This document shows, in pieces, positions 1 through 64,000 of a stretch of 64,000 bases of DNA. Source of the DNA: Leifsonia williamsii. GTDB taxonomy: Bacteria; Actinomycetota; Actinomycetes; Actinomycetales; Microbacteriaceae. A program made the translations under genes and the position numbers. Where the stretch lies: assembly GCF_030433685.1 (NCBI RefSeq), contig NZ_JAROCF010000001.1, forward strand, positions 2,480,001 to 2,544,000, read 5' to 3'. Position 1 is the first letter of the stretch. Every line of letters begins with the position of its first letter. Under the pieces are notes generated by a model. The model worked only from the letters and a program-made list of their open reading frames with translations. It had not been told where the DNA came from and made no database searches.

Positions 1-1645
1 CTCGCAGCGACTCCTCGTCGAGACGGATCTTGGCGTAGGCCAGGTCGTCATCGTTGATCAGCACCAGCGCCGGGCGGCGGCGGCCGACCAGCTCGGCGAC
101 CTCGGTCCGCTCGCCGTCGACGTCGAGCTCGACGCGGTGGTCGCGCACGAGCCTCCCGTCGACCAGCTCGTAGAAGCCGATCGCGAGGCGGTGCGGGCGG
201 ATCGTCGGGTAGTCGGCCGGGGCGGACTGCAGCACGGCGAAGGAGGTGATGGTGCCGTCGGCGTCGACCTCCAGCTCCGGCCGGAGCGTGTTGACCCCCG
301 CGGTCTCGAGCCACTTGCCGGCCCAGTCGGTCAGGTCGCGGCCGCTCGTGGCCTCCAGCTCGACCAGCAGGTCCTTCAGCTCGGTGTTCGAGTGCGCGTG
401 CTTCTTGAAGTACTGCGCGACGCCGGCGAGGAAGTCGTCCTGCCCGACCCACGCGACGAGCTGCTTGAGCACCGAAGCGCCCTTGGCGTAGGTGATGCCG
501 TCGAAGTTGACCTGCACGTCCTCCAGGTCGTTGATCGTGGCGACGATCGGGTGGGTGGACGGCAGCTGGTCCTGGCGGTACGCCCAGCTCTTCTCCATCG
601 CGGCGAAGGTCGTCCAGGCCTCCGTCCACTCGGTGGCCTCTGCCGTGGCGAGGGTTGAGGCGTACTCGGCGAACGACTCGTTCAGCCACAGGTCGTTCCA
701 CCACTTCATGGTGACCAGGTCGCCGAACCACATGTGCGCCAGCTCGTGCAGGATCGTGACGACCCGGCGCTCCTTGATCGCATCGGTCACCTTGGAGCGG
801 AACACGTACGTCTCGGTGAAGGTCACCGCTCCCGCGTTCTCCATCGCGCCCGCGTTGAACTCCGGCACGAACAGCTGGTCGTACTTCTCGAACGGGTACG
901 CGTAGTCGAACCGCTCCTCGTAGAACGCGAAGCCCTCCCGCGTCTTCTCGAACACGTAGTCGGCGTCGAGGTACTCGGCGAGGCTCTTGCGGGCGTACAC
1001 GCCGAGCGGGATGGTGCGGCCGTCGCGGCTGGTCAGCTCGCTGTGCACCGACGCGTACGGGCCGGCGATGAGGGCCGTGATGTAGGAGGAGATGACCGTC
1101 GTCGGGGCGAACGACCAGGTCTTCTTCCCTTCGCCGGCGTCGACCGGCTCGGGAGTGGGGGAGTTGCTCACGACGGCCCAGTGGGCGGGCGCGGTCACGG
1201 TGAAGGTGAACTCCGCCTTCAGGTCCGGCTGCTCGAACACGGCGAACATGCGCCGCGAGTCCGGCACCTCGAACTGCGTGTAGAGGTACACCTCCCCGTC
1301 GACCGGGTCGACGAAGCGGTGCAGGCCCTCACCGGTATTGGTGTAGATCGCGTCGGAGACCACGACCAGCTCGTTCTGCTCCTGCAGCCCGTCGAGCCGG
1401 ATGCGGACGCCGTCGCTCACCTGCGCCGGGTCCAGCTCGACGCCGTTGAGCGTCACCGAGTGCACGGTGCGGGTGATGGCGTCGATGAAGGTGGAGGCGC
1501 CGGCCGTCGCGTCGAACCGCGCGGTCGTGGTGCTGCGGAACGTCTCCGGCCCGGTGGTCAGGTCGAGCACGACGTCGTAGCTGCGGGTGCGGACGAGCGA
1601 CGCGCGCTCCTGGGCTTCGATGCGGGTGAGGTTCTCTCCTGGCAA
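1..1645 (-). CDS. pepN: Aminopeptidase N, M1 family (partial, C-terminus outside window)
   Basis: Zinc metallo-aminopeptidase of family M1, which removes N-terminal residues from peptides in the cytosol. About 548 residues are visible; the C-terminal part, roughly 300 residues in actinobacterial homologues, lies beyond base 1. Seen in the sequence: the substrate-recognition motif GAMEN at about residues 266-270, the zinc motif HELAH at 300-304 and the third ligand Glu in NESFAEY near residue 323. The start is taken as TTG at 1645 because AAGGAG lies just upstream and the protein then opens MPGENLTRIEA, usual for the family. Transcribed divergently from rpiB. A TAAGGT box at 1702-1697 on the minus strand could be its -10. 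Confidence 0.96.
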   Translation of the reverse strand, partial: MPGENLTRIEAQERASLVRTRSYDVVLDLTTGPETFRSTTTARFDATAGASTFIDAITRTVHSVTLNGVELDPAQVSDGVRIRLDGLQEQNELVVVSDAIYTNTGEGLHRFVDPVDGEVYLYTQFEVPDSRRMFAVFEQPDLKAEFTFTVTAPAHWAVVSNSPTPEPVDAGEGKKTWSFAPTTVISSYITALIAGPYASVHSELTSRDGRTIPLGVYARKSLAEYLDADYVFEKTREGFAFYEERFDYAYPFEKYDQLFVPEFNAGAMENAGAVTFTETYVFRSKVTDAIKERRVVTILHELAHMWFGDLVTMKWWNDLWLNESFAEYASTLATAEATEWTEAWTTFAAMEKSWAYRQDQLPSTHPIVATINDLEDVQVNFDGITYAKGASVLKQLVAWVGQDDFLAGVAQYFKKHAHSNTELKDLLVELEATSGRDLTDWAGKWLETAGVNTLRPELEVDADGTITSFAVLQSAPADYPTIRPHRLAIGFYELVDGRLVRDHRVELDVDGERTEVAELVGRRRPALVLINDDDLAYAKIRLDEESLR

Positions 1646-1734
1646 CGCTGACTCCTTGGACGAGGGGATACGGCGTGGATCGTGTCCACCGGATCCACCT
1701 TAGTGATCCAGCCTCGAGCGTCGGCGGCCTTCCC

Positions 1735-1746
1735 TAAACTGTCGCT
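1735..1746 (+). promoter_or_regulatory. Leaderless promoter of rpiB (-10 TAAACT)
   Basis: TAAACT at 1735-1740 is followed by 6 nt and then the rpiB ATG. No Shine-Dalgarno sequence precedes the start. This fits the actinobacterial leaderless pattern, in which transcription begins at the A of ATG. Confidence 0.6.
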
Positions 1747-2235
1747 ATGCGCATCCATATCGCCACCGATCACGCCGGCCTCGACTTCAGCAGGCACCTG
1801 CAGGAGCATCTGAGCGCGGCGGGGCACGAGGTGGTCGATCACGGGCCGCAGGAGTACGACCCGATCGACGACTACCCCGCGTTCTGCATCAACGCGGCGA
1901 AGGCCGTGGTGCGCGACCAGCAGGCCGGGGTGGAGGCGCTGGGCGTCGTGTTCGGCGGCTCCGGCAACGGCGAGCAGATCGCGGCCAACAAGGTTCTGGG
2001 GGTGCGCGCCGCCCTCGTCTGGAACGAGAGCACCGCCGTCCTCGCCCGGCAGCACAACGACGCGAACGTCATCTCGATCGGCGCGCGCCAGCACACCGTC
2101 GAGGAGGCCACGCACTTCATCGACCTCTTCATCGCCGAGCCGTTCTCGCTGGAGGAGCGGCACGTGCGGCGCATCGCCCAGCTCGCCGAGTTCGAGGCCA
2201 CCGGCGACATCGCGGGCAAGAACGTGGACCGCTGA
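1747..2235 (+). CDS. rpiB: Ribose-5-phosphate isomerase B
   Basis: 162 residues, full length for RpiB. Interconverts ribulose 5-phosphate and ribose 5-phosphate in the pentose phosphate pathway. Seen: N-terminal phosphate-site segment MRIHIATDHAGLDF and the active-site loop GGSGNGEQIAANK. The E. coli-type catalytic Cys is absent. Glu76 in the loop sits where the mycobacterial enzymes use Glu as base, so this is the actinobacterial subtype (family knowledge). The stop overlaps the ATG of the following glycosylase gene (TGATG), so the two are probably translationally coupled, a pairing common in actinobacteria. The start follows a leaderless promoter. Confidence 0.95.
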   Translation: MRIHIATDHAGLDFSRHLQEHLSAAGHEVVDHGPQEYDPIDDYPAFCINAAKAVVRDQQAGVEALGVVFGGSGNGEQIAANKVLGVRAALVWNESTAVLARQHNDANVISIGARQHTVEEATHFIDLFIAEPFSLEERHVRRIAQLAEFEATGDIAGKNVDR

Positions 2236-3239
2236 TGCCAGAGGGCCACTCCGTCCACCGCATCGCGCGGCAGTTCGCCGTCAATTTCGTCGGGCACCGC
2301 GTGGCGGTGTCGTCGCCGCAGGGGCGCTTCGCCGAGGGCGCGACACGCATCGACGGGCGGGTCATGACCGACGCCAAGGCGATCGGCAAGCAGATGTTCC
2401 TGGAGTTCGACAACGGGCTCTGGCTGCGCGTGCACCTCGGCCTCTACGGCGCGTGGGACTTCGCGGGCAATATCAGCATCGACCCCACGATCGCGAGTGC
2501 GAACGGGCGGATGGGGCAGACCAACCAGCGCGGCACCGACCTCGGCGGCGGCTCCGGCGACGACCGGGTCTTCGACGACGCCGGCGAGAACTCCCTCCAC
2601 TCGATCGGGGCGCCCCGCCGCACCCGGCTGCGCATGGCGGAGTCCGAGAAGGTGGAGGCCGAGATCACGACGTTCCCGCCCGAGCCGATCGGCCAGGTCC
2701 GGGTGCGCCTCCTCACCGACACCGCGGTCGCCGACCTGCGCGGCCCGACCGCGTGCGAGGTGCTCGACCGGGCCGAGGTCGACGCGGTGATCGCGAAGCT
2801 CGGACCCGACCCGATGGTCGACTCCGGGCCCGAGGCGGAGGAGCGGTTCGTTACGACCGTCCGCAAGAAGCAGACCTCCATCGCCCTGCTGCTGATGGAC
2901 CAGAGCGTGGTCAGCGGCATCGGCAACGTGTACCGCGCCGAGTTGCTGTTCCGGGCCAGGCAGAACCCGCACACCGCTGGCAAGAAGGTGCCGGTCGAGA
3001 CGCTTCGCGAGCTCTGGTGCGACTGGGTGCGGCTGCTGCACATCGGCGTCGAGACCGGTCAGATGATGACGATGGACGACCTCGACGACGAGGCCTACCG
3101 CAAGGCGATGGCCAGCCGCGACGACCGGCACTGGGTCTACAAGCGCGAGGGCCTGCCGTGCCGGGTCTGCGGCACGCACATCGTCATGGAGGAGCTGGGC
3201 GGGCGCAAGCTGTACTGGTGCCCGAAGGATCAGAAGTAA
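2235..3239 (+). CDS. nei: Fpg/Nei-family DNA glycosylase (endonuclease VIII-like)
   Basis: Bifunctional base-excision repair glycosylase/AP lyase. Seen: MPEG start giving the catalytic Pro2 and Glu3, a lysine in AIGKQMF, the H2TH core around LLLMDQSVVSGIGNVYRAEL, and a C-terminal zinc finger beginning PCRVCG. It resembles mycobacterial Nei1 more than Fpg. Two oddities: the finger ends WCPKDQ, so the fourth zinc ligand (usually CPxCQ) is Asp; and about 55 extra Gly/Asp/Asn-rich residues (roughly 80-135) follow the GLYG motif, making it 334 aa against roughly 265 in mycobacteria. The start overlaps the rpiB stop by one base. Confidence 0.9.
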   Translation: MPEGHSVHRIARQFAVNFVGHRVAVSSPQGRFAEGATRIDGRVMTDAKAIGKQMFLEFDNGLWLRVHLGLYGAWDFAGNISIDPTIASANGRMGQTNQRGTDLGGGSGDDRVFDDAGENSLHSIGAPRRTRLRMAESEKVEAEITTFPPEPIGQVRVRLLTDTAVADLRGPTACEVLDRAEVDAVIAKLGPDPMVDSGPEAEERFVTTVRKKQTSIALLLMDQSVVSGIGNVYRAELLFRARQNPHTAGKKVPVETLRELWCDWVRLLHIGVETGQMMTMDDLDDEAYRKAMASRDDRHWVYKREGLPCRVCGTHIVMEELGGRKLYWCPKDQK

Positions 3240-3252
3240 GAGGAGTCGCGCG

Positions 3253-3891
3253 ATGCGCCAGAACCCGAGCTTCACGCTCACCGACCCCGCCGAGCTGAAG
3301 CGGCTCGTGCGCGAGAACCCGTGGGCCACCTTCGTGAGCCACACCGCGGAGGGTCTGGTCGCCTCCCACTACCCGGTGATCCTCGACGACACGCGGGACG
3401 AGCTCAGCCTCCTCAGCCATGTCGGCCGCCCCGACGAGCAGCTGCACGAGCTGGGCCGGCACGAGCTGCTCGTGATCGTGCAGGGGCCGCACGGCTACAT
3501 CTCGTCGTCCTGGTACGACGAGAACCCGGCCGTGCCCACCTGGAACTTCATCGCTGCCCACTTCAGCGGCGTGCCCGAGCTGCTCAGCCCGGAGGAGAAC
3601 CTCGACGTGCTCGAACGCCTCGTCGACCACTTCGAGCGCGAGCTGCCGTCGCCGCGACGGATGCGCGGCACGCTGCAGGACTCGGCCTACGCCGACCGCA
3701 TCTCGTCGGGCACCGTCGGCCTCCGGCTCACGCCCACGAAGGTGGTCGCCAAGCAGAAGATGAGCCAGAACCGGCCCGACCACATCGTCGACGCGATCAT
3801 GACCGAGCTGGCCGGTGACGGGCCCTATGCGAGCGCCGGCCTGCTGCGCGAGATGCAGCTGGTGCACGAGCGCCGTCGCGCGGCTCGATGA
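3253..3891 (+). CDS. PaiB-family FMN-binding regulator
   Basis: 212 residues, matching the PaiB (Bacillus protease synthase and sporulation) family, which has an FMN-binding split-barrel fold. Recognised from the opening NPSFTLTDPAELKRLV, the strand ATFVSHTAEG and the motif PTWNFIAAHFSG. GAGGAG sits 7-9 nt upstream of the ATG. It lies 13 bp after nei and overlaps the next gene by 4 bp (ATGA), so it belongs to the rpiB-nei-paiB-amidohydrolase run. Whether it regulates DNA or acts as a flavin enzyme cannot be told from sequence. Confidence 0.85.
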   Translation: MRQNPSFTLTDPAELKRLVRENPWATFVSHTAEGLVASHYPVILDDTRDELSLLSHVGRPDEQLHELGRHELLVIVQGPHGYISSSWYDENPAVPTWNFIAAHFSGVPELLSPEENLDVLERLVDHFERELPSPRRMRGTLQDSAYADRISSGTVGLRLTPTKVVAKQKMSQNRPDHIVDAIMTELAGDGPYASAGLLREMQLVHERRRAAR

Positions 3892-5381
3892 CCGGCGGCG
3901 CGACGGAGGTTCCCGGGCCCGACGCTCCCGCGACCCTCGTCCTGACCTCGGCCCGCCTCGTCGGCGCCACAGAGCCGGTCGACATCGTCCTGGCGGAGGG
4001 CCGCATCGTCGCGTCCGGTCCGGAGGCGGGCGCCCGCATCGGAGCGGCGGCGGAGCGCGTCGACGTCAATGGCCGCTGGGTCGTCCCCGGGCTGTGGGAC
4101 GAGCACGTGCACTTCACCCAGTGGGCGCAGACCGCGCGCCGGCTCGACGTGTCGCGTGCGGCCTCGGCAGCGGAGGCGGCCGCTCTCGTTCATCGACGCG
4201 CCGCGGCGGAGCCAGGCGAGGAACCCCTGATCGGCTTCGGCTTCCACGACGCCCTCTGGCCCGACGAACCGACGCGGGCGCTGCTCGACGCGGCCGCCGG
4301 CGACCGCCCGGTCGTCCTGATCGCGGGCGACCTGCACTGCTCCTGGCTGAACTCGGCGGCAGCGGCGGTGTTCGCGCCGGGCAGCACGGAGGCGCTGCTG
4401 CGGGAGGATGCGAGCTTCGCCGTGACGAGCCTCCTCGCCTCCGCCGACGACGCGACCCTCGACCGCTGGGCGGCCGAGGCCGCCACAGCAGCGGCGCGTC
4501 GCGGAGTCGTCGGCGTGGTGGACCTCGAGTACGGCTGGAACCTCGACACCTGGGTGCGCCGCATCTCCGCCGGCCAGCAGGCGCTCCGGGTGGAGTTCGG
4601 CGTCTACAGCGACGACCTCGAGCGGGCGACCGGCCTGGGCCTGCGCACCGGGAGGATCGTGGAGGGCACCCGCGGCCTCCTCGCGGTCGGCCCCTTCAAA
4701 GTCATCTCCGACGGGTCGCTCAACACCCGGACGGCGCTCTGCCGGCACGCCTACCCCGACGGCGGACACGGCGTCGCGAACCTGACGCCGGAGGAGCTGG
4801 TCGCGCGCATACGCTTCGCCGCCCGCCACGGTCTGACGCCGGCCGTGCACGCCATCGGCGACGCGGCCAACCGGCTCGCACTCGACGCCTTCGAGGAGGT
4901 CGGCGTCGGCGGCCGCATCGAACACGCGCAGCTGATCTCCGCGGAGGACGTGCCCCGCTTCGCCCGGCTCGGCGTGGTCGCGAGCGTGCAGCCCGAGCAC
5001 GCGATGGACGACCGGGATGTCGCCGACCGGCTCTGGGCGGGCCGCACCTCCGACGCGTTCCCGCTGGCGAGCCTCCTGCGCGCGGGCGCCCGGCTCACCT
5101 TCGGCTCGGACGCGCCCGTCGCCCCGCTCGACCCGTGGGCCGCGATCGCGACCGCGGTCGGCCGCACCCGCGATGGCCGCGAGCCGTGGCACCCGGAGCA
5201 GGCGATCCCGGTGGAGGCCGCCCTCACCGCCTCCACGCGCAGCACGATCGCGCCGGGGGAGCCCGCCGACCTCGCCGTGCTCGACCGCGACCCGCTCGCG
5301 GCCAGCCCCGACGGGCTGCGCACGATGCCGGTGGCGGCGACGCTCCTGGGCGGGCGCTTCACGCACGACGCGCTGGCCTGA
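3888..5381 (+). CDS. Amidohydrolase family protein (YtcJ-like metal-dependent hydrolase)
   Basis: 497 residues. Metal-dependent hydrolase of the amidohydrolase superfamily, subgroup near YtcJ/NfdA; substrate unknown. Seen: strand VVPGLWDEHVHF with metal-ligand His73 and His75, a GFHDALWPDE segment, HAIGDAAN and IEHAQLI metal-site strands, and FGSDAPVAPLDPWAAI near the C-terminus with the catalytic Asp. The ATG overlaps the paiB stop (ATGA). Last gene of the run, followed by the palindrome-rich spacer. Confidence 0.88.
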   Translation: MTGGATEVPGPDAPATLVLTSARLVGATEPVDIVLAEGRIVASGPEAGARIGAAAERVDVNGRWVVPGLWDEHVHFTQWAQTARRLDVSRAASAAEAAALVHRRAAAEPGEEPLIGFGFHDALWPDEPTRALLDAAAGDRPVVLIAGDLHCSWLNSAAAAVFAPGSTEALLREDASFAVTSLLASADDATLDRWAAEAATAAARRGVVGVVDLEYGWNLDTWVRRISAGQQALRVEFGVYSDDLERATGLGLRTGRIVEGTRGLLAVGPFKVISDGSLNTRTALCRHAYPDGGHGVANLTPEELVARIRFAARHGLTPAVHAIGDAANRLALDAFEEVGVGGRIEHAQLISAEDVPRFARLGVVASVQPEHAMDDRDVADRLWAGRTSDAFPLASLLRAGARLTFGSDAPVAPLDPWAAIATAVGRTRDGREPWHPEQAIPVEAALTASTRSTIAPGEPADLAVLDRDPLAASPDGLRTMPVAATLLGGRFTHDALA

Positions 5382-5397
5382 GCCGCCGCGCGGCCCC

Positions 5398-5623
5398 GCA
5401 ACTCCGGACGCACGCCGCAGAGCCGGCCGGGACTCCGGAGTTGCGGTCGCGCGCCCGGCGTGTCGGGCCGAGGCTCCGGAGTTGTGGTCGCGCGCCCGCG
5501 CGCCCCGCCGAGTTTCCGGAGTAGCGCCGCCGCGCCCGTAACTCCGGAGCCCGGCCCACTCTCGCGGCGTGTCGCGCCGCAACTCCGGAGGCGACCCGCC
5601 TCGCCGCTCGGATCTCCGGAGTT
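5398..5623. repeat. Cluster of seven CTCCGGAG palindromic repeats
   Basis: Copies of the core TCCGGA, mostly extended to CTCCGGAG with AA or TT on one side, lie at 5400-5408, 5433-5442, 5474-5483, 5514-5522, 5540-5549, 5581-5590 and 5614-5623. Centre spacing is about 26-41 bp. Orientation, read from the AACTCC or GAGTT arm, alternates: fwd, rev, rev, rev, fwd, fwd, rev. Two copies share a longer tail, GAGTTG(C/T)GGTCGCGCGCCC. The 382-bp spacer (5382-5763) holds no convincing gene. The long ORFs crossing it are GC-frame artefacts. Confidence 0.75.
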
Positions 5624-5680
5624 ATGACGCTCCGCGTCTCGCCCCTCCGCAGGAACGCCGGCCCCACCCCGCGAACGCAG

Positions 5681-5711
5681 AACGGCCGCCACCCGAAGGC
5701 GACGGCCCGTT
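5681..5711 (-). terminator. Probable terminator of dps
   Basis: An imperfect hairpin with a TTCG-type loop 53 bp past the dps stop. Its two mismatches become G-U pairs only in the minus-strand transcript, which supports that orientation. There is no strong T tract. The stretch 5713-5757 next to it is a simple repeat of GCGACTGC units. Confidence 0.5.
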
Positions 5712-5763
5712 CCGCGACTGCGCGACTGCGCGCGTGTGCGACTGCGCGACTCGTGCGTCCCGC

Positions 5764-6246
5764 TTACTCGCTGATGTGCGCGAACAGGAACCAGCGGTCC
5801 TTGTCGAGGCCGCGGGCGATCTCGATGGCGACGTCCTGGCTGGTCTGGTCGAGCTCGTCCAGCTCCTTCACCGCGGTGTTGACGCTGGCGAGGGCCGCGT
5901 CGATCTGGGCGATGACCTCGGCGATCGACTCGTTCGCCGGGCGGAAGCCGGCGGTCAGCTCGGGAGTGGTGCTCTTGGCGGCGACGGTCGCGAGCCGGGC
6001 GTCGACGGGGAGGCCGAGGGCGACGATCCGCTCGGCGGCGAGGTCGGCCCAGTCCTGCGCGTGGTCGACGATCGTGTCGAGGAGCTCGTGCACGCCGATG
6101 AAGTTGGCGCCGCGCACGTGCCAGTGCGCCTGCTTGCCGTTGACGACGAGCGCCGTCAGGTCGAGCACGACCGGGGTGAGGAACTGCGCGACGCCGGCGG
6201 CGACGTCGGGGTTGGAGACACTACGGGGTGCGGCGATGTCGGTCAT
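5764..6246 (-). CDS. dps: Dps-family ferritin-like DNA protection protein
   Basis: 160 residues. Dps oligomers oxidise and store iron and shield DNA during starvation or oxidative stress. All five ferroxidase-centre residues of the family can be placed: His41, His53, Asp57, Asp68 and Glu72, with the E. coli spacing (+12, +16, +27, +31). The surrounding motif reads HWHVRGANFIGVHELLD. The start is ATG with AAAGGA about 9 nt upstream. Monocistronic: the nearest gene upstream is a divergent sensor kinase. No clear metal-regulator box was recognised in the 205-bp divergent region. Confidence 0.94.
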   Translation of the reverse strand: MTDIAAPRSVSNPDVAAGVAQFLTPVVLDLTALVVNGKQAHWHVRGANFIGVHELLDTIVDHAQDWADLAAERIVALGLPVDARLATVAAKSTTPELTAGFRPANESIAEVIAQIDAALASVNTAVKELDELDQTSQDVAIEIARGLDKDRWFLFAHISE

Positions 6247-6451
6247 GAGGGTGCGTCCTTTCGTCTGCCTGCTCCAACGCTAGCGACGCCGCCGTGTTCC
6301 CACCACGAAGCGAGGGCTGCGCTAACTAAGGAATGCCTGGCCTCACCGCTGTTCCGCCCGACCTGAGAGGCGCGTCCGGGGGATATCCCCCCACCCGATC
6401 GGGCGGGCCGCCGGATACTCCGCGGCGGCCCCGGTCGCGAGGCTGGAGGAC

Positions 6452-7867
6452 ATGATCGATTCAGCCGCCTCACCCTCCGACCCCCGCGCCGCCGTCGCGT
6501 CTGCCACGCTGGACACCGTGACCACCGCCGCTTCCCCCGCTCCGGCCGCGACGGAGCCGCGCACCACCTACGGCTCGCTGTGGCGCGGAGTGCCGCGCGA
6601 GCTCGGCTTCCTCATCCTCACCATGCCCATCGCGATCGTGGGGCTGTCGGTCCTGCAGACCCTGTTCTGGACGGGCGTCGGCACGCTCGTCATCTACATC
6701 GGCATCTTCATCCTGGTCGCCACGTTCTACACCGCACGCGCCTTCGGGACCGTCGAGGTCGTCCGGCTGCGCTGGGCGGGCAGGCGCGAGATCCAGCGGC
6801 CGCGGTGGGAGCCGGCGGACCGGCCCGCCTCGTTCTGGCGGTCGCTGTTCGGCCCGTTCGTGAACGGCCACTACTGGCTGTACCTGCTGCACGGCCTCCT
6901 GATCAACCCGATCGTCAGCATCGTCAGCTGGACCCTCACGATCGTCTGGGTCTCCGTCGCGCTCGGCGGCCTGACCGGGTGGATCTGGGAGCCGTTCGTC
7001 CCGCAGGGCGACCGCGACTTCTTCCTCTCCAGCACCATCGTCGACTTCGTGTTCCAGACCCGGTCGACCTTCGACCCGCTCGTCGGCGACCGCGTCCTGT
7101 ATGTCATCGCGGGCGCCGCCTTCGCGGCCACCCTGCCGTTCCTCACCCGCGGCCTCACCCTCCTGCACGACGTGATCGCCCGCGGGATGCTGGGCGCCTG
7201 GCAGTCGGAGGCGTTGAAGCGGGAGGTCGCCGACCTGTCGGCCTCGCGCGGCGCCGCCGTCGCCGCAGAGGACTCGTCGCTGCGCCGCCTCGAACGCGAC
7301 CTGCACGACGGCCCGCAGCAGCGCCTGATCCGCCTGCAGATGGACATCGCCGCCGCCGAGCGCAAGCTCGCCGACGACCCGGAGGCCGCCGCTACGCTGC
7401 TCGCGGAGGCGCGGCAGCAGGCGGGGGACACGCTGGAGGAGCTGCGTGCGCTGTCCCGCGGCTTCGCGCCTCCGCTGCTCCAGGACCGCGGCCTGCAGGC
7501 CGCCGCCGAGTCGCTCGCCGCGCGCAGCCCCATCCCCGTCACGGTGGAGTCGTCGCTGGCCCCGGGGGAGCGGTTCGCGCCCGAGACCGAGCGCAACGCG
7601 TACTACGTGCTGGCCGAGCTGGCCGCGAATCTGGCGAAGCACTCGGGTGCGACGCAGGCCCGGCTGTTCCTCGACCGCACGAGCGGCGCGACCGGGCCCC
7701 TGCTGGAGGTGTGGCTCACCGACAACGGCCGCGGCGGCGCCGCCGAGGTGCCCGGCCACGGCCTGAGCGGCCTCGACGAGCGGGTGCGCGGTCTGCGCGG
7801 CGAGCTCGTCGTGGAGAGCCCGGTCGGCGGCCCGACGCGCGTCGGAGCCCGGTTCCCGCTGGGCTGA
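6452..7867 (+). CDS. Sensor histidine kinase, NarL/DesK type
   Basis: 471 residues. Membrane sensor of a two-component system. An N-terminal sensor region (about residues 40-250) has four hydrophobic segments, resembling the putative-sensor domain often found in actinobacterial kinases. It is followed by a HisKA_3 dimerisation helix with phospho-acceptor His285 in DLHDGPQQRL and a C-terminal HATPase with DNGRGG and GHGLSGLDERV. CTGGAGGAC lies directly before the ATG. The cognate response regulator follows after 54 bp from its own leaderless promoter. Ligand unknown; such kinases often sense envelope stress (family knowledge). Confidence 0.93.
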   Translation: MIDSAASPSDPRAAVASATLDTVTTAASPAPAATEPRTTYGSLWRGVPRELGFLILTMPIAIVGLSVLQTLFWTGVGTLVIYIGIFILVATFYTARAFGTVEVVRLRWAGRREIQRPRWEPADRPASFWRSLFGPFVNGHYWLYLLHGLLINPIVSIVSWTLTIVWVSVALGGLTGWIWEPFVPQGDRDFFLSSTIVDFVFQTRSTFDPLVGDRVLYVIAGAAFAATLPFLTRGLTLLHDVIARGMLGAWQSEALKREVADLSASRGAAVAAEDSSLRRLERDLHDGPQQRLIRLQMDIAAAERKLADDPEAAATLLAEARQQAGDTLEELRALSRGFAPPLLQDRGLQAAAESLAARSPIPVTVESSLAPGERFAPETERNAYYVLAELAANLAKHSGATQARLFLDRTSGATGPLLEVWLTDNGRGGAAEVPGHGLSGLDERVRGLRGELVVESPVGGPTRVGARFPLG

Positions 7868-7909
7868 GCCGGGCCACTTAGCTGCGGAGTGCGTCACCCC
7901 TCTCGCCTC

Positions 7910-7921
7910 TAGGCTGGAGGG
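7910..7921 (+). promoter_or_regulatory. Leaderless promoter of response regulator (-10 TAGGCT)
   Basis: TAGGCT at 7910-7915, then GGAGGG, then GTG at 7922. The GGAGGG looks like a ribosome site but abuts the start codon, too close to work. The -10/6-nt/start geometry favours a leaderless message. Confidence 0.55.
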
Positions 7922-8578
7922 GTGACGGACTCCCGCCCCCTGCGCCTCGTGGTCGCCGACGACTCTGTGCTGCTCCGCGAGGGCCTGCTCCGGCTGTTCG
8001 ACGAGGCGGGCTTCGACACCGTCGGCGCGTTCGGCGACGCGGACACCCTCCTGGAGGCGCTGCCCGACCTCGACCCGGACGTCGCCGTCCTCGACGTCCG
8101 CATGCCGCCCACCTTCCGCGACGAAGGCGTGCGCGCCGCCCTCCGCTTGCGTGCCGAGCACCCGCGGTTGGGTGTGCTGCTGCTGAGCCAGTACGTGGAG
8201 GGCACGTACGCGCAGGAGCTGCTGGCCGGCGGCAAGGGCGGCACCGGCTACCTCCTCAAGGACCGCATCGCCTCGCTCGACGAGCTGCGCGACGCGATCA
8301 CCCGCGTCGCCGCCGGCGGCACCGTGCTCGACCCGGAGGTCGTGCGCCAGCTCCTGACCCGCCGCACCGACCCGATCGCCGCCCTGACGCCGCGCGAGCG
8401 GGAGGTGCTGACCCTGATGGCGGAGGGCCGCACGAACGCGGCCATCGCCTCCCGGCTCTACATCGGCGTCGGCGCGGTGGAGAAGAACGTGACCTCGATC
8501 TTCCAGAAGCTCGCCCTCGAGGACTCGGGCGACGACCACCGCCGGGTGCTGGCGGTGCTGGCCTACCTGCAGCTCTAG
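7922..8578 (+). CDS. LuxR/NarL-family response regulator
   Basis: 218 residues. Receiver domain (about 1-125) with the acidic pair in VVADDS, phospho-acceptor Asp58 in VLDVRMPP and the conserved Lys in GYLLKDR. Then a C-terminal LuxR-type helix-turn-helix (about 150-205) with LTPREREVLTLMAEG and AIASRLYIGVGAVEKNV. Partner of the kinase just upstream. GTG start. The genes it controls are not visible here; the adjacent divergent dps and downstream antitoxin-like gene are candidates only by position. Confidence 0.93.
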   Translation: MTDSRPLRLVVADDSVLLREGLLRLFDEAGFDTVGAFGDADTLLEALPDLDPDVAVLDVRMPPTFRDEGVRAALRLRAEHPRLGVLLLSQYVEGTYAQELLAGGKGGTGYLLKDRIASLDELRDAITRVAAGGTVLDPEVVRQLLTRRTDPIAALTPREREVLTLMAEGRTNAAIASRLYIGVGAVEKNVTSIFQKLALEDSGDDHRRVLAVLAYLQL

Positions 8579-8599
8579 CCTCCGGGTGCGCGCCGGGTG

Positions 8600-8611
8600 T
8601 TGTATGACCGC
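8600..8611 (+). promoter_or_regulatory. Possible leaderless promoter (-10 TTGTAT)
   Basis: TTGTAT, 6 nt, then ATG at 8612. No Shine-Dalgarno sequence. The -10 is a weak match, but the spacing is the same as at other starts in this window. Confidence 0.4.
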
Positions 8612-8824
8612 ATGGCAGGATTCGACGACATCACCAAGAAGGCCCAGGAGTTCCTGAACGACGACAAGGTGAAGGACGCCCTCACCTCCGAACAGGCCGA
8701 GGACATCAGCGACAAGCTCCTCGACGGCGTCGCCGGGGCGGCCAACAAGGTCACCGGCGGCAAGTTCGAGGACAAGATCGAAGGGGCGCGCGACGCGGCG
8801 GACAAGAAGGTGGGGGACGAATAG
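8612..8824 (+). CDS. Rv0909/MT0933-type antitoxin-like small protein
   Basis: 70 residues, charged and helical, reading MAGFDDITKKAQEFLNDDKV. It resembles the MT0933 antitoxin family (Rv0909 of M. tuberculosis), which is widespread in actinobacteria, often without a toxin partner. No toxin-like ORF is adjacent here, so the antitoxin label is only a family name. ATG 8612 is chosen over the in-frame GTG at 8597, because the start then fits the 6-nt leaderless pattern and the family's usual N-terminus. Confidence 0.75.
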   Translation: MAGFDDITKKAQEFLNDDKVKDALTSEQAEDISDKLLDGVAGAANKVTGGKFEDKIEGARDAADKKVGDE

Positions 8825-8827
8825 GCC

Positions 8828-9079
8828 TCACGGTCGGTACAGCGCGAGCGCGAGCAGCACGACGCCGCCGGTGAACCCGACAGCGCCGAGCGTCATGGAC
8901 CTCTTGTTGGTCGGCCAGGGCTGACGGTTCTCAGCCCCGTCCCGCCCGACCGAGAACACCATGACGCCCACGCCCGTCACGACCGCCGCCAGCGCGAACG
9001 GTGCGACGACGAGCAGCATCAGGACGAAGGACAGCGTTCCTCCAACAGTCAGCAGGAGGTTTCTCGTCCGCAGCGTCAT
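8828..9079 (-). CDS. Small two-helix membrane protein, unknown
   Basis: 83 residues with two hydrophobic segments (about 8-42 and 61-80) separated by a charged linker (GRDGAENRQPWPTNKRS). Not recognised. It starts 3 bp after the stop of the secreted-protein gene upstream on the same strand, so the two are very likely one transcript. No motif suggests a function. It faces the antitoxin-like gene tail to tail with a 3-bp gap. Confidence 0.7.
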   Translation of the reverse strand: MTLRTRNLLLTVGGTLSFVLMLLVVAPFALAAVVTGVGVMVFSVGRDGAENRQPWPTNKRSMTLGAVGFTGGVVLLALALYRP

Positions 9080-9082
9080 CGA

Positions 9083-9862
9083 CTAGCCCAGCGTGATGTT
9101 GCACGCGGTCGATGGGATGACGTTGCCCGAGGCCGTGCCGGCCGATCGGGAGCACGGATCGACAACCTGCACATCCCAACCGTTGATGCCCAGGGCGAAC
9201 TTGTGCTGAACGTACTGCCGCGATTGCCCGTTCACGATCCCGGTCGCTTTGCCGTCGAGCTTCACCCAACGCCACCCGGCGAAGAGCCCGTGCCCGGTGG
9301 TGGATTGGAATGCGGCTTTGGTGACCCGACCGTTGGTCACGCAGAGTTGATGCGAATGCGACACCCGCCACAGCGCCCCGCCGAAGGCGTTCGTGCCGGT
9401 GAGTCCGCCGGGGACGGACCAGCAACCGTTGGCCGGGACGCCGGCGCGGACAGTGCTGCCCCCGGTGGTGGCCATCGCTGCGCTCACCGTGAGCGCGGCG
9501 CGCGGGTCGGATGCGAACGATGCCGCAGCGGCGTCGTCGATCGGAACCGCCGGACCGCCGTCCTCGACCACCCGAACGACCACGTTCATGGCCTTGAAGA
9601 GCCTCCGCTCCCTCTTCGAGAGCTTCAAGAACGCTGCGCGCGGGTCGGCGGCCTTCGCAACCGAGCGCGACACGTCCGTCGCGGCTTCGATGTTCAGACT
9701 GGTGGGCTCCACCAAGCTCGAATCGGTCTCAGCTAGCATCGCATCGGCTTCGCTCGTGTCCTGGGTGATGGAACCTCGGGCCGCGCCGGACGCGGCGGCG
9801 CCGGACGCTCCGACGAGGGCCAAGGCAACAAGGATGGGTGCCAACGGTCTGATGATTCTCAT
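9083..9862 (-). CDS. Secreted protein of unknown function
   Basis: 259 residues from ATG 9862. N-terminal signal peptide MRIIRPLAPILVALALVGA with a likely AxA cleavage near residues 22-27. The mature part has an acidic/Ala-rich half and a C-terminal half with four cysteines (in NGCWSV, QLCVTN, DPCSRS and TACNITLG) that could form two disulfides outside the cell. A longer in-frame start at 9958 would place 32 residues before the signal peptide and is less likely. No recognised domain. Base composition is slightly less GC-rich than the neighbours. Upstream (9863-10021) holds no gene. Confidence 0.7.
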   Translation of the reverse strand: MRIIRPLAPILVALALVGASGAAASGAARGSITQDTSEADAMLAETDSSLVEPTSLNIEAATDVSRSVAKAADPRAAFLKLSKRERRLFKAMNVVVRVVEDGGPAVPIDDAAAASFASDPRAALTVSAAMATTGGSTVRAGVPANGCWSVPGGLTGTNAFGGALWRVSHSHQLCVTNGRVTKAAFQSTTGHGLFAGWRWVKLDGKATGIVNGQSRQYVQHKFALGINGWDVQVVDPCSRSAGTASGNVIPSTACNITLG

Positions 9863-10021
9863 GGTGGTGCTCGTTCCGTGGTGCTGACGGAGCCCCTTCG
9901 ACCCCGCACGCCCGACCGGGCGCACCATGAGCCAAGCAGCTGACATCAGAAACATCACGTCGTCATTAATGTGGACTCAAACATTTCAGTCGAGTCGCCG
10001 ACGCGCAGAACGAAGCAACGG

Positions 10022-10092
10022 AGGGGATGACGGGAATCGAACCCGCGTAATCAGTTTGGAAGACTGAGGCTCTACCATTGAGCTACATCCCC
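10022..10092 (-). tRNA. tRNA-Gly (anticodon TCC)
   Basis: Cloverleaf on the minus strand: acceptor GGGGATG pairs with CATCCCC, D arm GCTC/GAGC, anticodon loop CTTCCAA between CAGT and ACTG, T arm GCGGG/CCCGT with TTCGATT. Discriminator T. The CCA end is not encoded: CC then G. Confidence 0.95.
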
Positions 10093-10156
10093 GAGGCGCG
10101 TCCTGGCGGACGGCCGACGACCATCGTAGTACACGGCGGGGGTCGGTCCGGTGCAG

Positions 10157-10162
10157 TAGACT
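10157..10162 (+). promoter_or_regulatory. Putative -10 box (TAGACT) for tRNA-Pro and tig
   Basis: TAGACT about 29 bp before the tRNA-Pro 5' end. With a usual start 6-7 nt downstream it would give a short pre-tRNA leader. tig follows without another clear promoter. Confidence 0.45.
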
Positions 10163-10190
10163 CTTCCGTGGTCTTTCGCACCGTCGAAGC

Positions 10191-10265
10191 CGGGGCGTAG
10201 CTCAGCTTGGCTAGAGCGCCCGCTTTGGGAGCGGGAGGTCGCAGGTTCGAATCCTGTCGCCCCGA
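10191..10265 (+). tRNA. tRNA-Pro (anticodon TGG)
   Basis: Acceptor CGGGGCG/CGCCCCG, anticodon stem CCCGC/GCGGG around the loop TTTGGGA, T arm with GGTTCGAATCC, discriminator A. CCA is not encoded. It lies 60 bp upstream of tig, a conserved linkage in actinobacteria. Confidence 0.95.
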
Positions 10266-10325
10266 CGAGGACCTCGTTCCTTGCGAGAAGACCATCGTCC
10301 GCAGACCCAGGAGAACCCAGACATC

Positions 10326-11741
10326 GTGAAGACCACGGTCGAGAAGCTCAGCCCCACCCGTGCCAAGCTCACCATCTCGGTGACGCCGGAGGAGCTGAAG
10401 CCGTCCATCGCCCACGCGTACGAGCACATCGCCGAGCAGGTGACCATCCCCGGTTTCCGCAAGGGCAAGGTGCCGCCGCCCATCATCGACCAGCGGGTCG
10501 GCAAGGCCGCCGTCCTCGAGCACGCGGTCAACGAGGGTCTCGACGGCTTCTACCGCCGTGCCATCGAGGAGAACGACGTGCGCCCGCTCGGCCGCCCCGA
10601 GGCCGACATCACCGAGTGGCCGGACGAGAAGGACTTCTCGGGCGACCTGCTGCTGACCATCGAGGTCGACGTGCGGCCGGAGGTCAGCCTCCCGTCGTTC
10701 GACGACATCACCCTGACCGTCGACGCGGCCGAGGTGGCCGACAGCGACGTGGAGGAGGAGCTCGACCGTCTGCGCAGCCGTTTCGGCACGCTCGTGACCG
10801 TCGACCGCCCGGCCAAGACCGGCGACTTCGCGCAGATCGACCTGGTCGCCACCATCGGCGACGAGGAGGTCGACACCGCGGCGAACATCTCGTACGAGAT
10901 CGGCTCCGGCGAGCTCATCGAGGGCATCGACGAGGCGCTCGACACGCTGACCGCCGGCGAGACCACCACGTTCGAGGCCCCGCTCATGGGCGGCGACCAC
11001 GAGGGCGAGAACGCGCAGATCACCGTCACCCTGAACGCCGTGAAGGAGCGCGAGCTCCCGGAGGCCGACGACGAGTTCGCGCAGATCTCCTCCGAGTTCG
11101 ACACCATCGCCGAGCTGCGCGACAGCCTCCGCACCCAGGTGGAGCGCGCCAAGTCGTTCGGCCAGGGCACCGCCGCTCGCGACCAGCTGGTCGACAAGCT
11201 GCTGGAGCTCGTCGAGATCCCCGTTCCGGAGCAGCTCGTCGAGGACGAGGTGCACCGCCACCTCGAGCAGGAGAACCGCCTCGAGGACGACGTGCACCGC
11301 GCCGAGGTCAAGGAGTCCAGCGAGAAGACGTTCCGCACGCAGATCCTCCTGGACGAGGTCGCGCAGCAGGAGGACGTCAAGGTCAGCCAGGACGAGCTCA
11401 CCCAGTACCTCGTGCAGGGTGCCGCGCAGTACGGCATGGACCCGAACGAGTTCGTGAAGATTCTCAGCGAGAACGGCCAGATCCCGTCGATGGTCGGTGA
11501 GGTCGCCCGCAACAAGGCGCTCGCGATCATCCTCGGCAAGGTGAAGGTCGTCGACACCGACGGCAAGGCCGTCGACCTCAGCGAGTTCGTCGCCGTCCCC
11601 GGCGAGGACGAGGGCGACGAGGCCGCCGACAGCGCCGCCGCCGACGCCCCTGCCGAGGAGGCCGCCGCCGAGGAGGCCCCCGTCGAGGAGAAGCCGAAGA
11701 AGAAGTCGACCTCCCGCAAGAAGAAGGCGGACGAGGAGTAA
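10326..11741 (+). CDS. tig: Trigger factor, ribosome-associated chaperone
   Basis: 471 residues. Binds nascent chains at the ribosome exit and catalyses prolyl isomerisation. Seen: ribosome-binding domain with the signature GFRKGKVP (about residues 42-49), a central FKBP-type domain starting [18 protein letters not shown], and the long helical substrate-binding arms. The C-terminus is an acidic Ala/Glu tail that ends in a lysine-rich patch ([12 protein letters not shown]), as in other Microbacteriaceae. GTG at 10326 is used because it gives the family N-terminus [15 protein letters not shown] lies 12 nt upstream. A strong terminator follows, so it is separated from the clp genes. Confidence 0.96.
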
Positions 11742-11757
11742 GACCGACGATGACAGG

Positions 11758-11790
11758 AGGGCCGGGCACCGCGAGGTGTCCGGCCCTTCT
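11758..11790 (+). terminator. Terminator of tig
   Basis: 13-bp GC-rich stem with one G-U pair (AGGGCCGGGCACC / GGTGTCCGGCCCT), GCGA loop, then TTCT. Confidence 0.8.
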
Positions 11791-11800
11791 GCCATCCTGA

Positions 11801-11845
11801 AGCCCTGACGAGAGAAGCCCTGACGAGAGAAGCCCTGACGAGAGA
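11801..11845 (+). repeat. 15-bp tandem repeat, three perfect copies
   Basis: AGCCCTGACGAGAGA occurs at 11801-11815, 11816-11830 and 11831-11845, ending 10 bp before the ATG of the TPR gene. It occupies that gene's likely 5' leader. The last copy runs into GGGGAACG, which supplies the ribosome site. Confidence 0.85.
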
Positions 11846-11855
11846 GGGGAACGCG

Positions 11856-12239
11856 ATGGCGCACGATCCGGTGGCCCTGTTCGAGGAGGCCGGCGAGCAC
11901 GATGCGGCGGGCCGCGAGGAGGAGGCCGAGCCCCTGTACCGCCAGGCTCTGGCCGAGGGGCTCCCCGAGCCGTACCGCTCGCAGGCGGTCATCCAGCTCG
12001 CGAGCACCGTCCGCAACCTGGACCGGCCGGACGAGACCCTCGAGCTGCTGCGCGACCTGCTCGCCGAGCACCCCCGGCACGAGCTCGCCGACGCGGCCCA
12101 CGCGTTCGCCGCGCTCGCCCTGTTCGACCAGGGTCTCCCGGCCGAGGCGCTGCGGGAGGCGCTCACCGCGCTGGCACCGCACCTCCCGCTGTACCGGCGG
12201 TCCGTCATCGCCTACGCCGCCGAGCTCGAGGACCGCTGA
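11856..12239 (+). CDS. Tetratricopeptide repeat protein (TPR_5-like)
   Basis: 127 residues, all helical, with about three TPR units: LFEEAGEHDAAGREEEAEPL, then AVIQLASTVRNLDRPDETLE, then the segment around FAALALFDQGLPAEALREAL. It matches the small actinobacterial TPR proteins that act as protein-interaction scaffolds; partner unknown. Start ATG with GAGAGGGGA about 6-8 nt upstream. It is transcribed in the same direction as tig and clpP1 but separated from tig by a terminator, and clpP1 has its own promoter. Confidence 0.85.
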   Translation: MAHDPVALFEEAGEHDAAGREEEAEPLYRQALAEGLPEPYRSQAVIQLASTVRNLDRPDETLELLRDLLAEHPRHELADAAHAFAALALFDQGLPAEALREALTALAPHLPLYRRSVIAYAAELEDR

Positions 12240-12292
12240 CGGCGCGCTCTCTGCCCAGGGCGAACAGCGCCGAAACGGCGACGGCGCTCCGA

Positions 12293-12298
12293 TAGATT
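12293..12298 (+). promoter_or_regulatory. Putative -10 box of clpP1 (TAGATT)
   Basis: TAGATT 31 bp before the clpP1 start, leaving a roughly 25-nt leader that contains the ribosome site ACGGAG. Confidence 0.5.
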
Positions 12299-12329
12299 CG
12301 ATTCCAAGCGACAAGGAAACGGAGCGAAC

Positions 12330-12926
12330 ATGGCCGACATGGCTGCCCCCCAGCCCAGTGTTTTCGACAGACTTCTGAGAGACCGCATCATCTGGCTCGG
12401 ATCCGAGGTGCGTGACGAGAACGCCAACGAGATCGCCGCCAAGCTGCTGCTCCTGGCCGCCGAGGACCCGAAGCGCGACATCTACCTCTACATCAACTCG
12501 CCGGGCGGCTCGATCACGGCCGGCATGGCGATCTACGACACCATGCAGTTCGTGCCGAACGACATCGTCACGGTCGGCATCGGCATGGCGGCCTCGATGG
12601 GCCAGCTGCTGCTCACCGCCGGCACCAAGGGCAAGCGCTACATCACCCCGAACGCGCGCGTCCTGCTGCACCAGCCGCACGGCGGGTTCGGCGGCACCGC
12701 GAGCGACATCCAGACGCAGGCCCAGCTGATCCTCGACATGAAGAAGCGGCTCGCCGAGATCACGGCGAACGCGACCGGCAAGTCGGTCGAGCAGATCAAC
12801 GCCGACGGTGACCGCGACCGCTGGTTCACCGCGCAGGAGGCGCTGGAGTACGGCTTCGTGGACCACATCCGCGAGTCGGCCCTCGACGTCTCGGGCGGCG
12901 GCGGCACCGAGCAGGACAAGCAGTAG
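12330..12926 (+). CDS. clpP1: ATP-dependent Clp protease proteolytic subunit 1
   Basis: 198 residues. Serine protease ring subunit. The catalytic triad is placed at Ser89 ([10 protein letters not shown]), His114 (LLHQPHGG) and Asp163 (DRDRW). Also seen: the YINSPGGS strand and the Ile-Asp-Thr-type hinge after GFGGTASD. Actinobacteria make a mixed ClpP1P2 tetradecamer that works with ClpX or ClpC1 (family knowledge). clpP2 follows after 28 bp in the same transcript, and both share the terminator at 13657. The Gly-rich, acidic C-terminus ([10 protein letters not shown]) is short and probably disordered. Confidence 0.96.
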
Positions 12927-12954
12927 CGAACGCCGGAAGGACAAGGACAACAGA

Positions 12955-13638
12955 ATGAACATCCCCATGCTCGGCGGTCAGACCGCCGGCGTCCAGGCCG
13001 GTGGCGGCCTGCAGGCGCCCGGCTCCCGCTACATCCTGCCCAGCTTCGAGGAGCGCACGGCCTACGGCTACAAGCGCCAGGACCCGTACGCGAAGCTCTT
13101 CGAGGACCGCATCATCTTCCTCGGCGTGCAGGTCGACGACGCCTCGGCGGACGACATCATGGCTCAGCTGCTCGTGCTCGAGAGCCAGGACCCCGACCGC
13201 GACATCGTCATGTACATCAACTCGCCCGGTGGCTCGTTCACCGCGATGACGGCGATCTACGACACGATGCAGTACATCCGCCCGCAGATCCAGACGGTCG
13301 TGCTCGGCCAGGCCGCCTCGGCCGCCGCCGTTCTGACCGCCGCCGGCACGCCCGGCAAGCGGCTCGCGCTGCCGAACGCCCGCATCCTGATCCACCAGCC
13401 GGCCGTCGGCCAGGCCGGTCAGGGGCAGGCGTCCGACATCGAGATCCAGGCGAACGAGATCATGCGCATGCGTTCGTGGCTGGAGGAGACGCTCGCGAAG
13501 CACTCCAACCGCTCGGTGGAGCAGGTCAACAAGGACATCGACCGCGACAAGATCCTGTCGGCGGACGAGGCCCTCGAGTACGGCCTGATCGACCAGGTGC
13601 TGACCAGCCGCAAGACGCTGCCGGCGCTCGTCAAGTAG
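12955..13638 (+). CDS. clpP2: ATP-dependent Clp protease proteolytic subunit 2
   Basis: 227 residues. Partner ring of ClpP1. The triad residues are Ser122 ([10 protein letters not shown]), His147 (ILIHQPAVG) and Asp198 (DIDRDK). Compared with ClpP1 it has a roughly 30-residue N-terminal extension (Gly/Gln-rich, then [16 protein letters not shown]), as in other ClpP2 proteins. Start ATG 12955, preceded by GAAGGACAAGGA. It lies 28 bp after clpP1 and ends before a strong hairpin terminator. Confidence 0.96.
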
Positions 13639-13656
13639 CGTCAGGCTCCATCGGGA

Positions 13657-13690
13657 GGGGCGGCCGTCGACTGCGACGGCCGCCCCTTCC
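13657..13690 (+). terminator. Terminator of clpP1-clpP2
   Basis: Perfect 13-bp stem GGGGCGGCCGTCG with ACTG loop, followed by TTCC. Separates clpP2 from clpX. Confidence 0.85.
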
Positions 13691-13767
13691 GCATGCCGGA
13701 GGACGGCCGGGCCGCGGCGCGCGACGCGAAAGGACACCGGGTGCGCGCCAATGTCGCCCGCACGGGT

Positions 13768-13773
13768 TAGGCT
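13768..13773 (+). promoter_or_regulatory. Putative -10 box of clpX (TAGGCT)
   Basis: TAGGCT 36 bp before the clpX ATG, downstream of the clpP2 terminator. The roughly 30-nt leader carries AAGGAGG. Confidence 0.55.
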
Positions 13774-13808
13774 CGGACGAAGACACCCGTAGAAGGAGGG
13801 GGAGAGGG

Positions 13809-15083
<1,275 letters not shown>

Positions 15084-16433
15084 CGGCCGGCTTGATCAAG
15101 AACTCCGGCGCCCGCGTCACCATCAGCCACGCCGGCAGGATCGCCAGGCACAGGATCGGCAGCACCAGCAGGTTCGACGTCACGGCCACGCCGATGAAGA
15201 GCGCGATCCAGCCATCCCTGGTGACCGCCAACGTCATCCCGAGCACGCCGGCCGACACCGCGACCTGCAGCGGGATGGCGGGGATCAGCGCCCACGCCAG
15301 GACGCCGATCGCCGCGCCGATGAAGACGGCGGGGAACACCCGCCCGCCGCGGAAGCTCGAGCTCGCCGCGATCAGCAGTGCCGCCAGCTTCACGACGATG
15401 ATGAGGGCCAGCTCGCCCGGCGGGTAGTCGTCGCGGTTCTGCACCAGGTCGCCCATCTGATCGAGGCCCTTGAAGAGGGTGATCGGGCCGCCGAGTGCGC
15501 CGAGCAGGCCGAGCACCACGCCGCCCAGCATCGTCATCAACAGCGGATGCCGGAGCGCATGGAACGCCCGGTGGATCAACGGGAACAGGAACGCCCCGAC
15601 GATCCCGAGCCCGGTGGCGATCGCGCCGATCACGACCGAGGCCAGCAGGTCCCAGCCCGTGATCGTCGTGTAGGCGGGCATCGGGATGGCGAAGTGCGGA
15701 TGCGCGAGGAACGTCATCGTCAGCGACCCGGCGGCCGCGGCGACCAGCGGCAGGAACAGCTTGTCCCAGAGCGCGCCTCCGCCTTTCACCGCGGCGACGA
15801 CCCCGGTGAAGACGAGCGCCGCGGCGACGGGCGTGCCGAAGAGGGCGCCGATGGTGCCGGAGGCCGCCATCAGCATGACGAGCTGTGTGGGCACCGCCTT
15901 CCACAGCCGGGCAGCGAGCGCGACGAGCAGGCTCGTGTTGATGGCGATGATCGGGTTCTCCGGGCCCAGGCTGACGCCGCCGGCCAGCGCGAGCACCGCG
16001 GCCAGTGCGAGGGAGGGCACGATGCCCGGGCGCAGGGGGGCGGCGACCAGCTCGGTCGTGGCCGAGTCGGGTCCCGCGTGGCCGGGGACGAGCCAGACCA
16101 CCAGCCCGACTGCCACCCCGGTGAACGTCAGGACGAGGAAGATCCACCAGCCCGAGTGCGGGTCGACGCCGAGCATGTGCGGCAGCGCGGTCCAGATGCC
16201 GTCCTCGAGCAGGCCAGCGACCTCGTCGACGGCCCAGAGCGCGAAGGCGCTGACGACCCCGATGATCACGGCGGGCAGGCTGAGCAGCACCAGCGTGCGC
16301 GCGGTGGGCGCCGCCAGCTCCGGCTGCGTCGAGGTCATGCCCGCCCCCTCCCGCGACCCCGCTCCGGGGCGCTGGCGCTCACGTTAGAGCGTGCCGCGGG
16401 AGCGCGGCTAGGGTGCGGAGGCGGACGCCCGGC

Positions 16434-18482
16434 TCAGCCGTCGAGTCCGCGCCGCTTCAGCAGCGGCTCGATGACCGCGTCGCGGCCGCGGAAGTCGCGG
16501 TACGCCTCCAGCGGGTCCTTCGCGCCGCCGACGCCGAGGAGCCGCCGGCGGAACCGGTCGCCGTTCTCGCGGGTCAGGCCGCCGTTCTCCTTGAACCACT
16601 CGACCGTGTCGGCGTCGAGCACCTCGCTCCAGATGTAGGAGTAGTAGCCGGCGTCGTAGCCGCCCGAGAAGGTGTGGGCGAAGTAGGTGCTGGCGTACCG
16701 CGGCGGCACGGCGGGGTTGTCGAGCCCCACGGCCGCGAGGGCGTCGGCCTCGAACGCGGCGACGTCCGCGACGGTGTCGTCGGCGGTGATGCTGTGCCAC
16801 GCCTGGTCGAGCAGGGCGGCGGCCAGGTACTCGCTGGTCGCGAAGCCCTCGTTGAACGACTCGGAGGCGTGGAGACGGTCGATCAGCTCCTGCGGCATCC
16901 GCTCGCCGGTCTCGTGGTGCACGGCGTAGTGCTCCACGATCTCCGGCCACAGCATCCACATCTCGTTGACCTGGCTCGGGAACTCCACGAAGTCGCGGAA
17001 CACGTTGGTGCCGGCGAACTTCGGGTAGGTCACCCGGGCGAACAGGCCGTGCAGCGCGTGCCCGAACTCGTGGAAGAGCGTGTTGGTCTCGTCGTAGGTC
17101 AGCAGCGTCGGCGAGCCGGGGGCAGGCTTCGGCACGTTGAGGTTGTTCACCACGACGGTCGGCGTGCCGAGCAGGTCGGACTGCGCGACGAGCGGGTTCA
17201 TCCAGGCGCCGCCGCGCTTGGAGTCGCGGGTGTAGAGGTCGAGGATGTAGAGGCCCAGCGCGGACCCGTCCTCGTTGCGCACCTCGAAGACGCGCGCTTC
17301 GGGGTGGTAGGCGACGAGGTCGGTCCGCTCCTCGAAGGTGATCCCGTACAGCCGCGTCGCCGCGTAGAAGACGCCGTCGCGCAGCACGCGCTCGGCCTCG
17401 AAGTACGGCCGCATCGCCGCCAGGTCGACGTCGTACTTCGCGGCGCGGACCTTGCCCGCGAGGTAGGCCCAGTCCCACGCCTCGACGGTCGCGGATCCGC
17501 CGGCCGTGTCGAGCTGCTCGGAAAGGTCGGCCTGCTCGGCGCGCGCGTTGCGGGCGGCGGGAGGCGCGAGCCTGCCCAGCATGTCGGCGACCGCCTGCGG
17601 GGTGCGGGCGGTCTCGTCCGCCGTCACGAAGGCCGCGTGCGTGTCGAAGCCGAGCAGCCGCGCGCGCTCGGCGCGGAGCCGGGTGATCTCGAGCACCAGC
17701 GGGCGGTTGTCGTTGTCGCCGCCGCGGATGCCGCGTGCGCGGGAGGCCGTCATGATCCGCTCGCGCACCGAGCGGTCCGTCAGGGTGGCGAGCCACGGGT
17801 GCCCGGTCGGCAGGACGAGGGTGACGACGTACTTGCCGTCGAGGCCGCGCTCCCGTGCGGCCTCCGCGGCGGCGGAGAGCTCTCCGGGGCCGAGGCCGGC
17901 GAGCTCCTCCGCCGAGTCGAACACGACGGCGAGCTCGTTGGTGTCGGCGAGCAGGTTCTTCTCGAACCGCGTGGTGAGGGTGGAGAGGCGCTGGTTGTAC
18001 TCGCGCAGCCGCGCCTTGTCGTCGTCGCTGAGGCCGGCGCCGGCGAGCGTGAACTCGGTGCGGTAGCGCTCGATCAGGTAGCGCGACTCGGCGTCGAGGC
18101 CGAGCTCGTCCCTCCGCCCGTACAGGTCGTCGATGCGGCGGTACAGGTCGGGATTCAGCCGGATCGCGTCCTGGTGGGCGGCGAGGCGCGGCGCCATCTC
18201 CTCCTCCAGCGCGTTGGTGAAGTCGGTGGAGTCGGACGAGCTCTTGTTGAAGAACACCTCGGCGACGCGCTGCAGCGTCTGCCCCGACCGCTCCAGCGCG
18301 ATCATCGTGTTCTCGAAGGTGGGGGCCTCGGGGTTCGCGGTGATCGCTTCGACCTCGGCCAGCTGCTCCGCGAACCCGCGCTCGAAGGCCGGGCGGTAGT
18401 GCTCGTCGCGGATGTCGGCGAAGGGCGGCAGCTGATAGGGGAGCGTGCTGGGCGAGAAGAAGGGGTTCGAGGAGTCTGCCAT
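16434..18482 (-). CDS. dcp: M3-family metallopeptidase, peptidyl-dipeptidase Dcp/oligopeptidase A
   Basis: 682 residues, full length for the M3A group. Cytosolic zinc peptidase degrading short peptides. Active site HEFGH at residues 471-475 (LFHEFGHALHG) with third ligand Glu500 in FVEFPSQ. The substrate segment EFFNEGFATSEYL is represented as SFNEGFATSEYLAA, and the C-terminal tyrosine-rich stretch GGYDAGYYSYIWSEV is present. N-terminus NPFFSPSTLPYQLPPF is typical of Dcp rather than OpdA. The ATG follows a leaderless -10 box. Divergent from the methyltransferase gene, 75 bp away. Confidence 0.93.
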   Translation of the reverse strand: MADSSNPFFSPSTLPYQLPPFADIRDEHYRPAFERGFAEQLAEVEAITANPEAPTFENTMIALERSGQTLQRVAEVFFNKSSSDSTDFTNALEEEMAPRLAAHQDAIRLNPDLYRRIDDLYGRRDELGLDAESRYLIERYRTEFTLAGAGLSDDDKARLREYNQRLSTLTTRFEKNLLADTNELAVVFDSAEELAGLGPGELSAAAEAARERGLDGKYVVTLVLPTGHPWLATLTDRSVRERIMTASRARGIRGGDNDNRPLVLEITRLRAERARLLGFDTHAAFVTADETARTPQAVADMLGRLAPPAARNARAEQADLSEQLDTAGGSATVEAWDWAYLAGKVRAAKYDVDLAAMRPYFEAERVLRDGVFYAATRLYGITFEERTDLVAYHPEARVFEVRNEDGSALGLYILDLYTRDSKRGGAWMNPLVAQSDLLGTPTVVVNNLNVPKPAPGSPTLLTYDETNTLFHEFGHALHGLFARVTYPKFAGTNVFRDFVEFPSQVNEMWMLWPEIVEHYAVHHETGERMPQELIDRLHASESFNEGFATSEYLAAALLDQAWHSITADDTVADVAAFEADALAAVGLDNPAVPPRYASTYFAHTFSGGYDAGYYSYIWSEVLDADTVEWFKENGGLTRENGDRFRRRLLGVGGAKDPLEAYRDFRGRDAVIEPLLKRRGLDG

Positions 18483-18494
18483 CGCCCCAGCCTA
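18483..18494 (-). promoter_or_regulatory. Leaderless promoter of dcp (-10 TAGGCT)
   Basis: On the minus strand TAGGCT (18494-18489), 6 nt, ATG at 18482. No Shine-Dalgarno sequence. The divergent methyltransferase promoter is 51 bp away. Confidence 0.6.
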
Positions 18495-18545
18495 CGGCCA
18501 CCGGACGTTCACGTAACGTGGCCGGGAGGCCGTCGCGGCGCTCCC

Positions 18546-18557
18546 TAGGATGGCCGC
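18546..18557 (+). promoter_or_regulatory. Leaderless promoter of methyltransferase gene (-10 TAGGAT)
   Basis: TAGGAT at 18546-18551, 6 nt, then ATG at 18558. Confidence 0.6.
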
Positions 18558-19364
18558 ATGGACCTCCACGAACGGTATACCCACGGCCACCACGAGAGCG
18601 TGCTGCGTTCGCACGAGTGGCGGACGCTCGAGAACTCCGGCGCCTACTTCGCCGGGCTGCTGCGGCCGGGGCTGAGCGTGCTCGACGTGGGGAGCGGGCC
18701 GGGGACGATCACGTTCGACCTGGCCCAGCGGGTCGCGCCGGGGACGGTGGTCGGCGTCGACTACAGCCACGACATCGTGGAGCACGCCAGGCGGTCCGCG
18801 GCGGAGCGGGGTGTCACGAACGTGCGGTTCGAGCAGGGCGACGCCTACGCGCTCGACGTCGCGGACGACACGTTCGACGTCGTGCACGCGCACCAGGTGC
18901 TCCAGCATGTCGGCGACCCGATCGCGGTGCTGCGCGAGTTCCGCCGTGTCACGCGCCCCGGCGGCATCGTCGTCGCGCGGGACGTCGACTGGGGCGGCAC
19001 CATGTGGGCGCCGCTGCTCCCTGGCCTCGGCGAGTGGATGCGCGTCAACCAGGCGGTGCAGCGCGCCAACGGCGGCGAGCCGTTCGCGGGCCGGCTGCTG
19101 CGGTCGTGGGCGCTGGAGGCGGGCTTCGCGCGGGTCGACAGCAGCGCCTCCATCTGGTGCTTCGCCTCCGACGAGGAGCGCCGCTGGTGGGGGGAGTCGT
19201 GGAGCGTGCGCGTCACCGAGTCGGACTTCGGCCGCCACGCCCGCGACGAGGGCATCGCAGACGACGCCGCCCTCGCGGAGATCTCGGCGGCCTGGCTGGA
19301 GTGGTCGCGCCACGCGAACGGCTGGTACGGCATGCCGCACGGGGAGATCGTCGCGCACGTGTGA
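18558..19364 (+). CDS. SAM-dependent methyltransferase (UbiE/class I)
   Basis: 268 residues. Class I methyltransferase fold: motif I VLDVGSGPGTITFDLA (about residues 45-60), acidic strand-2 end VVGVDYS, FEQGDAYALD, and motif DVVHAHQVLQHVGDP before the post-motif RVTRPGGIVVARD. The UbiE/Coq5-like arrangement suggests a small-molecule substrate, which is not identified. It stands alone between two promoters. The ArsR-type regulator downstream has its own control region. Confidence 0.88.
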   Translation: MDLHERYTHGHHESVLRSHEWRTLENSGAYFAGLLRPGLSVLDVGSGPGTITFDLAQRVAPGTVVGVDYSHDIVEHARRSAAERGVTNVRFEQGDAYALDVADDTFDVVHAHQVLQHVGDPIAVLREFRRVTRPGGIVVARDVDWGGTMWAPLLPGLGEWMRVNQAVQRANGGEPFAGRLLRSWALEAGFARVDSSASIWCFASDEERRWWGESWSVRVTESDFGRHARDEGIADDAALAEISAAWLEWSRHANGWYGMPHGEIVAHV

Positions 19365-19384
19365 GGGGCGGCGATGACGACACC

Positions 19385-19456
19385 GCAAAGGAACCATTGC
19401 AAAGAAACTGATGCAAAGACATCGATGCAAAGAAACAGTTGCAAAGATGCCTTTGC
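19385..19456 (+). repeat. 14-bp phased GCAAAG array ending in an inverted repeat
   Basis: GCAAAG occurs at 19385, 19399, 19413, 19427 and 19441, exactly 14 bp apart. The last copy also forms the left arm of TGCAAAG-ATGC-CTTTGCA (right arm at 19450-19456). The 8-bp fillers are mostly AT-rich and differ between copies. The array directly precedes and overlaps the promoter of the ArsR-type regulator, so it is best read as an operator array. Confidence 0.8.
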
Positions 19457-19473
19457 ATAGCTAACCTGGGGTC
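19439..19473 (+). promoter_or_regulatory. Promoter of ArsR-type gene, leaderless, overlapped by operator
   Basis: -35 TTGCAA (19439-19444), 17-bp spacer, -10 TAACCT (19462-19467), 6 nt, ATG at 19474. The TGCAAAG/CTTTGCA dyad fills the -35 and the first part of the spacer, so a protein bound there would block RNA polymerase. Confidence 0.65.
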
Positions 19474-20088
19474 ATGTCCGAAACCGACCCCACCACCGGC
19501 CACCTCTGGGACGACGCCCTCGACATGGCGGCGCTGCGCGCGCTCGCCCACCCGCTCCGCGTCGAGCTGATGAACGAGCTGTCCGACTTCGGGCCGGCCA
19601 CCGCGAGCACACTCGCCGAGCGGCTGGGGGAGTCGAGCGGCTCGACCAGCTACCACCTCCGTCAGCTCGCACGCCACGGCATCATCGTCGAGGACACGGA
19701 GCGCAACTCCGGCCGCGAGCGCTGGTGGAAGATGGCCCCGGGCGGCGTCACGATCGGCTCGCCGGAGACGCTGGCCTCGCCGGCCGGCCGCGAGGCGAAC
19801 GAGCTCGTGTCGCACGCCTGGCACCAGAACAACGAGCGCCGGTTGAGCAGCTTCCTGCGCCGGGGCATCGAGACCTTCGGCATGGAATGGATGGAGGCGA
19901 GCACGCTCTCCACCGCCCACCTCGAGTTGACGCGCGAGCAGCTGGTCGAATTCGGCCGCGAGTACTACGCGCTGCAGACCCGCCTCAAGGAGAAGTGGGC
20001 CGCCGACGGCGAGGCGGAGCCCGGCGACCGCAAGCGCGTGCAGGTCCAGTTCAACGCCTTCCCGCTGGTCGAGCAGGAGGACCGGTGA
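19474..20088 (+). CDS. ArsR-type helix-turn-helix transcriptional regulator
   Basis: 204 residues. The N-terminal winged helix-turn-helix (about 18-85) reads LRALAHPLRVELMNEL, then ASTLAERLGESSGSTSYHLR, which is ArsR/HTH_20-like. No metal-binding cysteine pair is visible, so it is not a classical metal sensor. The C-terminal 100 residues are helical, of the kind found in one-component drug/efflux regulators. The array of GCAAAG repeats covers its promoter, pointing to autoregulation. The MFS exporter gene starts in its stop codon (TGATG), so the regulator very probably controls that pump. Confidence 0.87.
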   Translation: MSETDPTTGHLWDDALDMAALRALAHPLRVELMNELSDFGPATASTLAERLGESSGSTSYHLRQLARHGIIVEDTERNSGRERWWKMAPGGVTIGSPETLASPAGREANELVSHAWHQNNERRLSSFLRRGIETFGMEWMEASTLSTAHLELTREQLVEFGREYYALQTRLKEKWAADGEAEPGDRKRVQVQFNAFPLVEQEDR

Positions 20089-21353
20089 TGGCCTCTCGCC
20101 TGGGCGCCGGCTTCGGGAGGCTGTGGACCGCCGCAATCGCGAGCAACCTCGCCGACGGCATCCTCCGCACGGCCGTCCCGCTGATCGGCACGACGCTGAC
20201 CCGCGACCCGGCGCTCATCGCCGGGCTGACCGCCGTGACCTTCCTGCCATGGCTGCTCTTCGGCATCCCCGCCGGCATGCTCCTCGACCGGGTCGACCGC
20301 AGGGTCGCGATGGCGGCGGCGAACGGCCTCCGCTTCGCCGTCGCCGCCGCACTCGCGCTGCTGACCGCCGCGGGCGGGCTCACGATCTGGTGGCTCTACG
20401 TCGCGGTCCTCGTCTTCGGGCTGGGAGAGACCGTCTTCGACAACGCGACGACGACGGTGGTGCCGAGCCTGGTCACCCGGTCACAGCTGGACCGGGCGAA
20501 CGGCCGGATGCAGTCGGCTGAGATCGTGGTGCAGAACTTCATCGCGACTCCCGTCGCCGGCTTCCTGTTCGCGGTCGCCCTGGTGCTGCCCGTATGGCTG
20601 ACCGGTGCCGGGTTCCTGATCGCGGGCCTGCTCGCGCTCAGCATCCCGGCGGCCGCCGCCCACGCGCACGACCTCGCGGCAGAGGGGGGAGCTTCGCAGC
20701 CCCGGCCGAGGTTCGGTGCGGTGGTCGGCTTCCTCGTCCATCACCGGTTCCTGCGCGCGATGATCGTGCTCACCTCCCTGACGGCGTCGGCGCTCGCCTT
20801 CGCGCAGGGAAGCGTGGTGCTCCTGCTGCTGCAGACCTTCACGGTGCCCGCTGCCTTGATCGGCGTGATCACCGCGGGCGTCGGCGTCGGCGCTCTCGTC
20901 GGCGCGCTGGTGTCGAGCAGCCTCGTGGCGCGCTTCGGTCGCGGCCGCGTGATGTTCTGGTCGGTGCTCGTCAGCGGTGTCGGCATCCTGGGCGTCGGCG
21001 TGACCTCGAACGTGGCGATCGCCGTCTCGTCCTACGCGATCGGGGCCTTCGGCGTCGCGGTCTGGAACGTGCCGTGGGGCGCGCTGCGCCAGGCGCTCGT
21101 GCCGAACGCCATGCTCGGTCGGGCCATGGGCATCGTCCGCACCATCGGCTGGGGGCTCACCCCGATCGCCACCGTGCTCGGCGGGTTCGTCGCCCGCATC
21201 GACCTCCGGCTGCCGTTCGTCATCGGCGGCGGCGCCGTGGTCGTCCTCACCCTGGTCGCGACCCGGCTGCTGCTGGGCGCCGACCGCCACGTGCCGCGTG
21301 ATGACGCGGCACCCGCCATCGAGATCCCCGTCGGAGAAGGAAGGGCATCATGA
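20088..21353 (+). CDS. MFS transporter (EntS/MFS_3-like efflux pump)
   Basis: 421 residues, twelve predicted membrane segments. Major facilitator of the EntS/MFS_3 group, usually drug or siderophore export. Seen: helix-1 start FGRLWTAAIASNLADGILRTA, with a conserved Asp, and the loop 2-3 motif GMLLDRVDRRVAM. Start ATG 20088 overlaps the regulator stop by one base; a longer reading from 19725 lies inside the regulator gene. Its stop in turn overlaps a 60-residue ORF (ATGA), giving a three-gene coupled operon. Substrate unknown. Confidence 0.88.
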   Translation: MASRLGAGFGRLWTAAIASNLADGILRTAVPLIGTTLTRDPALIAGLTAVTFLPWLLFGIPAGMLLDRVDRRVAMAAANGLRFAVAAALALLTAAGGLTIWWLYVAVLVFGLGETVFDNATTTVVPSLVTRSQLDRANGRMQSAEIVVQNFIATPVAGFLFAVALVLPVWLTGAGFLIAGLLALSIPAAAAHAHDLAAEGGASQPRPRFGAVVGFLVHHRFLRAMIVLTSLTASALAFAQGSVVLLLLQTFTVPAALIGVITAGVGVGALVGALVSSSLVARFGRGRVMFWSVLVSGVGILGVGVTSNVAIAVSSYAIGAFGVAVWNVPWGALRQALVPNAMLGRAMGIVRTIGWGLTPIATVLGGFVARIDLRLPFVIGGGAVVVLTLVATRLLLGADRHVPRDDAAPAIEIPVGEGRAS

Positions 21354-21532
21354 CCGCCTTCGCAGCACCCGTCCGCCGCCCGTTCTCGCACCGGATCGCG
21401 CTCCGCGCCGGCCGCGCCCTCACCACGTGGGGAGCGCGCGCGCCACGGCCGCAGCACGACGCCGAGCGCGTCTCCACGATGGAGGCCGCCCGCGATCACG
21501 CCGCTCGCACGCTGCCGCAGCTGCCGCGCTGA
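21350..21532 (+). CDS. Small Arg-rich hypothetical protein
   Basis: 60 residues, basic, no membrane segment. Starts in the MFS stop codon (ATGA), so it would be translated by coupling. Short Arg/Ala-rich proteins of the type RIALRAGRALTTWG are common beside transporter genes in Microbacteriaceae, but no function is known. The coding call rests on the 4-bp overlap and that resemblance. Confidence 0.5.
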   Translation: MTAFAAPVRRPFSHRIALRAGRALTTWGARAPRPQHDAERVSTMEAARDHAARTLPQLPR

Positions 21533-21568
21533 CGGCCGCTCGATCGCGGCGGCCGGGTGGAGGCGCGC

Positions 21569-21835
21569 TCAGACCTCGCCGAAGTCGCCAGCGTCGGTCT
21601 CGACCGTCTGGGTGATGGTGGCGGAGTCCTCGGCCGGGTTGTAGCGGATGACCGTGCCGTCGTCGAGCTCGACGACCGGCTTGCCCTCCAGCCAGGTGAG
21701 CGTCCAGCTCCAGCCGGCGGTGTCCACGTCGGTGGCGACCAGCTCCTCCTCGACGGTGGAGACGGCGTAGCCGACCACCTCCGGCAGGTTGGCGGGGGCC
21801 TGCTCGCCGACGGCCCAGCGGGTTCCGAGCTGCAT
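21569..21835 (-). CDS. Hypothetical acidic protein, coupled to GNAT gene
   Basis: 88 residues from ATG 21835. Acidic, predicted mainly beta, with WTLTWLEGKPVVELDDGTVI and a C-terminus rich in Thr/Glu/Asp. Not recognised. The start codon overlaps the stop of the upstream acetyltransferase gene by one base (TGATG), which sets the start; a longer in-frame reading to 21946 would overlap the acetyltransferase gene. Last gene of the valS-GNAT-GNAT series on this strand. Confidence 0.7.
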   Translation of the reverse strand: MQLGTRWAVGEQAPANLPEVVGYAVSTVEEELVATDVDTAGWSWTLTWLEGKPVVELDDGTVIRYNPAEDSATITQTVETDAGDFGEV

Positions 21836-22296
21836 CAGGCGCTCCGCTCCGCCGCGAGCGGCATCTCGTAGGTGACCCACTGGGTGCGCTCGGCCACGCT
21901 GTCGTACACGCGCTGCGCGTCCGCGTTGTCGTTCGCGGTGATCCACTGCACGACGCCGAGGCCGCGCTGCTGGGCCAGCGAGCGCGCGTGCTCCAGCAGA
22001 GCTGTGCCGACGCCGTGCTGGCGGGCGTCCTCGGCGACGAACAGGTCGTCGACGAAGAGCCCGCGGTCGCCCTCCAGCGGCCGCGCGAACTCACGCACGT
22101 GGGCGAGCCCGACGATGCGGTCGCCGTCGACCGCCACGTAGCCGCTCTCCTCGTGCTCGGGAGACGTCAGCCACGACCAGAGCAGCAGCGCCTTCTGATC
22201 GGTCAGCTCGGTGTCGTAGAACTTCGCGTACTCACCGTAGAGATCCAGCCAGGTGAAGAAATCGCCGTCCCTGACCGGTCGGATCTCGATCGACAT
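21835..22296 (-). CDS. GNAT-family N-acetyltransferase (copy 1)
   Basis: 153 residues from ATG 22296, preceded by GGAGGG. Acetyl-CoA-dependent transferase fold: VGLAHVREF strand, FVDDLFVAEDARQHGVGTAL (the Q/RxxGxG acetyl-CoA loop), then WITANDNADAQRVYDSV. Substrate unknown. It is a clear paralogue of the next upstream gene: DFFTWLDLY, LLLWSWL, HVREF.RPL, DDLFV and QWITA.DN align throughout. The two are separated by 43 bp. Confidence 0.88.
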   Translation of the reverse strand: MSIEIRPVRDGDFFTWLDLYGEYAKFYDTELTDQKALLLWSWLTSPEHEESGYVAVDGDRIVGLAHVREFARPLEGDRGLFVDDLFVAEDARQHGVGTALLEHARSLAQQRGLGVVQWITANDNADAQRVYDSVAERTQWVTYEMPLAAERSA

Positions 22297-22339
22297 GGGT
22301 CCCTCCGTTCGCCGTGTCTCGACCATATCCCGTCCCCGA

Positions 22340-22786
22340 TCAGGGGACGAGGTCGTAGGTCACCCACTTGGTCTTCTCGGCGACCGCGTCGTAGAGCCGC
22401 CGGGCTGTCTCGTTGTCCTTGGCGGTGATCCACCGGACGACCGTGAGGCCGCGCTCCTTCGCCGTCTCCTTCAGCTGCGTGAGGAGGGCCGTGCCGGCCC
22501 CCGCCCCGCGCGCGTCGGGCGTCACGAAGAGGTCGTCGAGGTACAGGCCCTTGCTGCCGTCGAGCGGCCGGACGAACTCCCGCACGTGGGCCAGCCCGAT
22601 CGGGGTGCCCTCCTCATCGACGGCGAAGTAGGCCTCCAGCTCGTTCTCCGGGTCGGAGATCCAGCTCCAGACCAGCAGCGCCTTCTCGTCGGTGACCGGC
22701 TGCTCGTAGAACTCGCCGTACCCCGCGTAGAGGTCGAGCCAGGTGAAGAACTCGTTGTCCTCCACACGCCTGACCGTAGCCGTCAT
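22340..22786 (-). CDS. GNAT-family N-acetyltransferase (copy 2)
   Basis: 148 residues. Same architecture as the neighbouring copy: EFFTWLDLYAGYGEFYEQ, LLVWSWISD, GLAHVREFVRPL, YLDDLFVTPDARGAGAGTAL, and RWITAKDNETARRLYD. The acetyl-CoA loop is RGAGAG. Start ATG 22786 with AGGAGG and a 4-bp ATGA overlap with the valS stop, so it is read from the valS transcript. The tandem pair most likely arose by duplication. Substrate unknown. Confidence 0.88.
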   Translation of the reverse strand: MTATVRRVEDNEFFTWLDLYAGYGEFYEQPVTDEKALLVWSWISDPENELEAYFAVDEEGTPIGLAHVREFVRPLDGSKGLYLDDLFVTPDARGAGAGTALLTQLKETAKERGLTVVRWITAKDNETARRLYDAVAEKTKWVTYDLVP

Positions 22787-25395
22787 CGTTCCTCCTCGCT
22801 CGGGGCCTGAGCAAGCAGAATATCGGTCACGGTCAGCTCGTCGGCGGAGGCGAACCGCAGTTCCGCGATTCTGCCGACCGAGCGGAGGTCGCCGGCGGCC
22901 GCCTCGACGGCCGCGATCTCGTCGGCGGGGCCGGAGATCACGGCGGAGTCGACGGGCGTGCGCTGCGAGGCCTTCGCGGCGGTCTTCGCTCCGCGAACAC
23001 CGGTGAGGGCGCGACCGACGGTCGCAAGGACCTTCCGCGTGTCGGGCCAGTCGGCGGAGGCCGTCTCGGCGGCCTGCGGCCAGTCGGCGACGTGCACGGA
23101 GCCCTCCTCGAACCAGCTCCACGCCTCCTCGGTGGCGAAGGGCAGCACGGGGGCGAACAGCCGGAGGAACGCGGACAGCGCGACCCGGAGGGCCACGACC
23201 GCGGAGGCCTGCTCCGGAGTGGCCTCGCCGTACGCGCGCTCCTTCACGAGCTCGAGGTAGTCGTCGCAGAACGTCCAGAAGAACGTCTCCGCGACCTCCA
23301 GCGCCCGGGCGTGGTCGTAGTTCTCGAGCGCGGCCGTGGCGTCGGCGATCACCTCGGCCAGGTTCTGCAGCATGCTGCGGTCGAGTGGCGCGGTGACGAG
23401 CGCCAGGTCGAGCGCGGCGGGCGCCTCGAAGCCGAGGATGAACTTCGCCGCGTTGAGGACCTTGATCGCCAGGCGGCGGCCGATCTTGATCTGCGTCGGG
23501 TTCTGCGGGTCGAAGGCCGCGTCGGTGCCGAGCCGCGAGGAGGCCGCCCAGTAGCGCACGGCGTCCGAGCCGTGCTTCTCGAGGATGTCGGCGGGCGTGA
23601 CGACGTTGCCCTTCGACTTCGACATCTTCTTGCGGTCGGGGTCGACGATGAAGCCGGAGATGGCGGCGTTGCGCCACGGCGCGACATCGCTCTCGAGCTT
23701 CGAGCGGAGGAGCGTCGAGAACAGCCAGGTGCGGATGATGTCCTGCCCCTGCGGCCGCAGGTCGAACGGGAACACCGCGCCGAACAGCTCGTCGTCGCGC
23801 TGCCAGCCGCCGGCCAGTTGCGGGGTGAGCGAGGAGGTCATCCAGGTGTCCATCACGTCGTGCTCGCCGACGAAGCCGCCGGCGTGACCGCGCTGCGCCT
23901 CGTCGAAGCCCGGCGCGGTGTCGGAGGACGGGTCGACCGGGAGCATCCCCTCGGTCGGCAGGATCGGCTGGTCGAAGACCGGGTTGCCGTCGCCGTCGAG
24001 CGGGTACCAGACCGGGATCGGCACGCCGAAGAAGCGCTGGCGCGAGATCAGCCAGTCGCCGGTGAGGCCGCCGACCCAGTTCTCGTACCGCACGCGCATG
24101 AAGTCGGGGTGCCAGCCCAGCTCGCGGCCGAGCTCGATCAGGCGGGCGCGGAGCGCCTCGTCGCGGGCGCCGTTCTTGACGTACCACTGCCGGGTCGAGA
24201 CGATCTCGAGCGGCTTGTCGCCCTTCTCGAAGAACTTGACCGGGTGCTGGATGGGCTTGGGGTCGCCGATGAGGTCGCCGGAGGCGCGCAGCAGTTCCAC
24301 CACGGCCTGCTTGGCCGAGAACACCGTCTTGCCGGCGAGCTGCGCGTACGCCTCGCGTCCCTCGGCCGACTCGATGGCCGACGGAGGCTCGCTGAGGATG
24401 CGGCCGTCGAAGCCGATGATCGCGCGGTTCGGGAGGTCGAGCTCGCGCCACCAGGTGACGTCGGTGATGTCGCCGAAGGTGCAGATCATCGCGATGCCGG
24501 TGCCCTTGTCGGGCTGGGCGAGATGGTGGGCCACGACCGGCACCTCCACGCCGAAGACGGGCGTGCGGACGGTCTGGCCGAACAGCCCCTGGTAGCGCTC
24601 GTCGTCCGGGTGCGCGACCAGGGCGACGCACGCGGGCAGCAGCTCCGGGCGGGTGGTCTCGATGTACACCGGGCCGTCGGCGCCGTGGAAGGCGACGCGG
24701 TGGTAGGCGCTCGGCTGCTCGCGGTCCTCGAGCTCGGCCTGGGCGACCGCGGTGCGGAAGGTGATGTCCCACAGGGTCGGCGCCTGCGCCTGGTACGCCT
24801 CGCCGCGCTCGATGTTGCGCAGGAACGCCAGCTGGGAGGTGCGGATGGAGTCCTGCCCGATGGTCCGGTAGGTCTGCGACCAGTCGACCGAGAGGCCGAG
24901 GCTGCGCCAGAGCGCCTCGAACTGCTTCTCGTCCTCCTCGGTGAGCCGCTCGCACAGCTCGATGAAGTTGCGGCGCGAGATCGGCTTCTGGTCGGCCGCC
25001 TTGGTGCTCTTGTTGTCGCCGCCCTCGAACGGAGGCACGAAGTCGGGCTCGTACGGCAGCGACGGGTCGCAGCGCACGCCGTAGTAGTTCTGCACGCGGC
25101 GCTCGGTCGGGAGGCCGTTGTCGTCCCAACCCATCGGGTAGAACACGTGCTCGCCGCGCATGCGGTGGAACCGCGCGACGACGTCGGTGTGCGTGTAGCT
25201 GAAGACGTGGCCGATGTGCAGCGATCCGGAGGCCGTGGGCGGGGGAGTGTCGATGGAGTAGACCCCGTCGCGGCCGGCGGCGAGGGCGCCGTCGCGGTCG
25301 AAGCGGAAGGTGCCGTCGGCCTGCCAGTGGTCGCCCCACTTGGCTTCCAGTCCTTCGAGGGCGGGCTTGTCGGGCACGGGGCCGAAGGCGCTCAT
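22783..25395 (-). CDS. valS: Valyl-tRNA synthetase, archaeal-like type
   Basis: 870 residues. Class I synthetase charging tRNA-Val. HIGH motif in TPPPTASGSLHIGHVFSYT, KMSKS motif in RKKMSKSKGNVVTPADIL, editing domain with TTRPELLPACVALVAHP. The HIGH-region wording and the lack of a C-terminal coiled-coil arm are features of the archaeal/rickettsial-type ValRS rather than the E. coli type (951 aa). CGGAGAA precedes the ATG. Its promoter lies at about 25460. The GNAT pair follows in the same transcript. No T-box was found in the 65-nt leader. Confidence 0.95.
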   Translation of the reverse strand: MSAFGPVPDKPALEGLEAKWGDHWQADGTFRFDRDGALAAGRDGVYSIDTPPPTASGSLHIGHVFSYTHTDVVARFHRMRGEHVFYPMGWDDNGLPTERRVQNYYGVRCDPSLPYEPDFVPPFEGGDNKSTKAADQKPISRRNFIELCERLTEEDEKQFEALWRSLGLSVDWSQTYRTIGQDSIRTSQLAFLRNIERGEAYQAQAPTLWDITFRTAVAQAELEDREQPSAYHRVAFHGADGPVYIETTRPELLPACVALVAHPDDERYQGLFGQTVRTPVFGVEVPVVAHHLAQPDKGTGIAMICTFGDITDVTWWRELDLPNRAIIGFDGRILSEPPSAIESAEGREAYAQLAGKTVFSAKQAVVELLRASGDLIGDPKPIQHPVKFFEKGDKPLEIVSTRQWYVKNGARDEALRARLIELGRELGWHPDFMRVRYENWVGGLTGDWLISRQRFFGVPIPVWYPLDGDGNPVFDQPILPTEGMLPVDPSSDTAPGFDEAQRGHAGGFVGEHDVMDTWMTSSLTPQLAGGWQRDDELFGAVFPFDLRPQGQDIIRTWLFSTLLRSKLESDVAPWRNAAISGFIVDPDRKKMSKSKGNVVTPADILEKHGSDAVRYWAASSRLGTDAAFDPQNPTQIKIGRRLAIKVLNAAKFILGFEAPAALDLALVTAPLDRSMLQNLAEVIADATAALENYDHARALEVAETFFWTFCDDYLELVKERAYGEATPEQASAVVALRVALSAFLRLFAPVLPFATEEAWSWFEEGSVHVADWPQAAETASADWPDTRKVLATVGRALTGVRGAKTAAKASQRTPVDSAVISGPADEIAAVEAAAGDLRSVGRIAELRFASADELTVTDILLAQAPSEEER

Positions 25396-25458
25396 GGTTC
25401 TCCGATCGATATGTGCGGCACCGTGTCCTCGAGGTGCCTGAGTATGGGGATCCCTCCC

Positions 25459-25464
25459 AGGCTA
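25459..25464 (-). promoter_or_regulatory. Putative -10 box of valS (TAGCCT)
   Basis: Minus-strand TAGCCT 64 bp before the ATG. The leader contains a small GGCACC/GGTGCC hairpin (25407-25432). Confidence 0.45.
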
Positions 25465-25481
25465 CCCGAGAGCACGGTGCC

Positions 25482-25546
25482 GCCGCCGATCAGACCTCGT
25501 CGACGATGGGCGCCCTCCTCGCCGCGACGAGCGACGCGACGAGGGT
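25482..25546 (-). pseudogene. Orphan copy of the MHS-transporter gene 3' end (direct repeat A)
   Basis: The 56 bp at 25482-25537 match 27525-27580 (the end of the MHS transporter gene plus 8 bp) with one difference at 25508. That change is synonymous (Pro CCC against CCG). The encoded tail ASLVAARRAPIVDEV and the stop are identical. The three codons before it still match in protein (TLV) but differ at third positions; beyond about 25546 similarity stops. No gene is left here. It forms one border of the ATPase/DUF4276 cassette. Confidence 0.8.
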
Positions 25547-25561
25547 GGCTCGTGGGCCCAC

Positions 25562-26143
25562 CTATGTTGAAATCAGTTGTCCGATCGCATCCACGAGCCG
25601 AGCGAAAGACCGGGACCGCTTCGTGGCGGTGTCCACGTCGATGAGAGATGCGTAGCGTTTTTGGTCGACTGACTCCGAGTAGACCCCATTGATCAGAAGC
25701 GACGCAAAGTGGTTTTTGGGGCCTTTGAGAAGTTCAGGATTTGTCTGGAACTGTGCGTCTGGCTTGACCGCCTCGCGTCCCGCCATGGTGTCGATCGACG
25801 CCAGGAACCAAGCTTCGAACTCCCGAACCGCGGGAGCGACGAGCACCCGGCGATGGGACACGCACTCGGATGCTCGCGCCTCAAGGTCGCTGGCAAGTTG
25901 CTCGGGGTCGTCGTCGTCGCTGTCGAGGACCACCAGCACGGATTCATGTGCGACAGAGACGAGCTGAAGCGCCCGTTCATAATCACTGAATCTAGGCGAG
26001 AACCTCCCGCGCTTGACTCTCATCGGTGAGTGTTGCGGAACAATGTCGAACCTTCCGTACGCCTCGCGCGCGACTCTGGCGACCAGCGACGGCATTGCCA
26101 GGACTTCGCCGTGGCCCTCCACGATCAATCCCAACGAATTCAA
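25562..26143 (-). CDS. DUF4276-family protein, TOPRIM-like putative nuclease partner
   Basis: 193 residues. Matches the DUF4276 pattern. An N-terminal strand ends in an acidic motif, LIVEGHGE, and is followed about 65 residues later by VLVVLDSDDDD; Glu plus DxD is the layout of TOPRIM metal sites in OLD-family and related nucleases. A conserved-looking APAVREFEAWFLAS follows. The start is TTG 26143, fixed by a 4-bp TTGA overlap with the ATPase stop. DUF4276 genes commonly pair with AAA ATPases in defence islands (family knowledge). Nuclease activity is inferred, not shown. Composition is clearly less GC-rich than the flanks. Confidence 0.78.
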   Translation of the reverse strand: MNSLGLIVEGHGEVLAMPSLVARVAREAYGRFDIVPQHSPMRVKRGRFSPRFSDYERALQLVSVAHESVLVVLDSDDDDPEQLASDLEARASECVSHRRVLVAPAVREFEAWFLASIDTMAGREAVKPDAQFQTNPELLKGPKNHFASLLINGVYSESVDQKRYASLIDVDTATKRSRSFARLVDAIGQLIST

Positions 26144-27384
26144 AACAGGCTCGCTGGCTTCTGAGTTGTCTTGGCGAACACATCCGGCTTGACTTGTTCC
26201 AGGCGGAGGAGCTCGCCGACTGTATAGAGGTTCTCTTTTGCTGCCATACGGGTCGCTGGATCGACTTGGCCGATCGTTGTCTTTCCTCGGTCCGACTGAA
26301 CTGCCAGGACGGAATCGACGTCGATGCTTGGGTGGTCGAGAAGATCGGGACTGTGCGTGGTGAGAAGAAGCTGGTGCTTCTTCGACCGCTCCAGGAGGGC
26401 GTCCATAAGGCGGTGAGCCGCTCCGGGATGAACAGCGGTCTCTGGTTCCTCAATGCTCACGAGAGGGGTGTTCTCCTGGAAGGCCGCCACCAGAACGCAT
26501 AGGGCGCGCAACGTGCCGTCAGACACGTTCGAAGCCAAGAAGCTCCATGCGCGCTGATCGCCCACCACGTCCTGCTTGAATTCGACAGTCTCCTTCGGGC
26601 CGAAGGACCGAGGTGCGATCGAACGAATTCCCGGCACAACTGCTCCTAGGTACTCCGTGACGCGATCGAGCGATCGCGGAGACATCTCCCTCAGACGACG
26701 GATCACGGACGCCAGGTTGCTGCCATCCTCAGTGAGGATCTCTCCCATGTCGGGGCTCTGCAGATCTCGCACATGGTTCGGGTTGAAATTGTAGAAGCCG
26801 AAGTCTCGTAGCCCGACAGCTACCTCTTCGTATTCGGTAAGTCCACCGATTACGGAGAGGGCCAAAGAATTGCGCGCGACTCGGACGGTCGCCAAGCTGG
26901 GGCCGGTGGAACTGATGACACCGTCCACCGATTGGAAGGATGCGACCAATTCTTCGCGGCGGTAAACGCGGCAGACTTCTTTTTGAACCTCGAACGTGAA
27001 GTCCTTTTTCGCAGACACTTGATAGGCGTACTCGGCGTGTCCGCTCGGTGTGTCAATGTCGTACCGCACCCCGAAATGCGTTGGGTGGCCCGTACTACGT
27101 CGGCGAACGTCAACGATTCCGCCTCGATCGCGAATTGCATTCTCGAGGTTTGTCTGCAGCGCGTCCCGAGTGAGTCTGATCCCGTCAATGAAGTTGCTCT
27201 TGCCGGATCCGTTCGGGCCCACCAGGAGGGTCAGCCGGCTGAGTGGTACATCGCAAGCTTCGATGCTCTTGAAGTTCTTGAGAACCACACGGCGAATCGT
27301 CGGGCTCGGCCACACGCTCCCGGGAATAGGCATTTTGGCGTCCGCCAGCCCTTCTATTCCGTCATGCAAGGTCTCCAATGGCAT
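26140..27384 (-). CDS. AAA-family ATPase (AAA_15/AAA_21, OLD/SMC-like), putative anti-phage module
   Basis: 414 residues from ATG 27384 (an in-frame TTG at 27420 would add 12). ABC/SMC-type ATPase: IRRVVLKNFKSIEACDVPLS, Walker A GPNGSGKSNF, signature-like SDGTLRAL, Walker B LVSIEEPETAVHP, and the switch His in LLTTHSPDLLDH. This is the split form of the OLD/PARIS/AbiL logic: an ATPase gene followed by a small TOPRIM-like gene, coupled by TTGA. TAACAT lies 8 nt before the ATG and may be the -10. The gene is AT-richer than the rest of the window and sits between two copies of a transporter 3' end, so it was probably acquired. Confidence 0.85.
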   Translation of the reverse strand: MPLETLHDGIEGLADAKMPIPGSVWPSPTIRRVVLKNFKSIEACDVPLSRLTLLVGPNGSGKSNFIDGIRLTRDALQTNLENAIRDRGGIVDVRRRSTGHPTHFGVRYDIDTPSGHAEYAYQVSAKKDFTFEVQKEVCRVYRREELVASFQSVDGVISSTGPSLATVRVARNSLALSVIGGLTEYEEVAVGLRDFGFYNFNPNHVRDLQSPDMGEILTEDGSNLASVIRRLREMSPRSLDRVTEYLGAVVPGIRSIAPRSFGPKETVEFKQDVVGDQRAWSFLASNVSDGTLRALCVLVAAFQENTPLVSIEEPETAVHPGAAHRLMDALLERSKKHQLLLTTHSPDLLDHPSIDVDSVLAVQSDRGKTTIGQVDPATRMAAKENLYTVGELLRLEQVKPDVFAKTTQKPASLF

Positions 27385-27524
27385 GACACCGAATGTTACA
27401 TATCGAAGATCGAATTGCAAGAGCTCTCGTTCTCGCCACCCGTCAGGCGTGATCCTAACTGTTGATCGCCGTCTTTCGGACTCGGTGTACCCGACGTCAC
27501 GGTGCCACCGCCGATCGGCCGCGT

Positions 27525-27580
27525 GCCGCCGATCAGACCTCGTCGACGATCGGCGCCCTCCTCGCCGCGACGAGCGACGC
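27525..27580 (-). repeat. Direct repeat B, 3' end of MHS transporter gene
   Basis: 56-bp copy matching 25482-25537 (55/56). Covers the last 15-16 codons of the intact transporter gene, its TGA and 8 bp beyond. With repeat A it brackets the cassette (about 2.0 kb from repeat to repeat). Just beyond it (27497-27524) the sequence TGCC(A/G)CCGCCGATC is itself partly duplicated. Confidence 0.85.
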
Positions 27581-28852
27581 CACCAGCGTGATCGCCGACA
27601 TGATCGCGAGCACGATGCCCGGGTGCCACCAGGCGTTCCCGGTCGCCTGGCCGAACACCAGCGTCAGGGCGGGGACGAAGGAGGTCAGCAGCGCCGCGAT
27701 GCTGTACGCCACCGAGAGTCCGCTGTATCGCACCTCGCTCGGGAACAGGTCGGACATCATGCCGCCGAGCCCGGCCCACGAGAGCGTGGGCAGGATCCCG
27801 CCGATGATCATGCTCGCGACCAGGATGCCGAAGGAGGCGTACTGCAGCAGGAAGTACATCGGGAACGCGACGATCAGCGTGCCGATCGCGCCGATGGCGA
27901 CGACCCTCGCCGACCCGATCTTCACCGCCCAGAGCCCGAACAGCGGGATGGTCACGAGCTGCAGCAGGCCGCCGATCGTCGTGGCGACGAGGAGGTCCTG
28001 GTACTGGAAGCCGAGCACGGCCGTCCCGTAGTCCACCATGTACGTGTTCATCAGCGAGTACGAGCCGATGCCGAGCACAGCGGCGCCGATGCCGATGACG
28101 AAGCCGGAGGGCGCCTTCCGGAAGACGTCGAGCACCGGGAACCGGTCGCGAGTGCCGGTCTCGACCAGGCGGCGGAACACCGGCGTCTCGTCGATCGACC
28201 AGCGCAGGTAGAGCGAGACGAGCAGCAGCGGGAACGCGGTCAGGAACGGGATGCGCCAGCCCCATGCGGCGATGTCCTCGGTCGACAGGGTCAGCGTGAG
28301 CACGATGAAGACGACGGCGCTGAGGATGGAGCCGACCGGCGAGCCGAGCTGGGGCAGCGCCGCGTAGAACCCGCGCCGCTTGGGGTTCGAGTACTCCGTG
28401 GCGAGCGCGATCGCGCCTCCCCACTCCCCGCCGACCGACGCGCCCTGCACGAGCCGCAGCAGCACGATGGCGATGCCGCCGAACCAGCCCGCGGCGGCAT
28501 ACGTCGGCAGCACGCCGACGAGGCCTGTGGAGATCCCCATGAGGAGGATCGTGATCAGCAGCGTCGGCCGCCGGCCGATCCGGTCGCCGAGGTTGCCGAA
28601 GATGATCGCGCCCACCGGGCGGATGACGAAGCCGGCTGCGATGGCCAGGAAGCCGGCGAGCACGCCGCCGAAGGTGCCGAGCGGCGCGAAGAACAGCGGG
28701 CCGACGAAGAACGCGGCGAAGTACGCGTACAGGTAGAAGTCGTACGACTCGAGCGCGGTGCCGACGAACGAGGCGACGGTCACGCGGCGGGCGGTGCCCG
28801 GGGTGATGCCCGGCCGGTCGGTCTCGACGGCGGGCGCTGCTGTGGAGGTCAC
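27533..28852 (-). CDS. MFS transporter, metabolite:H+ symporter (MHS) family
   Basis: 439 residues, twelve membrane segments. ShiA/ProP-type MHS member, importing organic acids, shikimate, betaine or similar with protons. Signatures: FVGTALESYDFYLYAYF in helix 1, IRPVGAIIFGNLGDRIGRR in the 2-3 loop, and RLVQGASVGGEWGGA in helix 4. GTG start with GAAGGA upstream. Divergent from a TetR regulator with a shared dyad between them, so the regulator probably controls it. Its 3' end is duplicated on the far side of the ATPase/DUF4276 cassette. Confidence 0.92.
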   Translation of the reverse strand: MTSTAAPAVETDRPGITPGTARRVTVASFVGTALESYDFYLYAYFAAFFVGPLFFAPLGTFGGVLAGFLAIAAGFVIRPVGAIIFGNLGDRIGRRPTLLITILLMGISTGLVGVLPTYAAAGWFGGIAIVLLRLVQGASVGGEWGGAIALATEYSNPKRRGFYAALPQLGSPVGSILSAVVFIVLTLTLSTEDIAAWGWRIPFLTAFPLLLVSLYLRWSIDETPVFRRLVETGTRDRFPVLDVFRKAPSGFVIGIGAAVLGIGSYSLMNTYMVDYGTAVLGFQYQDLLVATTIGGLLQLVTIPLFGLWAVKIGSARVVAIGAIGTLIVAFPMYFLLQYASFGILVASMIIGGILPTLSWAGLGGMMSDLFPSEVRYSGLSVAYSIAALLTSFVPALTLVFGQATGNAWWHPGIVLAIMSAITLVASLVAARRAPIVDEV

Positions 28853-28899
28853 GGGTGTCCTTCTTGGGAGAATGGAGGAGGCGGTCTGACGGGTTCTTA

Positions 28900-28915
28900 T
28901 CTAGACCGGGTCCAA
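28900..28915. promoter_or_regulatory. Putative TetR operator between MHS transporter and tetR
   Basis: Dyad TAGACC-G-GGTCCA (28902-28914) in the 87-bp divergent region. It lies between the two starts, as expected for a site controlling both genes. The half-sites match at 5 of 6 positions. Confidence 0.5.
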
Positions 28916-28939
28916 TAATGGCATGAGGGAGAACACGCG

Positions 28940-29569
28940 GTGGCAGACAGGCATTCCCCGGGCCGCGCGTCCGCCTCCGGCCGGCCCCGCGCCTCGTCCC
29001 GGCAGATGCTCGCGGAGGCCGCGGGCGAGCTGTTCCTCGAGCAGACGTACGCCGGCACCTCCATCGACGAGATCGCCCGGCGGGCCGGCGTGAGCCGTGC
29101 GACCTTCTTCAACTACTTCCGCGGCAAGTCCGACCTGCTCTGGCTGGAGGTGGACGAGTCGCTGGCCGGGTTCGGCGCGGTCCTCGCCGCGCAGCCCGAC
29201 GACCTGGGCCCCATGGACGCCGTGCTCGCCGCGATGCTGACGCTCGCCGAGGGGTTCGGGCCGAACCGCCTCCCGCTCGCCGTGACCCAGGTGGAGGCGA
29301 TGGGCACCGACGAGGAGCTCCAGGCCTCCGCCCTCCCGCGCTTCCTGCGCCTGGTCGCGCAGGTGGCGACGGCGATCGCCGCCCGCACGGGCGCCGACCC
29401 CGACGCGCTCCTGCCGCGCAGCGCGGCCACCGCGGTCGTCGGCGCGGCGGTCAGCGCCGCGGTGGTGTGGGCGCGCTCGGGAGTCGGCCGCGGGCCGCTG
29501 GCCCCGCTCGTCCGGCGCGCCGTCGAGCCGGTCTGCCGGGGCTACGCCACCGCCCTCGCGAACGGATAG
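28940..29569 (+). CDS. TetR-family transcriptional regulator
   Basis: 209 residues. N-terminal TetR helix-turn-helix (about 20-65): MLAEAAGELFLEQTYAGTSI, then DEIARRAGVSRATFFNYFRG. The C-terminal ligand domain (about 80-205) is of the MftR type, common in actinobacteria. GTG start with GAGGGAGAA upstream. Divergent from the MHS transporter and probably its regulator. Its TAG stop forms the first half of the -10 box TAGAAT used by the ileS leader. Confidence 0.9.
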   Translation: MADRHSPGRASASGRPRASSRQMLAEAAGELFLEQTYAGTSIDEIARRAGVSRATFFNYFRGKSDLLWLEVDESLAGFGAVLAAQPDDLGPMDAVLAAMLTLAEGFGPNRLPLAVTQVEAMGTDEELQASALPRFLRLVAQVATAIAARTGADPDALLPRSAATAVVGAAVSAAVVWARSGVGRGPLAPLVRRAVEPVCRGYATALANG

Positions 29570-29572
29570 AAT
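29567..29572 (+). promoter_or_regulatory. Promoter -10 (TAGAAT) of ileS operon, overlapping tetR stop
   Basis: TAGAAT begins at the TAG stop of tetR. Transcription would begin near 29579, just before the first T-box stem. Confidence 0.6.
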
Positions 29573-29578
29573 GGACGG

Positions 29579-29791
29579 CACAGACTGCGACCCGGCCATC
29601 ACCGGCGAGTCTTCGGAAGAACGGCGCGGCCCCGGCGGCGCCCAGTAGAACCGAACGGGTACGGCCCGTCACAGCCGACGACGAGAGGTCCCGTCCGCCA
29701 CCGCAGGCGCCCGGGGCAAGCGGGGTGGTACCGCGACGGGCGTGCGAGCGTCCGGCGTCCTCGTGCAGCACATCCATCTGCCAGGAGAGAG
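29579..29791 (+). promoter_or_regulatory. ileS T-box leader (ultrashort actinobacterial type, translational)
   Basis: The T-box signature AAGCGGGGTGGTACCGCG lies at 29718-29735. A short stem I precedes it: GACT (29583-29586)/AGTC (29608-29611) and CCGG/CCGG, enclosing the loop CCATCA. The isoleucine specifier ATC is at 29598-29600. No terminator stem with T run precedes ileS. Instead TCCT (29758-29761) can pair with AGGA (29783-29786) of the ribosome site, as expected for a leader that frees the ribosome site when uncharged tRNA-Ile binds. This class is known for actinobacterial ileS. Confidence 0.9.
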
Positions 29792-32700
29792 ATGCCGTAC
29801 CCCAAGTCGGTCCCGTCACCCGAGGAACAGAGCGGGCAGCAGAATGCCGCCGAGGTCACGCCGAGCCCGTCGTTCCCCACGATCGAGGAGGGCGTGCTCG
29901 CTTTCTGGGAGCAGGACGGCACCTTCCGCGCCTCCATCGACAACCGCGCCGACGCCGAGGAGTGGGTGTTCTACGACGGCCCGCCCTTCGCGAACGGCCT
30001 GCCGCACTACGGCCACCTGCTGACCGGGTACGCGAAGGACGTCTTCCCGCGCTTCCAGACGATGCGGGGCAAGAAGGTGGAGCGCCGGTTCGGCTGGGAC
30101 ACCCACGGCCTGCCCGCCGAGCTCGAGGCCGAGCGGCAGCTGGGCATCACCGACAAGAGCCAGATCGAGGAGATGGGCCTCGCCGCCTTCAACCAGGCCG
30201 CGAAGGACTCCGTGCTCAAGTACACCCGCGAGTGGCGCGAGTACGTGACCCGCCAGGCGCGCTGGGTCGACTTCGACAACGACTACAAGACGCTAGACGT
30301 CACCTACATGGAGTCGGTGCTCTGGGCCTTCAAGCAGCTCCACGAGAAGGGGCTGGCGTACGAGGGCCACCGCGTGCTGCCGTACTGCTGGCGCGACCAG
30401 ACGCCGTTGTCCAACCACGAGCTGCGGATGGATGACGACGTCTACAAGATGCGTCAGGACCAGACGGTCACGGTGACCTTCCCGCTCGTGGGCGAGAAGG
30501 CGGAGGCGCTCGACCTGACCGGCGTGCGCGCGCTCGCGTGGACGACGACGCCGTGGACCCTCCCGACGAACCTCGCGCTCGCGGTCGGACCCGACATCGA
30601 GTACGCCGTCGTGCCGTCGGGTCCGAACGGGGCCGCGGACACGCAGGGCGCGCCGGAGGTGCCGGTCCTGAGTGGCGAGTACCTGCTCGCGACCTCCCTC
30701 GTCGGCAACTACGCCAAGGACCTCGGCTACGACTCCGCCGCCGACGCCTTGGCCGCCGTGACGCGCACGTACCGCGGCGCCGACCTCGCCGACGTCGAGT
30801 ACGACCGGCTGTGGGACTACTACGCCGACACCGAGAAGTGGGGCACGCAGAACGCGTGGCGCATCCTCGTCGACGACTACGTCACCGTCGAGGACGGCAC
30901 CGGCATCGTCCACCAGGCCCCCGCCTACGGCGAGGACGACCAGCGCGTCACCGAGGCGGCCGGCATCCCGGTCATCATCTCGGTCGACGACGGCGCTCGG
31001 TTCCTCCCCGACGTGGAGGACGTGGCCGGGCTCCAGGTGTTCGAGGCGAACAAGCCGCTCATCCGGCTGCTCAAGGAGCAGGGCCGGCTGCTGCGCCAGG
31101 CGAGCTACGAGCACTCGTACCCGCACTGCTGGCGCTGCCGCAACCCGCTGATCTACAAGGCGGTGTCGAGCTGGTTCGTGCGCGTCACCGACTTCCGCGA
31201 CCGGATGGGCGAGCTCAACCAGCAGATCAACTGGGTGCCAGAGAACGTCAAGGACGGCCAGTTCGGCAAGTGGCTGGCCGGCGCCCGCGACTGGTCCGTG
31301 TCGCGCAACCGGTACTTCGGCTCGCCGATCCCGGTGTGGAAGAGCGACGACCCCGCCTACCCGCGCGTCGACGTGTACGGCTCGCTGGAGGAGCTGGAGC
31401 GCGACTTCGGCCGGCTGCCGCTGAACGCGGCGGGCGAGCCGGACCTCCACCGCCCCTTCATCGACGAGCTGACCCGGCCGAACCCCGACGACCCGACCGG
31501 CCGTGCGACCATGCGCCGCATCCCGGACGTGCTCGACGTGTGGTTCGACTCGGGCTCGATGCCGTTCGCCCAGGTGCACTACCCGTTCGAGAACCACGAC
31601 TGGTTCGACAGCCACAACCCGGCCGACTTCATCGTCGAGTACATCGGGCAGACGCGCGGCTGGTTCTACCTGCTGCACACGCTCGCGACGGCGCTGTTCG
31701 ACCGGCCCGCGTTCAAGAACGTGATCAGCCACGGCATCGTGCTCGGCAGCGACGGGCAGAAGATGTCGAAGTCGCTGCGCAACTACCCGGACGTCAACGA
31801 GGTCTTCGACCGCGACGGCTCCGACGCCATGCGCTGGTTCCTCATGTCGAGCCCGGTGCTGCGCGGCGGCAACCTCGTCGTCACCGAGGAGGGCATCCGC
31901 GAGGGCGTCCGCCAGGTGCTGCTGCCGCTGTGGAGCACGTGGTACTTCTTCTCGCTGTACGCCAACGCCACCGGGTACGAGGCGAAGCGCTCGCTGACGT
32001 CCACCGACGTGCTCGACCGCTACCTCCTCGCCAAGACCCGCGACCTCGTGGAGGCCGTGACGGCCGACCTGGACGGGCTCGACTCCACCCTGGCCGCGGC
32101 CAAGCTGCGCGACTTCGCCGACGTGCTCACCAACTGGTACGTGCGTCGTTCGCGCGACCGGTTCTGGGAGGGCGTGTCGGAGGGCGACAGCAGGAGCACG
32201 GAGGCGTTCGACACGCTGTACACGGTCCTCGAGACCGTCACCCGCGTCGCCGCGCCGCTCCTGCCGCTCGTCAGCGAGCAGATCTGGAAGGGCCTCACCG
32301 GCGGTCGCAGCGTCCACCTGACCGACTGGCCCGAGGCGGCCGAGTTCCCGGCCGACCCGGCGCTGATCGACGCGATGGACCGCATCCGCGCCATCAGTTC
32401 GACCGCGCTGTCGCTGCGCAAGCAGGCCGGCCTGCGCGTGCGCCTCCCGCTCGCCTCGTTGACCGTGGTCGCGCACGACGCGGCCGCGCTGCAGCCCTTC
32501 GAGGGGATCCTCCGCGACGAGCTCAACGTGAAGGCGGTCAGCCTGGTCGAGCTGCAGGAGGACAGCGCCGCGCAGTACGGCATCACCTCCAAGCTGACGG
32601 TGAACGCCCGCGCGGCGGGTCCGCGCCTCGGCAAGCAGGTGCAGCAGGTCATCAAGGCCGCGCGCGATGGCGACTGGAGCGAGGCCGACGGCGTCGTGAC

Positions 32701-33157
32701 CGTCGGCGGCATCGAGCTGGTGGCGGGGGAGTACGACCTCGTGCTCGAGACCGCGCAGGCCGACGGCGACGCCACGACCGCGCTGGCGCTCCTCCCGGGC
32801 GGCGGCTTCGTGCTGCTCGACACCGTGACGACGCCGGAGCTGGAGGCCGAGGGCCTGGCGCGCGACATCATCCGCGCCGTGCAGGACACCCGCAAGGCCG
32901 CCGGGCTCGACGTGAGCGACCGCATCGAGCTCTCACTCAGCTTCGAGAGCCCGGAGGACGGGGCCGCGGTCGAGGCGGCGGCGGCGGCCGTCGACATCGC
33001 GGCGGAGACGCTGGCCGGGCTGGTCGGCATCGCCGCGGGCGGCGTGGTGGAGACAGGCGCCGACGGCGAGTTCCGCAAGGAGTTCGCCGCCGGTCAGTTC
33101 GCGAACGCGGGCGCGTTCACGGTCGGCGTGGCGAAGGCGGAGGTGACGGTGCGATGA
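29792..33157 (+). CDS. ileS: Isoleucyl-tRNA synthetase, eukaryote-like long form
   Basis: 1121 residues. Class I synthetase charging tRNA-Ile. HIGH motif in [24 protein letters not shown] in [18 protein letters not shown], editing domain around [17 protein letters not shown]. Length and wording match the long eukaryote-like (IleRS2) form of mycobacteria and relatives, which is intrinsically mupirocin-insensitive in characterised members (family knowledge). The ATG follows CCAGGAGAGAG. Controlled by the T-box leader. Overlaps folC by 4 bp (ATGA), so folC, the DUF4233 gene and ndk are likely co-transcribed. Confidence 0.96.
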
Positions 33158-34527
33158 GCGACGAGTTCGACGACGACGTCCGCGAGCAGGCGGAGGCGGT
33201 CTACCAGGCGCTGCTCGCCCGGGTCGGCGAGGGGGCGCCCGAGCGGCGGCTCGACGCGACCCGGCGCGCGGTGGAGCTCCTGGGCGACCCGCAGCGCGCC
33301 TACCCGATCGTGCACATCACCGGGACCAACGGCAAGACCTCCACGAGCCGGATCACCGAGAGCCTGCTGCGCGCCTACGGCCTGCGCACCGGACTGCTGA
33401 CCAGCCCGCACCTCGTGCGCTTCAACGAGCGCATCGTGATCGACGGCGAGCCGATCAGCGACGAGGACCTCGTGCGCAACTGGGAGGACGTCGCCCCATA
33501 CCTCGAGATGACCGACGCCGAGCTGATCGAGGCGGGCAAGCCTCCGCTCACCTTCTTCGAGGCGCTCACCGCGCTCGCATACGCGGTGTTCGCGGACACA
33601 CCCGTCGACGTCGCCGTCGTCGAGGTCGGCATGGGCGGCGAGTGGGACTCCACGAACGTCGGCGACGGGCAGGTCGCGGTACTCACCCCGATCTCGCTCG
33701 ACCACACGAAGGCACTCGGCGACACGGTCGCCGAGATCGCGCGCACCAAGTCGGGCATCATCAAGCCGTCGGCCGACGTCGTCACCGCCGTGCAGCCTCC
33801 CGAGGCCCTCGATGCGATCCGGGAGGCCGTGGCGCTCAGCGAGGCCTCGCTCGCCGCCCAGCCGCGCGACTTCGACGTGGCCGCCACCCGCGTGGCGGTC
33901 GGCGGGCAGCTCGTCACCGTGCGCGGCCGTGCGGCGACCTACGAAGACGTCTTCCTGCCGCTGTACGGCGACCACCAGGCGCAGAACGCCGCGGTCGCCG
34001 TCGCCGCGGTCGAGACCTTCCTCGGGCGCGGGACGCAGCCGCTCAAGACGGACCTCGTCGAGGAGGGCTTCGCCACGGCGACCTCGCCCGGCCGGCTCCA
34101 GCTGATCGGCATCGAGCCCACGGTGCTCGTGGACGCCGCGCACAACCCGGCAGGCGCCGAGACGCTCGCCCAGGCGATGCGGAGCTACTTCGACTTCGAC
34201 GAGCTGACCTTCGTCATCGGCATCCTGCAGGACAAGGACGCACGCGGCGTCGTCCGCGCCCTCGCGCCGGTAGCGACCCAGTTCTTCGTGACCGAGCCCG
34301 CCTCCGAGCGCGCGCTGCCCGCCGACGACCTCGGCGAGCTGCTGCGGGAGGAGGTCGGCGACGAGGCGACGATCGTCTACGGCGACACCATCGACGCCCT
34401 CGAGGCGGCGCGCGAGTGGGCGGCCGAGGAGCCGCGACGTGCTGTCGTCGTCACCGGCTCCATCGTTCTCGTCGGCAGCGCCATGGCGTACGCCGAGGAG
34501 CAGGGCTGGAAGCAGGCCGCGCAGTGA
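33154..34527 (+). CDS. folC: Dihydrofolate synthase/folylpolyglutamate synthase
   Basis: 457 residues. Mur-ligase-like ATPase adding glutamate to dihydropteroate and folates. P-loop [15 protein letters not shown], then [44 protein letters not shown] and [14 protein letters not shown], all diagnostic for FolC. Start ATG 33154 inside the ileS stop. The stop overlaps the GTG of the DUF4233 gene (GTGA). A longer reading from 30538 is a shadow of ileS. Confidence 0.96.
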
Positions 34528-34937
34528 CCGACGCTCCCGACGCCGGCGCGCCGGCTCCGGCGCCGCGCCCGCGTCGCGCCCGCGGGCTCCGCGAGCTGCT
34601 CGGCTCGATCGTGCTCGGCTTCGAGCTGATCGTGGTCTTCCTCGGCGCGCTCGTGCTGTTCGGCCTGAAGGCGCTGCCGCCGGCGGTCGCGCTCGGCGGG
34701 GGAGCGGCGCTCGTGCTGCTCATGATCGTCGCGATCGGCACGCTGCGCTGGCCGGTGGGCGTCGTCCTCGGCTGGCTCGTCCAGCTCACCGTGGTGGCCG
34801 CCGGATTCCTGGTGCCCGCCTTCTTCATCGTCGGCGCGATCTTCACCGCCATGTGGACGTACTGCATGATCGCCGCCGCACGCATCGACCGCAACAAACC
34901 GGCCGCCCCGGCCGAGAACGGAACGGAGAACCCATGA
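34524..34937 (+). CDS. DUF4233 domain membrane protein
   Basis: 137 residues with four hydrophobic segments (about 24-46, 50-70, 77-97 and 98-120) after a Pro/Ala/Arg-rich N-terminus. Belongs to DUF4233, found almost always directly after folC in actinobacteria; function unknown. The GTG start overlaps folC (GTGA) and the stop overlaps ndk (ATGA), so it is locked into the operon. Confidence 0.85.
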   Translation: MTDAPDAGAPAPAPRPRRARGLRELLGSIVLGFELIVVFLGALVLFGLKALPPAVALGGGAALVLLMIVAIGTLRWPVGVVLGWLVQLTVVAAGFLVPAFFIVGAIFTAMWTYCMIAAARIDRNKPAAPAENGTENP

Positions 34938-35353
34938 CCGACGTCGAAGAGACCCTCGTCCTCGTCAAGCCCGACGGAGTCGCCCGCAGCCTCACGGGCG
35001 AGATCCTGCGCCGCATCGAGGCGAAGGGCTACTCCCTCGTCGACATCCGGATGCTGCAGGCCGACCGCACGCTGCTCGCCCAGCACTACGCCGAGCACGA
35101 GGGCAAGCCGTTCTACGAGCCGCTGGTCGAGTTCATGGAGTCGGGCCCGATCGTCGCCCTCCGCGTCGCGGGCAACCGCGTCATCGAGGGCTTCCGCTCG
35201 CTGGCCGGCACGACCGACCCGACGACCGCTGCGCCCGGCACGATCCGCGGCGACCTCGCCCGCGACTGGGGCCTGAAGGTGCAGCAGAACCTGGTGCACG
35301 GCTCCGACTCGCCCGAGTCGGCGCAGCGCGAGCTGGCCCTCTGGTTCGGCTGA
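34934..35353 (+). CDS. ndk: Nucleoside diphosphate kinase
   Basis: 139 residues. Transfers the gamma phosphate between nucleoside di- and triphosphates. The phosphohistidine is His122 in QNLVHGSDSPESAQRE; TLVLVKPDGVARS and RVAGNRVIEGFRSLAGTTDP are standard. Starts in the DUF4233 stop codon. It ends at a strong bidirectional terminator and closes the ileS operon. Confidence 0.97.
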   Translation: MTDVEETLVLVKPDGVARSLTGEILRRIEAKGYSLVDIRMLQADRTLLAQHYAEHEGKPFYEPLVEFMESGPIVALRVAGNRVIEGFRSLAGTTDPTTAAPGTIRGDLARDWGLKVQQNLVHGSDSPESAQRELALWFG

Positions 35354-35370
35354 GCGCCTCCCCGCAACGC

Positions 35371-35406
35371 ACGACGCCCCCCACGGATTGCCGTGGGGGG
35401 CGTCGT
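35371..35406. terminator. Bidirectional terminator between ndk and VKOR gene
   Basis: Perfect 16-bp stem ACGACGCCCCCCACGG with ATTG loop, placed 18 bp after ndk and 15 bp from the convergent gene's stop. Confidence 0.88.
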
Positions 35407-35420
35407 CCGTTAAGGGTGGA

Positions 35421-36035
35421 TCAGATGAACGCTCGGTGGATCCAGTCGAGCTGGATCTGCGCCAGCACGGCCACGATGGCGTAGCTGACGATGGTGATCA
35501 GCGGCACCCAGCCGTAGAGCGTCGCGAACAGCTTCCGCGCCCGCTCGCCGACCGGGATGTGCCCCTCTTTGAGGTTGTAGAGCGTCACGGCCCAGAAGGT
35601 CGGGATCGTGACCGCCCAGGTGACCATGCACCACGGGCACAGCACGTTGAGGACCGTGATCGACTGCGTGATCAGGAAGATCACGAGCGCCAGCGCGAGC
35701 ACCACGCCGAGGTTGAGCAGCAGCCAGTACCAGCGCGCGAAGCGGCCGGCGGCGAACAGCCCGACACCGGCCGCGATCGTCGCCGTCCAGCCGCCGATGC
35801 CCAGCAGCGGGTTCGGGAAGCCGAGCAGCGAGCCCTGCCACGAGTTGAGGTTCTTGCTGCATCCGACCAGCACGCTGAAGTTGCAGGAGAGCTGGGCTCC
35901 CGGGTCCTCCAGCAGGTGGAACTTGTCGACGGTGAGCATGAACGCGGCCCACAGGCCGATGGCTCCGGCGACGATGAGAAGGATGGCAAGGGCGGTCGGG
36001 CGGCGGTATGGCACCGCATCGAGACGGTCTGACAC
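35421..36035 (-). CDS. Vitamin K epoxide reductase (VKOR) family membrane protein
   Basis: 204 residues, five hydrophobic segments. Quinone-linked enzyme that reoxidises a DsbA-like protein for disulfide formation outside the membrane. Active-site CPWC (Cys133, Cys136) and the loop cysteines Cys51 and Cys59 are all present, as in the mycobacterial VKOR. GTG 36035 is the start: it is 6 nt behind CATAAT, giving MSDRLDAVPYRRPTALA. A longer reading up to 36401 would run through the rne leader and is not credible. No fused thioredoxin domain. Confidence 0.9.
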   Translation of the reverse strand: MSDRLDAVPYRRPTALAILLIVAGAIGLWAAFMLTVDKFHLLEDPGAQLSCNFSVLVGCSKNLNSWQGSLLGFPNPLLGIGGWTATIAAGVGLFAAGRFARWYWLLLNLGVVLALALVIFLITQSITVLNVLCPWCMVTWAVTIPTFWAVTLYNLKEGHIPVGERARKLFATLYGWVPLITIVSYAIVAVLAQIQLDWIHRAFI

Positions 36036-36047
36036 CCTCGGATTATG
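36036..36047 (-). promoter_or_regulatory. Leaderless promoter of VKOR gene (-10 CATAAT)
   Basis: Minus-strand CATAAT (36047-36042), 6 nt, GTG at 36035. It is divergent from the rne promoter about 55 bp away. Confidence 0.55.
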
Positions 36048-36101
36048 GCATGCGCCACGCGGGCCGGACTGGGAGCGCCCAGTGGTCGCGCCCGCTCGTG
36101 C

Positions 36102-36107
36102 GATAAT
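36102..36107 (+). promoter_or_regulatory. Putative -10 box of rne (GATAAT)
   Basis: GATAAT with transcription expected near 36114. This leaves a leader of about 220 nt (36114-36333) without a credible ORF. It is GC-rich with several short inverted repeats. Long leaders allow RNase E autoregulation in other bacteria; here that is only inference. Confidence 0.5.
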
Positions 36108-36333
36108 CGTCTGCAGAGTCGTCCGGCACCGCCGGTCGACGCCGACAGAAGGCTTGACGGCGCCACGCGCCGAGGAAGACCGGTCGAAGAGACCGGCACA
36201 GACAATGAGCCGGATGCCCGCCGCGCCACCAGCCGGCAGCGTCCGCGAAGGATTACGGAGGGGCCGAGCGCCTCTCCGACGGAGAGTACCCGGTGTGCGG
36301 GGGCCCGCCCACCGGTCGAGGAGTGCACCAGCG

Positions 36334-38892
36334 ATGGTGGAGAACGAGAACAGCGACAACACGAACAGCAACGGGACCGACGCGGGGGGACGCAAGCGCA
36401 AGGGGCTCTTCGGAGCCCGTCGCGCGGTGAAGCGGACCTTCGAGCCGGTGGAGCGGGCGCAGGCGCCCGGCGGAGCCGACCCAACCGAGGTCGAGGACGT
36501 CGAGGCCGTCGAGGTCGCGGTGGAGCAGACCGCGGTCGAGGAGGCCGCCAGCGTGCCGGACGCGGAGCAGACCGCTCCGGCCGGCGACGCGCATGCTCCC
36601 GTCGACGCGGGCGGCCAGCACCTGCCGCCGGCGCTGCCCGAGCAGCACGGCCGTCACGCCGCGCCGGCGTCGGCGAGCGTCCCCGGCCTCCCGCCGACGA
36701 CGCTGCTGTTCCAGGCGCCCGACCTGCCGGAGCTCCCTCCGGCGCCCCCCGCCGACGAGGAGCCCGCCGGCAGCGTCCGCCGCCGCTCCCGCCGCCGCGC
36801 AGGCGAGTCCGGCCGCGACGGCGCGGGCGACCCCGCCAACACCGTCGTCAAGGTGCGCACGCCGCGCGAGCCCGAGCTGATCACCGAGCCGCAGAAGGTC
36901 AAGGGCTCCACCCGGCTCGAGGCCAAGAAGCAGCGCCGCCGCGACGGCCGCGACGCCGGCCGGCGCCGCCCGGTCATCACGGAGGCCGAGTTCCTCGCCC
37001 GCCGCGAGTCCGTCGATCGTCAGATGATCGTCCGCTCCAAGGGCGGCCGCATCCAGATCGGCGTGCTCGAGGACAAGGTGCTCGTGGAGCACTATGTCGC
37101 CCGCTCGCAGGAGGCGTCGCTGATCGGCAACGTCTACCTGGGCCGCGTGCAGAACGTCCTTCCCAGCATGGAGGCCGCCTTCGTCGACATCGGCCGCGGC
37201 CGCAACGCCGTGCTGTACTCGGGCGAGGTCGACTGGGACGCCGTCGAGACCGGCAACCAGCCGCGCCGCATCGAGCTGGCGCTGAAGGCCGGCGACCGCG
37301 TGCTCGTCCAGGTCACCAAGGACCCGGTCGGCCACAAGGGCGCGCGCCTCACCAGCCAGATCTCGCTTCCCGGCCGCTACCTCGTCTACGTGCCGAACGG
37401 CTCCATGAACGGCATCAGCCGCAAGCTGCCCGACACCGAGCGCTCGCGCCTCAAGAAGATCCTCAAGGAGGTGCTGCCCGAGAGCGCGGGCGTGATCGTG
37501 CGCACCGCCGCCGAGGGCGCCACCGAGGACCAGCTGACCCTCGACGTCAACCGCCTCACGGCCCAGTGGGCCGACATCAGCAAGCAGGTCGAGACCGTCC
37601 AGGCGCCTGCGCTGCTGCACAGCGAGCCGGACCTGCTGATCAAGATCATCCGCGACGTCTTCAACGAGGACTTCCAGAAGCTCGTGATCCAGGGCGACGA
37701 CGCGCGCCAGACGATCGAGAGCTACCTGCGCTCGGTCGCGCCCGACCTGCTCGACCGGGTGGAGGCGTACGAGGGCGAGCGCGACGCGTTCGACGAGTAC
37801 CGCATCACCGAGCAGATCGAGAAGGCGCTCGAGCGCAAGGTCTGGCTGCCGTCCGGCGGCTCGCTGGTCATCGACCGCACCGAGGCGATGACCGTCGTCG
37901 ACGTCAACACCGGCAAGTTCGTCGGTTCCGGCGGCAACCTCGAGGAGACCGTCACCAAGAACAACCTGGAGGCGGCGGAGGAGATCGTCCGCCAGCTGCG
38001 GCTGCGCGACATCGGCGGCATCATCGTCGTCGACTTCATCGACATGGTCCTGGAGTCGAACCGCGACCTCGTGCTGCGGCGCCTGATCGAGTGCCTGAGC
38101 CGCGACCGGACCAAGCACCAGGTGGCAGAGGTCACCTCCCTCGGGCTCGTGCAGATGACCCGCAAGAAGCTCGGCCTCGGCCTCCTGGAGACCTTCAGCG
38201 AGGCGTGCGAGGTCTGCGCGGGCCGCGGCGTCATCGTGCACCACGACCCGGTCGTGAAGCACCGCCAGCCGCAGGCGCCGCAGAACGAGCGCCGGCGCGG
38301 ACGCGGCGCCAGCTCCAACGGGAGCGGCACCGGCAACGGCAACGCCGGCAACGGGCACGCGAACGGCCAGGCCGCGCACAGCACCACCGGCACGCACGCC
38401 ATCACCGACGACGCCAAGAACGCGCTCGCGCAGATCGCCGCGTCGACCATCCACGCGCACGCGGAGCACGCGGAGGAGGCCGCTCCGGCCGCCGCCGTCG
38501 AGCCGCCCGCCGAGGCGCCGGCCAAGAAGCGCCGCCGCAAGGGCAAGGGCGGCCAGACCGCCGAGCAGCAGCCGCCGGCTGCGCAGGAGGAGCAGGCCAC
38601 CGAGGTCACCGAGCTCGTGGAGGTCGAGGTCGAGGTCGACGTCGAGGAGGTCGCGGTGTTCGCCGAGGCGTCGGAGACGCCCGCCGAGCCGGTCCTGCCC
38701 GTCATCGACCTGCCGGAGCCCGCGCCGGTCGTGGCAGCAGCCCGGCCGTCCGCCGAGGAGACGGAGCTGCTGCTCGACTCCGTGCTCGACGCGCTCCCGC
38801 AGCCGAAGGCGCCCGGTCAGGGCCGCAGCCGCAGCCGCCGCGCCAGCACGACGGTGATCGCCGGCGGCGAGCTCGCCCCGAAGTCCGAGTAA
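36334..38892 (+). CDS. rne: Ribonuclease E/G
   Basis: 852 residues. Endoribonuclease of mRNA decay and rRNA/tRNA processing. The disordered N-terminal ~230 residues (acidic, then basic RRRSRRRAG) are followed by the S1 domain (about 255-345), with LIGNVYLGRVQNVLPSMEAA. Catalytic Asp523 (VVDVNTGKFVG) and Asp567 (IIVVDFIDM) follow, then the Zn-link Cys625 and Cys628 (CEVCAGRG). The C-terminus is Gly/Asn-rich, then Ala/Glu/Val-rich. This N- plus C-terminal extension layout is the actinobacterial RNase E type. Start ATG 36334 with GGTCGAGGAG about 10 nt before; a longer reading to 35608 is an artefact. Confidence 0.94.
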   Translation: MVENENSDNTNSNGTDAGGRKRKGLFGARRAVKRTFEPVERAQAPGGADPTEVEDVEAVEVAVEQTAVEEAASVPDAEQTAPAGDAHAPVDAGGQHLPPALPEQHGRHAAPASASVPGLPPTTLLFQAPDLPELPPAPPADEEPAGSVRRRSRRRAGESGRDGAGDPANTVVKVRTPREPELITEPQKVKGSTRLEAKKQRRRDGRDAGRRRPVITEAEFLARRESVDRQMIVRSKGGRIQIGVLEDKVLVEHYVARSQEASLIGNVYLGRVQNVLPSMEAAFVDIGRGRNAVLYSGEVDWDAVETGNQPRRIELALKAGDRVLVQVTKDPVGHKGARLTSQISLPGRYLVYVPNGSMNGISRKLPDTERSRLKKILKEVLPESAGVIVRTAAEGATEDQLTLDVNRLTAQWADISKQVETVQAPALLHSEPDLLIKIIRDVFNEDFQKLVIQGDDARQTIESYLRSVAPDLLDRVEAYEGERDAFDEYRITEQIEKALERKVWLPSGGSLVIDRTEAMTVVDVNTGKFVGSGGNLEETVTKNNLEAAEEIVRQLRLRDIGGIIVVDFIDMVLESNRDLVLRRLIECLSRDRTKHQVAEVTSLGLVQMTRKKLGLGLLETFSEACEVCAGRGVIVHHDPVVKHRQPQAPQNERRRGRGASSNGSGTGNGNAGNGHANGQAAHSTTGTHAITDDAKNALAQIAASTIHAHAEHAEEAAPAAAVEPPAEAPAKKRRRKGKGGQTAEQQPPAAQEEQATEVTELVEVEVEVDVEEVAVFAEASETPAEPVLPVIDLPEPAPVVAAARPSAEETELLLDSVLDALPQPKAPGQGRSRSRRASTTVIAGGELAPKSE

Positions 38893-38914
38893 CGCGCTCC
38901 GCCACGCGCCGGCG

Positions 38915-39190
38915 TCAGTGCCGGCGCGTGCGGTCGCGCGCCTTCACGCGCAGTCCGCTCGCGATCAGCCGCGCCACCAGCTCCTTGCCCGGCACGGGCG
39001 TCGCCCCGGCCGCCACGAGCTCGTCGTGGCGACGGTCGGGCACGTCGTAGTGGTCGAGGTCGAAGGCGCGCTCCGGCACGTCGTTGGCCGCGGCGAAGGC
39101 GTGCAGCTCCTCCAGCGACGCGTCGCTGACCAGGTGCGACCACAACATGCCGTGGGCGGGCCATGCCGGGGGATCGATCAGGACCGTCAT
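38915..39190 (-). CDS. DUF4031 domain-containing protein
   Basis: 91 residues, matching DUF4031: MTVLIDPPAWPAHGMLWSHL, then SLEELHAFAAANDVPERAFDLDHYDVP, split here by a variable Asp-Ala pair. A small actinobacterial cytosolic family of unknown function, often located next to rne or ligase genes. Leaderless start: TACAAT, 6 nt, ATG. Convergent with rne and divergent from rplU. Confidence 0.85.
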   Translation of the reverse strand: MTVLIDPPAWPAHGMLWSHLVSDASLEELHAFAAANDVPERAFDLDHYDVPDRRHDELVAAGATPVPGKELVARLIASGLRVKARDRTRRH

Positions 39191-39202
39191 AGAATGATTG
39201 TA
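39191..39202 (-). promoter_or_regulatory. Leaderless promoter of DUF4031 gene (-10 TACAAT)
   Basis: TACAAT (39202-39197, minus strand), 6 nt, ATG at 39190. Confidence 0.65.
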
Positions 39203-39218
39203 GGAACCGGGAGCCGAA

Positions 39219-39248
39219 TTGACCGGCTGCCCGGGCCTCGGGTAAAGT
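39219..39248 (+). promoter_or_regulatory. Promoter of rplU-rpmA (TTGACC-18-TAAAGT)
   Basis: -35 TTGACC at 39219-39224 and -10 TAAAGT at 39243-39248, a near-consensus housekeeping promoter. The leader 39255-39426 (about 170 nt) has a CCGCTC/GAGCGG hairpin at 39305-39327 and no ORF with a ribosome site. It may be an L21-type leader, but no known motif was recognised. Confidence 0.7.
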
Positions 39249-39426
39249 AGACCGTTGGTGTGTGCCGGGCGTTGATCCGCACCGCCGTCATGGTTTTCTG
39301 AGAGCCGCTCCCGCCTCGGGCGAGCGGGCGGACTCGACAGTGATCCCCAGAACAGTGAAGAGCAGGACCAGGTCCGGGCTGAGAAGCCGCCGGGAGCTGT
39401 TCCCCGACGAAAAAAGGTACGTGAAA

Positions 39427-39735
39427 GTGGTTTACGCAGTTGTGCGCGCCGGTGGCCGGCAGGAGAAGGTCGAGGTCGGCACCATCGTGACGATGGACCG
39501 CATCAAGGCCGACAAGGACGGCACCGTCGAGCTGGCTGCTGTGCTGCTGGTCGACGGCGACACCATCACCTCCGACGCCGCCGCGCTGTCCAAGGTGAAG
39601 GTCACCGCGGAGGTCCTCGGCGACCTGCGCGGTCCGAAGATCGTCATCCAGAAGTTCAAGAACAAGACCGGCTACAAGAAGCGCCAGGGCCACCGCCAGG
39701 AGCTCACGCGCGTCAAGATCACCGGCATCAAGTAG
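39427..39735 (+). CDS. rplU: 50S ribosomal protein L21
   Basis: 102 residues. Large-subunit protein binding 23S rRNA with L20. Sequence [20 protein letters not shown] with the C-terminal [15 protein letters not shown] signature. Two GTG codons compete. AAAGG at 39413-39417 is only 3 nt from GTG 39421 but 9 nt from GTG 39427, and the latter gives the family N-terminus, so 39427 is chosen. rpmA follows after 29 bp. Confidence 0.95.
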
Positions 39736-39764
39736 CCGATACCGGACCTCGAGGAGAAGAAGAC

Positions 39765-42494
<2,730 letters not shown>

Positions 42495-42497
<3 letters not shown>

Positions 42498-42506
42498 ACT
42501 GAGGGC
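42495..42506 (+). promoter_or_regulatory. Leaderless promoter of proA (-10 TAGACT), overlapping proB stop
   Basis: TAGACT begins with the proB stop codon TAG; 6 nt later comes the proA ATG. So proA can be read separately from obgE-proB. Confidence 0.65.
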
Positions 42507-43787
42507 ATGTCCTCGACCATCGCCGCCCCCGTGTCGCTCGACGAGAAGCTTGCCGCCGCGAAGCGCGCCTCGATCGCCCTCGCCACCGCGACGACCGACC
42601 GCAAGGACACGGCCCTCCGCGCCATCGCCGACGGGGTGCTCGCGGCCTCCGCCGAGATCATCGCCGCCAACGAGCTCGACCTCGCCAACGGCCGGGAGAA
42701 CGGCCTCTCCAGCGGCCTGCTCGACCGGTTGTCCCTCACCCCGGCCCGGCTGCAGGGCCTGGCCGACGCTGTGCTGCAGATCGTCGGGCTCGCCGACCCG
42801 GTCGGCCAGGCCGTGCGGGGCAGCGCGCTGCCCAACGGCGTTCACATCACGCAGGTGCGCGTGCCGTTCGGCGTGGTCGGCGCCATCTACGAGGCCCGCC
42901 CCAACGTGACCATCGACATCGCCGCCCTCGCGATCAAGAGCGGCAACGCCGCCGTGCTCCGCGGCGGCAGCGCGGCGATCGAGACCAACCGCGTGCTCGT
43001 CGGCGTGATCCAGCAGGCGCTCGCCTCCACCGGGCTCCCTGCCGACGCCGTGCAGACCATCGACGAGTTCGGCCGCGACGGAGCCGCGCAGCTGATGAAG
43101 GCGCGCGGGCTGGTCGACGTGCTGATCCCGCGGGGGAGTGCGGACCTCATCCGCACGGTGGTCACCGAGTCGACGGTGCCCGTGATCGAGACCGGCGCCG
43201 GCGTCGTCCACGTCGTGCTCGACGAGAGCGCCCGCGAGGACTGGGCCGTCGACATCGTCCGCAACGCCAAGGTGCAGCGCCCGAGCGTCTGCAACGCCGT
43301 CGAGACGCTGCTCGTGCACCGCTCCGCCGCCGACCGGCTGCTCCCTCCGGTGCTCGCCGCGCTGACGGAGGCCGGGGTCACCATCCACGCCGACGAGCGC
43401 TCCCTGCCGTACGCCGCCGACGCCTCCACCACCTCCGTCCCGGCGACCGACGAGGACTGGGCCACCGAGCACATGAGCCTCGACATCGCCGTGAAGGTGG
43501 TCGACGACCTCGACGAGGCGATCGAGCACATCCGCCGCTACTCCACACAGCACACCGAGTCGATCATCACGAACGACCTGGCGAACGCCGAGCGCTTCCT
43601 GGCCGAGGTCGACTCCGCGGTCGTGATGGTGAACGCCTCCACGCGCTTCACCGACGGCGGGGAGTTCGGCTTCGGCGCCGAGGTCGGCATCTCGACCCAG
43701 AAGCTGCATGCGCGCGGACCGATGGGCCTGCCCGAGCTGACGAGCACCAAGTGGATCGTCCGCGGGTCCGGCCAGATCCGCGGCTGA
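42507..43787 (+). CDS. proA: Gamma-glutamyl phosphate reductase
   Basis: 426 residues. Second step of proline synthesis: NADPH reduction of glutamyl phosphate to the semialdehyde. Aldehyde-dehydrogenase fold with the catalytic Cys in KVQRPSVCNAVETLLVH and VPFGVVGAIYEARPNVTID. GGEFGFGAEVGISTQKLHA is the family C-terminal signature. Follows proB by 9 bp but carries its own leaderless start. Confidence 0.96.
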   Translation: MSSTIAAPVSLDEKLAAAKRASIALATATTDRKDTALRAIADGVLAASAEIIAANELDLANGRENGLSSGLLDRLSLTPARLQGLADAVLQIVGLADPVGQAVRGSALPNGVHITQVRVPFGVVGAIYEARPNVTIDIAALAIKSGNAAVLRGGSAAIETNRVLVGVIQQALASTGLPADAVQTIDEFGRDGAAQLMKARGLVDVLIPRGSADLIRTVVTESTVPVIETGAGVVHVVLDESAREDWAVDIVRNAKVQRPSVCNAVETLLVHRSAADRLLPPVLAALTEAGVTIHADERSLPYAADASTTSVPATDEDWATEHMSLDIAVKVVDDLDEAIEHIRRYSTQHTESIITNDLANAERFLAEVDSAVVMVNASTRFTDGGEFGFGAEVGISTQKLHARGPMGLPELTSTKWIVRGSGQIRG

Positions 43788-43795
43788 GCGGCCAC

Positions 43796-43801
43796 TAGAC
43801 T
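43796..43801 (+). promoter_or_regulatory. Putative -10 box (TAGACT) for the nadD group
   Basis: TAGACT 34 bp before the start of the small membrane-protein gene, whose leader carries GGAAAGGAA. Confidence 0.5.
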
Positions 43802-43834
43802 GGACTGCGGGCCTCGCCCGGAAAGGAATCACCG

Positions 43835-44071
43835 ATGTCTCACCTGACGACCGTCCTCGCCGCTGCGGAGACCCATGTCGAGCTGCCGATCCCCGCCTGG
43901 GCGTTCGGAGCCATCGCCGCCGCCGTCTTCCTGGTCCTCCTCATCGTGGGCTGGAGCTACAAGGACGTCGCCAACCGTCACGGCCACCGCGCCGCCCCCG
44001 ACGCCGCCTCGCACGCCGGCGCCCCCGGCGCGACCCACCACGGCACCGGTCACCCGACGCAGGGACACTAG
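43835..44071 (+). CDS. Small single-pass membrane protein with His-rich tail
   Basis: 78 residues. One membrane segment (about 21-41: IPAWAFGAIAAAVFLVLLIV) and a cytosolic or external tail rich in His and Ala (HRAAPDAASHAGAP, HHGTGHPTQGH). Not recognised. Similar short proteins sit between proA and nadD in related genomes by recollection, but no role is known. Start ATG with GGAAAGGAAT at good spacing. nadD begins 12 bp after its stop. Confidence 0.8.
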   Translation: MSHLTTVLAAAETHVELPIPAWAFGAIAAAVFLVLLIVGWSYKDVANRHGHRAAPDAASHAGAPGATHHGTGHPTQGH

Positions 44072-44083
44072 TCCTCGCAACGC

Positions 44084-44686
44084 ATGGAGCTGACGGAGAA
44101 GAGCCGCCCGCGCATCGGCGTGATGGGCGGCACCTTCGACCCCATCCATCACGGCCACCTGGTCGCCGCGAGCGAGGTCGCGCAGTCGTTCGACCTCGAC
44201 GAGGTGATCTTCGTCCCCACCGGGCAGCCCTGGCAGAAGGGCGAGGTCACGCCGGCGGAGCACCGCTATCTGATGACGGTGATCGCCACGGCCTCCAACC
44301 CCCGGTTCACGGTCTCCCGCGTCGACATCGACCGCGACGGACCGACCTACACCCGTGACACGCTGCGCGACCTGCACGAGGAGCGCCCGGACGCCGAACT
44401 GTTCTTCATCACCGGCGCCGACGCCATCGCGCAGATCCTCAGCTGGCGCGATGTCGACGAGCTCTGGAAGCTCGCGCACTTCGTTGCTGTGAGTCGTCCG
44501 GGACACGACTTGAGTATTTCTGGATTGCCGCAGCAAGACGTAAGCTTGTTGGAAGTTCCGGCCCTGGCGATCTCGTCGACCGATTGCCGGAGCCGGGTGA
44601 GCAGGGGATTCCCGGTCTGGTACCTCGTACCCGACGGAGTGGTCCAGTACATCTCCAAACACCACTTGTATCGGAGCGTGGCATGA
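44084..44686 (+). CDS. nadD: Nicotinate-nucleotide adenylyltransferase
   Basis: 200 residues. Makes nicotinate adenine dinucleotide in NAD synthesis. Nucleotidyltransferase motifs [20 protein letters not shown] and, near the C-terminus, [10 protein letters not shown] (the ISSTxxR motif). [10 protein letters not shown] is the substrate loop. Codon use in about 44480-44560 is locally AT-richer but the frame is intact. Stop overlaps the next gene (ATGA). Confidence 0.95.
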
Positions 44687-46110
44687 CTTTGTGGCCTGAT
44701 CAGCCCAACGATGCGAGCGCGCAGCCGCAGACCAGGCGACAGGCGCGCGAGAAGGAGCGCACCGCGTCGCGTCGCGCCGGCACCGCCGAGTCGACGCCGG
44801 CCGGTGAGATCCCCGAGATGACGGCCACCGCCGGCTCCGCCCAGCAGAATGCGCAGCAGCAGGCGGCCCAGCAGCAGGCTTCCCAGCAGCAGGAGTCCGC
44901 GCAGCCTCAGCCCGCGGCGCCCGAGCGTCCCGCCATCCCCGCGACCGCGTTCGCCGAGCCGCTCGTGACGCCGCCGTCACGCCCAGCGTCGGCGCAGGGT
45001 GGAGCGACGCAGGGCGCAGCACCGCAGGCCGCGCAGCAGCGACCGGCCGCCGGCTCGCCGGGCGGGCTGTTCCAGCGGGCGTCCGACCCGAAGGTGCCCG
45101 AGCCGGTGACGCAGCCGGTGTCGGTGCTCACGTCCGACCAGCCGGCCGCCTCCGGTGCCGCTCCCGAGCGCACCCTCACCCGCCGGGAGCTGCGCGCGAT
45201 GCTGCAGGCGCAGGAGGCCAACCAGGCCAGCCAGAGCCCGCAGATCGCGGAGCCGGTCGCCCCGGTGGCCTTCGCATCGCCGGCATCGCCGCGCCCGCAG
45301 TCGTCCGCGCCCCAGCAGGCCGCCGCTCCGGCGCCCGCGCCGGAGGCCGAGACCCCGTCCAGCTCTGCGAAGTCGGCGTGGCCGTTCGCCCCGCTGGCCC
45401 CGTCGGCCGCACCCGCTACGGCATCCGCCGCGCACGGCGATCGCACCGACACCACGGTGACGCAGACCGCGGCCTCCGAGTCCCCGTTCACCGCGTTCGG
45501 GCTCTCGACGCCCGCGCCGGGCAGCGCGGGGGCGGCAGCCCAGCCGTCCGCAGCCCAGCCGTCCGCGGCGCAGTCGTCCGCCGCTCGACCGGCGCCCGCC
45601 GCCGACCGCGACGCCGCTCAGGAGCGTCGCCCGTTCACGCCGCCGACCGGTCACTGGTCGACGGCGGCCGAGCTCGACGACAAGAACGAGCCGATCATCT
45701 CCCGCAACGTCGGGCAGTCGACGGCCGCGACCACGACGAACGCGCTGATCCTGCCCGCGATCCCGCAGCCCGACGCGACCGCGCCGCTGACGAGCACGGG
45801 TGAGATCCTCGTCACCGGCTCGATCGACCTGCCGCGCGGAATGGGCGCCACCGGCGCGAACCCGCAGCACCTCGACTCGTCCGACATCGACCGTCTGCTC
45901 GACGGCGAGGAGAACGAGTTCAACACCTCGGAGGTGGCTCCGGTCCGTGCCTCGCGCGCGATCAGCAGCCACTCCTCGACCCGCGGGGTCATCACGCCGC
46001 CGAAGAAGCGCGGCAACACGCTCCCGGTCGTGCTCATGGTCACCGCCGGTGTGCTCGCGGTCGGCGTCATCGGCCTGCTCATCGCCGCCTATGTGCTGAG
46101 GGTGTTCTGA
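44683..46110 (+). CDS. Ala/Gln/Pro-rich protein with C-terminal membrane anchor, unknown
   Basis: 475 residues, not recognised as a known domain. A basic N-terminus ([17 protein letters not shown]) is followed by a Gln/Ala-rich low-complexity stretch, a short helix [17 protein letters not shown], Ala/Pro-rich linkers with imperfect [17 protein letters not shown] repeats, and a more ordered part containing [20 protein letters not shown]. One C-terminal membrane helix (about 447-472) follows. Mostly disordered cytosolic protein held at the membrane. Coupled to nadD (ATGA) and followed by rsfS 61 bp later. The context nadD-x-rsfS is conserved in Microbacteriaceae as far as I recall. Confidence 0.8.
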
Positions 46111-46171
46111 TCTTCCTGCCCGCCGCACCGCACCCCGTACCCGTCACCGCCCCGCGACCGGAGGACCGCTC

Positions 46172-46549
46172 GTGACCGCATCCCCGCACGCCCTCGAACT
46201 GCTGCAGCTCGCGGCGGCCGCAGCCGATTCCAAGGGCGGCGAGGACCTCGTCGGCCTCGACGTCTCCGGTCCGCTGCCCCTCACCGACGCCTTCCTGCTC
46301 GTCACGGGCCGTGTCGAGCGCAACGTCGTCGCCATCGCGAGCGAGGTGGAGGACCGGCTCAACGAGGCGGGCGTCCGCACGCTGCGCCGCGAGGGCAAGG
46401 CCGAGGGCCGCTGGGTGCTGCTCGACTTCGGCGACCTGGTCGTCCACGTCTTCCACGAGGAGGACCGGATGTACTACTCGCTGGAGCGGCTCTGGAAGGA
46501 CTGCCCCGTCATCCCGATCCAGCTCCCGGTCCCGGAGCGCGCAGAGTAA
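46172..46549 (+). CDS. rsfS: Ribosomal silencing factor RsfS
   Basis: 125 residues, Iojap/RsfS family. Binds L14 on the 50S subunit and blocks subunit joining under nutrient limitation. Seen: SKGGEDLVGLDVSGPLPLTD, AFLLVTGRVERNVVAIA, EGKAEGRWVLLDFGDLVVHV, and YYSLERLWKDCP, all family-typical. GTG start with CCGGAGGA upstream. Confidence 0.95.
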   Translation: MTASPHALELLQLAAAAADSKGGEDLVGLDVSGPLPLTDAFLLVTGRVERNVVAIASEVEDRLNEAGVRTLRREGKAEGRWVLLDFGDLVVHVFHEEDRMYYSLERLWKDCPVIPIQLPVPERAE

Positions 46550-46611
46550 CATCCGACGCCGCACTCGGCGTTCTCCCGGCTTCGCCTGAGAGTTCTCTCA
46601 TGCGGAGCCGG

Positions 46612-46623
46612 TTCACTGTGGGC
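46612..46623 (+). promoter_or_regulatory. Possible leaderless promoter (-10 TTCACT)
   Basis: TTCACT, 6 nt, ATG at 46624. Weak -10 match but standard spacing, and no Shine-Dalgarno sequence. Confidence 0.4.
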
Positions 46624-46923
46624 ATGAAGTGTCCCACCGACAACGCGACCCTCGTCATGAGTGAGCGCAGCGGCATCGAGATCGACTACTGCCCCGAATG
46701 CCGAGGGGTGTGGCTCGACCGCGGAGAGCTCGACAAGATCATCGACCGCGCCGGCGCCGGCAGCACACCCGCCCAGCCGCAGCAGGGCTACCCGCAGCAC
46801 CAGGCGCCGGTCCCGCCGGCCTACCCGCAGCAGGCGTACCCGCAGCAGCACCAGTACCCGCAGGAGGGCCAGTACCCGTACAAGAAGAAGCGCGAGAACT
46901 GGCTCAGCGAGCTGTTCGACTGA
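46624..46923 (+). CDS. TFIIB-type zinc-ribbon protein with Tyr/Pro/Gln repeats
   Basis: 99 residues. N-terminal zinc ribbon MKCPTDNATLVMSERSGIEI then YCPECRGVWLDRGELDKII. That is a single-Cys arm (KCP) plus CPEC, the zf-TFIIB/YjdF-like family. The middle is a low-complexity repeat of YPQQ/YPQH units. The end is basic-aromatic, KKKRENWLSELFD. Function unknown. ATG 46624 is preferred to an in-frame ATG at 46600 because the ribbon begins immediately after it, as in the family. Confidence 0.85.
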   Translation: MKCPTDNATLVMSERSGIEIDYCPECRGVWLDRGELDKIIDRAGAGSTPAQPQQGYPQHQAPVPPAYPQQAYPQQHQYPQEGQYPYKKKRENWLSELFD

Positions 46924-46996
46924 TCGCTGACGCGGGCCGGGACACGCGACGCGCCCGGCCCGCGCGACCGTTTTCGCTCTGCGCCCGCCCATGTAG

Positions 46997-47002
46997 TACG
47001 AT
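46997..47002 (+). promoter_or_regulatory. Putative -10 box of tRNA-Ala (TACGAT)
   Basis: TACGAT 37 bp before the tRNA 5' end. Confidence 0.4.
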
Positions 47003-47039
47003 CGTTGAGTTGCTTCGGGAGGCCGAAGGAACACCGTAC

Positions 47040-47115
47040 GGGTCTGTGGCGCAGCTGGTAGCGCACCTGCATGGCATGCAGGGGGTCAGGGGTTCGAGTC
47101 CCCTCAGATCCACCA
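47040..47115 (+). tRNA. tRNA-Ala (anticodon GGC), CCA encoded
   Basis: Acceptor GGGTCTG/CAGATCC with one G-T pair, anticodon stem CCTGC/GCAGG around ATGGCAT, T arm GGGGTTCGAGTCCCC. Discriminator A, and CCA encoded in the DNA, unlike the other two tRNAs here. Confidence 0.95.
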
Positions 47116-47118
47116 ACA

Positions 47119-47160
47119 GAAGGCCGGTCACCGCGAGACGCGGGGCCGGCCTTCGTCGTT
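47119..47160 (+). terminator. Terminator of tRNA-Ala
   Basis: Stem GAAGGCCGG/CCGGCCTTC with an 18-nt GC-rich loop, then GTCGTT, starting 4 bp after the tRNA. Confidence 0.7.
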
Positions 47161-47224
47161 CCTGCGCAGAGCGGAACACGCTGTCCAGCTGACGCCGTGA
47201 CGAGGAGCGGCGGACGCTGGGGTG

Positions 47225-47593
47225 GTGAGCACCACCTCCGGTCGCCGGGCGGTCTGGGTGCGACCCCTCGGGGCCGTGGCCTGCGGCCTCCTCGCGGTCA
47301 TCGTGGTCGGCTCGCTCTGGCGCTGCCCGCCGCGACGCGTCGAATCCGGCGGCGTCGCCTACGACTCCAGCAGCTACGTCGTGAGCCCGTTCAGCCGCCC
47401 GTCGGCGCAGTGCACGAGCGCGCTGCCGTGGCCCGACGACTGGTGGGCGCCCTGGGTGCTGCTCGTCGCGGTCAGCCTCGTGGCGTGGGCGCTCTTCGTG
47501 GTCGTCGGGATGCTGGCCCATTCCGAGCCGGAGCAGCCCGAGCCGGAGCAGCGCGGGCCCGGGGAGCGCGGACCCGAGGAGCGTGACCGCTGA
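47225..47593 (+). CDS. Two-helix membrane protein, unknown
   Basis: 122 residues. Two membrane segments (about 13-31 and 74-96) flank an outer loop with two cysteines (RCPPRR and AQCTSALPW) and VAYDSSSYVVSPFSRPSA. The tail is charged, Glu/Pro/Arg-rich. Not recognised. GTG 47225 is favoured by a GACGCT-6-nt spacing; GTG 47222 is the alternative. Faces the esterase-like gene tail to tail across 17 bp. Confidence 0.7.
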   Translation: MSTTSGRRAVWVRPLGAVACGLLAVIVVGSLWRCPPRRVESGGVAYDSSSYVVSPFSRPSAQCTSALPWPDDWWAPWVLLVAVSLVAWALFVVVGMLAHSEPEQPEPEQRGPGERGPEERDR

Positions 47594-47610
47594 CGGGCCG
47601 CCGGCGGGAG

Positions 47611-48933
47611 TCAGCGCGGTGTCTCGATCCAGGTGTGCCATGGGGTGACGGTGCCCACGAAGGCCATCGCGTCGAAGGCCGCGCGCGCGTCCACCGGCTG
47701 CAGCTCGTCCCCGTTGAGGGTGCCGCTCGTCGCGTCGAGCAGGGCAGCCGCCTCGCCATCGACGCCGCGGAGGTCGACCAGGTAGGGCTCCGTCGACGCA
47801 CTCGACAGGGCACCATCCAGCGACGACGGCGCGGCCGGGTTCATTCGCTGGACGAAGGGGGTGGAGTGGCCGGGCCGGTCCTCCGGCCGCGGGCGGTGCA
47901 GCCACGCCTCGCCGCCGTCGAACGCGCTGCCGATGACCACGTAGTCGGTCCCGAGGCGGTCGGCGAGATGCTCGCCGACCGTTGTCATGGGGGAGGGGAC
48001 GAACGGCGGGGCGAGGAACGGCCGCTTCTGCACATGCCCGTTCGCTGCTCCGATCACCACGCGCGGCTCCCGACGCAGGATCCACTCGACGGTGTCCGCC
48101 ATGGTCGCATCGCGGAGGTTCGCGCCCGGCCAGGTGCGGGTCGGGCCCGCGGTCATCGCCGCGAGGAAGGCGTCGGTCGCCTGGGCGACCTCTGCCGCAC
48201 GCAGGGCCGTCTCGACCCGCTCGGGATCGGCGAGCGTGCGGAACTCCGGCCGTCGGGCGCGGAGCCGGGCGACGAGGTCGCCGATCCGCGCCGTGAGCTC
48301 GTAGCGAATGGCTGCGGGGAGGGCCAGGTACGCCTGGATGGTGATGGCGGCCTGCGCGATCCCGCTGCGGTCGCGCGGCAGATACGCGAACAGGGGGAGC
48401 AGGGTGCTGTGCGCGTGGGCGGCGTACGCGGGGTCGAGGTCGTCCAGCAGCCCGAGAGCGGTCTCCACCCCGGTCAGGGCGCTGGCGGCGGAATCGGCGA
48501 GGTCCATCCCGGAGAACCGCAGGGGCAGGCCCGAGCGGAGACGCTGCTCGCGCATCCTTGCCAGCTGGTCGAGCTGCTCCTCGCAGCGGCCGAAGCCGTA
48601 CGAGATGCCGCGCTCGAGGACGCCGCGCACGCCCGCACCGCCGTCGCGGAGCCACCCGTCGACGATCGCGCCCTCGGGGAACCCGCTCTCGAGCACGAGC
48701 GCGGTGAAGCCCGCGCGGCGCGCCAGGAAGCGGAACACCCGGTGGCGCAGCTGGAGGAACTCGTGCGCCCGGTGCATCGACTCGCCGATGGCGACGACGC
48801 GGGCGTCGCCCACGATGTCGAGGAGCGGCTCCAGGTCGGTGTCGTCCTCGGCGTCCGGGTCGAGCGTGGAGAGGCGGGCGGCGTGCGCGCGCAGCCAGCG
48901 CGTGAGGGCGTCGGGGGAGTCCTGCTCGGTCAC
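47611..48933 (-). CDS. Erythromycin esterase-like hydrolase
   Basis: 440 residues from GTG 48933. Erythromycin-esterase superfamily (EreA/EreB, succinoglycan biosynthesis-like). Diagnostic stretches VVAIGESMHRAHEFLQLRHR (the catalytic His region), VLESGFPEGAIVDGW, RFSGMDLADSAASA and VIGAANGHVQKRPF are present. Most members have unknown physiological substrates; macrolide resistance should not be assumed. CACGAT lies 6 nt before the GTG (leaderless pattern). A longer reading to 49008 lacks a ribosome site. Divergent from merR. Confidence 0.87.
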   Translation of the reverse strand: MTEQDSPDALTRWLRAHAARLSTLDPDAEDDTDLEPLLDIVGDARVVAIGESMHRAHEFLQLRHRVFRFLARRAGFTALVLESGFPEGAIVDGWLRDGGAGVRGVLERGISYGFGRCEEQLDQLARMREQRLRSGLPLRFSGMDLADSAASALTGVETALGLLDDLDPAYAAHAHSTLLPLFAYLPRDRSGIAQAAITIQAYLALPAAIRYELTARIGDLVARLRARRPEFRTLADPERVETALRAAEVAQATDAFLAAMTAGPTRTWPGANLRDATMADTVEWILRREPRVVIGAANGHVQKRPFLAPPFVPSPMTTVGEHLADRLGTDYVVIGSAFDGGEAWLHRPRPEDRPGHSTPFVQRMNPAAPSSLDGALSSASTEPYLVDLRGVDGEAAALLDATSGTLNGDELQPVDARAAFDAMAFVGTVTPWHTWIETPR

Positions 48934-48945
48934 CCGACGATCGTG
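48934..48945 (-). promoter_or_regulatory. Possible leaderless promoter of esterase-like gene (-10 CACGAT)
   Basis: Minus-strand CACGAT, 6 nt, GTG at 48933. Confidence 0.4.
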
Positions 48946-49021
48946 CCAGCAGACGTGGGCGGTGCGCCCGGGCGCAGGCGGGACGTTCGCCGACGGCGGA
49001 GACGACAAGCACTGGTAGCAG

Positions 49022-49049
49022 CACTACCGGTAGTGGTACTATCAGCGAC
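49022..49049 (+). promoter_or_regulatory. MerR-type operator and promoter
   Basis: A perfect 14-bp palindrome CACTACCGGTAGTG (49022-49035) sits just before the -10 TACTAT (49037-49042), 7 nt from the ATG. A second half-match GGTAG lies at 49014-49018. This is where a MerR-family autoregulator binds, between -35 and -10. Confidence 0.65.
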
Positions 49050-49676
49050 ATGCAGATCGGAGAGCTGTCGGAGCGGACGGGAGTCGCGCCCGCCACCATC
49101 AAGTACTACGTGCGCGAGGGCCTCCTGCCCGCCGGGGAACGGCTCGGGGGCAACCGCACGGAGTACTCCGACGCGCACGAGCAGCGGCTGCGGCTCGTGC
49201 GGGCGATGCTCGAGATCGGCCAGCTCTCGGTCGCCTCCGTGCGCGACGTCCTCGCCGCGCTCGACGAGCCGGGGGCTCCGATCGCGGCCACCTTCGACGT
49301 GGCGCAGCAGGCGCTGTCGCGCGCGGCGGTGCCGGACGTGTCCGAGCCGACCGCGGCCTCCCTGGCCCGCGTTGATGCGCTGGTGGCGCGCGCCAGCTGG
49401 GGCGACTGCGACGACAACATCGGGCGCGACATCGCCGCGCGCGTGCTCGACGGGTTCGAGCGCGCCGGCTTCCCGCTTCCCGACGACTACCTCGACCGGT
49501 ACGCGGAGGCGGCGCAGGTGCAGGCGGAGGCCGACCTCGGCGCCGTCGGCCTGCTGCCCGACCGCTCGCGGATGACCGAGCTCATGGTCGTCGGCACCAT
49601 CCTGGGCGACCCGCTCGCCCTCGGTCTGCGCAGGATCGCGCAGGCCGTCGTCACGAACCGGAGGAGCACGCCATGA
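49050..49676 (+). CDS. MerR-family transcriptional regulator
   Basis: 208 residues. N-terminal MerR winged helix: MQIGELSERTGVAPATIKYY, then VREGLLPAGERLGGNRTEYS. The C-terminal ~130 residues are a helical effector domain without the cysteines of metal-sensing members, so an organic ligand or another signal is likely. The perfect palindrome at its promoter points to autoregulation. The stop overlaps the next gene (ATGA), which it probably controls. Confidence 0.9.
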   Translation: MQIGELSERTGVAPATIKYYVREGLLPAGERLGGNRTEYSDAHEQRLRLVRAMLEIGQLSVASVRDVLAALDEPGAPIAATFDVAQQALSRAAVPDVSEPTAASLARVDALVARASWGDCDDNIGRDIAARVLDGFERAGFPLPDDYLDRYAEAAQVQAEADLGAVGLLPDRSRMTELMVVGTILGDPLALGLRRIAQAVVTNRRSTP

Positions 49677-50674
49677 GGACGACGTGGAAGTCGGTGTTCG
49701 CCTGGCACCGCCCGCTGATGACGGTGGCCGCGCTGATGGCGGTGTGCGCCGCGGTCAGCCTGGTCGGCCTCCTGGTCGACCATCGCGAGGTCACCGGGCT
49801 GGACGCGTGGACCAAGCCGCTCAAGTTCTCGCTGTCGATCCTGCTCTACAGCGTGACCTGGGCCTGGCTGATCGCACAACTGCCGCGCTGGCGGCGCATC
49901 GCGCACGCGACCGGGACGGTCATCGCGGTCGCCCTGATCGTGGAGCAGGCGGTGATCGTCGGCGCCGCGGCGGCCGGCACGACCAGCCACTTCAACGTGT
50001 CGACGCCGCTCGCGACGGCGCTCTGGGCGGTCATGGCGGTGTCGATCACCGTGCTCTACGTCTGCACGTTCGTCACGACGTTCACGGTCTTCTTCCTGCG
50101 GCTGCCGACCCGCTCGGCGACGCTCGCGGTGCGGGCGGGCGGCGTGATCGCCCTGGTGGGGATGGGGCTCGCGTACCTCATGACCGGTCCGACGGCGCAG
50201 CAGCTCGCGGACTTCCGCGGCATCGCGGGCGCCCACACCGTCGGGCTCGCCGACGGCGGTCCCGGGCTGCCGCTGCTCGGCTGGAGCACCGTCGGCGGCG
50301 ACCTGCGCATCCCGCACTTCGTCGGGATGCACGCGCTGCAACTCCTCCCGCTGCTCGCGATCGTGCTGGCCTGGCTCGGCCGACGGGTACGGGTGCTCGC
50401 CGACGACCGCGTGCGTGTGCGGCTGATCGTGATCGCGAGCGCGGCATACGCCGGAGCGCTGGTGGTCGTCACGGCGCAGGCGCTGGCGGGGGAGTCGATC
50501 GTGCGGCCGACCGGCGTTTTCCTGGCGAGCGGCGCGACCGTGCTGATCGGCACGGTGACGGCCGTCGTGATCCTGCTGCTGCGGGCGCGGACGTACGGTT
50601 CGTGGACGGACCTTCAGCCGGTCGCGCGTCGTGGAGACCCGACCCTCAGCGGCTCGAAAGCTTCTCCTCGGTAG
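49673..50674 (+). CDS. Multi-pass membrane protein, unknown
   Basis: 333 residues with about nine hydrophobic segments. N-terminus WKSVFAWHRPLMTVAALMA, then GLDAWTKPLKFSLSILLYSV. A histidine-containing region IPHFVGMHALQLLPLLAIVL could bind haem or metal, but this is speculative. Not assigned to a named family. Translationally coupled to merR (ATGA), so it is probably the regulated output of that gene. The tail is short and basic. Confidence 0.8.
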   Translation: MRTTWKSVFAWHRPLMTVAALMAVCAAVSLVGLLVDHREVTGLDAWTKPLKFSLSILLYSVTWAWLIAQLPRWRRIAHATGTVIAVALIVEQAVIVGAAAAGTTSHFNVSTPLATALWAVMAVSITVLYVCTFVTTFTVFFLRLPTRSATLAVRAGGVIALVGMGLAYLMTGPTAQQLADFRGIAGAHTVGLADGGPGLPLLGWSTVGGDLRIPHFVGMHALQLLPLLAIVLAWLGRRVRVLADDRVRVRLIVIASAAYAGALVVVTAQALAGESIVRPTGVFLASGATVLIGTVTAVVILLLRARTYGSWTDLQPVARRGDPTLSGSKASPR

Positions 50675-50677
50675 TAT
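50672..50677 (+). promoter_or_regulatory. Putative -10 box of LCP gene (TAGTAT)
   Basis: TAGTAT overlaps the membrane-protein stop region and leaves a leader of about 53 nt with GAAGG before the ATG. Confidence 0.45.
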
Positions 50678-50736
50678 TTCGGCATCCCTGCCCACCGTCA
50701 CGGCGCCCCGGGCGCGCTCGACCTCGAAGGATGCGC

Positions 50737-52080
50737 ATGACCGACTCACCGCGCCGACAGCAGCGCCCGCGCGGACCGGCGCCGGTCCGGCACGGGCGCC
50801 TGCCCCGGCGACGCGCCGCCGGGCTGGTCCTGCGGATCGTGGCGCTGGTCGCCGCCGTGGCCGTGGTGAGTGTCGGGTCGGTGGCCGGGTACGCGGTGTG
50901 GGATGTGGCCCACTCGGTGAAGAAGGGTGTCGCCCTCGTCACGCGGTCGGGGCAGACGCAGCAGCCGGTGCCGAACGTCGGTGCGATCGAGGGCGGCGTG
51001 AATCTGCTGCTCGCGGGGACCGACAGCCGGAGCGACCTCGGCGGCATCTACGAGACGCAGGAGGAGCAGGACGCCAGCAGCGGCGCCGGCAACAACGACG
51101 TCACGATGCTGCTGCACATCGCTCAGGACCACAAGAGCATGATGGTCGTCAGCTTCCCGCGCGACCTGATGACGAAGATCCCGGACTGCCCGTCGCCGGA
51201 CGGCAACGGCACCGTCGACGGCAGCTCGTACGCGCAGTTCAACACGGCGCTCTCGCGCGGCGGGCTGGCGTGCGTGGTGCTGACCGTGGAGGAGCTGACC
51301 GGCCTGAACATCCCGTTCGCGGCCACGATCAACTTCGCCGGGGTGAGTGCGATGTCGAACGCGGTCGGCGGCGTGACCGTGTGCCTGGCGTCGCCCGTGA
51401 AGGACGACTACACGAACCCGCCGCTCGACCTCCAGGCCGGGCAGCAGGAGCTGGTGGGGGACACCGCGCTGTCCTTCCTGCGCAGCCGCCACGGCGTGGG
51501 CGACGGCAGCGACCTCGGCCGCATCTCCAACCAGCAGGTGTTCCTGTCGGCGCTCGCGCGCAAGATCGTCAGCGGCGGCGTGCTCTCGAACCCGGTGCAG
51601 CTCTATGCGCTCGCGAAGGCGGCGGTGGCGAACGTGACGCCGTCGGAGTCGCTGAGCAACCCGACGACGCTCGTGCAGATCGCGATGGCGGTGAAGGACA
51701 CCGGTCTCGACAACATGGTGTTCGTCCAGTACCCGACCGTCGAGGATCCGGACGACGTGAACCGCGTGGTGGTGCAGAGCGACGCCGCCGACGCGCTCAA
51801 CGAGGCGCTCGTGAACGACCAGCCGGTGCGGCTCACCGGGACGACGGGCGTGGCGTCGGAGGACCCGACCGCCACGGCGACGCCGACCCCGGGCAGCACG
51901 GACGGCGGCGGCACGGACGCGGCGACCCCCGATTCCGGCGCGCCGGCAGCGCCCGGCACCGAGCAGCCGGCGGCCCCGGGCGCCACGCCGACGCCGACCG
52001 GCACGGGCGCGGTCGACCTCCCGTCGACGATCACCGGCCAGACGGCTGCACAGCAGACCTGCACGAAGGGCAACGACTAG
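50737..52080 (+). CDS. LytR-CpsA-Psr (LCP) family cell-wall glycopolymer ligase
   Basis: 447 residues. Transfers undecaprenyl-linked polymers such as teichoic acid-like chains or arabinogalactan to peptidoglycan outside the membrane. Arg-rich cytosolic N-terminus, one membrane helix (about 30-52), then the LCP domain with NLLLAGTDSRSDL, NDVTMLLHIAQDHKSMMVVS, FPRDLMTKIPDC, and DTALSFLRSRHGVGDGSDLG. The C-terminal ~70 residues are a Thr/Pro/Ala/Gly-rich wall-spanning tail. ATG 50737 is chosen over ATG 50731 because AAGG ends 6 nt before it. Confidence 0.93.
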   Translation: MTDSPRRQQRPRGPAPVRHGRLPRRRAAGLVLRIVALVAAVAVVSVGSVAGYAVWDVAHSVKKGVALVTRSGQTQQPVPNVGAIEGGVNLLLAGTDSRSDLGGIYETQEEQDASSGAGNNDVTMLLHIAQDHKSMMVVSFPRDLMTKIPDCPSPDGNGTVDGSSYAQFNTALSRGGLACVVLTVEELTGLNIPFAATINFAGVSAMSNAVGGVTVCLASPVKDDYTNPPLDLQAGQQELVGDTALSFLRSRHGVGDGSDLGRISNQQVFLSALARKIVSGGVLSNPVQLYALAKAAVANVTPSESLSNPTTLVQIAMAVKDTGLDNMVFVQYPTVEDPDDVNRVVVQSDAADALNEALVNDQPVRLTGTTGVASEDPTATATPTPGSTDGGGTDAATPDSGAPAAPGTEQPAAPGATPTPTGTGAVDLPSTITGQTAAQQTCTKGND

Positions 52081-52121
52081 CGGCCGTCGCGCCGCTCATT
52101 GCTTTCGTCGGTGGTGGGCGC

Positions 52122-52133
52122 TTGGATGAGTCC
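52122..52133 (+). promoter_or_regulatory. Leaderless promoter of MFS gene (-10 TTGGAT)
   Basis: TTGGAT, 6 nt, ATG at 52134. Confidence 0.5.
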
Positions 52134-53525
52134 ATGCCCACCACCGGACGGATGACGTCGCTGCAGCTGCGGGTCCTCCTCATCGCGATCCTCGCCAGCT
52201 TCGTCGCCTTCCTCGACGGCGCGGTCATCAACGTCGCGCTGCCCGCGATCTCGGAGGAGCTGGGCGGCGGGCTGCCGCTGCAGCAGTGGGTGGTCGACGG
52301 TTATCTGATCACGCTCGGGTCGCTCATCCTCGTGGCGGGGTCGCTGTCGGACGTGTTCGGCCGCAAACGCGTGCTCTACGCGGGGCTGATCGGCTTCCTG
52401 ATCACCTCGCTGCTGTGCGCCTTCGCGCCGACCGGGGTGTTCCTGGTGGTCGCGCGGGCGCTGCAGGGCGTCGCCGGGGCGCTGCTGGTGCCGAGCTCGC
52501 TCGCGATCATCATCTCCACCTTCGACGGTCCCGCCCAGGCGAAGGCGATCGGCCGGTGGACGGCGTGGACGGGTGTCGCGATGATCGCCGGCCCGGTCGT
52601 GGGCGGCGTGTTCGTGGACGCGCTGTCGTGGCGCTGGGTGTTCGTCATCAATGTGATCCCGATCGCGATCACGCTCGTCCTCATGTTCACGCTGGGGCAG
52701 AGCGACAAGGGCAGCGGCGGGAGCGTGGATGTCGTCGGCGCGGTGCTGGGCTCGCTCGGTCTGGCGGGCACCGTCTATGCGCTGATCGAGCAGGGCGTGC
52801 AGGGCTGGTCCAGCCCTGGAGTGTGGATCCCGCTGCTGCTGGGCGTGCTCGCGCTCGTCGCCTTCTTCGTGGCCGAGACGCGGATCAAGCGGCCGATGCT
52901 GCCGCTCGGACTGTTCTCGGTGCACAACTTCTGGGTGGGCAACCTCGCGACCGCCTTCGTGTACGGCGCGCTCGCGTTCGGGCCGCTCGTCGTGACGCTG
53001 TTCCTGCAGCAGGTCGCCGGGTTCCCGGCGACGGTCGCCGGGTTCGTGTTCATCCCGTCGACGCTGTGCATGCTGCTGCTCTCCGGCTTCTTCGGCGGAC
53101 TGGCCGGCCGGTACGGGCCGCGCCTGTTCATGGGCGCAGGGCCGATCGTCGCCGCCTGCGGCTTCCTGTGGCTGCTGATGCTCGGCGATGACGTCGACTA
53201 CTGGCTGGAGCTGCTGCCGGGCGTCCTGCTGTTCGGGATCGGGCTCTCGATCACGGTCGCTCCGCTCACCAGCGCGATCCTCGGCTCCATCCACCACGAG
53301 CAGGCGGGCATCGGGTCGGCGGTGAACAACGCCGTCTCGCGCATCGCCGGCCTGATCACGGTCGCCATGGCGGGCCTGATCATCGGGCAGCAGCTCGACG
53401 CGGCCGGGCTGCACCGGGCGCTGCTGTGCACGGCCGGACTGCTGATCGCGGGCGGCGTGGTGTCCGCCATCGGCATCCGCAACCACGAACCCGCGGCGGA
53501 GCCGATTCAGACGGCGACGGACTGA
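52134..53525 (+). CDS. MFS transporter, DHA2 (EmrB/QacA-like) family
   Basis: 463 residues, about fourteen membrane segments, which fits DHA2 drug:H+ antiporters. Seen: FVAFLDGAVINVALPAISEE in helix 1 (motif D1), GSLSDVFGRKRVLYAG in the 2-3 loop (motif A), ARALQGVAGALLVPSSLAI, and WTGVAMIAGPVVGGVFVDAL (motif C). Substrate unknown. The 3' end overlaps the convergent UbiA gene by 19 bp. Confidence 0.92.
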   Translation: MPTTGRMTSLQLRVLLIAILASFVAFLDGAVINVALPAISEELGGGLPLQQWVVDGYLITLGSLILVAGSLSDVFGRKRVLYAGLIGFLITSLLCAFAPTGVFLVVARALQGVAGALLVPSSLAIIISTFDGPAQAKAIGRWTAWTGVAMIAGPVVGGVFVDALSWRWVFVINVIPIAITLVLMFTLGQSDKGSGGSVDVVGAVLGSLGLAGTVYALIEQGVQGWSSPGVWIPLLLGVLALVAFFVAETRIKRPMLPLGLFSVHNFWVGNLATAFVYGALAFGPLVVTLFLQQVAGFPATVAGFVFIPSTLCMLLLSGFFGGLAGRYGPRLFMGAGPIVAACGFLWLLMLGDDVDYWLELLPGVLLFGIGLSITVAPLTSAILGSIHHEQAGIGSAVNNAVSRIAGLITVAMAGLIIGQQLDAAGLHRALLCTAGLLIAGGVVSAIGIRNHEPAAEPIQTATD

Positions 53526-54349
53526 CCCGCGAGGGCGAGCATCACGACGTCGATCACGGCGCAGGCCATGACGAGCTGCATGAGCAGCCGGGTGGGGCTC
53601 CGGCGCAGGAGCAGCACCACGCCGGTGATCGCGGCCGCCAGCCCCAGCACGAGCCCGACGATCAGGACCGGGCGCACCGGGAAGCCGGGGCCGAACGTGA
53701 TCAGGAGCGTCGCGGCGGCGAGACAGCCGAAGGCGACGAGGCCGCCGCGGCGGGCGCCGAGCATGTGCGGGAAGCCCCGGATGCCCGTGCGCGCGTCGTC
53801 CTCCAGATCCGGGAGCACGTTGGTCACGTGCGCGGCCACCCCGAGCAGGGCCCCCGCCGCGTAGACCCACGGCTGGGCGAGCGCCGGCTGCTCCTGACCG
53901 AGCGTCGCGACGGCGGGGAGGGCGCCGAAGCTGACCACGAAGGGCACGAACGAGAACACCGTCGACTTCAGCCCGAGGTTGTACGCCCAGCCTCCCGCGA
54001 TGACGACGAGGTGGGCGAGGAGCGCGGCCCAGCCCAGCAGCAGGGTGACGACCACCGCGAGCGCGAGGGCGACGAAGGCCGAGGCGCGCACGGTCGAGAC
54101 GGAGATGTCGCCACGGGCGGCCGGCTTGTCGGCGCGCTGGACGGCGCGGTCGCGAGGGGCGTCGAGCCAGTCGTTCGACCAGCCGATCGACAGCTGGCCC
54201 AGCAGTACCGCGACGGCGAGCAGCAGGAGGCGGCCGGGCGGGTAGCCGAGGCCGAGACCCACCCCGGTGGCGATCACGGTCACCACCACCGTCGGCCCGG
54301 GGTGGCTGGCCAGTAGCAGGGAGGTGGCCTTCGCCACGGGAGTCGCCAT
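53507..54349 (-). CDS. UbiA-family prenyltransferase
   Basis: 280 residues, about eight membrane helices. Membrane enzyme moving a polyprenyl group to an aromatic or other acceptor. The two aspartate-rich motifs are SNDWLDAPRD (N59 D60 xx D63 xxx D67) and NVLPDLEDD near 180. The Asn-Asp-xx-Asp form resembles MenA/UbiA relatives such as those making menaquinone or carotenoid products; acceptor unknown. ATG 54349 is used because TACGAT lies 7 nt before it; ATG 54358 is the alternative and lies inside that -10 box. Divergent from lacI. Confidence 0.9.
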   Translation of the reverse strand: MATPVAKATSLLLASHPGPTVVVTVIATGVGLGLGYPPGRLLLLAVAVLLGQLSIGWSNDWLDAPRDRAVQRADKPAARGDISVSTVRASAFVALALAVVVTLLLGWAALLAHLVVIAGGWAYNLGLKSTVFSFVPFVVSFGALPAVATLGQEQPALAQPWVYAAGALLGVAAHVTNVLPDLEDDARTGIRGFPHMLGARRGGLVAFGCLAAATLLITFGPGFPVRPVLIVGLVLGLAAAITGVVLLLRRSPTRLLMQLVMACAVIDVVMLALAGQSVAV

Positions 54350-54362
54350 GCCGGTCATCGTA
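54350..54362 (-). promoter_or_regulatory. Leaderless promoter of UbiA-family gene (-10 TACGAT)
   Basis: Minus-strand TACGAT (54362-54357), 7 nt, ATG at 54349. Confidence 0.5.
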
Positions 54363-54380
54363 GCCGCGGCGGATGATTCC

Positions 54381-54426
54381 GCAAACGACTTGCGCGATCC
54401 TGCAACGCCTTGCGTACACTGTCGCC
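54381..54426 (+). promoter_or_regulatory. lacI-type promoter with two GCAA/TTGC dyads
   Basis: Dyads GCAA-N5-TTGC (54381-54393) and GCAA-N4-TTGC (54402-54413) lie immediately before and against the -10 TACACT (54415-54420), 6 nt from ATG 54427. Their half-sites recur before the glucosidase gene, so this is probably the regulator's own operator. Confidence 0.65.
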
Positions 54427-55443
54427 ATGTCGAAGCGACTCGCCGAGGTGGCGCGCAAGGTCGGTGTCAGTGAGGCCACGGTCAGCCGGGTGCTCAACGA
54501 GAAGCCGGGCGTCTCGCAGGCGACACGTCAGGCCGTGCTGACCGCGCTCGACGTGCTCGGCTACGAGCGGCCGACGAAGCTGCGGGGTGAGCGGGCCCGG
54601 CTGGTCGGTCTCGTGCTGCCCGAGCTGCAGAACCCGATCTTCCCGGCCTTCGCGGAGATCCTCGGCGGAGCGCTCGCGCAGAACGGGTACACCCCGGTGC
54701 TGTGCACGCAGACCGCCGGCGGGATCACGGAGGCCGACTACGTCGACCTCCTGCTGCAGCAGCAGGTCTCCGGCGTCGTCTTCGTCGGCGGCGCGTACGC
54801 CCAGGAGGACGCCTCCCACGACCACTACGCCCGGCTGACCGAGCTGAACCTGCCCACCGTGCTCGTGAACGCGCCGGTGGACGCGCTGCGCTTCGCGACG
54901 GTCTCATGCGACGACTCGGTCGCGACGACGCAGGCGCTCACCCACCTGCGATCGCTGGGTCACGAGCGCATCGGGCTGCTGCTCGGCCCGCGCGATCACG
55001 TGCCGTCGCAGCGCAAGCTCGCCGCGGCGCAGCGCCTCGCGGAGAGCTGGGGGAGTCCGCTGGAGGACGGCTTCATCGTCCACTCCCTCTACTCGCTGGA
55101 GGCCGGGCAGGCCGGCGCGACGCGCCTCCTCGCCGCCGGGGTCACCGCCATCGTGTGCGCCAGCGACCCGCTCGCGCTCGGCGCGATCAGGGCGGTGCGC
55201 CGGGCCGGGCTGTCGGTGCCGGGCGACGTGTCGATCGTCGGGTACGACGACTCGGCGCTGATGAACTGCACCGAGCCTCCGCTCACGACCATCCGGCAGC
55301 CGATCGAGCCGATGGGCCGCACGGTGATCGAGCTGCTGCTGCGGCAGATCTCGAGCGATTCGGCGCTGTCGGACGAGCTGCTGTTCGAGCCGGAGCTGGT
55401 GGTCCGCGGGTCCACGGGACCGGCTCCCGCGCCCGTCGCCTGA
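54427..55443 (+). CDS. LacI-family transcriptional repressor of the alpha-glucoside operon
   Basis: 338 residues. N-terminal LacI headpiece (residues 1-55): SKRLAEVARKVGVSEATVSR then VLNEKPGVSQATRQAVL, with hinge helix. Periplasmic-binding-protein-like sugar domain follows: LVGLVLPELQNPIFPAFAEI, ALTHLRSLGHERIGLLLGP, GYDDSALMNCTEPPLTTIRQ. Leaderless ATG 54427; an in-frame ATG at 54373 would put the promoter inside the gene. Shared operator half-sites with the downstream glucosidase-ABC genes identify its likely targets. Confidence 0.93.
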   Translation: MSKRLAEVARKVGVSEATVSRVLNEKPGVSQATRQAVLTALDVLGYERPTKLRGERARLVGLVLPELQNPIFPAFAEILGGALAQNGYTPVLCTQTAGGITEADYVDLLLQQQVSGVVFVGGAYAQEDASHDHYARLTELNLPTVLVNAPVDALRFATVSCDDSVATTQALTHLRSLGHERIGLLLGPRDHVPSQRKLAAAQRLAESWGSPLEDGFIVHSLYSLEAGQAGATRLLAAGVTAIVCASDPLALGAIRAVRRAGLSVPGDVSIVGYDDSALMNCTEPPLTTIRQPIEPMGRTVIELLLRQISSDSALSDELLFEPELVVRGSTGPAPAPVA

Positions 55444-55444
55444 C

Positions 55445-55510
55445 GCAAATCCGCGCAAGAATGCGCAAGGGAATTACTCACTGTCGAGTTCTTGCGCAAT
55501 CCTGTCGAGT
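55445..55510 (+). promoter_or_regulatory. Operator region of alpha-glucoside operon
   Basis: GCAA at 55445, 55455 and 55465 (exactly 10 bp apart), then the perfect palindrome TTGCGCAA at 55492-55499. CTGTCGAGT is repeated at 55481 and 55502. The half-sites match those at the lacI promoter. The -10 box is unclear. The stretch up to the GTG at 55599 holds no other gene. Confidence 0.65.
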
Positions 55511-55598
55511 ACCTGCATGCTGAGGCGCAGCGACGAGGCCGACGCCCCGCCGCGCACCCGCGGCCCGCTGAGGGGCCGCCCGATGCGAAGGGCTCACC

Positions 55599-57326
55599 GT
55601 GGACCTCTCCGTGCTGGCTCCGGCCGACCGCGTGGCACCGCCGACACCTCCCGCCGACGACCCGGCGTGGTGGCGCAGCGCCGTCATCTACGAGGTGTAC
55701 CTGCGCAGCTTCGCCGACGGGAACGGTGACGGCGTCGGCGACCTCGCCGGCCTCCGGCAGCACCTCGGCTACCTGCACGACCTCGGCGTCGACGCGATCT
55801 GGATCACCCCGTGGTACGCGTCGCCGCTGGCGGACGGCGGCTACGACGTGGCCGACTACCGCACGATCCACCCGGCCTTCGGCGACCTCGCCGAGGCGGA
55901 GGCGCTGATCCGCGAGGCGCTCGCCCTCGGCATCCGCACCATCATCGACGTCGTCCCCAACCACGTCTCCGACCGGCACCCGTGGTTCCGGGAGGCCCTG
56001 GCCGCCGGCCCCGGATCGCCGGAGCGCGAGCGGTTCTGGTTCCGGCCCGGCCGCGGCGAGCGCGGCGAGCAGCGGCCGACGGACTGGGTGTCGAACTTCT
56101 CGGGCGACACCTGGACGCGCGTGACGGAGGCCGACGGCCGCCCGGGCGAGTGGTACCTCCACCTGTTCAGCCCGGAGCAGCCCGACCTCAACTGGAACCA
56201 CCCCGACGTGCGCCGCGAGCACGAGGACATCCTGCGGTTCTGGTTCGACCGCGGGGTCGCCGGCGTGCGGATCGACTCGGCCGCGCTGCTCGTCAAGGAC
56301 CCGGCGCTGCCCGAGGTGCCGGAGGCTCCCGGGCCGGGCGAGCACCCGAATCAGGACCGCGACGAGCTGCACGCGATCTACCGCTCCTGGCGGCAGGTCG
56401 CCGAGGAGTACCCGGGCACGCGGGTGCTGGTCGGGGAGCTGTGGCTGCCGGACATCGACCGGTTCGCCCGCTACCTGCGTCCGGACGAGCTGCACACCGC
56501 GTTCAACTTCGACTTCCTGGCCCGGCCGTGGGAGGCGGGCGAGCTGCGTGCCTCCATCGAGCAGACGCTGGCCGCGCACGCTCCTGTCGCCGCGCCGAGC
56601 ACATGGGTGCTCTCGAACCACGACGTGACGCGGCCGGTGACCCGGTACGGCCGGGCGGACACCGCCTTCGCGTTCGCGACGAAGCGGCGGGGCACGCCGA
56701 CCGACCTGCCGCTCGGCCGTCGTCGAGCACGGGCGGCGGCGTTGCTCACCGCCGCGCTCCCCGGATCGCTCTACGTGTACCAGGGCGACGAGCTGGGACT
56801 CCCGGAGGTGGAGGAGCTCCCGGCCGACCGCATCGAGGACCCGATGCACTTCCGCTCCGGCGGCGTCGACCCCGGCCGCGACGGCTGCCGCGTCCCCCTG
56901 CCATGGCGCGGGACCGAGCCGCCGTTCGGCTTCAGCCCGGAGCTGTCGAGAGCCGAGCCGTGGCTGCCGCAGCCTCCCGAGTGGGCCGCGCTCACCGTCG
57001 AGGCGCAGCAGAGCGACCCGGCGTCGATGCTCTGGCTGTACCGGCAGGCGCTGCGGCTGCGGCGGGCGGAGCCGGGTCTCGGCGACGGGCCGCTGGAGTG
57101 GCTGGAGGCGCCGGAGGGCGTGCTCGCCTTCGCCCGCGGCGACCGGTTCGTGTCGGTCACCAACCTGTCGGACCGCGCGGTGCCCCTCCCGGAGCACACC
57201 GCCGTCCTGCTCAGCAGCAGCCCGCTCGACGCGGGACTGCTGCCACCCGACTCCACGGTCTGGCTGCGCACGGCGCAGCGGCCGGCGGAGCACCTCACCA
57301 GCAACGCACAGCGAAAGGAACACTGA
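55599..57326 (+). CDS. GH13-family alpha-glucosidase
   Basis: 575 residues. Hydrolyses alpha-glucosidic bonds of small oligosaccharides in the cytosol. GH13 regions: DVVPNHVSDRHPW (region I), GVRIDSAALL with nucleophile Asp226 (region II), VLVGELWLPD with acid/base Glu280 (region III), VLSNHDVTRP with Asp342 (region IV). Start region ADDPAWWRSAVIYEVYLRSF is that of oligo-1,6-glucosidase/AglA types. GTG start with GAAGG upstream. First gene of the operon with the ABC importer, 2 bp before the binding-protein gene. Confidence 0.93.
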   Translation: MDLSVLAPADRVAPPTPPADDPAWWRSAVIYEVYLRSFADGNGDGVGDLAGLRQHLGYLHDLGVDAIWITPWYASPLADGGYDVADYRTIHPAFGDLAEAEALIREALALGIRTIIDVVPNHVSDRHPWFREALAAGPGSPERERFWFRPGRGERGEQRPTDWVSNFSGDTWTRVTEADGRPGEWYLHLFSPEQPDLNWNHPDVRREHEDILRFWFDRGVAGVRIDSAALLVKDPALPEVPEAPGPGEHPNQDRDELHAIYRSWRQVAEEYPGTRVLVGELWLPDIDRFARYLRPDELHTAFNFDFLARPWEAGELRASIEQTLAAHAPVAAPSTWVLSNHDVTRPVTRYGRADTAFAFATKRRGTPTDLPLGRRRARAAALLTAALPGSLYVYQGDELGLPEVEELPADRIEDPMHFRSGGVDPGRDGCRVPLPWRGTEPPFGFSPELSRAEPWLPQPPEWAALTVEAQQSDPASMLWLYRQALRLRRAEPGLGDGPLEWLEAPEGVLAFARGDRFVSVTNLSDRAVPLPEHTAVLLSSSPLDAGLLPPDSTVWLRTAQRPAEHLTSNAQRKEH

Positions 57327-57328
57327 CG

Positions 57329-58699
57329 ATGAAGTCACGACACACGGTCGCCGCGGTGGCGGCGGTCGCGATCGCCGGAGCGGGGCTCCTGGCCGGATGC
57401 TCGTCCTCCGGCCAGGACTCCGGCGACGGAAAGGTGCGCATCACGGTCGCGAGCCTGATCCCGGGCAGCGACAAGGCGGCCTTCACCGCCTTCGACGACC
57501 GGGTGAAGGAGTTCGAGAAGGCGAACCCCGACATCGACATCACGGCCGAGGAGTACCAGTGGACGGGGCCGACGTTCGCGACGCAGCTCGCGGGCGGCAC
57601 CCTCCCCGACGTCTTCAACGTGCCGTTCACCGACTCCCAGTCGCTGCTGCAGGCGGGCCAGCTCGCCGACATCACGGCCGAGGTCGAGAAGCTGCCGTAC
57701 GCCGACAAGTTCAACGAGAACGTGCTCGCGGTGGCGAAGGACGGCGACAAGATCTATGGCATCCCGTACGGTCCGTACGCCATGGGCCTGTCGTACAACC
57801 GGCAGCTGTTCCAGCAGGCCGGGCTCGACCCCGACAAGCCGCCGACCACATGGGACGAGGTGCGGCAGTACGCGAAGACCATCTCGGAGAAGGTGCCGGG
57901 CGTCGCGGGCTACATGCAGATGACCCAGGGCAACACCGGCGGGTGGGAGCTGACCACCACCGTGTACGCCCGCGGCGGCCGCATGGAGACCACGGACGGC
58001 GACAAGACCACCGTCACCACGAACAACCCGGTGACGAAGGAGGCGCTGCAGTGGCTCCATGACGTGCGGTGGGAGGACAACGCGGCCGGCAGCAACTTCC
58101 TGCTCGACTGGAGCGGCATCAACCAGGCGTTCGGCGCCGGGCAGGTCGCGATGTACCCGTCGGGATCGGACGTGCTGACCTCCCTCGTGCAGCAGAACAA
58201 CGTCGACCCGGCGAACTACGGGCTGACGATGCTCCCGGTGGCGGACGACGCGGACGCCGGCGTGCTGGTCGGCGGCAACGTCGCGGCGGTCAGCCCGAAG
58301 TCGTCGCAGAAGCAGAAGGAGGCCGCGGTGAAGTGGATCGACTTCTACTACATGCAGAAGCTGCTCGACCAGGATCAGGCCGTCGCCGACGCGAAGGTGC
58401 TGGCGAAGTCCGACCAGCCGGTCGGCGTGCCGACGCTGCCCGTGTTCGACAAGGCGACCTACGACCAGAACATGGAGTGGATCAAGGGCGAGGTCAACAT
58501 CCCGCTCGAGAACGTCGCACCGTTCACCGGCCCGATCTTCGACGCGAACCTCGTGCCGGAGCCGAACAAGCACACGCAGGAGCTGTACGGCGCGCTCGAC
58601 TCGGTCGTGCAGGCGGTGCTGACCGACAAGAACGCGGACATCGACGCGCTGCTGACGAAGGTCGACACCGACATCCAGAAGCTCGTCGACGCCGACTGA
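57329..58699 (+). CDS. ABC sugar importer, solute-binding lipoprotein
   Basis: 456 residues. Signal peptide with lipobox LLAGCSS (lipidated Cys near residue 24). Family 1 solute-binding fold: ITVASLIPGSDKAAFTAFDD, FATQLAGGTLPDVFNVPFTD, KIYGIPYGPYAMGLSYNRQL, WDEVRQYAKTISEKVPGVAG. It captures an oligosaccharide, probably an alpha-glucoside such as maltose or trehalose given the GH13 neighbour, and delivers it to the permeases. GAAAGGAA precedes the ATG. Confidence 0.93.
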   Translation: MKSRHTVAAVAAVAIAGAGLLAGCSSSGQDSGDGKVRITVASLIPGSDKAAFTAFDDRVKEFEKANPDIDITAEEYQWTGPTFATQLAGGTLPDVFNVPFTDSQSLLQAGQLADITAEVEKLPYADKFNENVLAVAKDGDKIYGIPYGPYAMGLSYNRQLFQQAGLDPDKPPTTWDEVRQYAKTISEKVPGVAGYMQMTQGNTGGWELTTTVYARGGRMETTDGDKTTVTTNNPVTKEALQWLHDVRWEDNAAGSNFLLDWSGINQAFGAGQVAMYPSGSDVLTSLVQQNNVDPANYGLTMLPVADDADAGVLVGGNVAAVSPKSSQKQKEAAVKWIDFYYMQKLLDQDQAVADAKVLAKSDQPVGVPTLPVFDKATYDQNMEWIKGEVNIPLENVAPFTGPIFDANLVPEPNKHTQELYGALDSVVQAVLTDKNADIDALLTKVDTDIQKLVDAD

Positions 58700-58707
58700 A
58701 AGCCGTC

Positions 58708-59643
58708 ATGACCGCGATCGACCGACCGCGTGCGCAGGTCCGCCGCCGCCGCAGCCCCCTCACCTGGCTGCGCGGCGGCGGCCTCAGCACGCTCGTCTTC
58801 CTGCTGCCGATGCTCCTGATCTTCGGCGTGTTCTCGTGGTGGCCCATCCTGCGCAGCGTGGTGATGAGCTTCCAGCACACCAACCTGGTGTCGCCGCCGA
58901 CCTGGGTCGGCTGGGACAACTTCGTGCAGGTGGTGAACGATCCGCTGTTCTGGACGGCGGTCGGCAACACCGCCTGGTTCGCCCTCCTCGCGTTGATCCT
59001 CGGCTACCCGGTGCCGCTCGTCGCCGCGGTGCTCATGAGCGAGGTGAAGCGGGCGAAGGGGCTCTACAGCGCGCTCGCCTACCTCCCGGTGGTCGTGCCG
59101 CCGGTGGTGGCGGTGCTGCTGTGGAAGTTCTTCTACGACGCACGGCCGACCGGCGTCTTCAACACGATCCTCGGCTGGGTGGGCATCCCGCCGCAGCCGT
59201 GGATCCAGGATGCGGCCCAGGCGATGCCGTCGCTCGTGGTCGAGGCGACCTGGGCGGCCGCGGGCGGCACGATCATCATCTACCTGGCGGCGATCACCGG
59301 GGTCGCTCCCGAGCTGTACGACGCGGCGGAGGTCGACGGCGCCGGGATCTGGCGCAAGATCTGGCACGTCACCCTCCCGCAACTGCGGAGCGTGCTGCTG
59401 ATCACGCTCATCCTGCAGATCATCGGGACGGCGCAGGTGTTCCTCGAGCCGTTCCTGTTCACCGGGGGAGGCCCGGTCGACTCGACCGTGACGATCCTGC
59501 TGCTGATCTACCGGTACGCGTTCCAGAACTCCCTGGGCGGCGACTACGGAGCGGCGACGGCGCTCAGCCTGATCCTCGCCGCGTTCCTCGCCGTCCTCTC
59601 CCTCGTCTACTTCCGCCTCACCAAGTCCTGGAGCCAGAGTTGA
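58708..59643 (+). CDS. ABC sugar importer permease, MalF-like
   Basis: 311 residues, six membrane segments. Binding-protein-dependent permease with the EAA loop YDAAEVDGAGIWRKIWHVTL, which contacts the ATPase. N-terminus is Arg-rich. Begins 8 bp after the binding-protein stop; its stop overlaps the TTG of the next permease gene. Confidence 0.93.
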   Translation: MTAIDRPRAQVRRRRSPLTWLRGGGLSTLVFLLPMLLIFGVFSWWPILRSVVMSFQHTNLVSPPTWVGWDNFVQVVNDPLFWTAVGNTAWFALLALILGYPVPLVAAVLMSEVKRAKGLYSALAYLPVVVPPVVAVLLWKFFYDARPTGVFNTILGWVGIPPQPWIQDAAQAMPSLVVEATWAAAGGTIIIYLAAITGVAPELYDAAEVDGAGIWRKIWHVTLPQLRSVLLITLILQIIGTAQVFLEPFLFTGGGPVDSTVTILLLIYRYAFQNSLGGDYGAATALSLILAAFLAVLSLVYFRLTKSWSQS

Positions 59644-60656
59644 GCACCTCCACCCAGCTGCCGCCCGAGGTCCGCACGGTCGTCGCGGACGTGGTCGAAC
59701 CCGGTGCCGTGCCGGAACCGCCCGGGCCGCCGCGGCGCGGGCTGCGCGGACCGTGGCGGCGGGCGCGGCAGGACGACGACGGTGGCCGCGGCATCCTGTC
59801 GGTCTCCGAGCGGCGCCGTCCCGGCATCCGCTGGACCACCCGGGCCGTGCACGGCGCGCTGCTGGCCCTGCTGATCGTCGTCGGGCTGGGCCCGCTGCTC
59901 TGGCTGGCCAAGGCGGCGATCACACCGACCGAGGACACCCTCCGGACGCCGATGGCGCTGTTCCCGAACGGGGTCGACTGGGCGAACCTGTCGGAGGCGT
60001 GGTCGACGGTCCACATCGACGTGCAGTTCGTCAACACGATCTGGGTCGCGGCCGGCTCGTGGGCGGTGCAGATCGTCGTCGCGACGACCGCCGGCTATGC
60101 GCTGAGCGTGCTCCGGCCGCGGTACGGAGCCGTGCTGTACGGGCTCATCCTCACGACGCTGTTCGTGCCGGCGGTGGTGCTGCTCGTGCCGCTGTACCTC
60201 ACCATCCTGCAGCCGCCGCTGCTCGGGCAGTCGCTCATCAACACCTTCTGGGCGGTGTGGCTGCCGGCCGGGGCGAGCGCGTTCAACGTGGTGCTGGTCA
60301 AACGGTTCTTCGACAACCTGCCGCGCGAGATCTTCGAGGCGGCGCGGACCGACGGGGCGGGTCCGTTCCGGCTGTTCTGGTCGATCGTGCTGCCGATGTC
60401 GAAGCCGATCCTCGGCGTGGTGTCGGTGTTCGCGGTGATCGCGGCCTGGAAGGACTACCTGTGGCCGCTGCTCGTGCTGCGCGACCCCGACCTGCAGCCG
60501 CTGTCGGTGCGGCTGCCGACCCTCCAGGCCGCCATCCAGCTCGACGTGTACCTGGCCGCGCTCGCGATCTCCACACTGATCCCGATCGCGCTGTTCCTGG
60601 TCTTCCAGGGGCTGTTCCTGCGCAGCGCCGGACTCGGAGGCGCCGTCAAGGGTTGA
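59640..60656 (+). CDS. ABC sugar importer permease, MalG-like
   Basis: 338 residues if read from TTG 59640, which overlaps the previous stop (TTGA) and has GGAG upstream. About 60 residues of Pro/Arg-rich cytosolic N-terminus precede six membrane segments. EAA loop: FEAARTDGAGPFRLFWSIVL. No ATP-binding subunit gene follows. In actinobacteria such importers usually share one MsiK-type ATPase encoded elsewhere (family knowledge). Confidence 0.9.
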   Translation: MSTSTQLPPEVRTVVADVVEPGAVPEPPGPPRRGLRGPWRRARQDDDGGRGILSVSERRRPGIRWTTRAVHGALLALLIVVGLGPLLWLAKAAITPTEDTLRTPMALFPNGVDWANLSEAWSTVHIDVQFVNTIWVAAGSWAVQIVVATTAGYALSVLRPRYGAVLYGLILTTLFVPAVVLLVPLYLTILQPPLLGQSLINTFWAVWLPAGASAFNVVLVKRFFDNLPREIFEAARTDGAGPFRLFWSIVLPMSKPILGVVSVFAVIAAWKDYLWPLLVLRDPDLQPLSVRLPTLQAAIQLDVYLAALAISTLIPIALFLVFQGLFLRSAGLGGAVKG

Positions 60657-60671
60657 GGGAGGGGCGCGGGC

Positions 60672-60683
60672 TAGCATCGAGGG
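60672..60683 (+). promoter_or_regulatory. Leaderless promoter of GH3 gene (-10 TAGCAT)
   Basis: TAGCAT at 60672-60677, 6 nt, ATG at 60684. Confidence 0.6.
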
Positions 60684-61898
60684 ATGCCCTCCCGCCCCCG
60701 CACCTCCGGTACGCGTCCGCGTCGCCCCGGCATGCGCCGCTGGGCGAGCGCCGTCGTCGCCGCCGGCCTCGTCGCGGTGCTGGCCGGGTGCAGCGGTGCC
60801 GGGGCGGCGGCCCCGACGGGGTCGGCGGGCGCTCGGCACACGGCGACCGCGACGCCGACGCCCACGCCGACGACCGACCCGGTCACGGCGTTCGCGAAGG
60901 CGCGGCTCGCCCGCATGACCCTGCAGCAGAAGGTCGCGAGCCTGTTCGTCCTCCACCAGCCGGGCACCGACGGCGCCGCGCTCGGCGCGTACGCCTCCGC
61001 GCACGGGCTGGGCGGCATGATCCTGATGGGCGACAACGTCCCGCCGACGCCGGAGGCCCTCGCGGCGCAGACGGCGGCGATGGGCGCGAGCGATCCCGAC
61101 CTCCTGCCCCTCATCGCGATCGACGAGGAGGGCGGTGACGTCACCCGCCTGCCGTGGGATGCGCTGCCCGGTGCGGACACGCTCCGCGGCCAGGACCCGG
61201 CCGCCGCGACCGCGGCGTTCCGCCAGCGCGCGGCGCTGCTCGCGCAGGGCGGCGTGAACGTGAACTTCGGGATCGTCGCGGACGTGACCGCCGATCCGTC
61301 CTCCTTCATCGCGAGCCGCGTGCTGGGCGGCGATCCCGGTTCGGCGGCCGCACGCGTTGCGGCAGCGGTCGCGGGGGAGCGGGGCGCCGTGGCGAGCACG
61401 CTCAAGCACTTCCCCGGCCACGGCGAGACCGACGCCGACTCGCACCTGACCGTGCCCACCGCACCGCTCGGGCACGACGACTGGGCAGCGCGCGACGCCG
61501 CGCCGTTCCGCGCCGGGGTGGGGGCCGGGGCCGAGCTGGTCATGTTCGGGCACCTGGTCTACAGCGGGGTGGATGCGGCGCCCGCGTCGCTCTCACCCGC
61601 CTGGCACCGCATCCTGCGCGAGGAGCTCGGCTTCGATGGGGTCGCCATCACCGACGACCTCCGCATGCTGGAGGACACCGGGCTGCCGGAGTACCGGAAC
61701 GCGGGCGAGAACGCCGTGCGGGCGATCGCGGCGGGCAACGACGTGGTGCTCGACGTGCTGCCGGCCGGCGCGGACCCGGCCGCGCTGATCGACCCCGTCG
61801 TGGCGGCGGTGCAGCAGGGCCGCATCCCGGCCGCGCAGGTGGACGCGAGCGCGCTGCGGGTACTGGAACTGCGCCGGTCGCTCACCGTAAAAGAGTGA
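60684..61898 (+). CDS. GH3-family lipoprotein, NagZ-like beta-N-acetylhexosaminidase
   Basis: 404 residues. Signal peptide with lipobox LAGC (Cys36), then a Thr/Pro linker, then a GH3 domain. NagZ signature: LKHFPGHGETDADSHLTVP (K241, H242; the D-S-H loop of NagZ at 252-254) and GVAITDDLRML with the catalytic Asp at 324-325. Such enzymes cut N-acetylglucosamine from muropeptides or wall polymers; the lipobox places it on the outer face of the membrane. Stands alone behind a leaderless promoter. Confidence 0.9.
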   Translation: MPSRPRTSGTRPRRPGMRRWASAVVAAGLVAVLAGCSGAGAAAPTGSAGARHTATATPTPTPTTDPVTAFAKARLARMTLQQKVASLFVLHQPGTDGAALGAYASAHGLGGMILMGDNVPPTPEALAAQTAAMGASDPDLLPLIAIDEEGGDVTRLPWDALPGADTLRGQDPAAATAAFRQRAALLAQGGVNVNFGIVADVTADPSSFIASRVLGGDPGSAAARVAAAVAGERGAVASTLKHFPGHGETDADSHLTVPTAPLGHDDWAARDAAPFRAGVGAGAELVMFGHLVYSGVDAAPASLSPAWHRILREELGFDGVAITDDLRMLEDTGLPEYRNAGENAVRAIAAGNDVVLDVLPAGADPAALIDPVVAAVQQGRIPAAQVDASALRVLELRRSLTVKE

Positions 61899-61927
61899 CA
61901 CGTCAACTTTTTCTCGCCATTCCGGAA

Positions 61928-61933
61928 TAGGAT
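61928..61933 (+). promoter_or_regulatory. Putative -10 box of yceI (TAGGAT)
   Basis: TAGGAT 77 bp before the yceI ATG; the leader ends in AAGGAGA. The rest of the 111-bp spacer shows nothing else. Confidence 0.45.
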
Positions 61934-62009
61934 CTGGACCTATGCGCTTGCATGTACCTGTGCGGCGCGTGCCGCCCCCGCGACGGACCGATCCACAAGG
62001 AGACAGCGA

Positions 62010-62561
62010 ATGACCATCGACATCCCCGGTTACAAGGCCGGCACCTGGACCATCGACCCCGCCCACAGCGAGGTCGGCTTCAGCATCCGCCACCTCATGA
62101 TCAGCAAGGTGAAGGGCGTGTTCGAGAACTTCGACGCCACCTTCGTCACCGCCGAGAACCCGCTCGACTCGAAGGTCAGCGCCAAGGCCGACGTCGCCTC
62201 CATCAACACCAAGGACAAGAACCGCGACGCGCACCTGCGCACCGGCGACTTCTTCCTCGCCGAGGAGCACCCGACGATCGACTTCGTGTCGACCGGCGTG
62301 CGCCACGAGGGCGGCGAGTTCCTCGTCGACGGAGACCTCACCATCAAGGGCGTGACCAAGCCCGTCACGTTCGAGTTCGACTTCGGCGGCTTCGGCCAGG
62401 ACCCGTACGGCAACTACAAGGCCGGCGCGACCGCCAAGACCAAGATCAACCGCGAGGACTTCGGCCTCACCTACAACGCGGCCCTCGAGACCGGCGGCAT
62501 GCTGCTCGGCGACGAGGTGACCATCACCCTCGAGCTGCAGGCGGTCCTGAACCAGGCCTGA
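62010..62561 (+). CDS. YceI-family lipid-binding-like protein
   Basis: 183 residues, lipocalin-like YceI fold that binds polyprenoid or lipid ligands in characterised members. Seen: GTWTIDPAHSEVGFSIRHLM, KDKNRDAHLRTGDFF, HPTIDFVSTGV, LTIKGVTKPVTFEFDFGG and GLTYNAALETGGMLLGDEV. No signal peptide, so it is cytosolic here, unlike the E. coli periplasmic protein. AAGGAGACAG precedes the ATG. Confidence 0.93.
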   Translation: MTIDIPGYKAGTWTIDPAHSEVGFSIRHLMISKVKGVFENFDATFVTAENPLDSKVSAKADVASINTKDKNRDAHLRTGDFFLAEEHPTIDFVSTGVRHEGGEFLVDGDLTIKGVTKPVTFEFDFGGFGQDPYGNYKAGATAKTKINREDFGLTYNAALETGGMLLGDEVTITLELQAVLNQA

Positions 62562-62577
62562 TCGCTCCACCCTCGGC

Positions 62578-62620
62578 AAACCGCCGAGTACGCGGATTCT
62601 CCGCGTACTCGGCGGTTTTT
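62578..62620. terminator. Bidirectional terminator between yceI and oxidoreductase gene
   Basis: Perfect 19-bp stem AAACCGCCGAGTACGCGGA with TTC loop and TTT-rich end. CGCGTACTCGGCGG recurs once more at 62632-62645, giving three copies of the core within 70 bp. Confidence 0.88.
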
Positions 62621-62649
62621 CGTGTACTTCGCGCGTACTCGGCGGATGG

Positions 62650-64000
62650 TCAGTGGCCGATGAGGGGGGCGACGACGCGCGCGAGAACGGAGGGGCGGCC
62701 GGTGAGGCTCTCCTCCACGTCGGCGGCCTCCATCGCGGCGAGGCCCGCGTTCGCGCCCGCGAAGCGCAGCGGCTCGGGCTCCCAGGGGCGCGAGCGGTGG
62801 CCGACCCAGGGCAGGGCGGTGAGCGCGGTCTCCCGTCCGGTGAGCAGGTCGGCCAGCGTGCGCCCGGCGAGGTTGGTCGTGCTCAGGCCGTCGCCGACGT
62901 AGCCGCCCGCCCACGCCTCCTGCGCCTCCCTGTCGTAACCGACGCTCGCGTGCCAGTCGCGCGGGACGCCCAGCGGCCCTCCCCAGTGGTGGGTGATGCG
63001 CGCGCCTGCGGCATCCGGCAGCAGGTCGAACAGCGTGCGGACGAGGTGGTCGCGCACCCGCCGCGAGCGGTCGTACGCGGGGTCGACGGCGCTGCCCAGG
63101 TGGTACCGCGCGCCGCGGCCGCCGAACGCGATGCGGTCGTCCGCGGTCCGCTGACCGTAGACGATGAGGTTGCGGAAGTCGGTGAAGGTCTGGCCGTGCG
63201 CGATCCCGATGCGGTCCCAGACGGCGGCGGGCAGCGGCTCGGTCGCGATCATGAGCGAGTAGAGCGGGAGGATGCGCCGGCCGACCTGCGGCAGCTGCGA
63301 TCCGAAGCCCTCCGTGGCGTTGACGACCGTGCCCGCGGTGACGCGGCGGTCGACCCCGCCGGATCGGGCATGGACGACCCCGTCGCGCCAGCCGACGACC
63401 TCCGTCTGCTCGGCGATCGTGACGCCCCGGGCCTCCACCACGCGGGCGAGGCCGCGGACGAGCTTGCCGGGGTGCACGCGGGCGCAGTCCGGTGTGAAGG
63501 TCGCCGCGACGGCGTCGGGCACGCCGAACCGCGACCGCACCCGCGGGGTGCCCCAGAGCGCGACGCGGTCGACACCGAAGCGTTCCGACTCCTCGTACTC
63601 GGCGCGTGCGGCGGCCAGCTGCGCCGCGCCCCGCGCGAACGTCACCGTGCCGCCGAGCGCGTAGTCGCAGTCGATGTCCTCGGCGGCGACGACGCGGCCG
63701 ACCTCGTGCACGGTGTCGACCATCGCGCGGCGCTGGGCGACCGCCGCGTCGAAGCCGTAGCGCGCCTCCAGCCGGGACGCCGACCAGGGGAACAGGGCGG
63801 AGCACCAGCCGCCGTTGCGCCCGGAGGCACCGAACCCGGCGACCTCCTTCTCCAGCAGCAGGATGCGCAACCCGGGGTCGTGCTGCTGCAGGTAGTACGC
63901 GGTCCACAGGCCGGTGAGGCCTGCGCCCACGATCGCGACGTCGACCGTCGCGTCGGAGTCGAGGCCGGGGCGGGGACGATATCCGTCCTCCGCCCCTGCA
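62650..64000 (-). CDS. FAD-dependent amine/amino-acid oxidoreductase, DAO family (partial, N-terminus outside window)
   Basis: About 449 visible residues; the start lies beyond base 64000. Rossmann FAD site VDVAIVGAGLTGLWTAYYL, then GFGASGRNGGWCSALF, the motif of DAO-type oxidases (GGxRxGG region; the RNGGWCS loop is typical of gamma-glutamylputrescine oxidase and relatives). C-terminal GGYVGDGLSTTNLAGRTLAD is the second FAD segment. Likely substrate an amine or imino acid. Convergent with yceI across a strong terminator. Confidence 0.88.
   Translation of the reverse strand, partial: AGAEDGYRPRPGLDSDATVDVAIVGAGLTGLWTAYYLQQHDPGLRILLLEKEVAGFGASGRNGGWCSALFPWSASRLEARYGFDAAVAQRRAMVDTVHEVGRVVAAEDIDCDYALGGTVTFARGAAQLAAARAEYEESERFGVDRVALWGTPRVRSRFGVPDAVAATFTPDCARVHPGKLVRGLARVVEARGVTIAEQTEVVGWRDGVVHARSGGVDRRVTAGTVVNATEGFGSQLPQVGRRILPLYSLMIATEPLPAAVWDRIGIAHGQTFTDFRNLIVYGQRTADDRIAFGGRGARYHLGSAVDPAYDRSRRVRDHLVRTLFDLLPDAAGARITHHWGGPLGVPRDWHASVGYDREAQEAWAGGYVGDGLSTTNLAGRTLADLLTGRETALTALPWVGHRSRPWEPEPLRFAGANAGLAAMEAADVEESLTGRPSVLARVVAPLIGH

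Follow-up and report, generated by a model that had tools for sequence, protein, structure and literature searches.

The window that we analysed is the whole of a 64,000-nucleotide stretch of Leifsonia williamsii DNA (contig NZ_JAROCF010000001.1, positions 2,480,001 to 2,544,000). Between a transporter gene and valS it holds a two-gene cassette that is bracketed by two copies of the transporter gene end. The features, in window coordinates, are as follows:

22783..25395, minus strand: valS, the downstream neighbour, with its leader retained beside copy A
25463..25547 (core 25482-25547), minus strand: copy A, a displaced, diverged copy of the MHS gene end, followed by the native valS promoter and leader
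25548..25561, minus strand: 14-bp spacer from the DUF4276 stop codon to copy A, with the palindrome GTGGGCCCAC at 25552-25561; candidate inner arm
25562..26143, minus strand: HEC-01B DUF4276 protein, TOPRIM-like, with a TTG start at 26143
26140..27384, minus strand: HEC-01A-type ABC/AAA_21 ATPase with an OLD/Gaj/PtuA-like head
27488..27590 (core 27525-27590; extension beyond the core by eye), minus strand: copy B, the attached MHS 3' end with its stop codon and downstream bases
27533..28852, minus strand: MHS/MFS transporter gene, the putative insertion target, with an intact open reading frame

The two gene-end copies (25482-25547 and 27525-27590) are direct repeats that are 94% identical over 66 bp. 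They contain the 56-bp pair reported in the initial annotation (25482-25537 and 27525-27580), which we confirmed to be identical at 55 of 56 positions. When 3.1 kb around the cassette was compared with itself by blastn, this pair scored E=6e-25, the next-best direct match being at E=0.12. Past the stop codon the homology can be followed by eye, with an 18-bp indel, toward the likely -10 region of valS. Copy B is continuous in reading frame with the MHS gene, and copy A stands detached upstream of valS. An 85-bp gene-end query had two real places in the whole genome; two weaker matches (78-79%) sit within unrelated genes and were rejected as further copies. The 1.98 kb between the copies consists of the ATPase and DUF4276 open reading frames, the stop codon of the first sharing 4 nt with the start of the second, as in a translationally coupled operon. 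Neither a recombinase nor a transfer gene was found there by Pfam; the region between the repeats thus has, as in a CIME, no integrase, relaxase or transfer gene, and the earlier remark that an integrase is absent holds. A promoter scan of the cassette revealed no strong promoter of its own. On the far side of copy A, the valS leader (25396-25462) contains a block, CACTCAGGCACC...CGGTGCCGCA, that recurs, slightly altered, in the 26 relatives in which the interval was read. The block has a short dyad by eye and may be a regulatory leader; it had no match among known RNA families in Rfam.

The cassette is apparently foreign. Its GC content per 500-bp window is 57-61%, as against about 70% in the surroundings, and the GC3 values of its genes are 0.68 and 0.70, as against 0.97 for both MHS and valS, in agreement with the AT-richer composition first noticed by inspection. 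The DUF4276 gene was found in one of 28 genomes of the genus, that of the window itself, and in none of the 27 related species. Because of this distribution, the arrangement is not one shared across the genus with normal codon usage, the observation that had been named as fatal to a mobile origin. A search of genome contigs with the window's ATPase alone as the query found no relative. As to enzymes that might have mobilized the cassette, the window genome has no match to the large serine recombinase profile PF07508 and has four matches to PF00589, the nearest about 108 kb from the cassette. One PF00589 (tyrosine recombinase) match lies on the small second contig of about 42 kb (G000:C2:40614-40931).

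We examined the corresponding interval in 27 relatives of the same genus. An MHS ortholog with 78-91% identity is present in 26 of them, and in 26 the distance from the MHS stop codon to valS is 76-162 bp, lengths that may be overstated by as much as about 12 bp in relatives whose valS begins a few codons earlier. These are empty sites, as the initial annotation had predicted. One of them belongs to a small-genome relative (G017, locus L034), in which the MHS ortholog is broken into two pieces. In the window the interval measures 2137 bp; subtracting one 2043-bp repeat unit leaves 94 bp, which falls within the range of the relatives. An occupied site with two copies of the gene end is therefore set against empty sites with one, the pattern by which long target duplications are recognized, the empty sites here belonging to different species within the genus. 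The further expectation that other cargo would occupy the same place was borne out in a single relative of the 27 (G019, L036 4374-6377), whose interval carries about 2.2 kb with three minus-strand open reading frames, but no flanking repeat. None of the three had a Pfam match, and their designation as WXG100/polymorphic-toxin-like is thus only a reading. No recombinase was found at the MHS-valS site in the 27 relatives.

How copies A and B differ bears on their origin. All four of their coding differences are synonymous and at third positions (ACC/ACG, CTC/CTG, GTC/GTG, and CCC/CCG), an excess with P=0.006 under neutrality for these four changes. As had been proposed from inspection, this suggests that they are two alleles of a gene end rather than a gene end and a decaying copy of it. 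The same comparison was made at three repeat pairs from other bacteria, described below. Synonymous and non-synonymous changes numbered 6.5 and 3.5 at L107 (P=0.008), 11 and 9 at L071 (P=0.003), and 0 and 1 at L067, as compared with 4 and 0 in the window. Given the synonymous excess in the window, L107 and L071, the copies in three of the four cases probably diverged as coding sequence before they came together.

The cargo belongs to a recognizable gene pair. Its ATPase and DUF4276 genes, which are adjacent as in HEC-01, have HEC-01A (E=3e-134) and HEC-01B (E=2e-50), respectively, as their best PADLOC profiles. Invariant in 21 ATPase sequences are GPNGxGKSN, EEPExAxHP, and TTHSPDLL, which we take to be the Walker A, Walker B, and H-loop motifs, and the best profile matches of the ATPase are OLD and GajA chains. 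DUF4276 has a TOPRIM-like predicted fold with conserved VEGxG...DSDDD residues; a Foldseek search with it gave no match at E<=0.001. The pair thus resembles OLD, Gabija (GajA), and PARIS in its ABC-type ATPase head and in the predicted TOPRIM-like fold and conserved residues of the partner, but differs from them in dividing the ATPase and TOPRIM-like parts between two short proteins, and DUF4276 is a family of its own. The initial suggestion of an anti-phage module survives as a candidate: from the PADLOC candidate label, the profiles, and the predicted structure, which together make up its basis, the two proteins are probably an anti-phage effector pair. In a limited literature search we came upon no reported function of HEC-01, no bracketing of it by gene ends, and no mention of DUF4276; a HEC-01 call is listed in the available part of one paper (PMC12724379).

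Are HEC-01 loci elsewhere bracketed by repeats? A profile scan of genome contigs supplied the best 80 of 491 HEC-01A loci, and in 68 of these best 80 DUF4276 adjoins the ATPase; of 52 actinobacterial stretches around DUF4276 genes, 39 had the pair and could be scored. We set aside unpaired loci, one duplicate, short loci that had been fetched twice, and loci with a flank of less than 150 bp, which left 104 loci for testing, with the window not counted. Bracketing direct repeats with a score of at least 25 were found in 6 of the 104, as compared with 4 of 628 shifted controls (Fisher P=0.0009), and 98 loci had no such repeats. Inverted repeats were found in 0 of the 104, and transposon ends of that kind were rejected. 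A tblastx version of the test gave a weaker contrast at E<=1e-8 (4 of 105 loci versus 6 of 799 controls) and none at E<=1e-3 (5 of 105 versus 40 of 799).

The loci with repeats are varied. In a Trinickia genome (L067) the end of a CopC gene is repeated with 205 of 207 bases identical. In a deltaproteobacterial MAG (L107) the repeated sequence is the end of an acyl-CoA dehydrogenase gene, and in a betaproteobacterial MAG (L071) it is a gene end that we read as type I restriction. At L183 (also L241, G1138) HEC-01 lies between divergent genes, and a 105-bp promoter region, including by eye both start codons, is present twice. The duplication is here of a promoter and start region rather than a gene 3' end, in a genome whose relatives are too distant to show which copy is native. 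L176, at the end of a symporter-like gene, is repetitive, and other windows of its stretch therefore score among its own controls; a longer stretch around it is described below as L240. The repeat at L099 is weak, with 65% identity across 226 columns, and could be due to chance or to age. At two other loci, L175 and L119, repeats lie farther out.

The symporter-end site offers an instructive parallel to the window. In one Streptomyces-like genome (L240, G1000:C1:4758000-4777500) three unrelated cassettes lie between four same-strand copies of one gene end. The target gene, on our reading, appears to encode a dicarboxylate-type symporter. Its native end comprises 170 coding bases and about 50 bp beyond; one of the four copies is shorter, and identity among the four is 79-93% across 150 nt counted from the core. 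The first cassette carries a DUF4143 ATPase, the second carries HEC-01 on the opposite strand, and the third carries a small antitoxin-like gene with a match to Arc that falls just below the cut-off; none contains an integrase. HEC-01 here runs opposite in direction to the target gene, a difference from the window.

The same gene end is the site of other insertions. In G924 (L272) a second copy follows after about 1 kb, with a Phd/ParE pair and no integrase between. The second copy follows after 11.6 kb in G871 (L273) and after 9.2 kb in G941 (L290), and in both a large serine recombinase (Resolvase and Recombinase domains) adjoins the displaced copy, the two recombinases being 65% identical to each other. 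FtsK-like and Rep-like genes were also recognized, by Pfam in L273, where the Rep protein is of the pSAM2 type, and by eye in L290. G874 has one gene-end copy and a fragment, and a single copy was found in the other 16 of 20 loci. Arrays may have been missed, because scoring took in only two matches per genome and the 16 single-copy loci were mostly read to about 5 kb on each side (some contigs being shorter).

The displaced end of G871 is native-like, with 94% identity to that of G924, whereas its attached end, at 66%, is a diverged mimic; an element that supplies the gene end would be expected to leave this pattern. The notion of an element bringing its own version of the gene end thus finds its match at this Streptomyces-like site, whereas at the window's own site no recombinase was seen. 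The integrase-less Streptomyces-like cassettes, by contrast, have a native-like attached end, with 81-90% identity to displaced copies (the displaced copy of L290 is left out of this comparison), and the two classes therefore need not share a mechanism. Meanwhile, an inner arm before the displaced end, CATACCTACA..GGTCCGG, is common in alignment to all three cassettes of G1000, that of G924, and the element of G871. In part the arm is similar to the native symporter-like gene. A pattern built from those five copies had no other match in 295 genomes, and its reversed control had no match at all; given how the pattern was made, this says no more than that the arm does not occur elsewhere. A related version of the arm is visible by eye in G941, where the pattern has no match at 3 mismatches. 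As for the candidate arm of the window, a 28-nt pattern that contains it occurs once in the 28 genomes of the genus, in the window itself.

The symporter-end site is to be regarded as analogous, and not homologous, to that of the window. Because the anatomy of the window (a transporter end, a cassette, a second diverged end, and an untouched next gene) matches that of the L240-type site, we favour, as somewhat the likelier account, the view that the cassette is an integrase-less, att-bracketed mini-element, akin to a microCIME, at the MHS 3' end with candidate defence cargo. It would have entered by recombination within shared gene-end sequence, one gene-end copy being brought by the element and the other being the host's, with the choice of the native copy one that we infer. 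Attached copy B would keep the transporter open reading frame complete, and displaced copy A would remain in front of the valS promoter. The recombinase may have acted in trans or may since have been lost. The cargo would be a two-gene OLD-like module, with the ABC-type ATPase as a predicted sensor or clamp and DUF4276 as a predicted TOPRIM-type nuclease.

A serious competitor, which we judge to be possible though not probable, is long target duplication: a circle or fragment with the operon and about 100 bp of the gene end of a related strain would integrate through a single crossover of the RecA type, without a site-specific recombinase taking part at any stage, as has been suggested for restriction-modification genes. 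We keep it because no recombinase was found at the site in 28 genomes and the arm of the window is unique. The repeats are of the same size class as in the available parts of published descriptions ("in the order of 100 bp"; PMC3874152, PMC3031569), the target differs in every case, and the native-like attached ends of the integrase-less cassettes also speak for it. It leaves unexplained, however, the arm that integrase-less cassettes at one site have in common with an element bearing a serine recombinase, the three-fold stacking in L240, and how the cargo first became associated with a gene end. An improbable alternative is that the cassette was exchanged, as part of a hotspot flanked by core genes, through the long MHS and valS flanks, the repeats having arisen by chance long ago in the donor. 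The accessible text of one study (PMC10250203) proposes that core defence hotspots recombine in their conserved flanks, and G019 holds other cargo in the same interval without repeats, but this view would not account for direct repeats bracketing HEC-01 in excess at unrelated sites. At least as improbable is that the host's own gene end was copied at insertion and the useless copy then drifted, for although L067, with 205 of 207 bases identical, looks like a recent copy, non-coding drift should not favour synonymous sites as it would have had to do in the window, L107, and L071.

Judged against this evidence, the initial interpretation is partly supported, and the mini-element that we favour has precedents. 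CIMEs, microCIMEs, and their accretion have been described (PMC7563491 and PMC5704250, as far as the available portions go). Like these decayed, cis-mobilizable derivatives of ICEs and IMEs, the window cassette is a small element between att-like repeats at a gene end with no integrase or transfer genes, and the stacking of several elements at one site in L240 recalls tandem accretion. It differs in carrying nothing more than a candidate defence operon of two genes and in having a protein-gene end as its target, and no parent element for the site was found in the 27 relatives. The ssrA genomic islands of Dehalococcoides, as the accessible part of their description has it (PMC3146451), likewise have a serine recombinase near the repeat, a conserved motif beside gene-end repeats, and integrase-less tandem islands at the same site. 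There, however, the target is a tmRNA gene, the repeat is 20 bp, and the cargo is mainly reductive dehalogenase genes, in contrast to the protein-gene end of about 60-230 bp seen here. Long target duplications of restriction-modification genes in H. pylori, in the excerpts available (PMC3874152, PMC3031569, PMC1643837), share a direct duplication of about 100 bp around a small defence operon with no transposase or integrase. Here, on the other hand, the copies resemble alleles that diverged while coding, and at one comparable site elements with a recombinase are found as well.

How chromosomal defence genes move outside integrated mobile elements is described as poorly understood in the available part of one paper (PMC12829572). 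The window appears to have caught a minimal candidate defence operon with its landing scar, and a similar scar surrounds operons of this kind in unrelated bacteria. Since one comparable site is also used by recombinase-bearing elements, trans-mobilization of bare defence cassettes is directly testable, and diverged gene-end repeats could serve as a signature for finding further cassettes. More tentatively, minimal defence cassettes of one or two genes and a host gene end, with no recombinase of their own, may be widespread and moved in trans by the recombinases of co-resident elements, a generalization that we think rather doubtful at present. If it is true, such cassettes would stack at protein-gene ends, sparing the target by supplying its end, and would roughly parallel integron cassettes, host gene ends serving as the sites of recombination.

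Finally, we note the wider distribution of the DUF4276 family. Its profile (PF14103, E<=0.001) matched 6 of 398 genomes of the window's taxonomic family, 10 of 396 of its phylum, and 44 of 392 of the Streptomyces-like genus. Carriage by plasmids and by phages was considered and rejected: no plasmid matched the ATPase at E<=1e-30, and phages had one distant DUF4276 place, with 0 of 131 pattern stretches in viral contigs. The Streptomyces-like genomes also contain a second DUF4276 group (L163-L171), which has strong Pfam matches and was not hit by the HEC-01A and HEC-01B profiles that we constructed.
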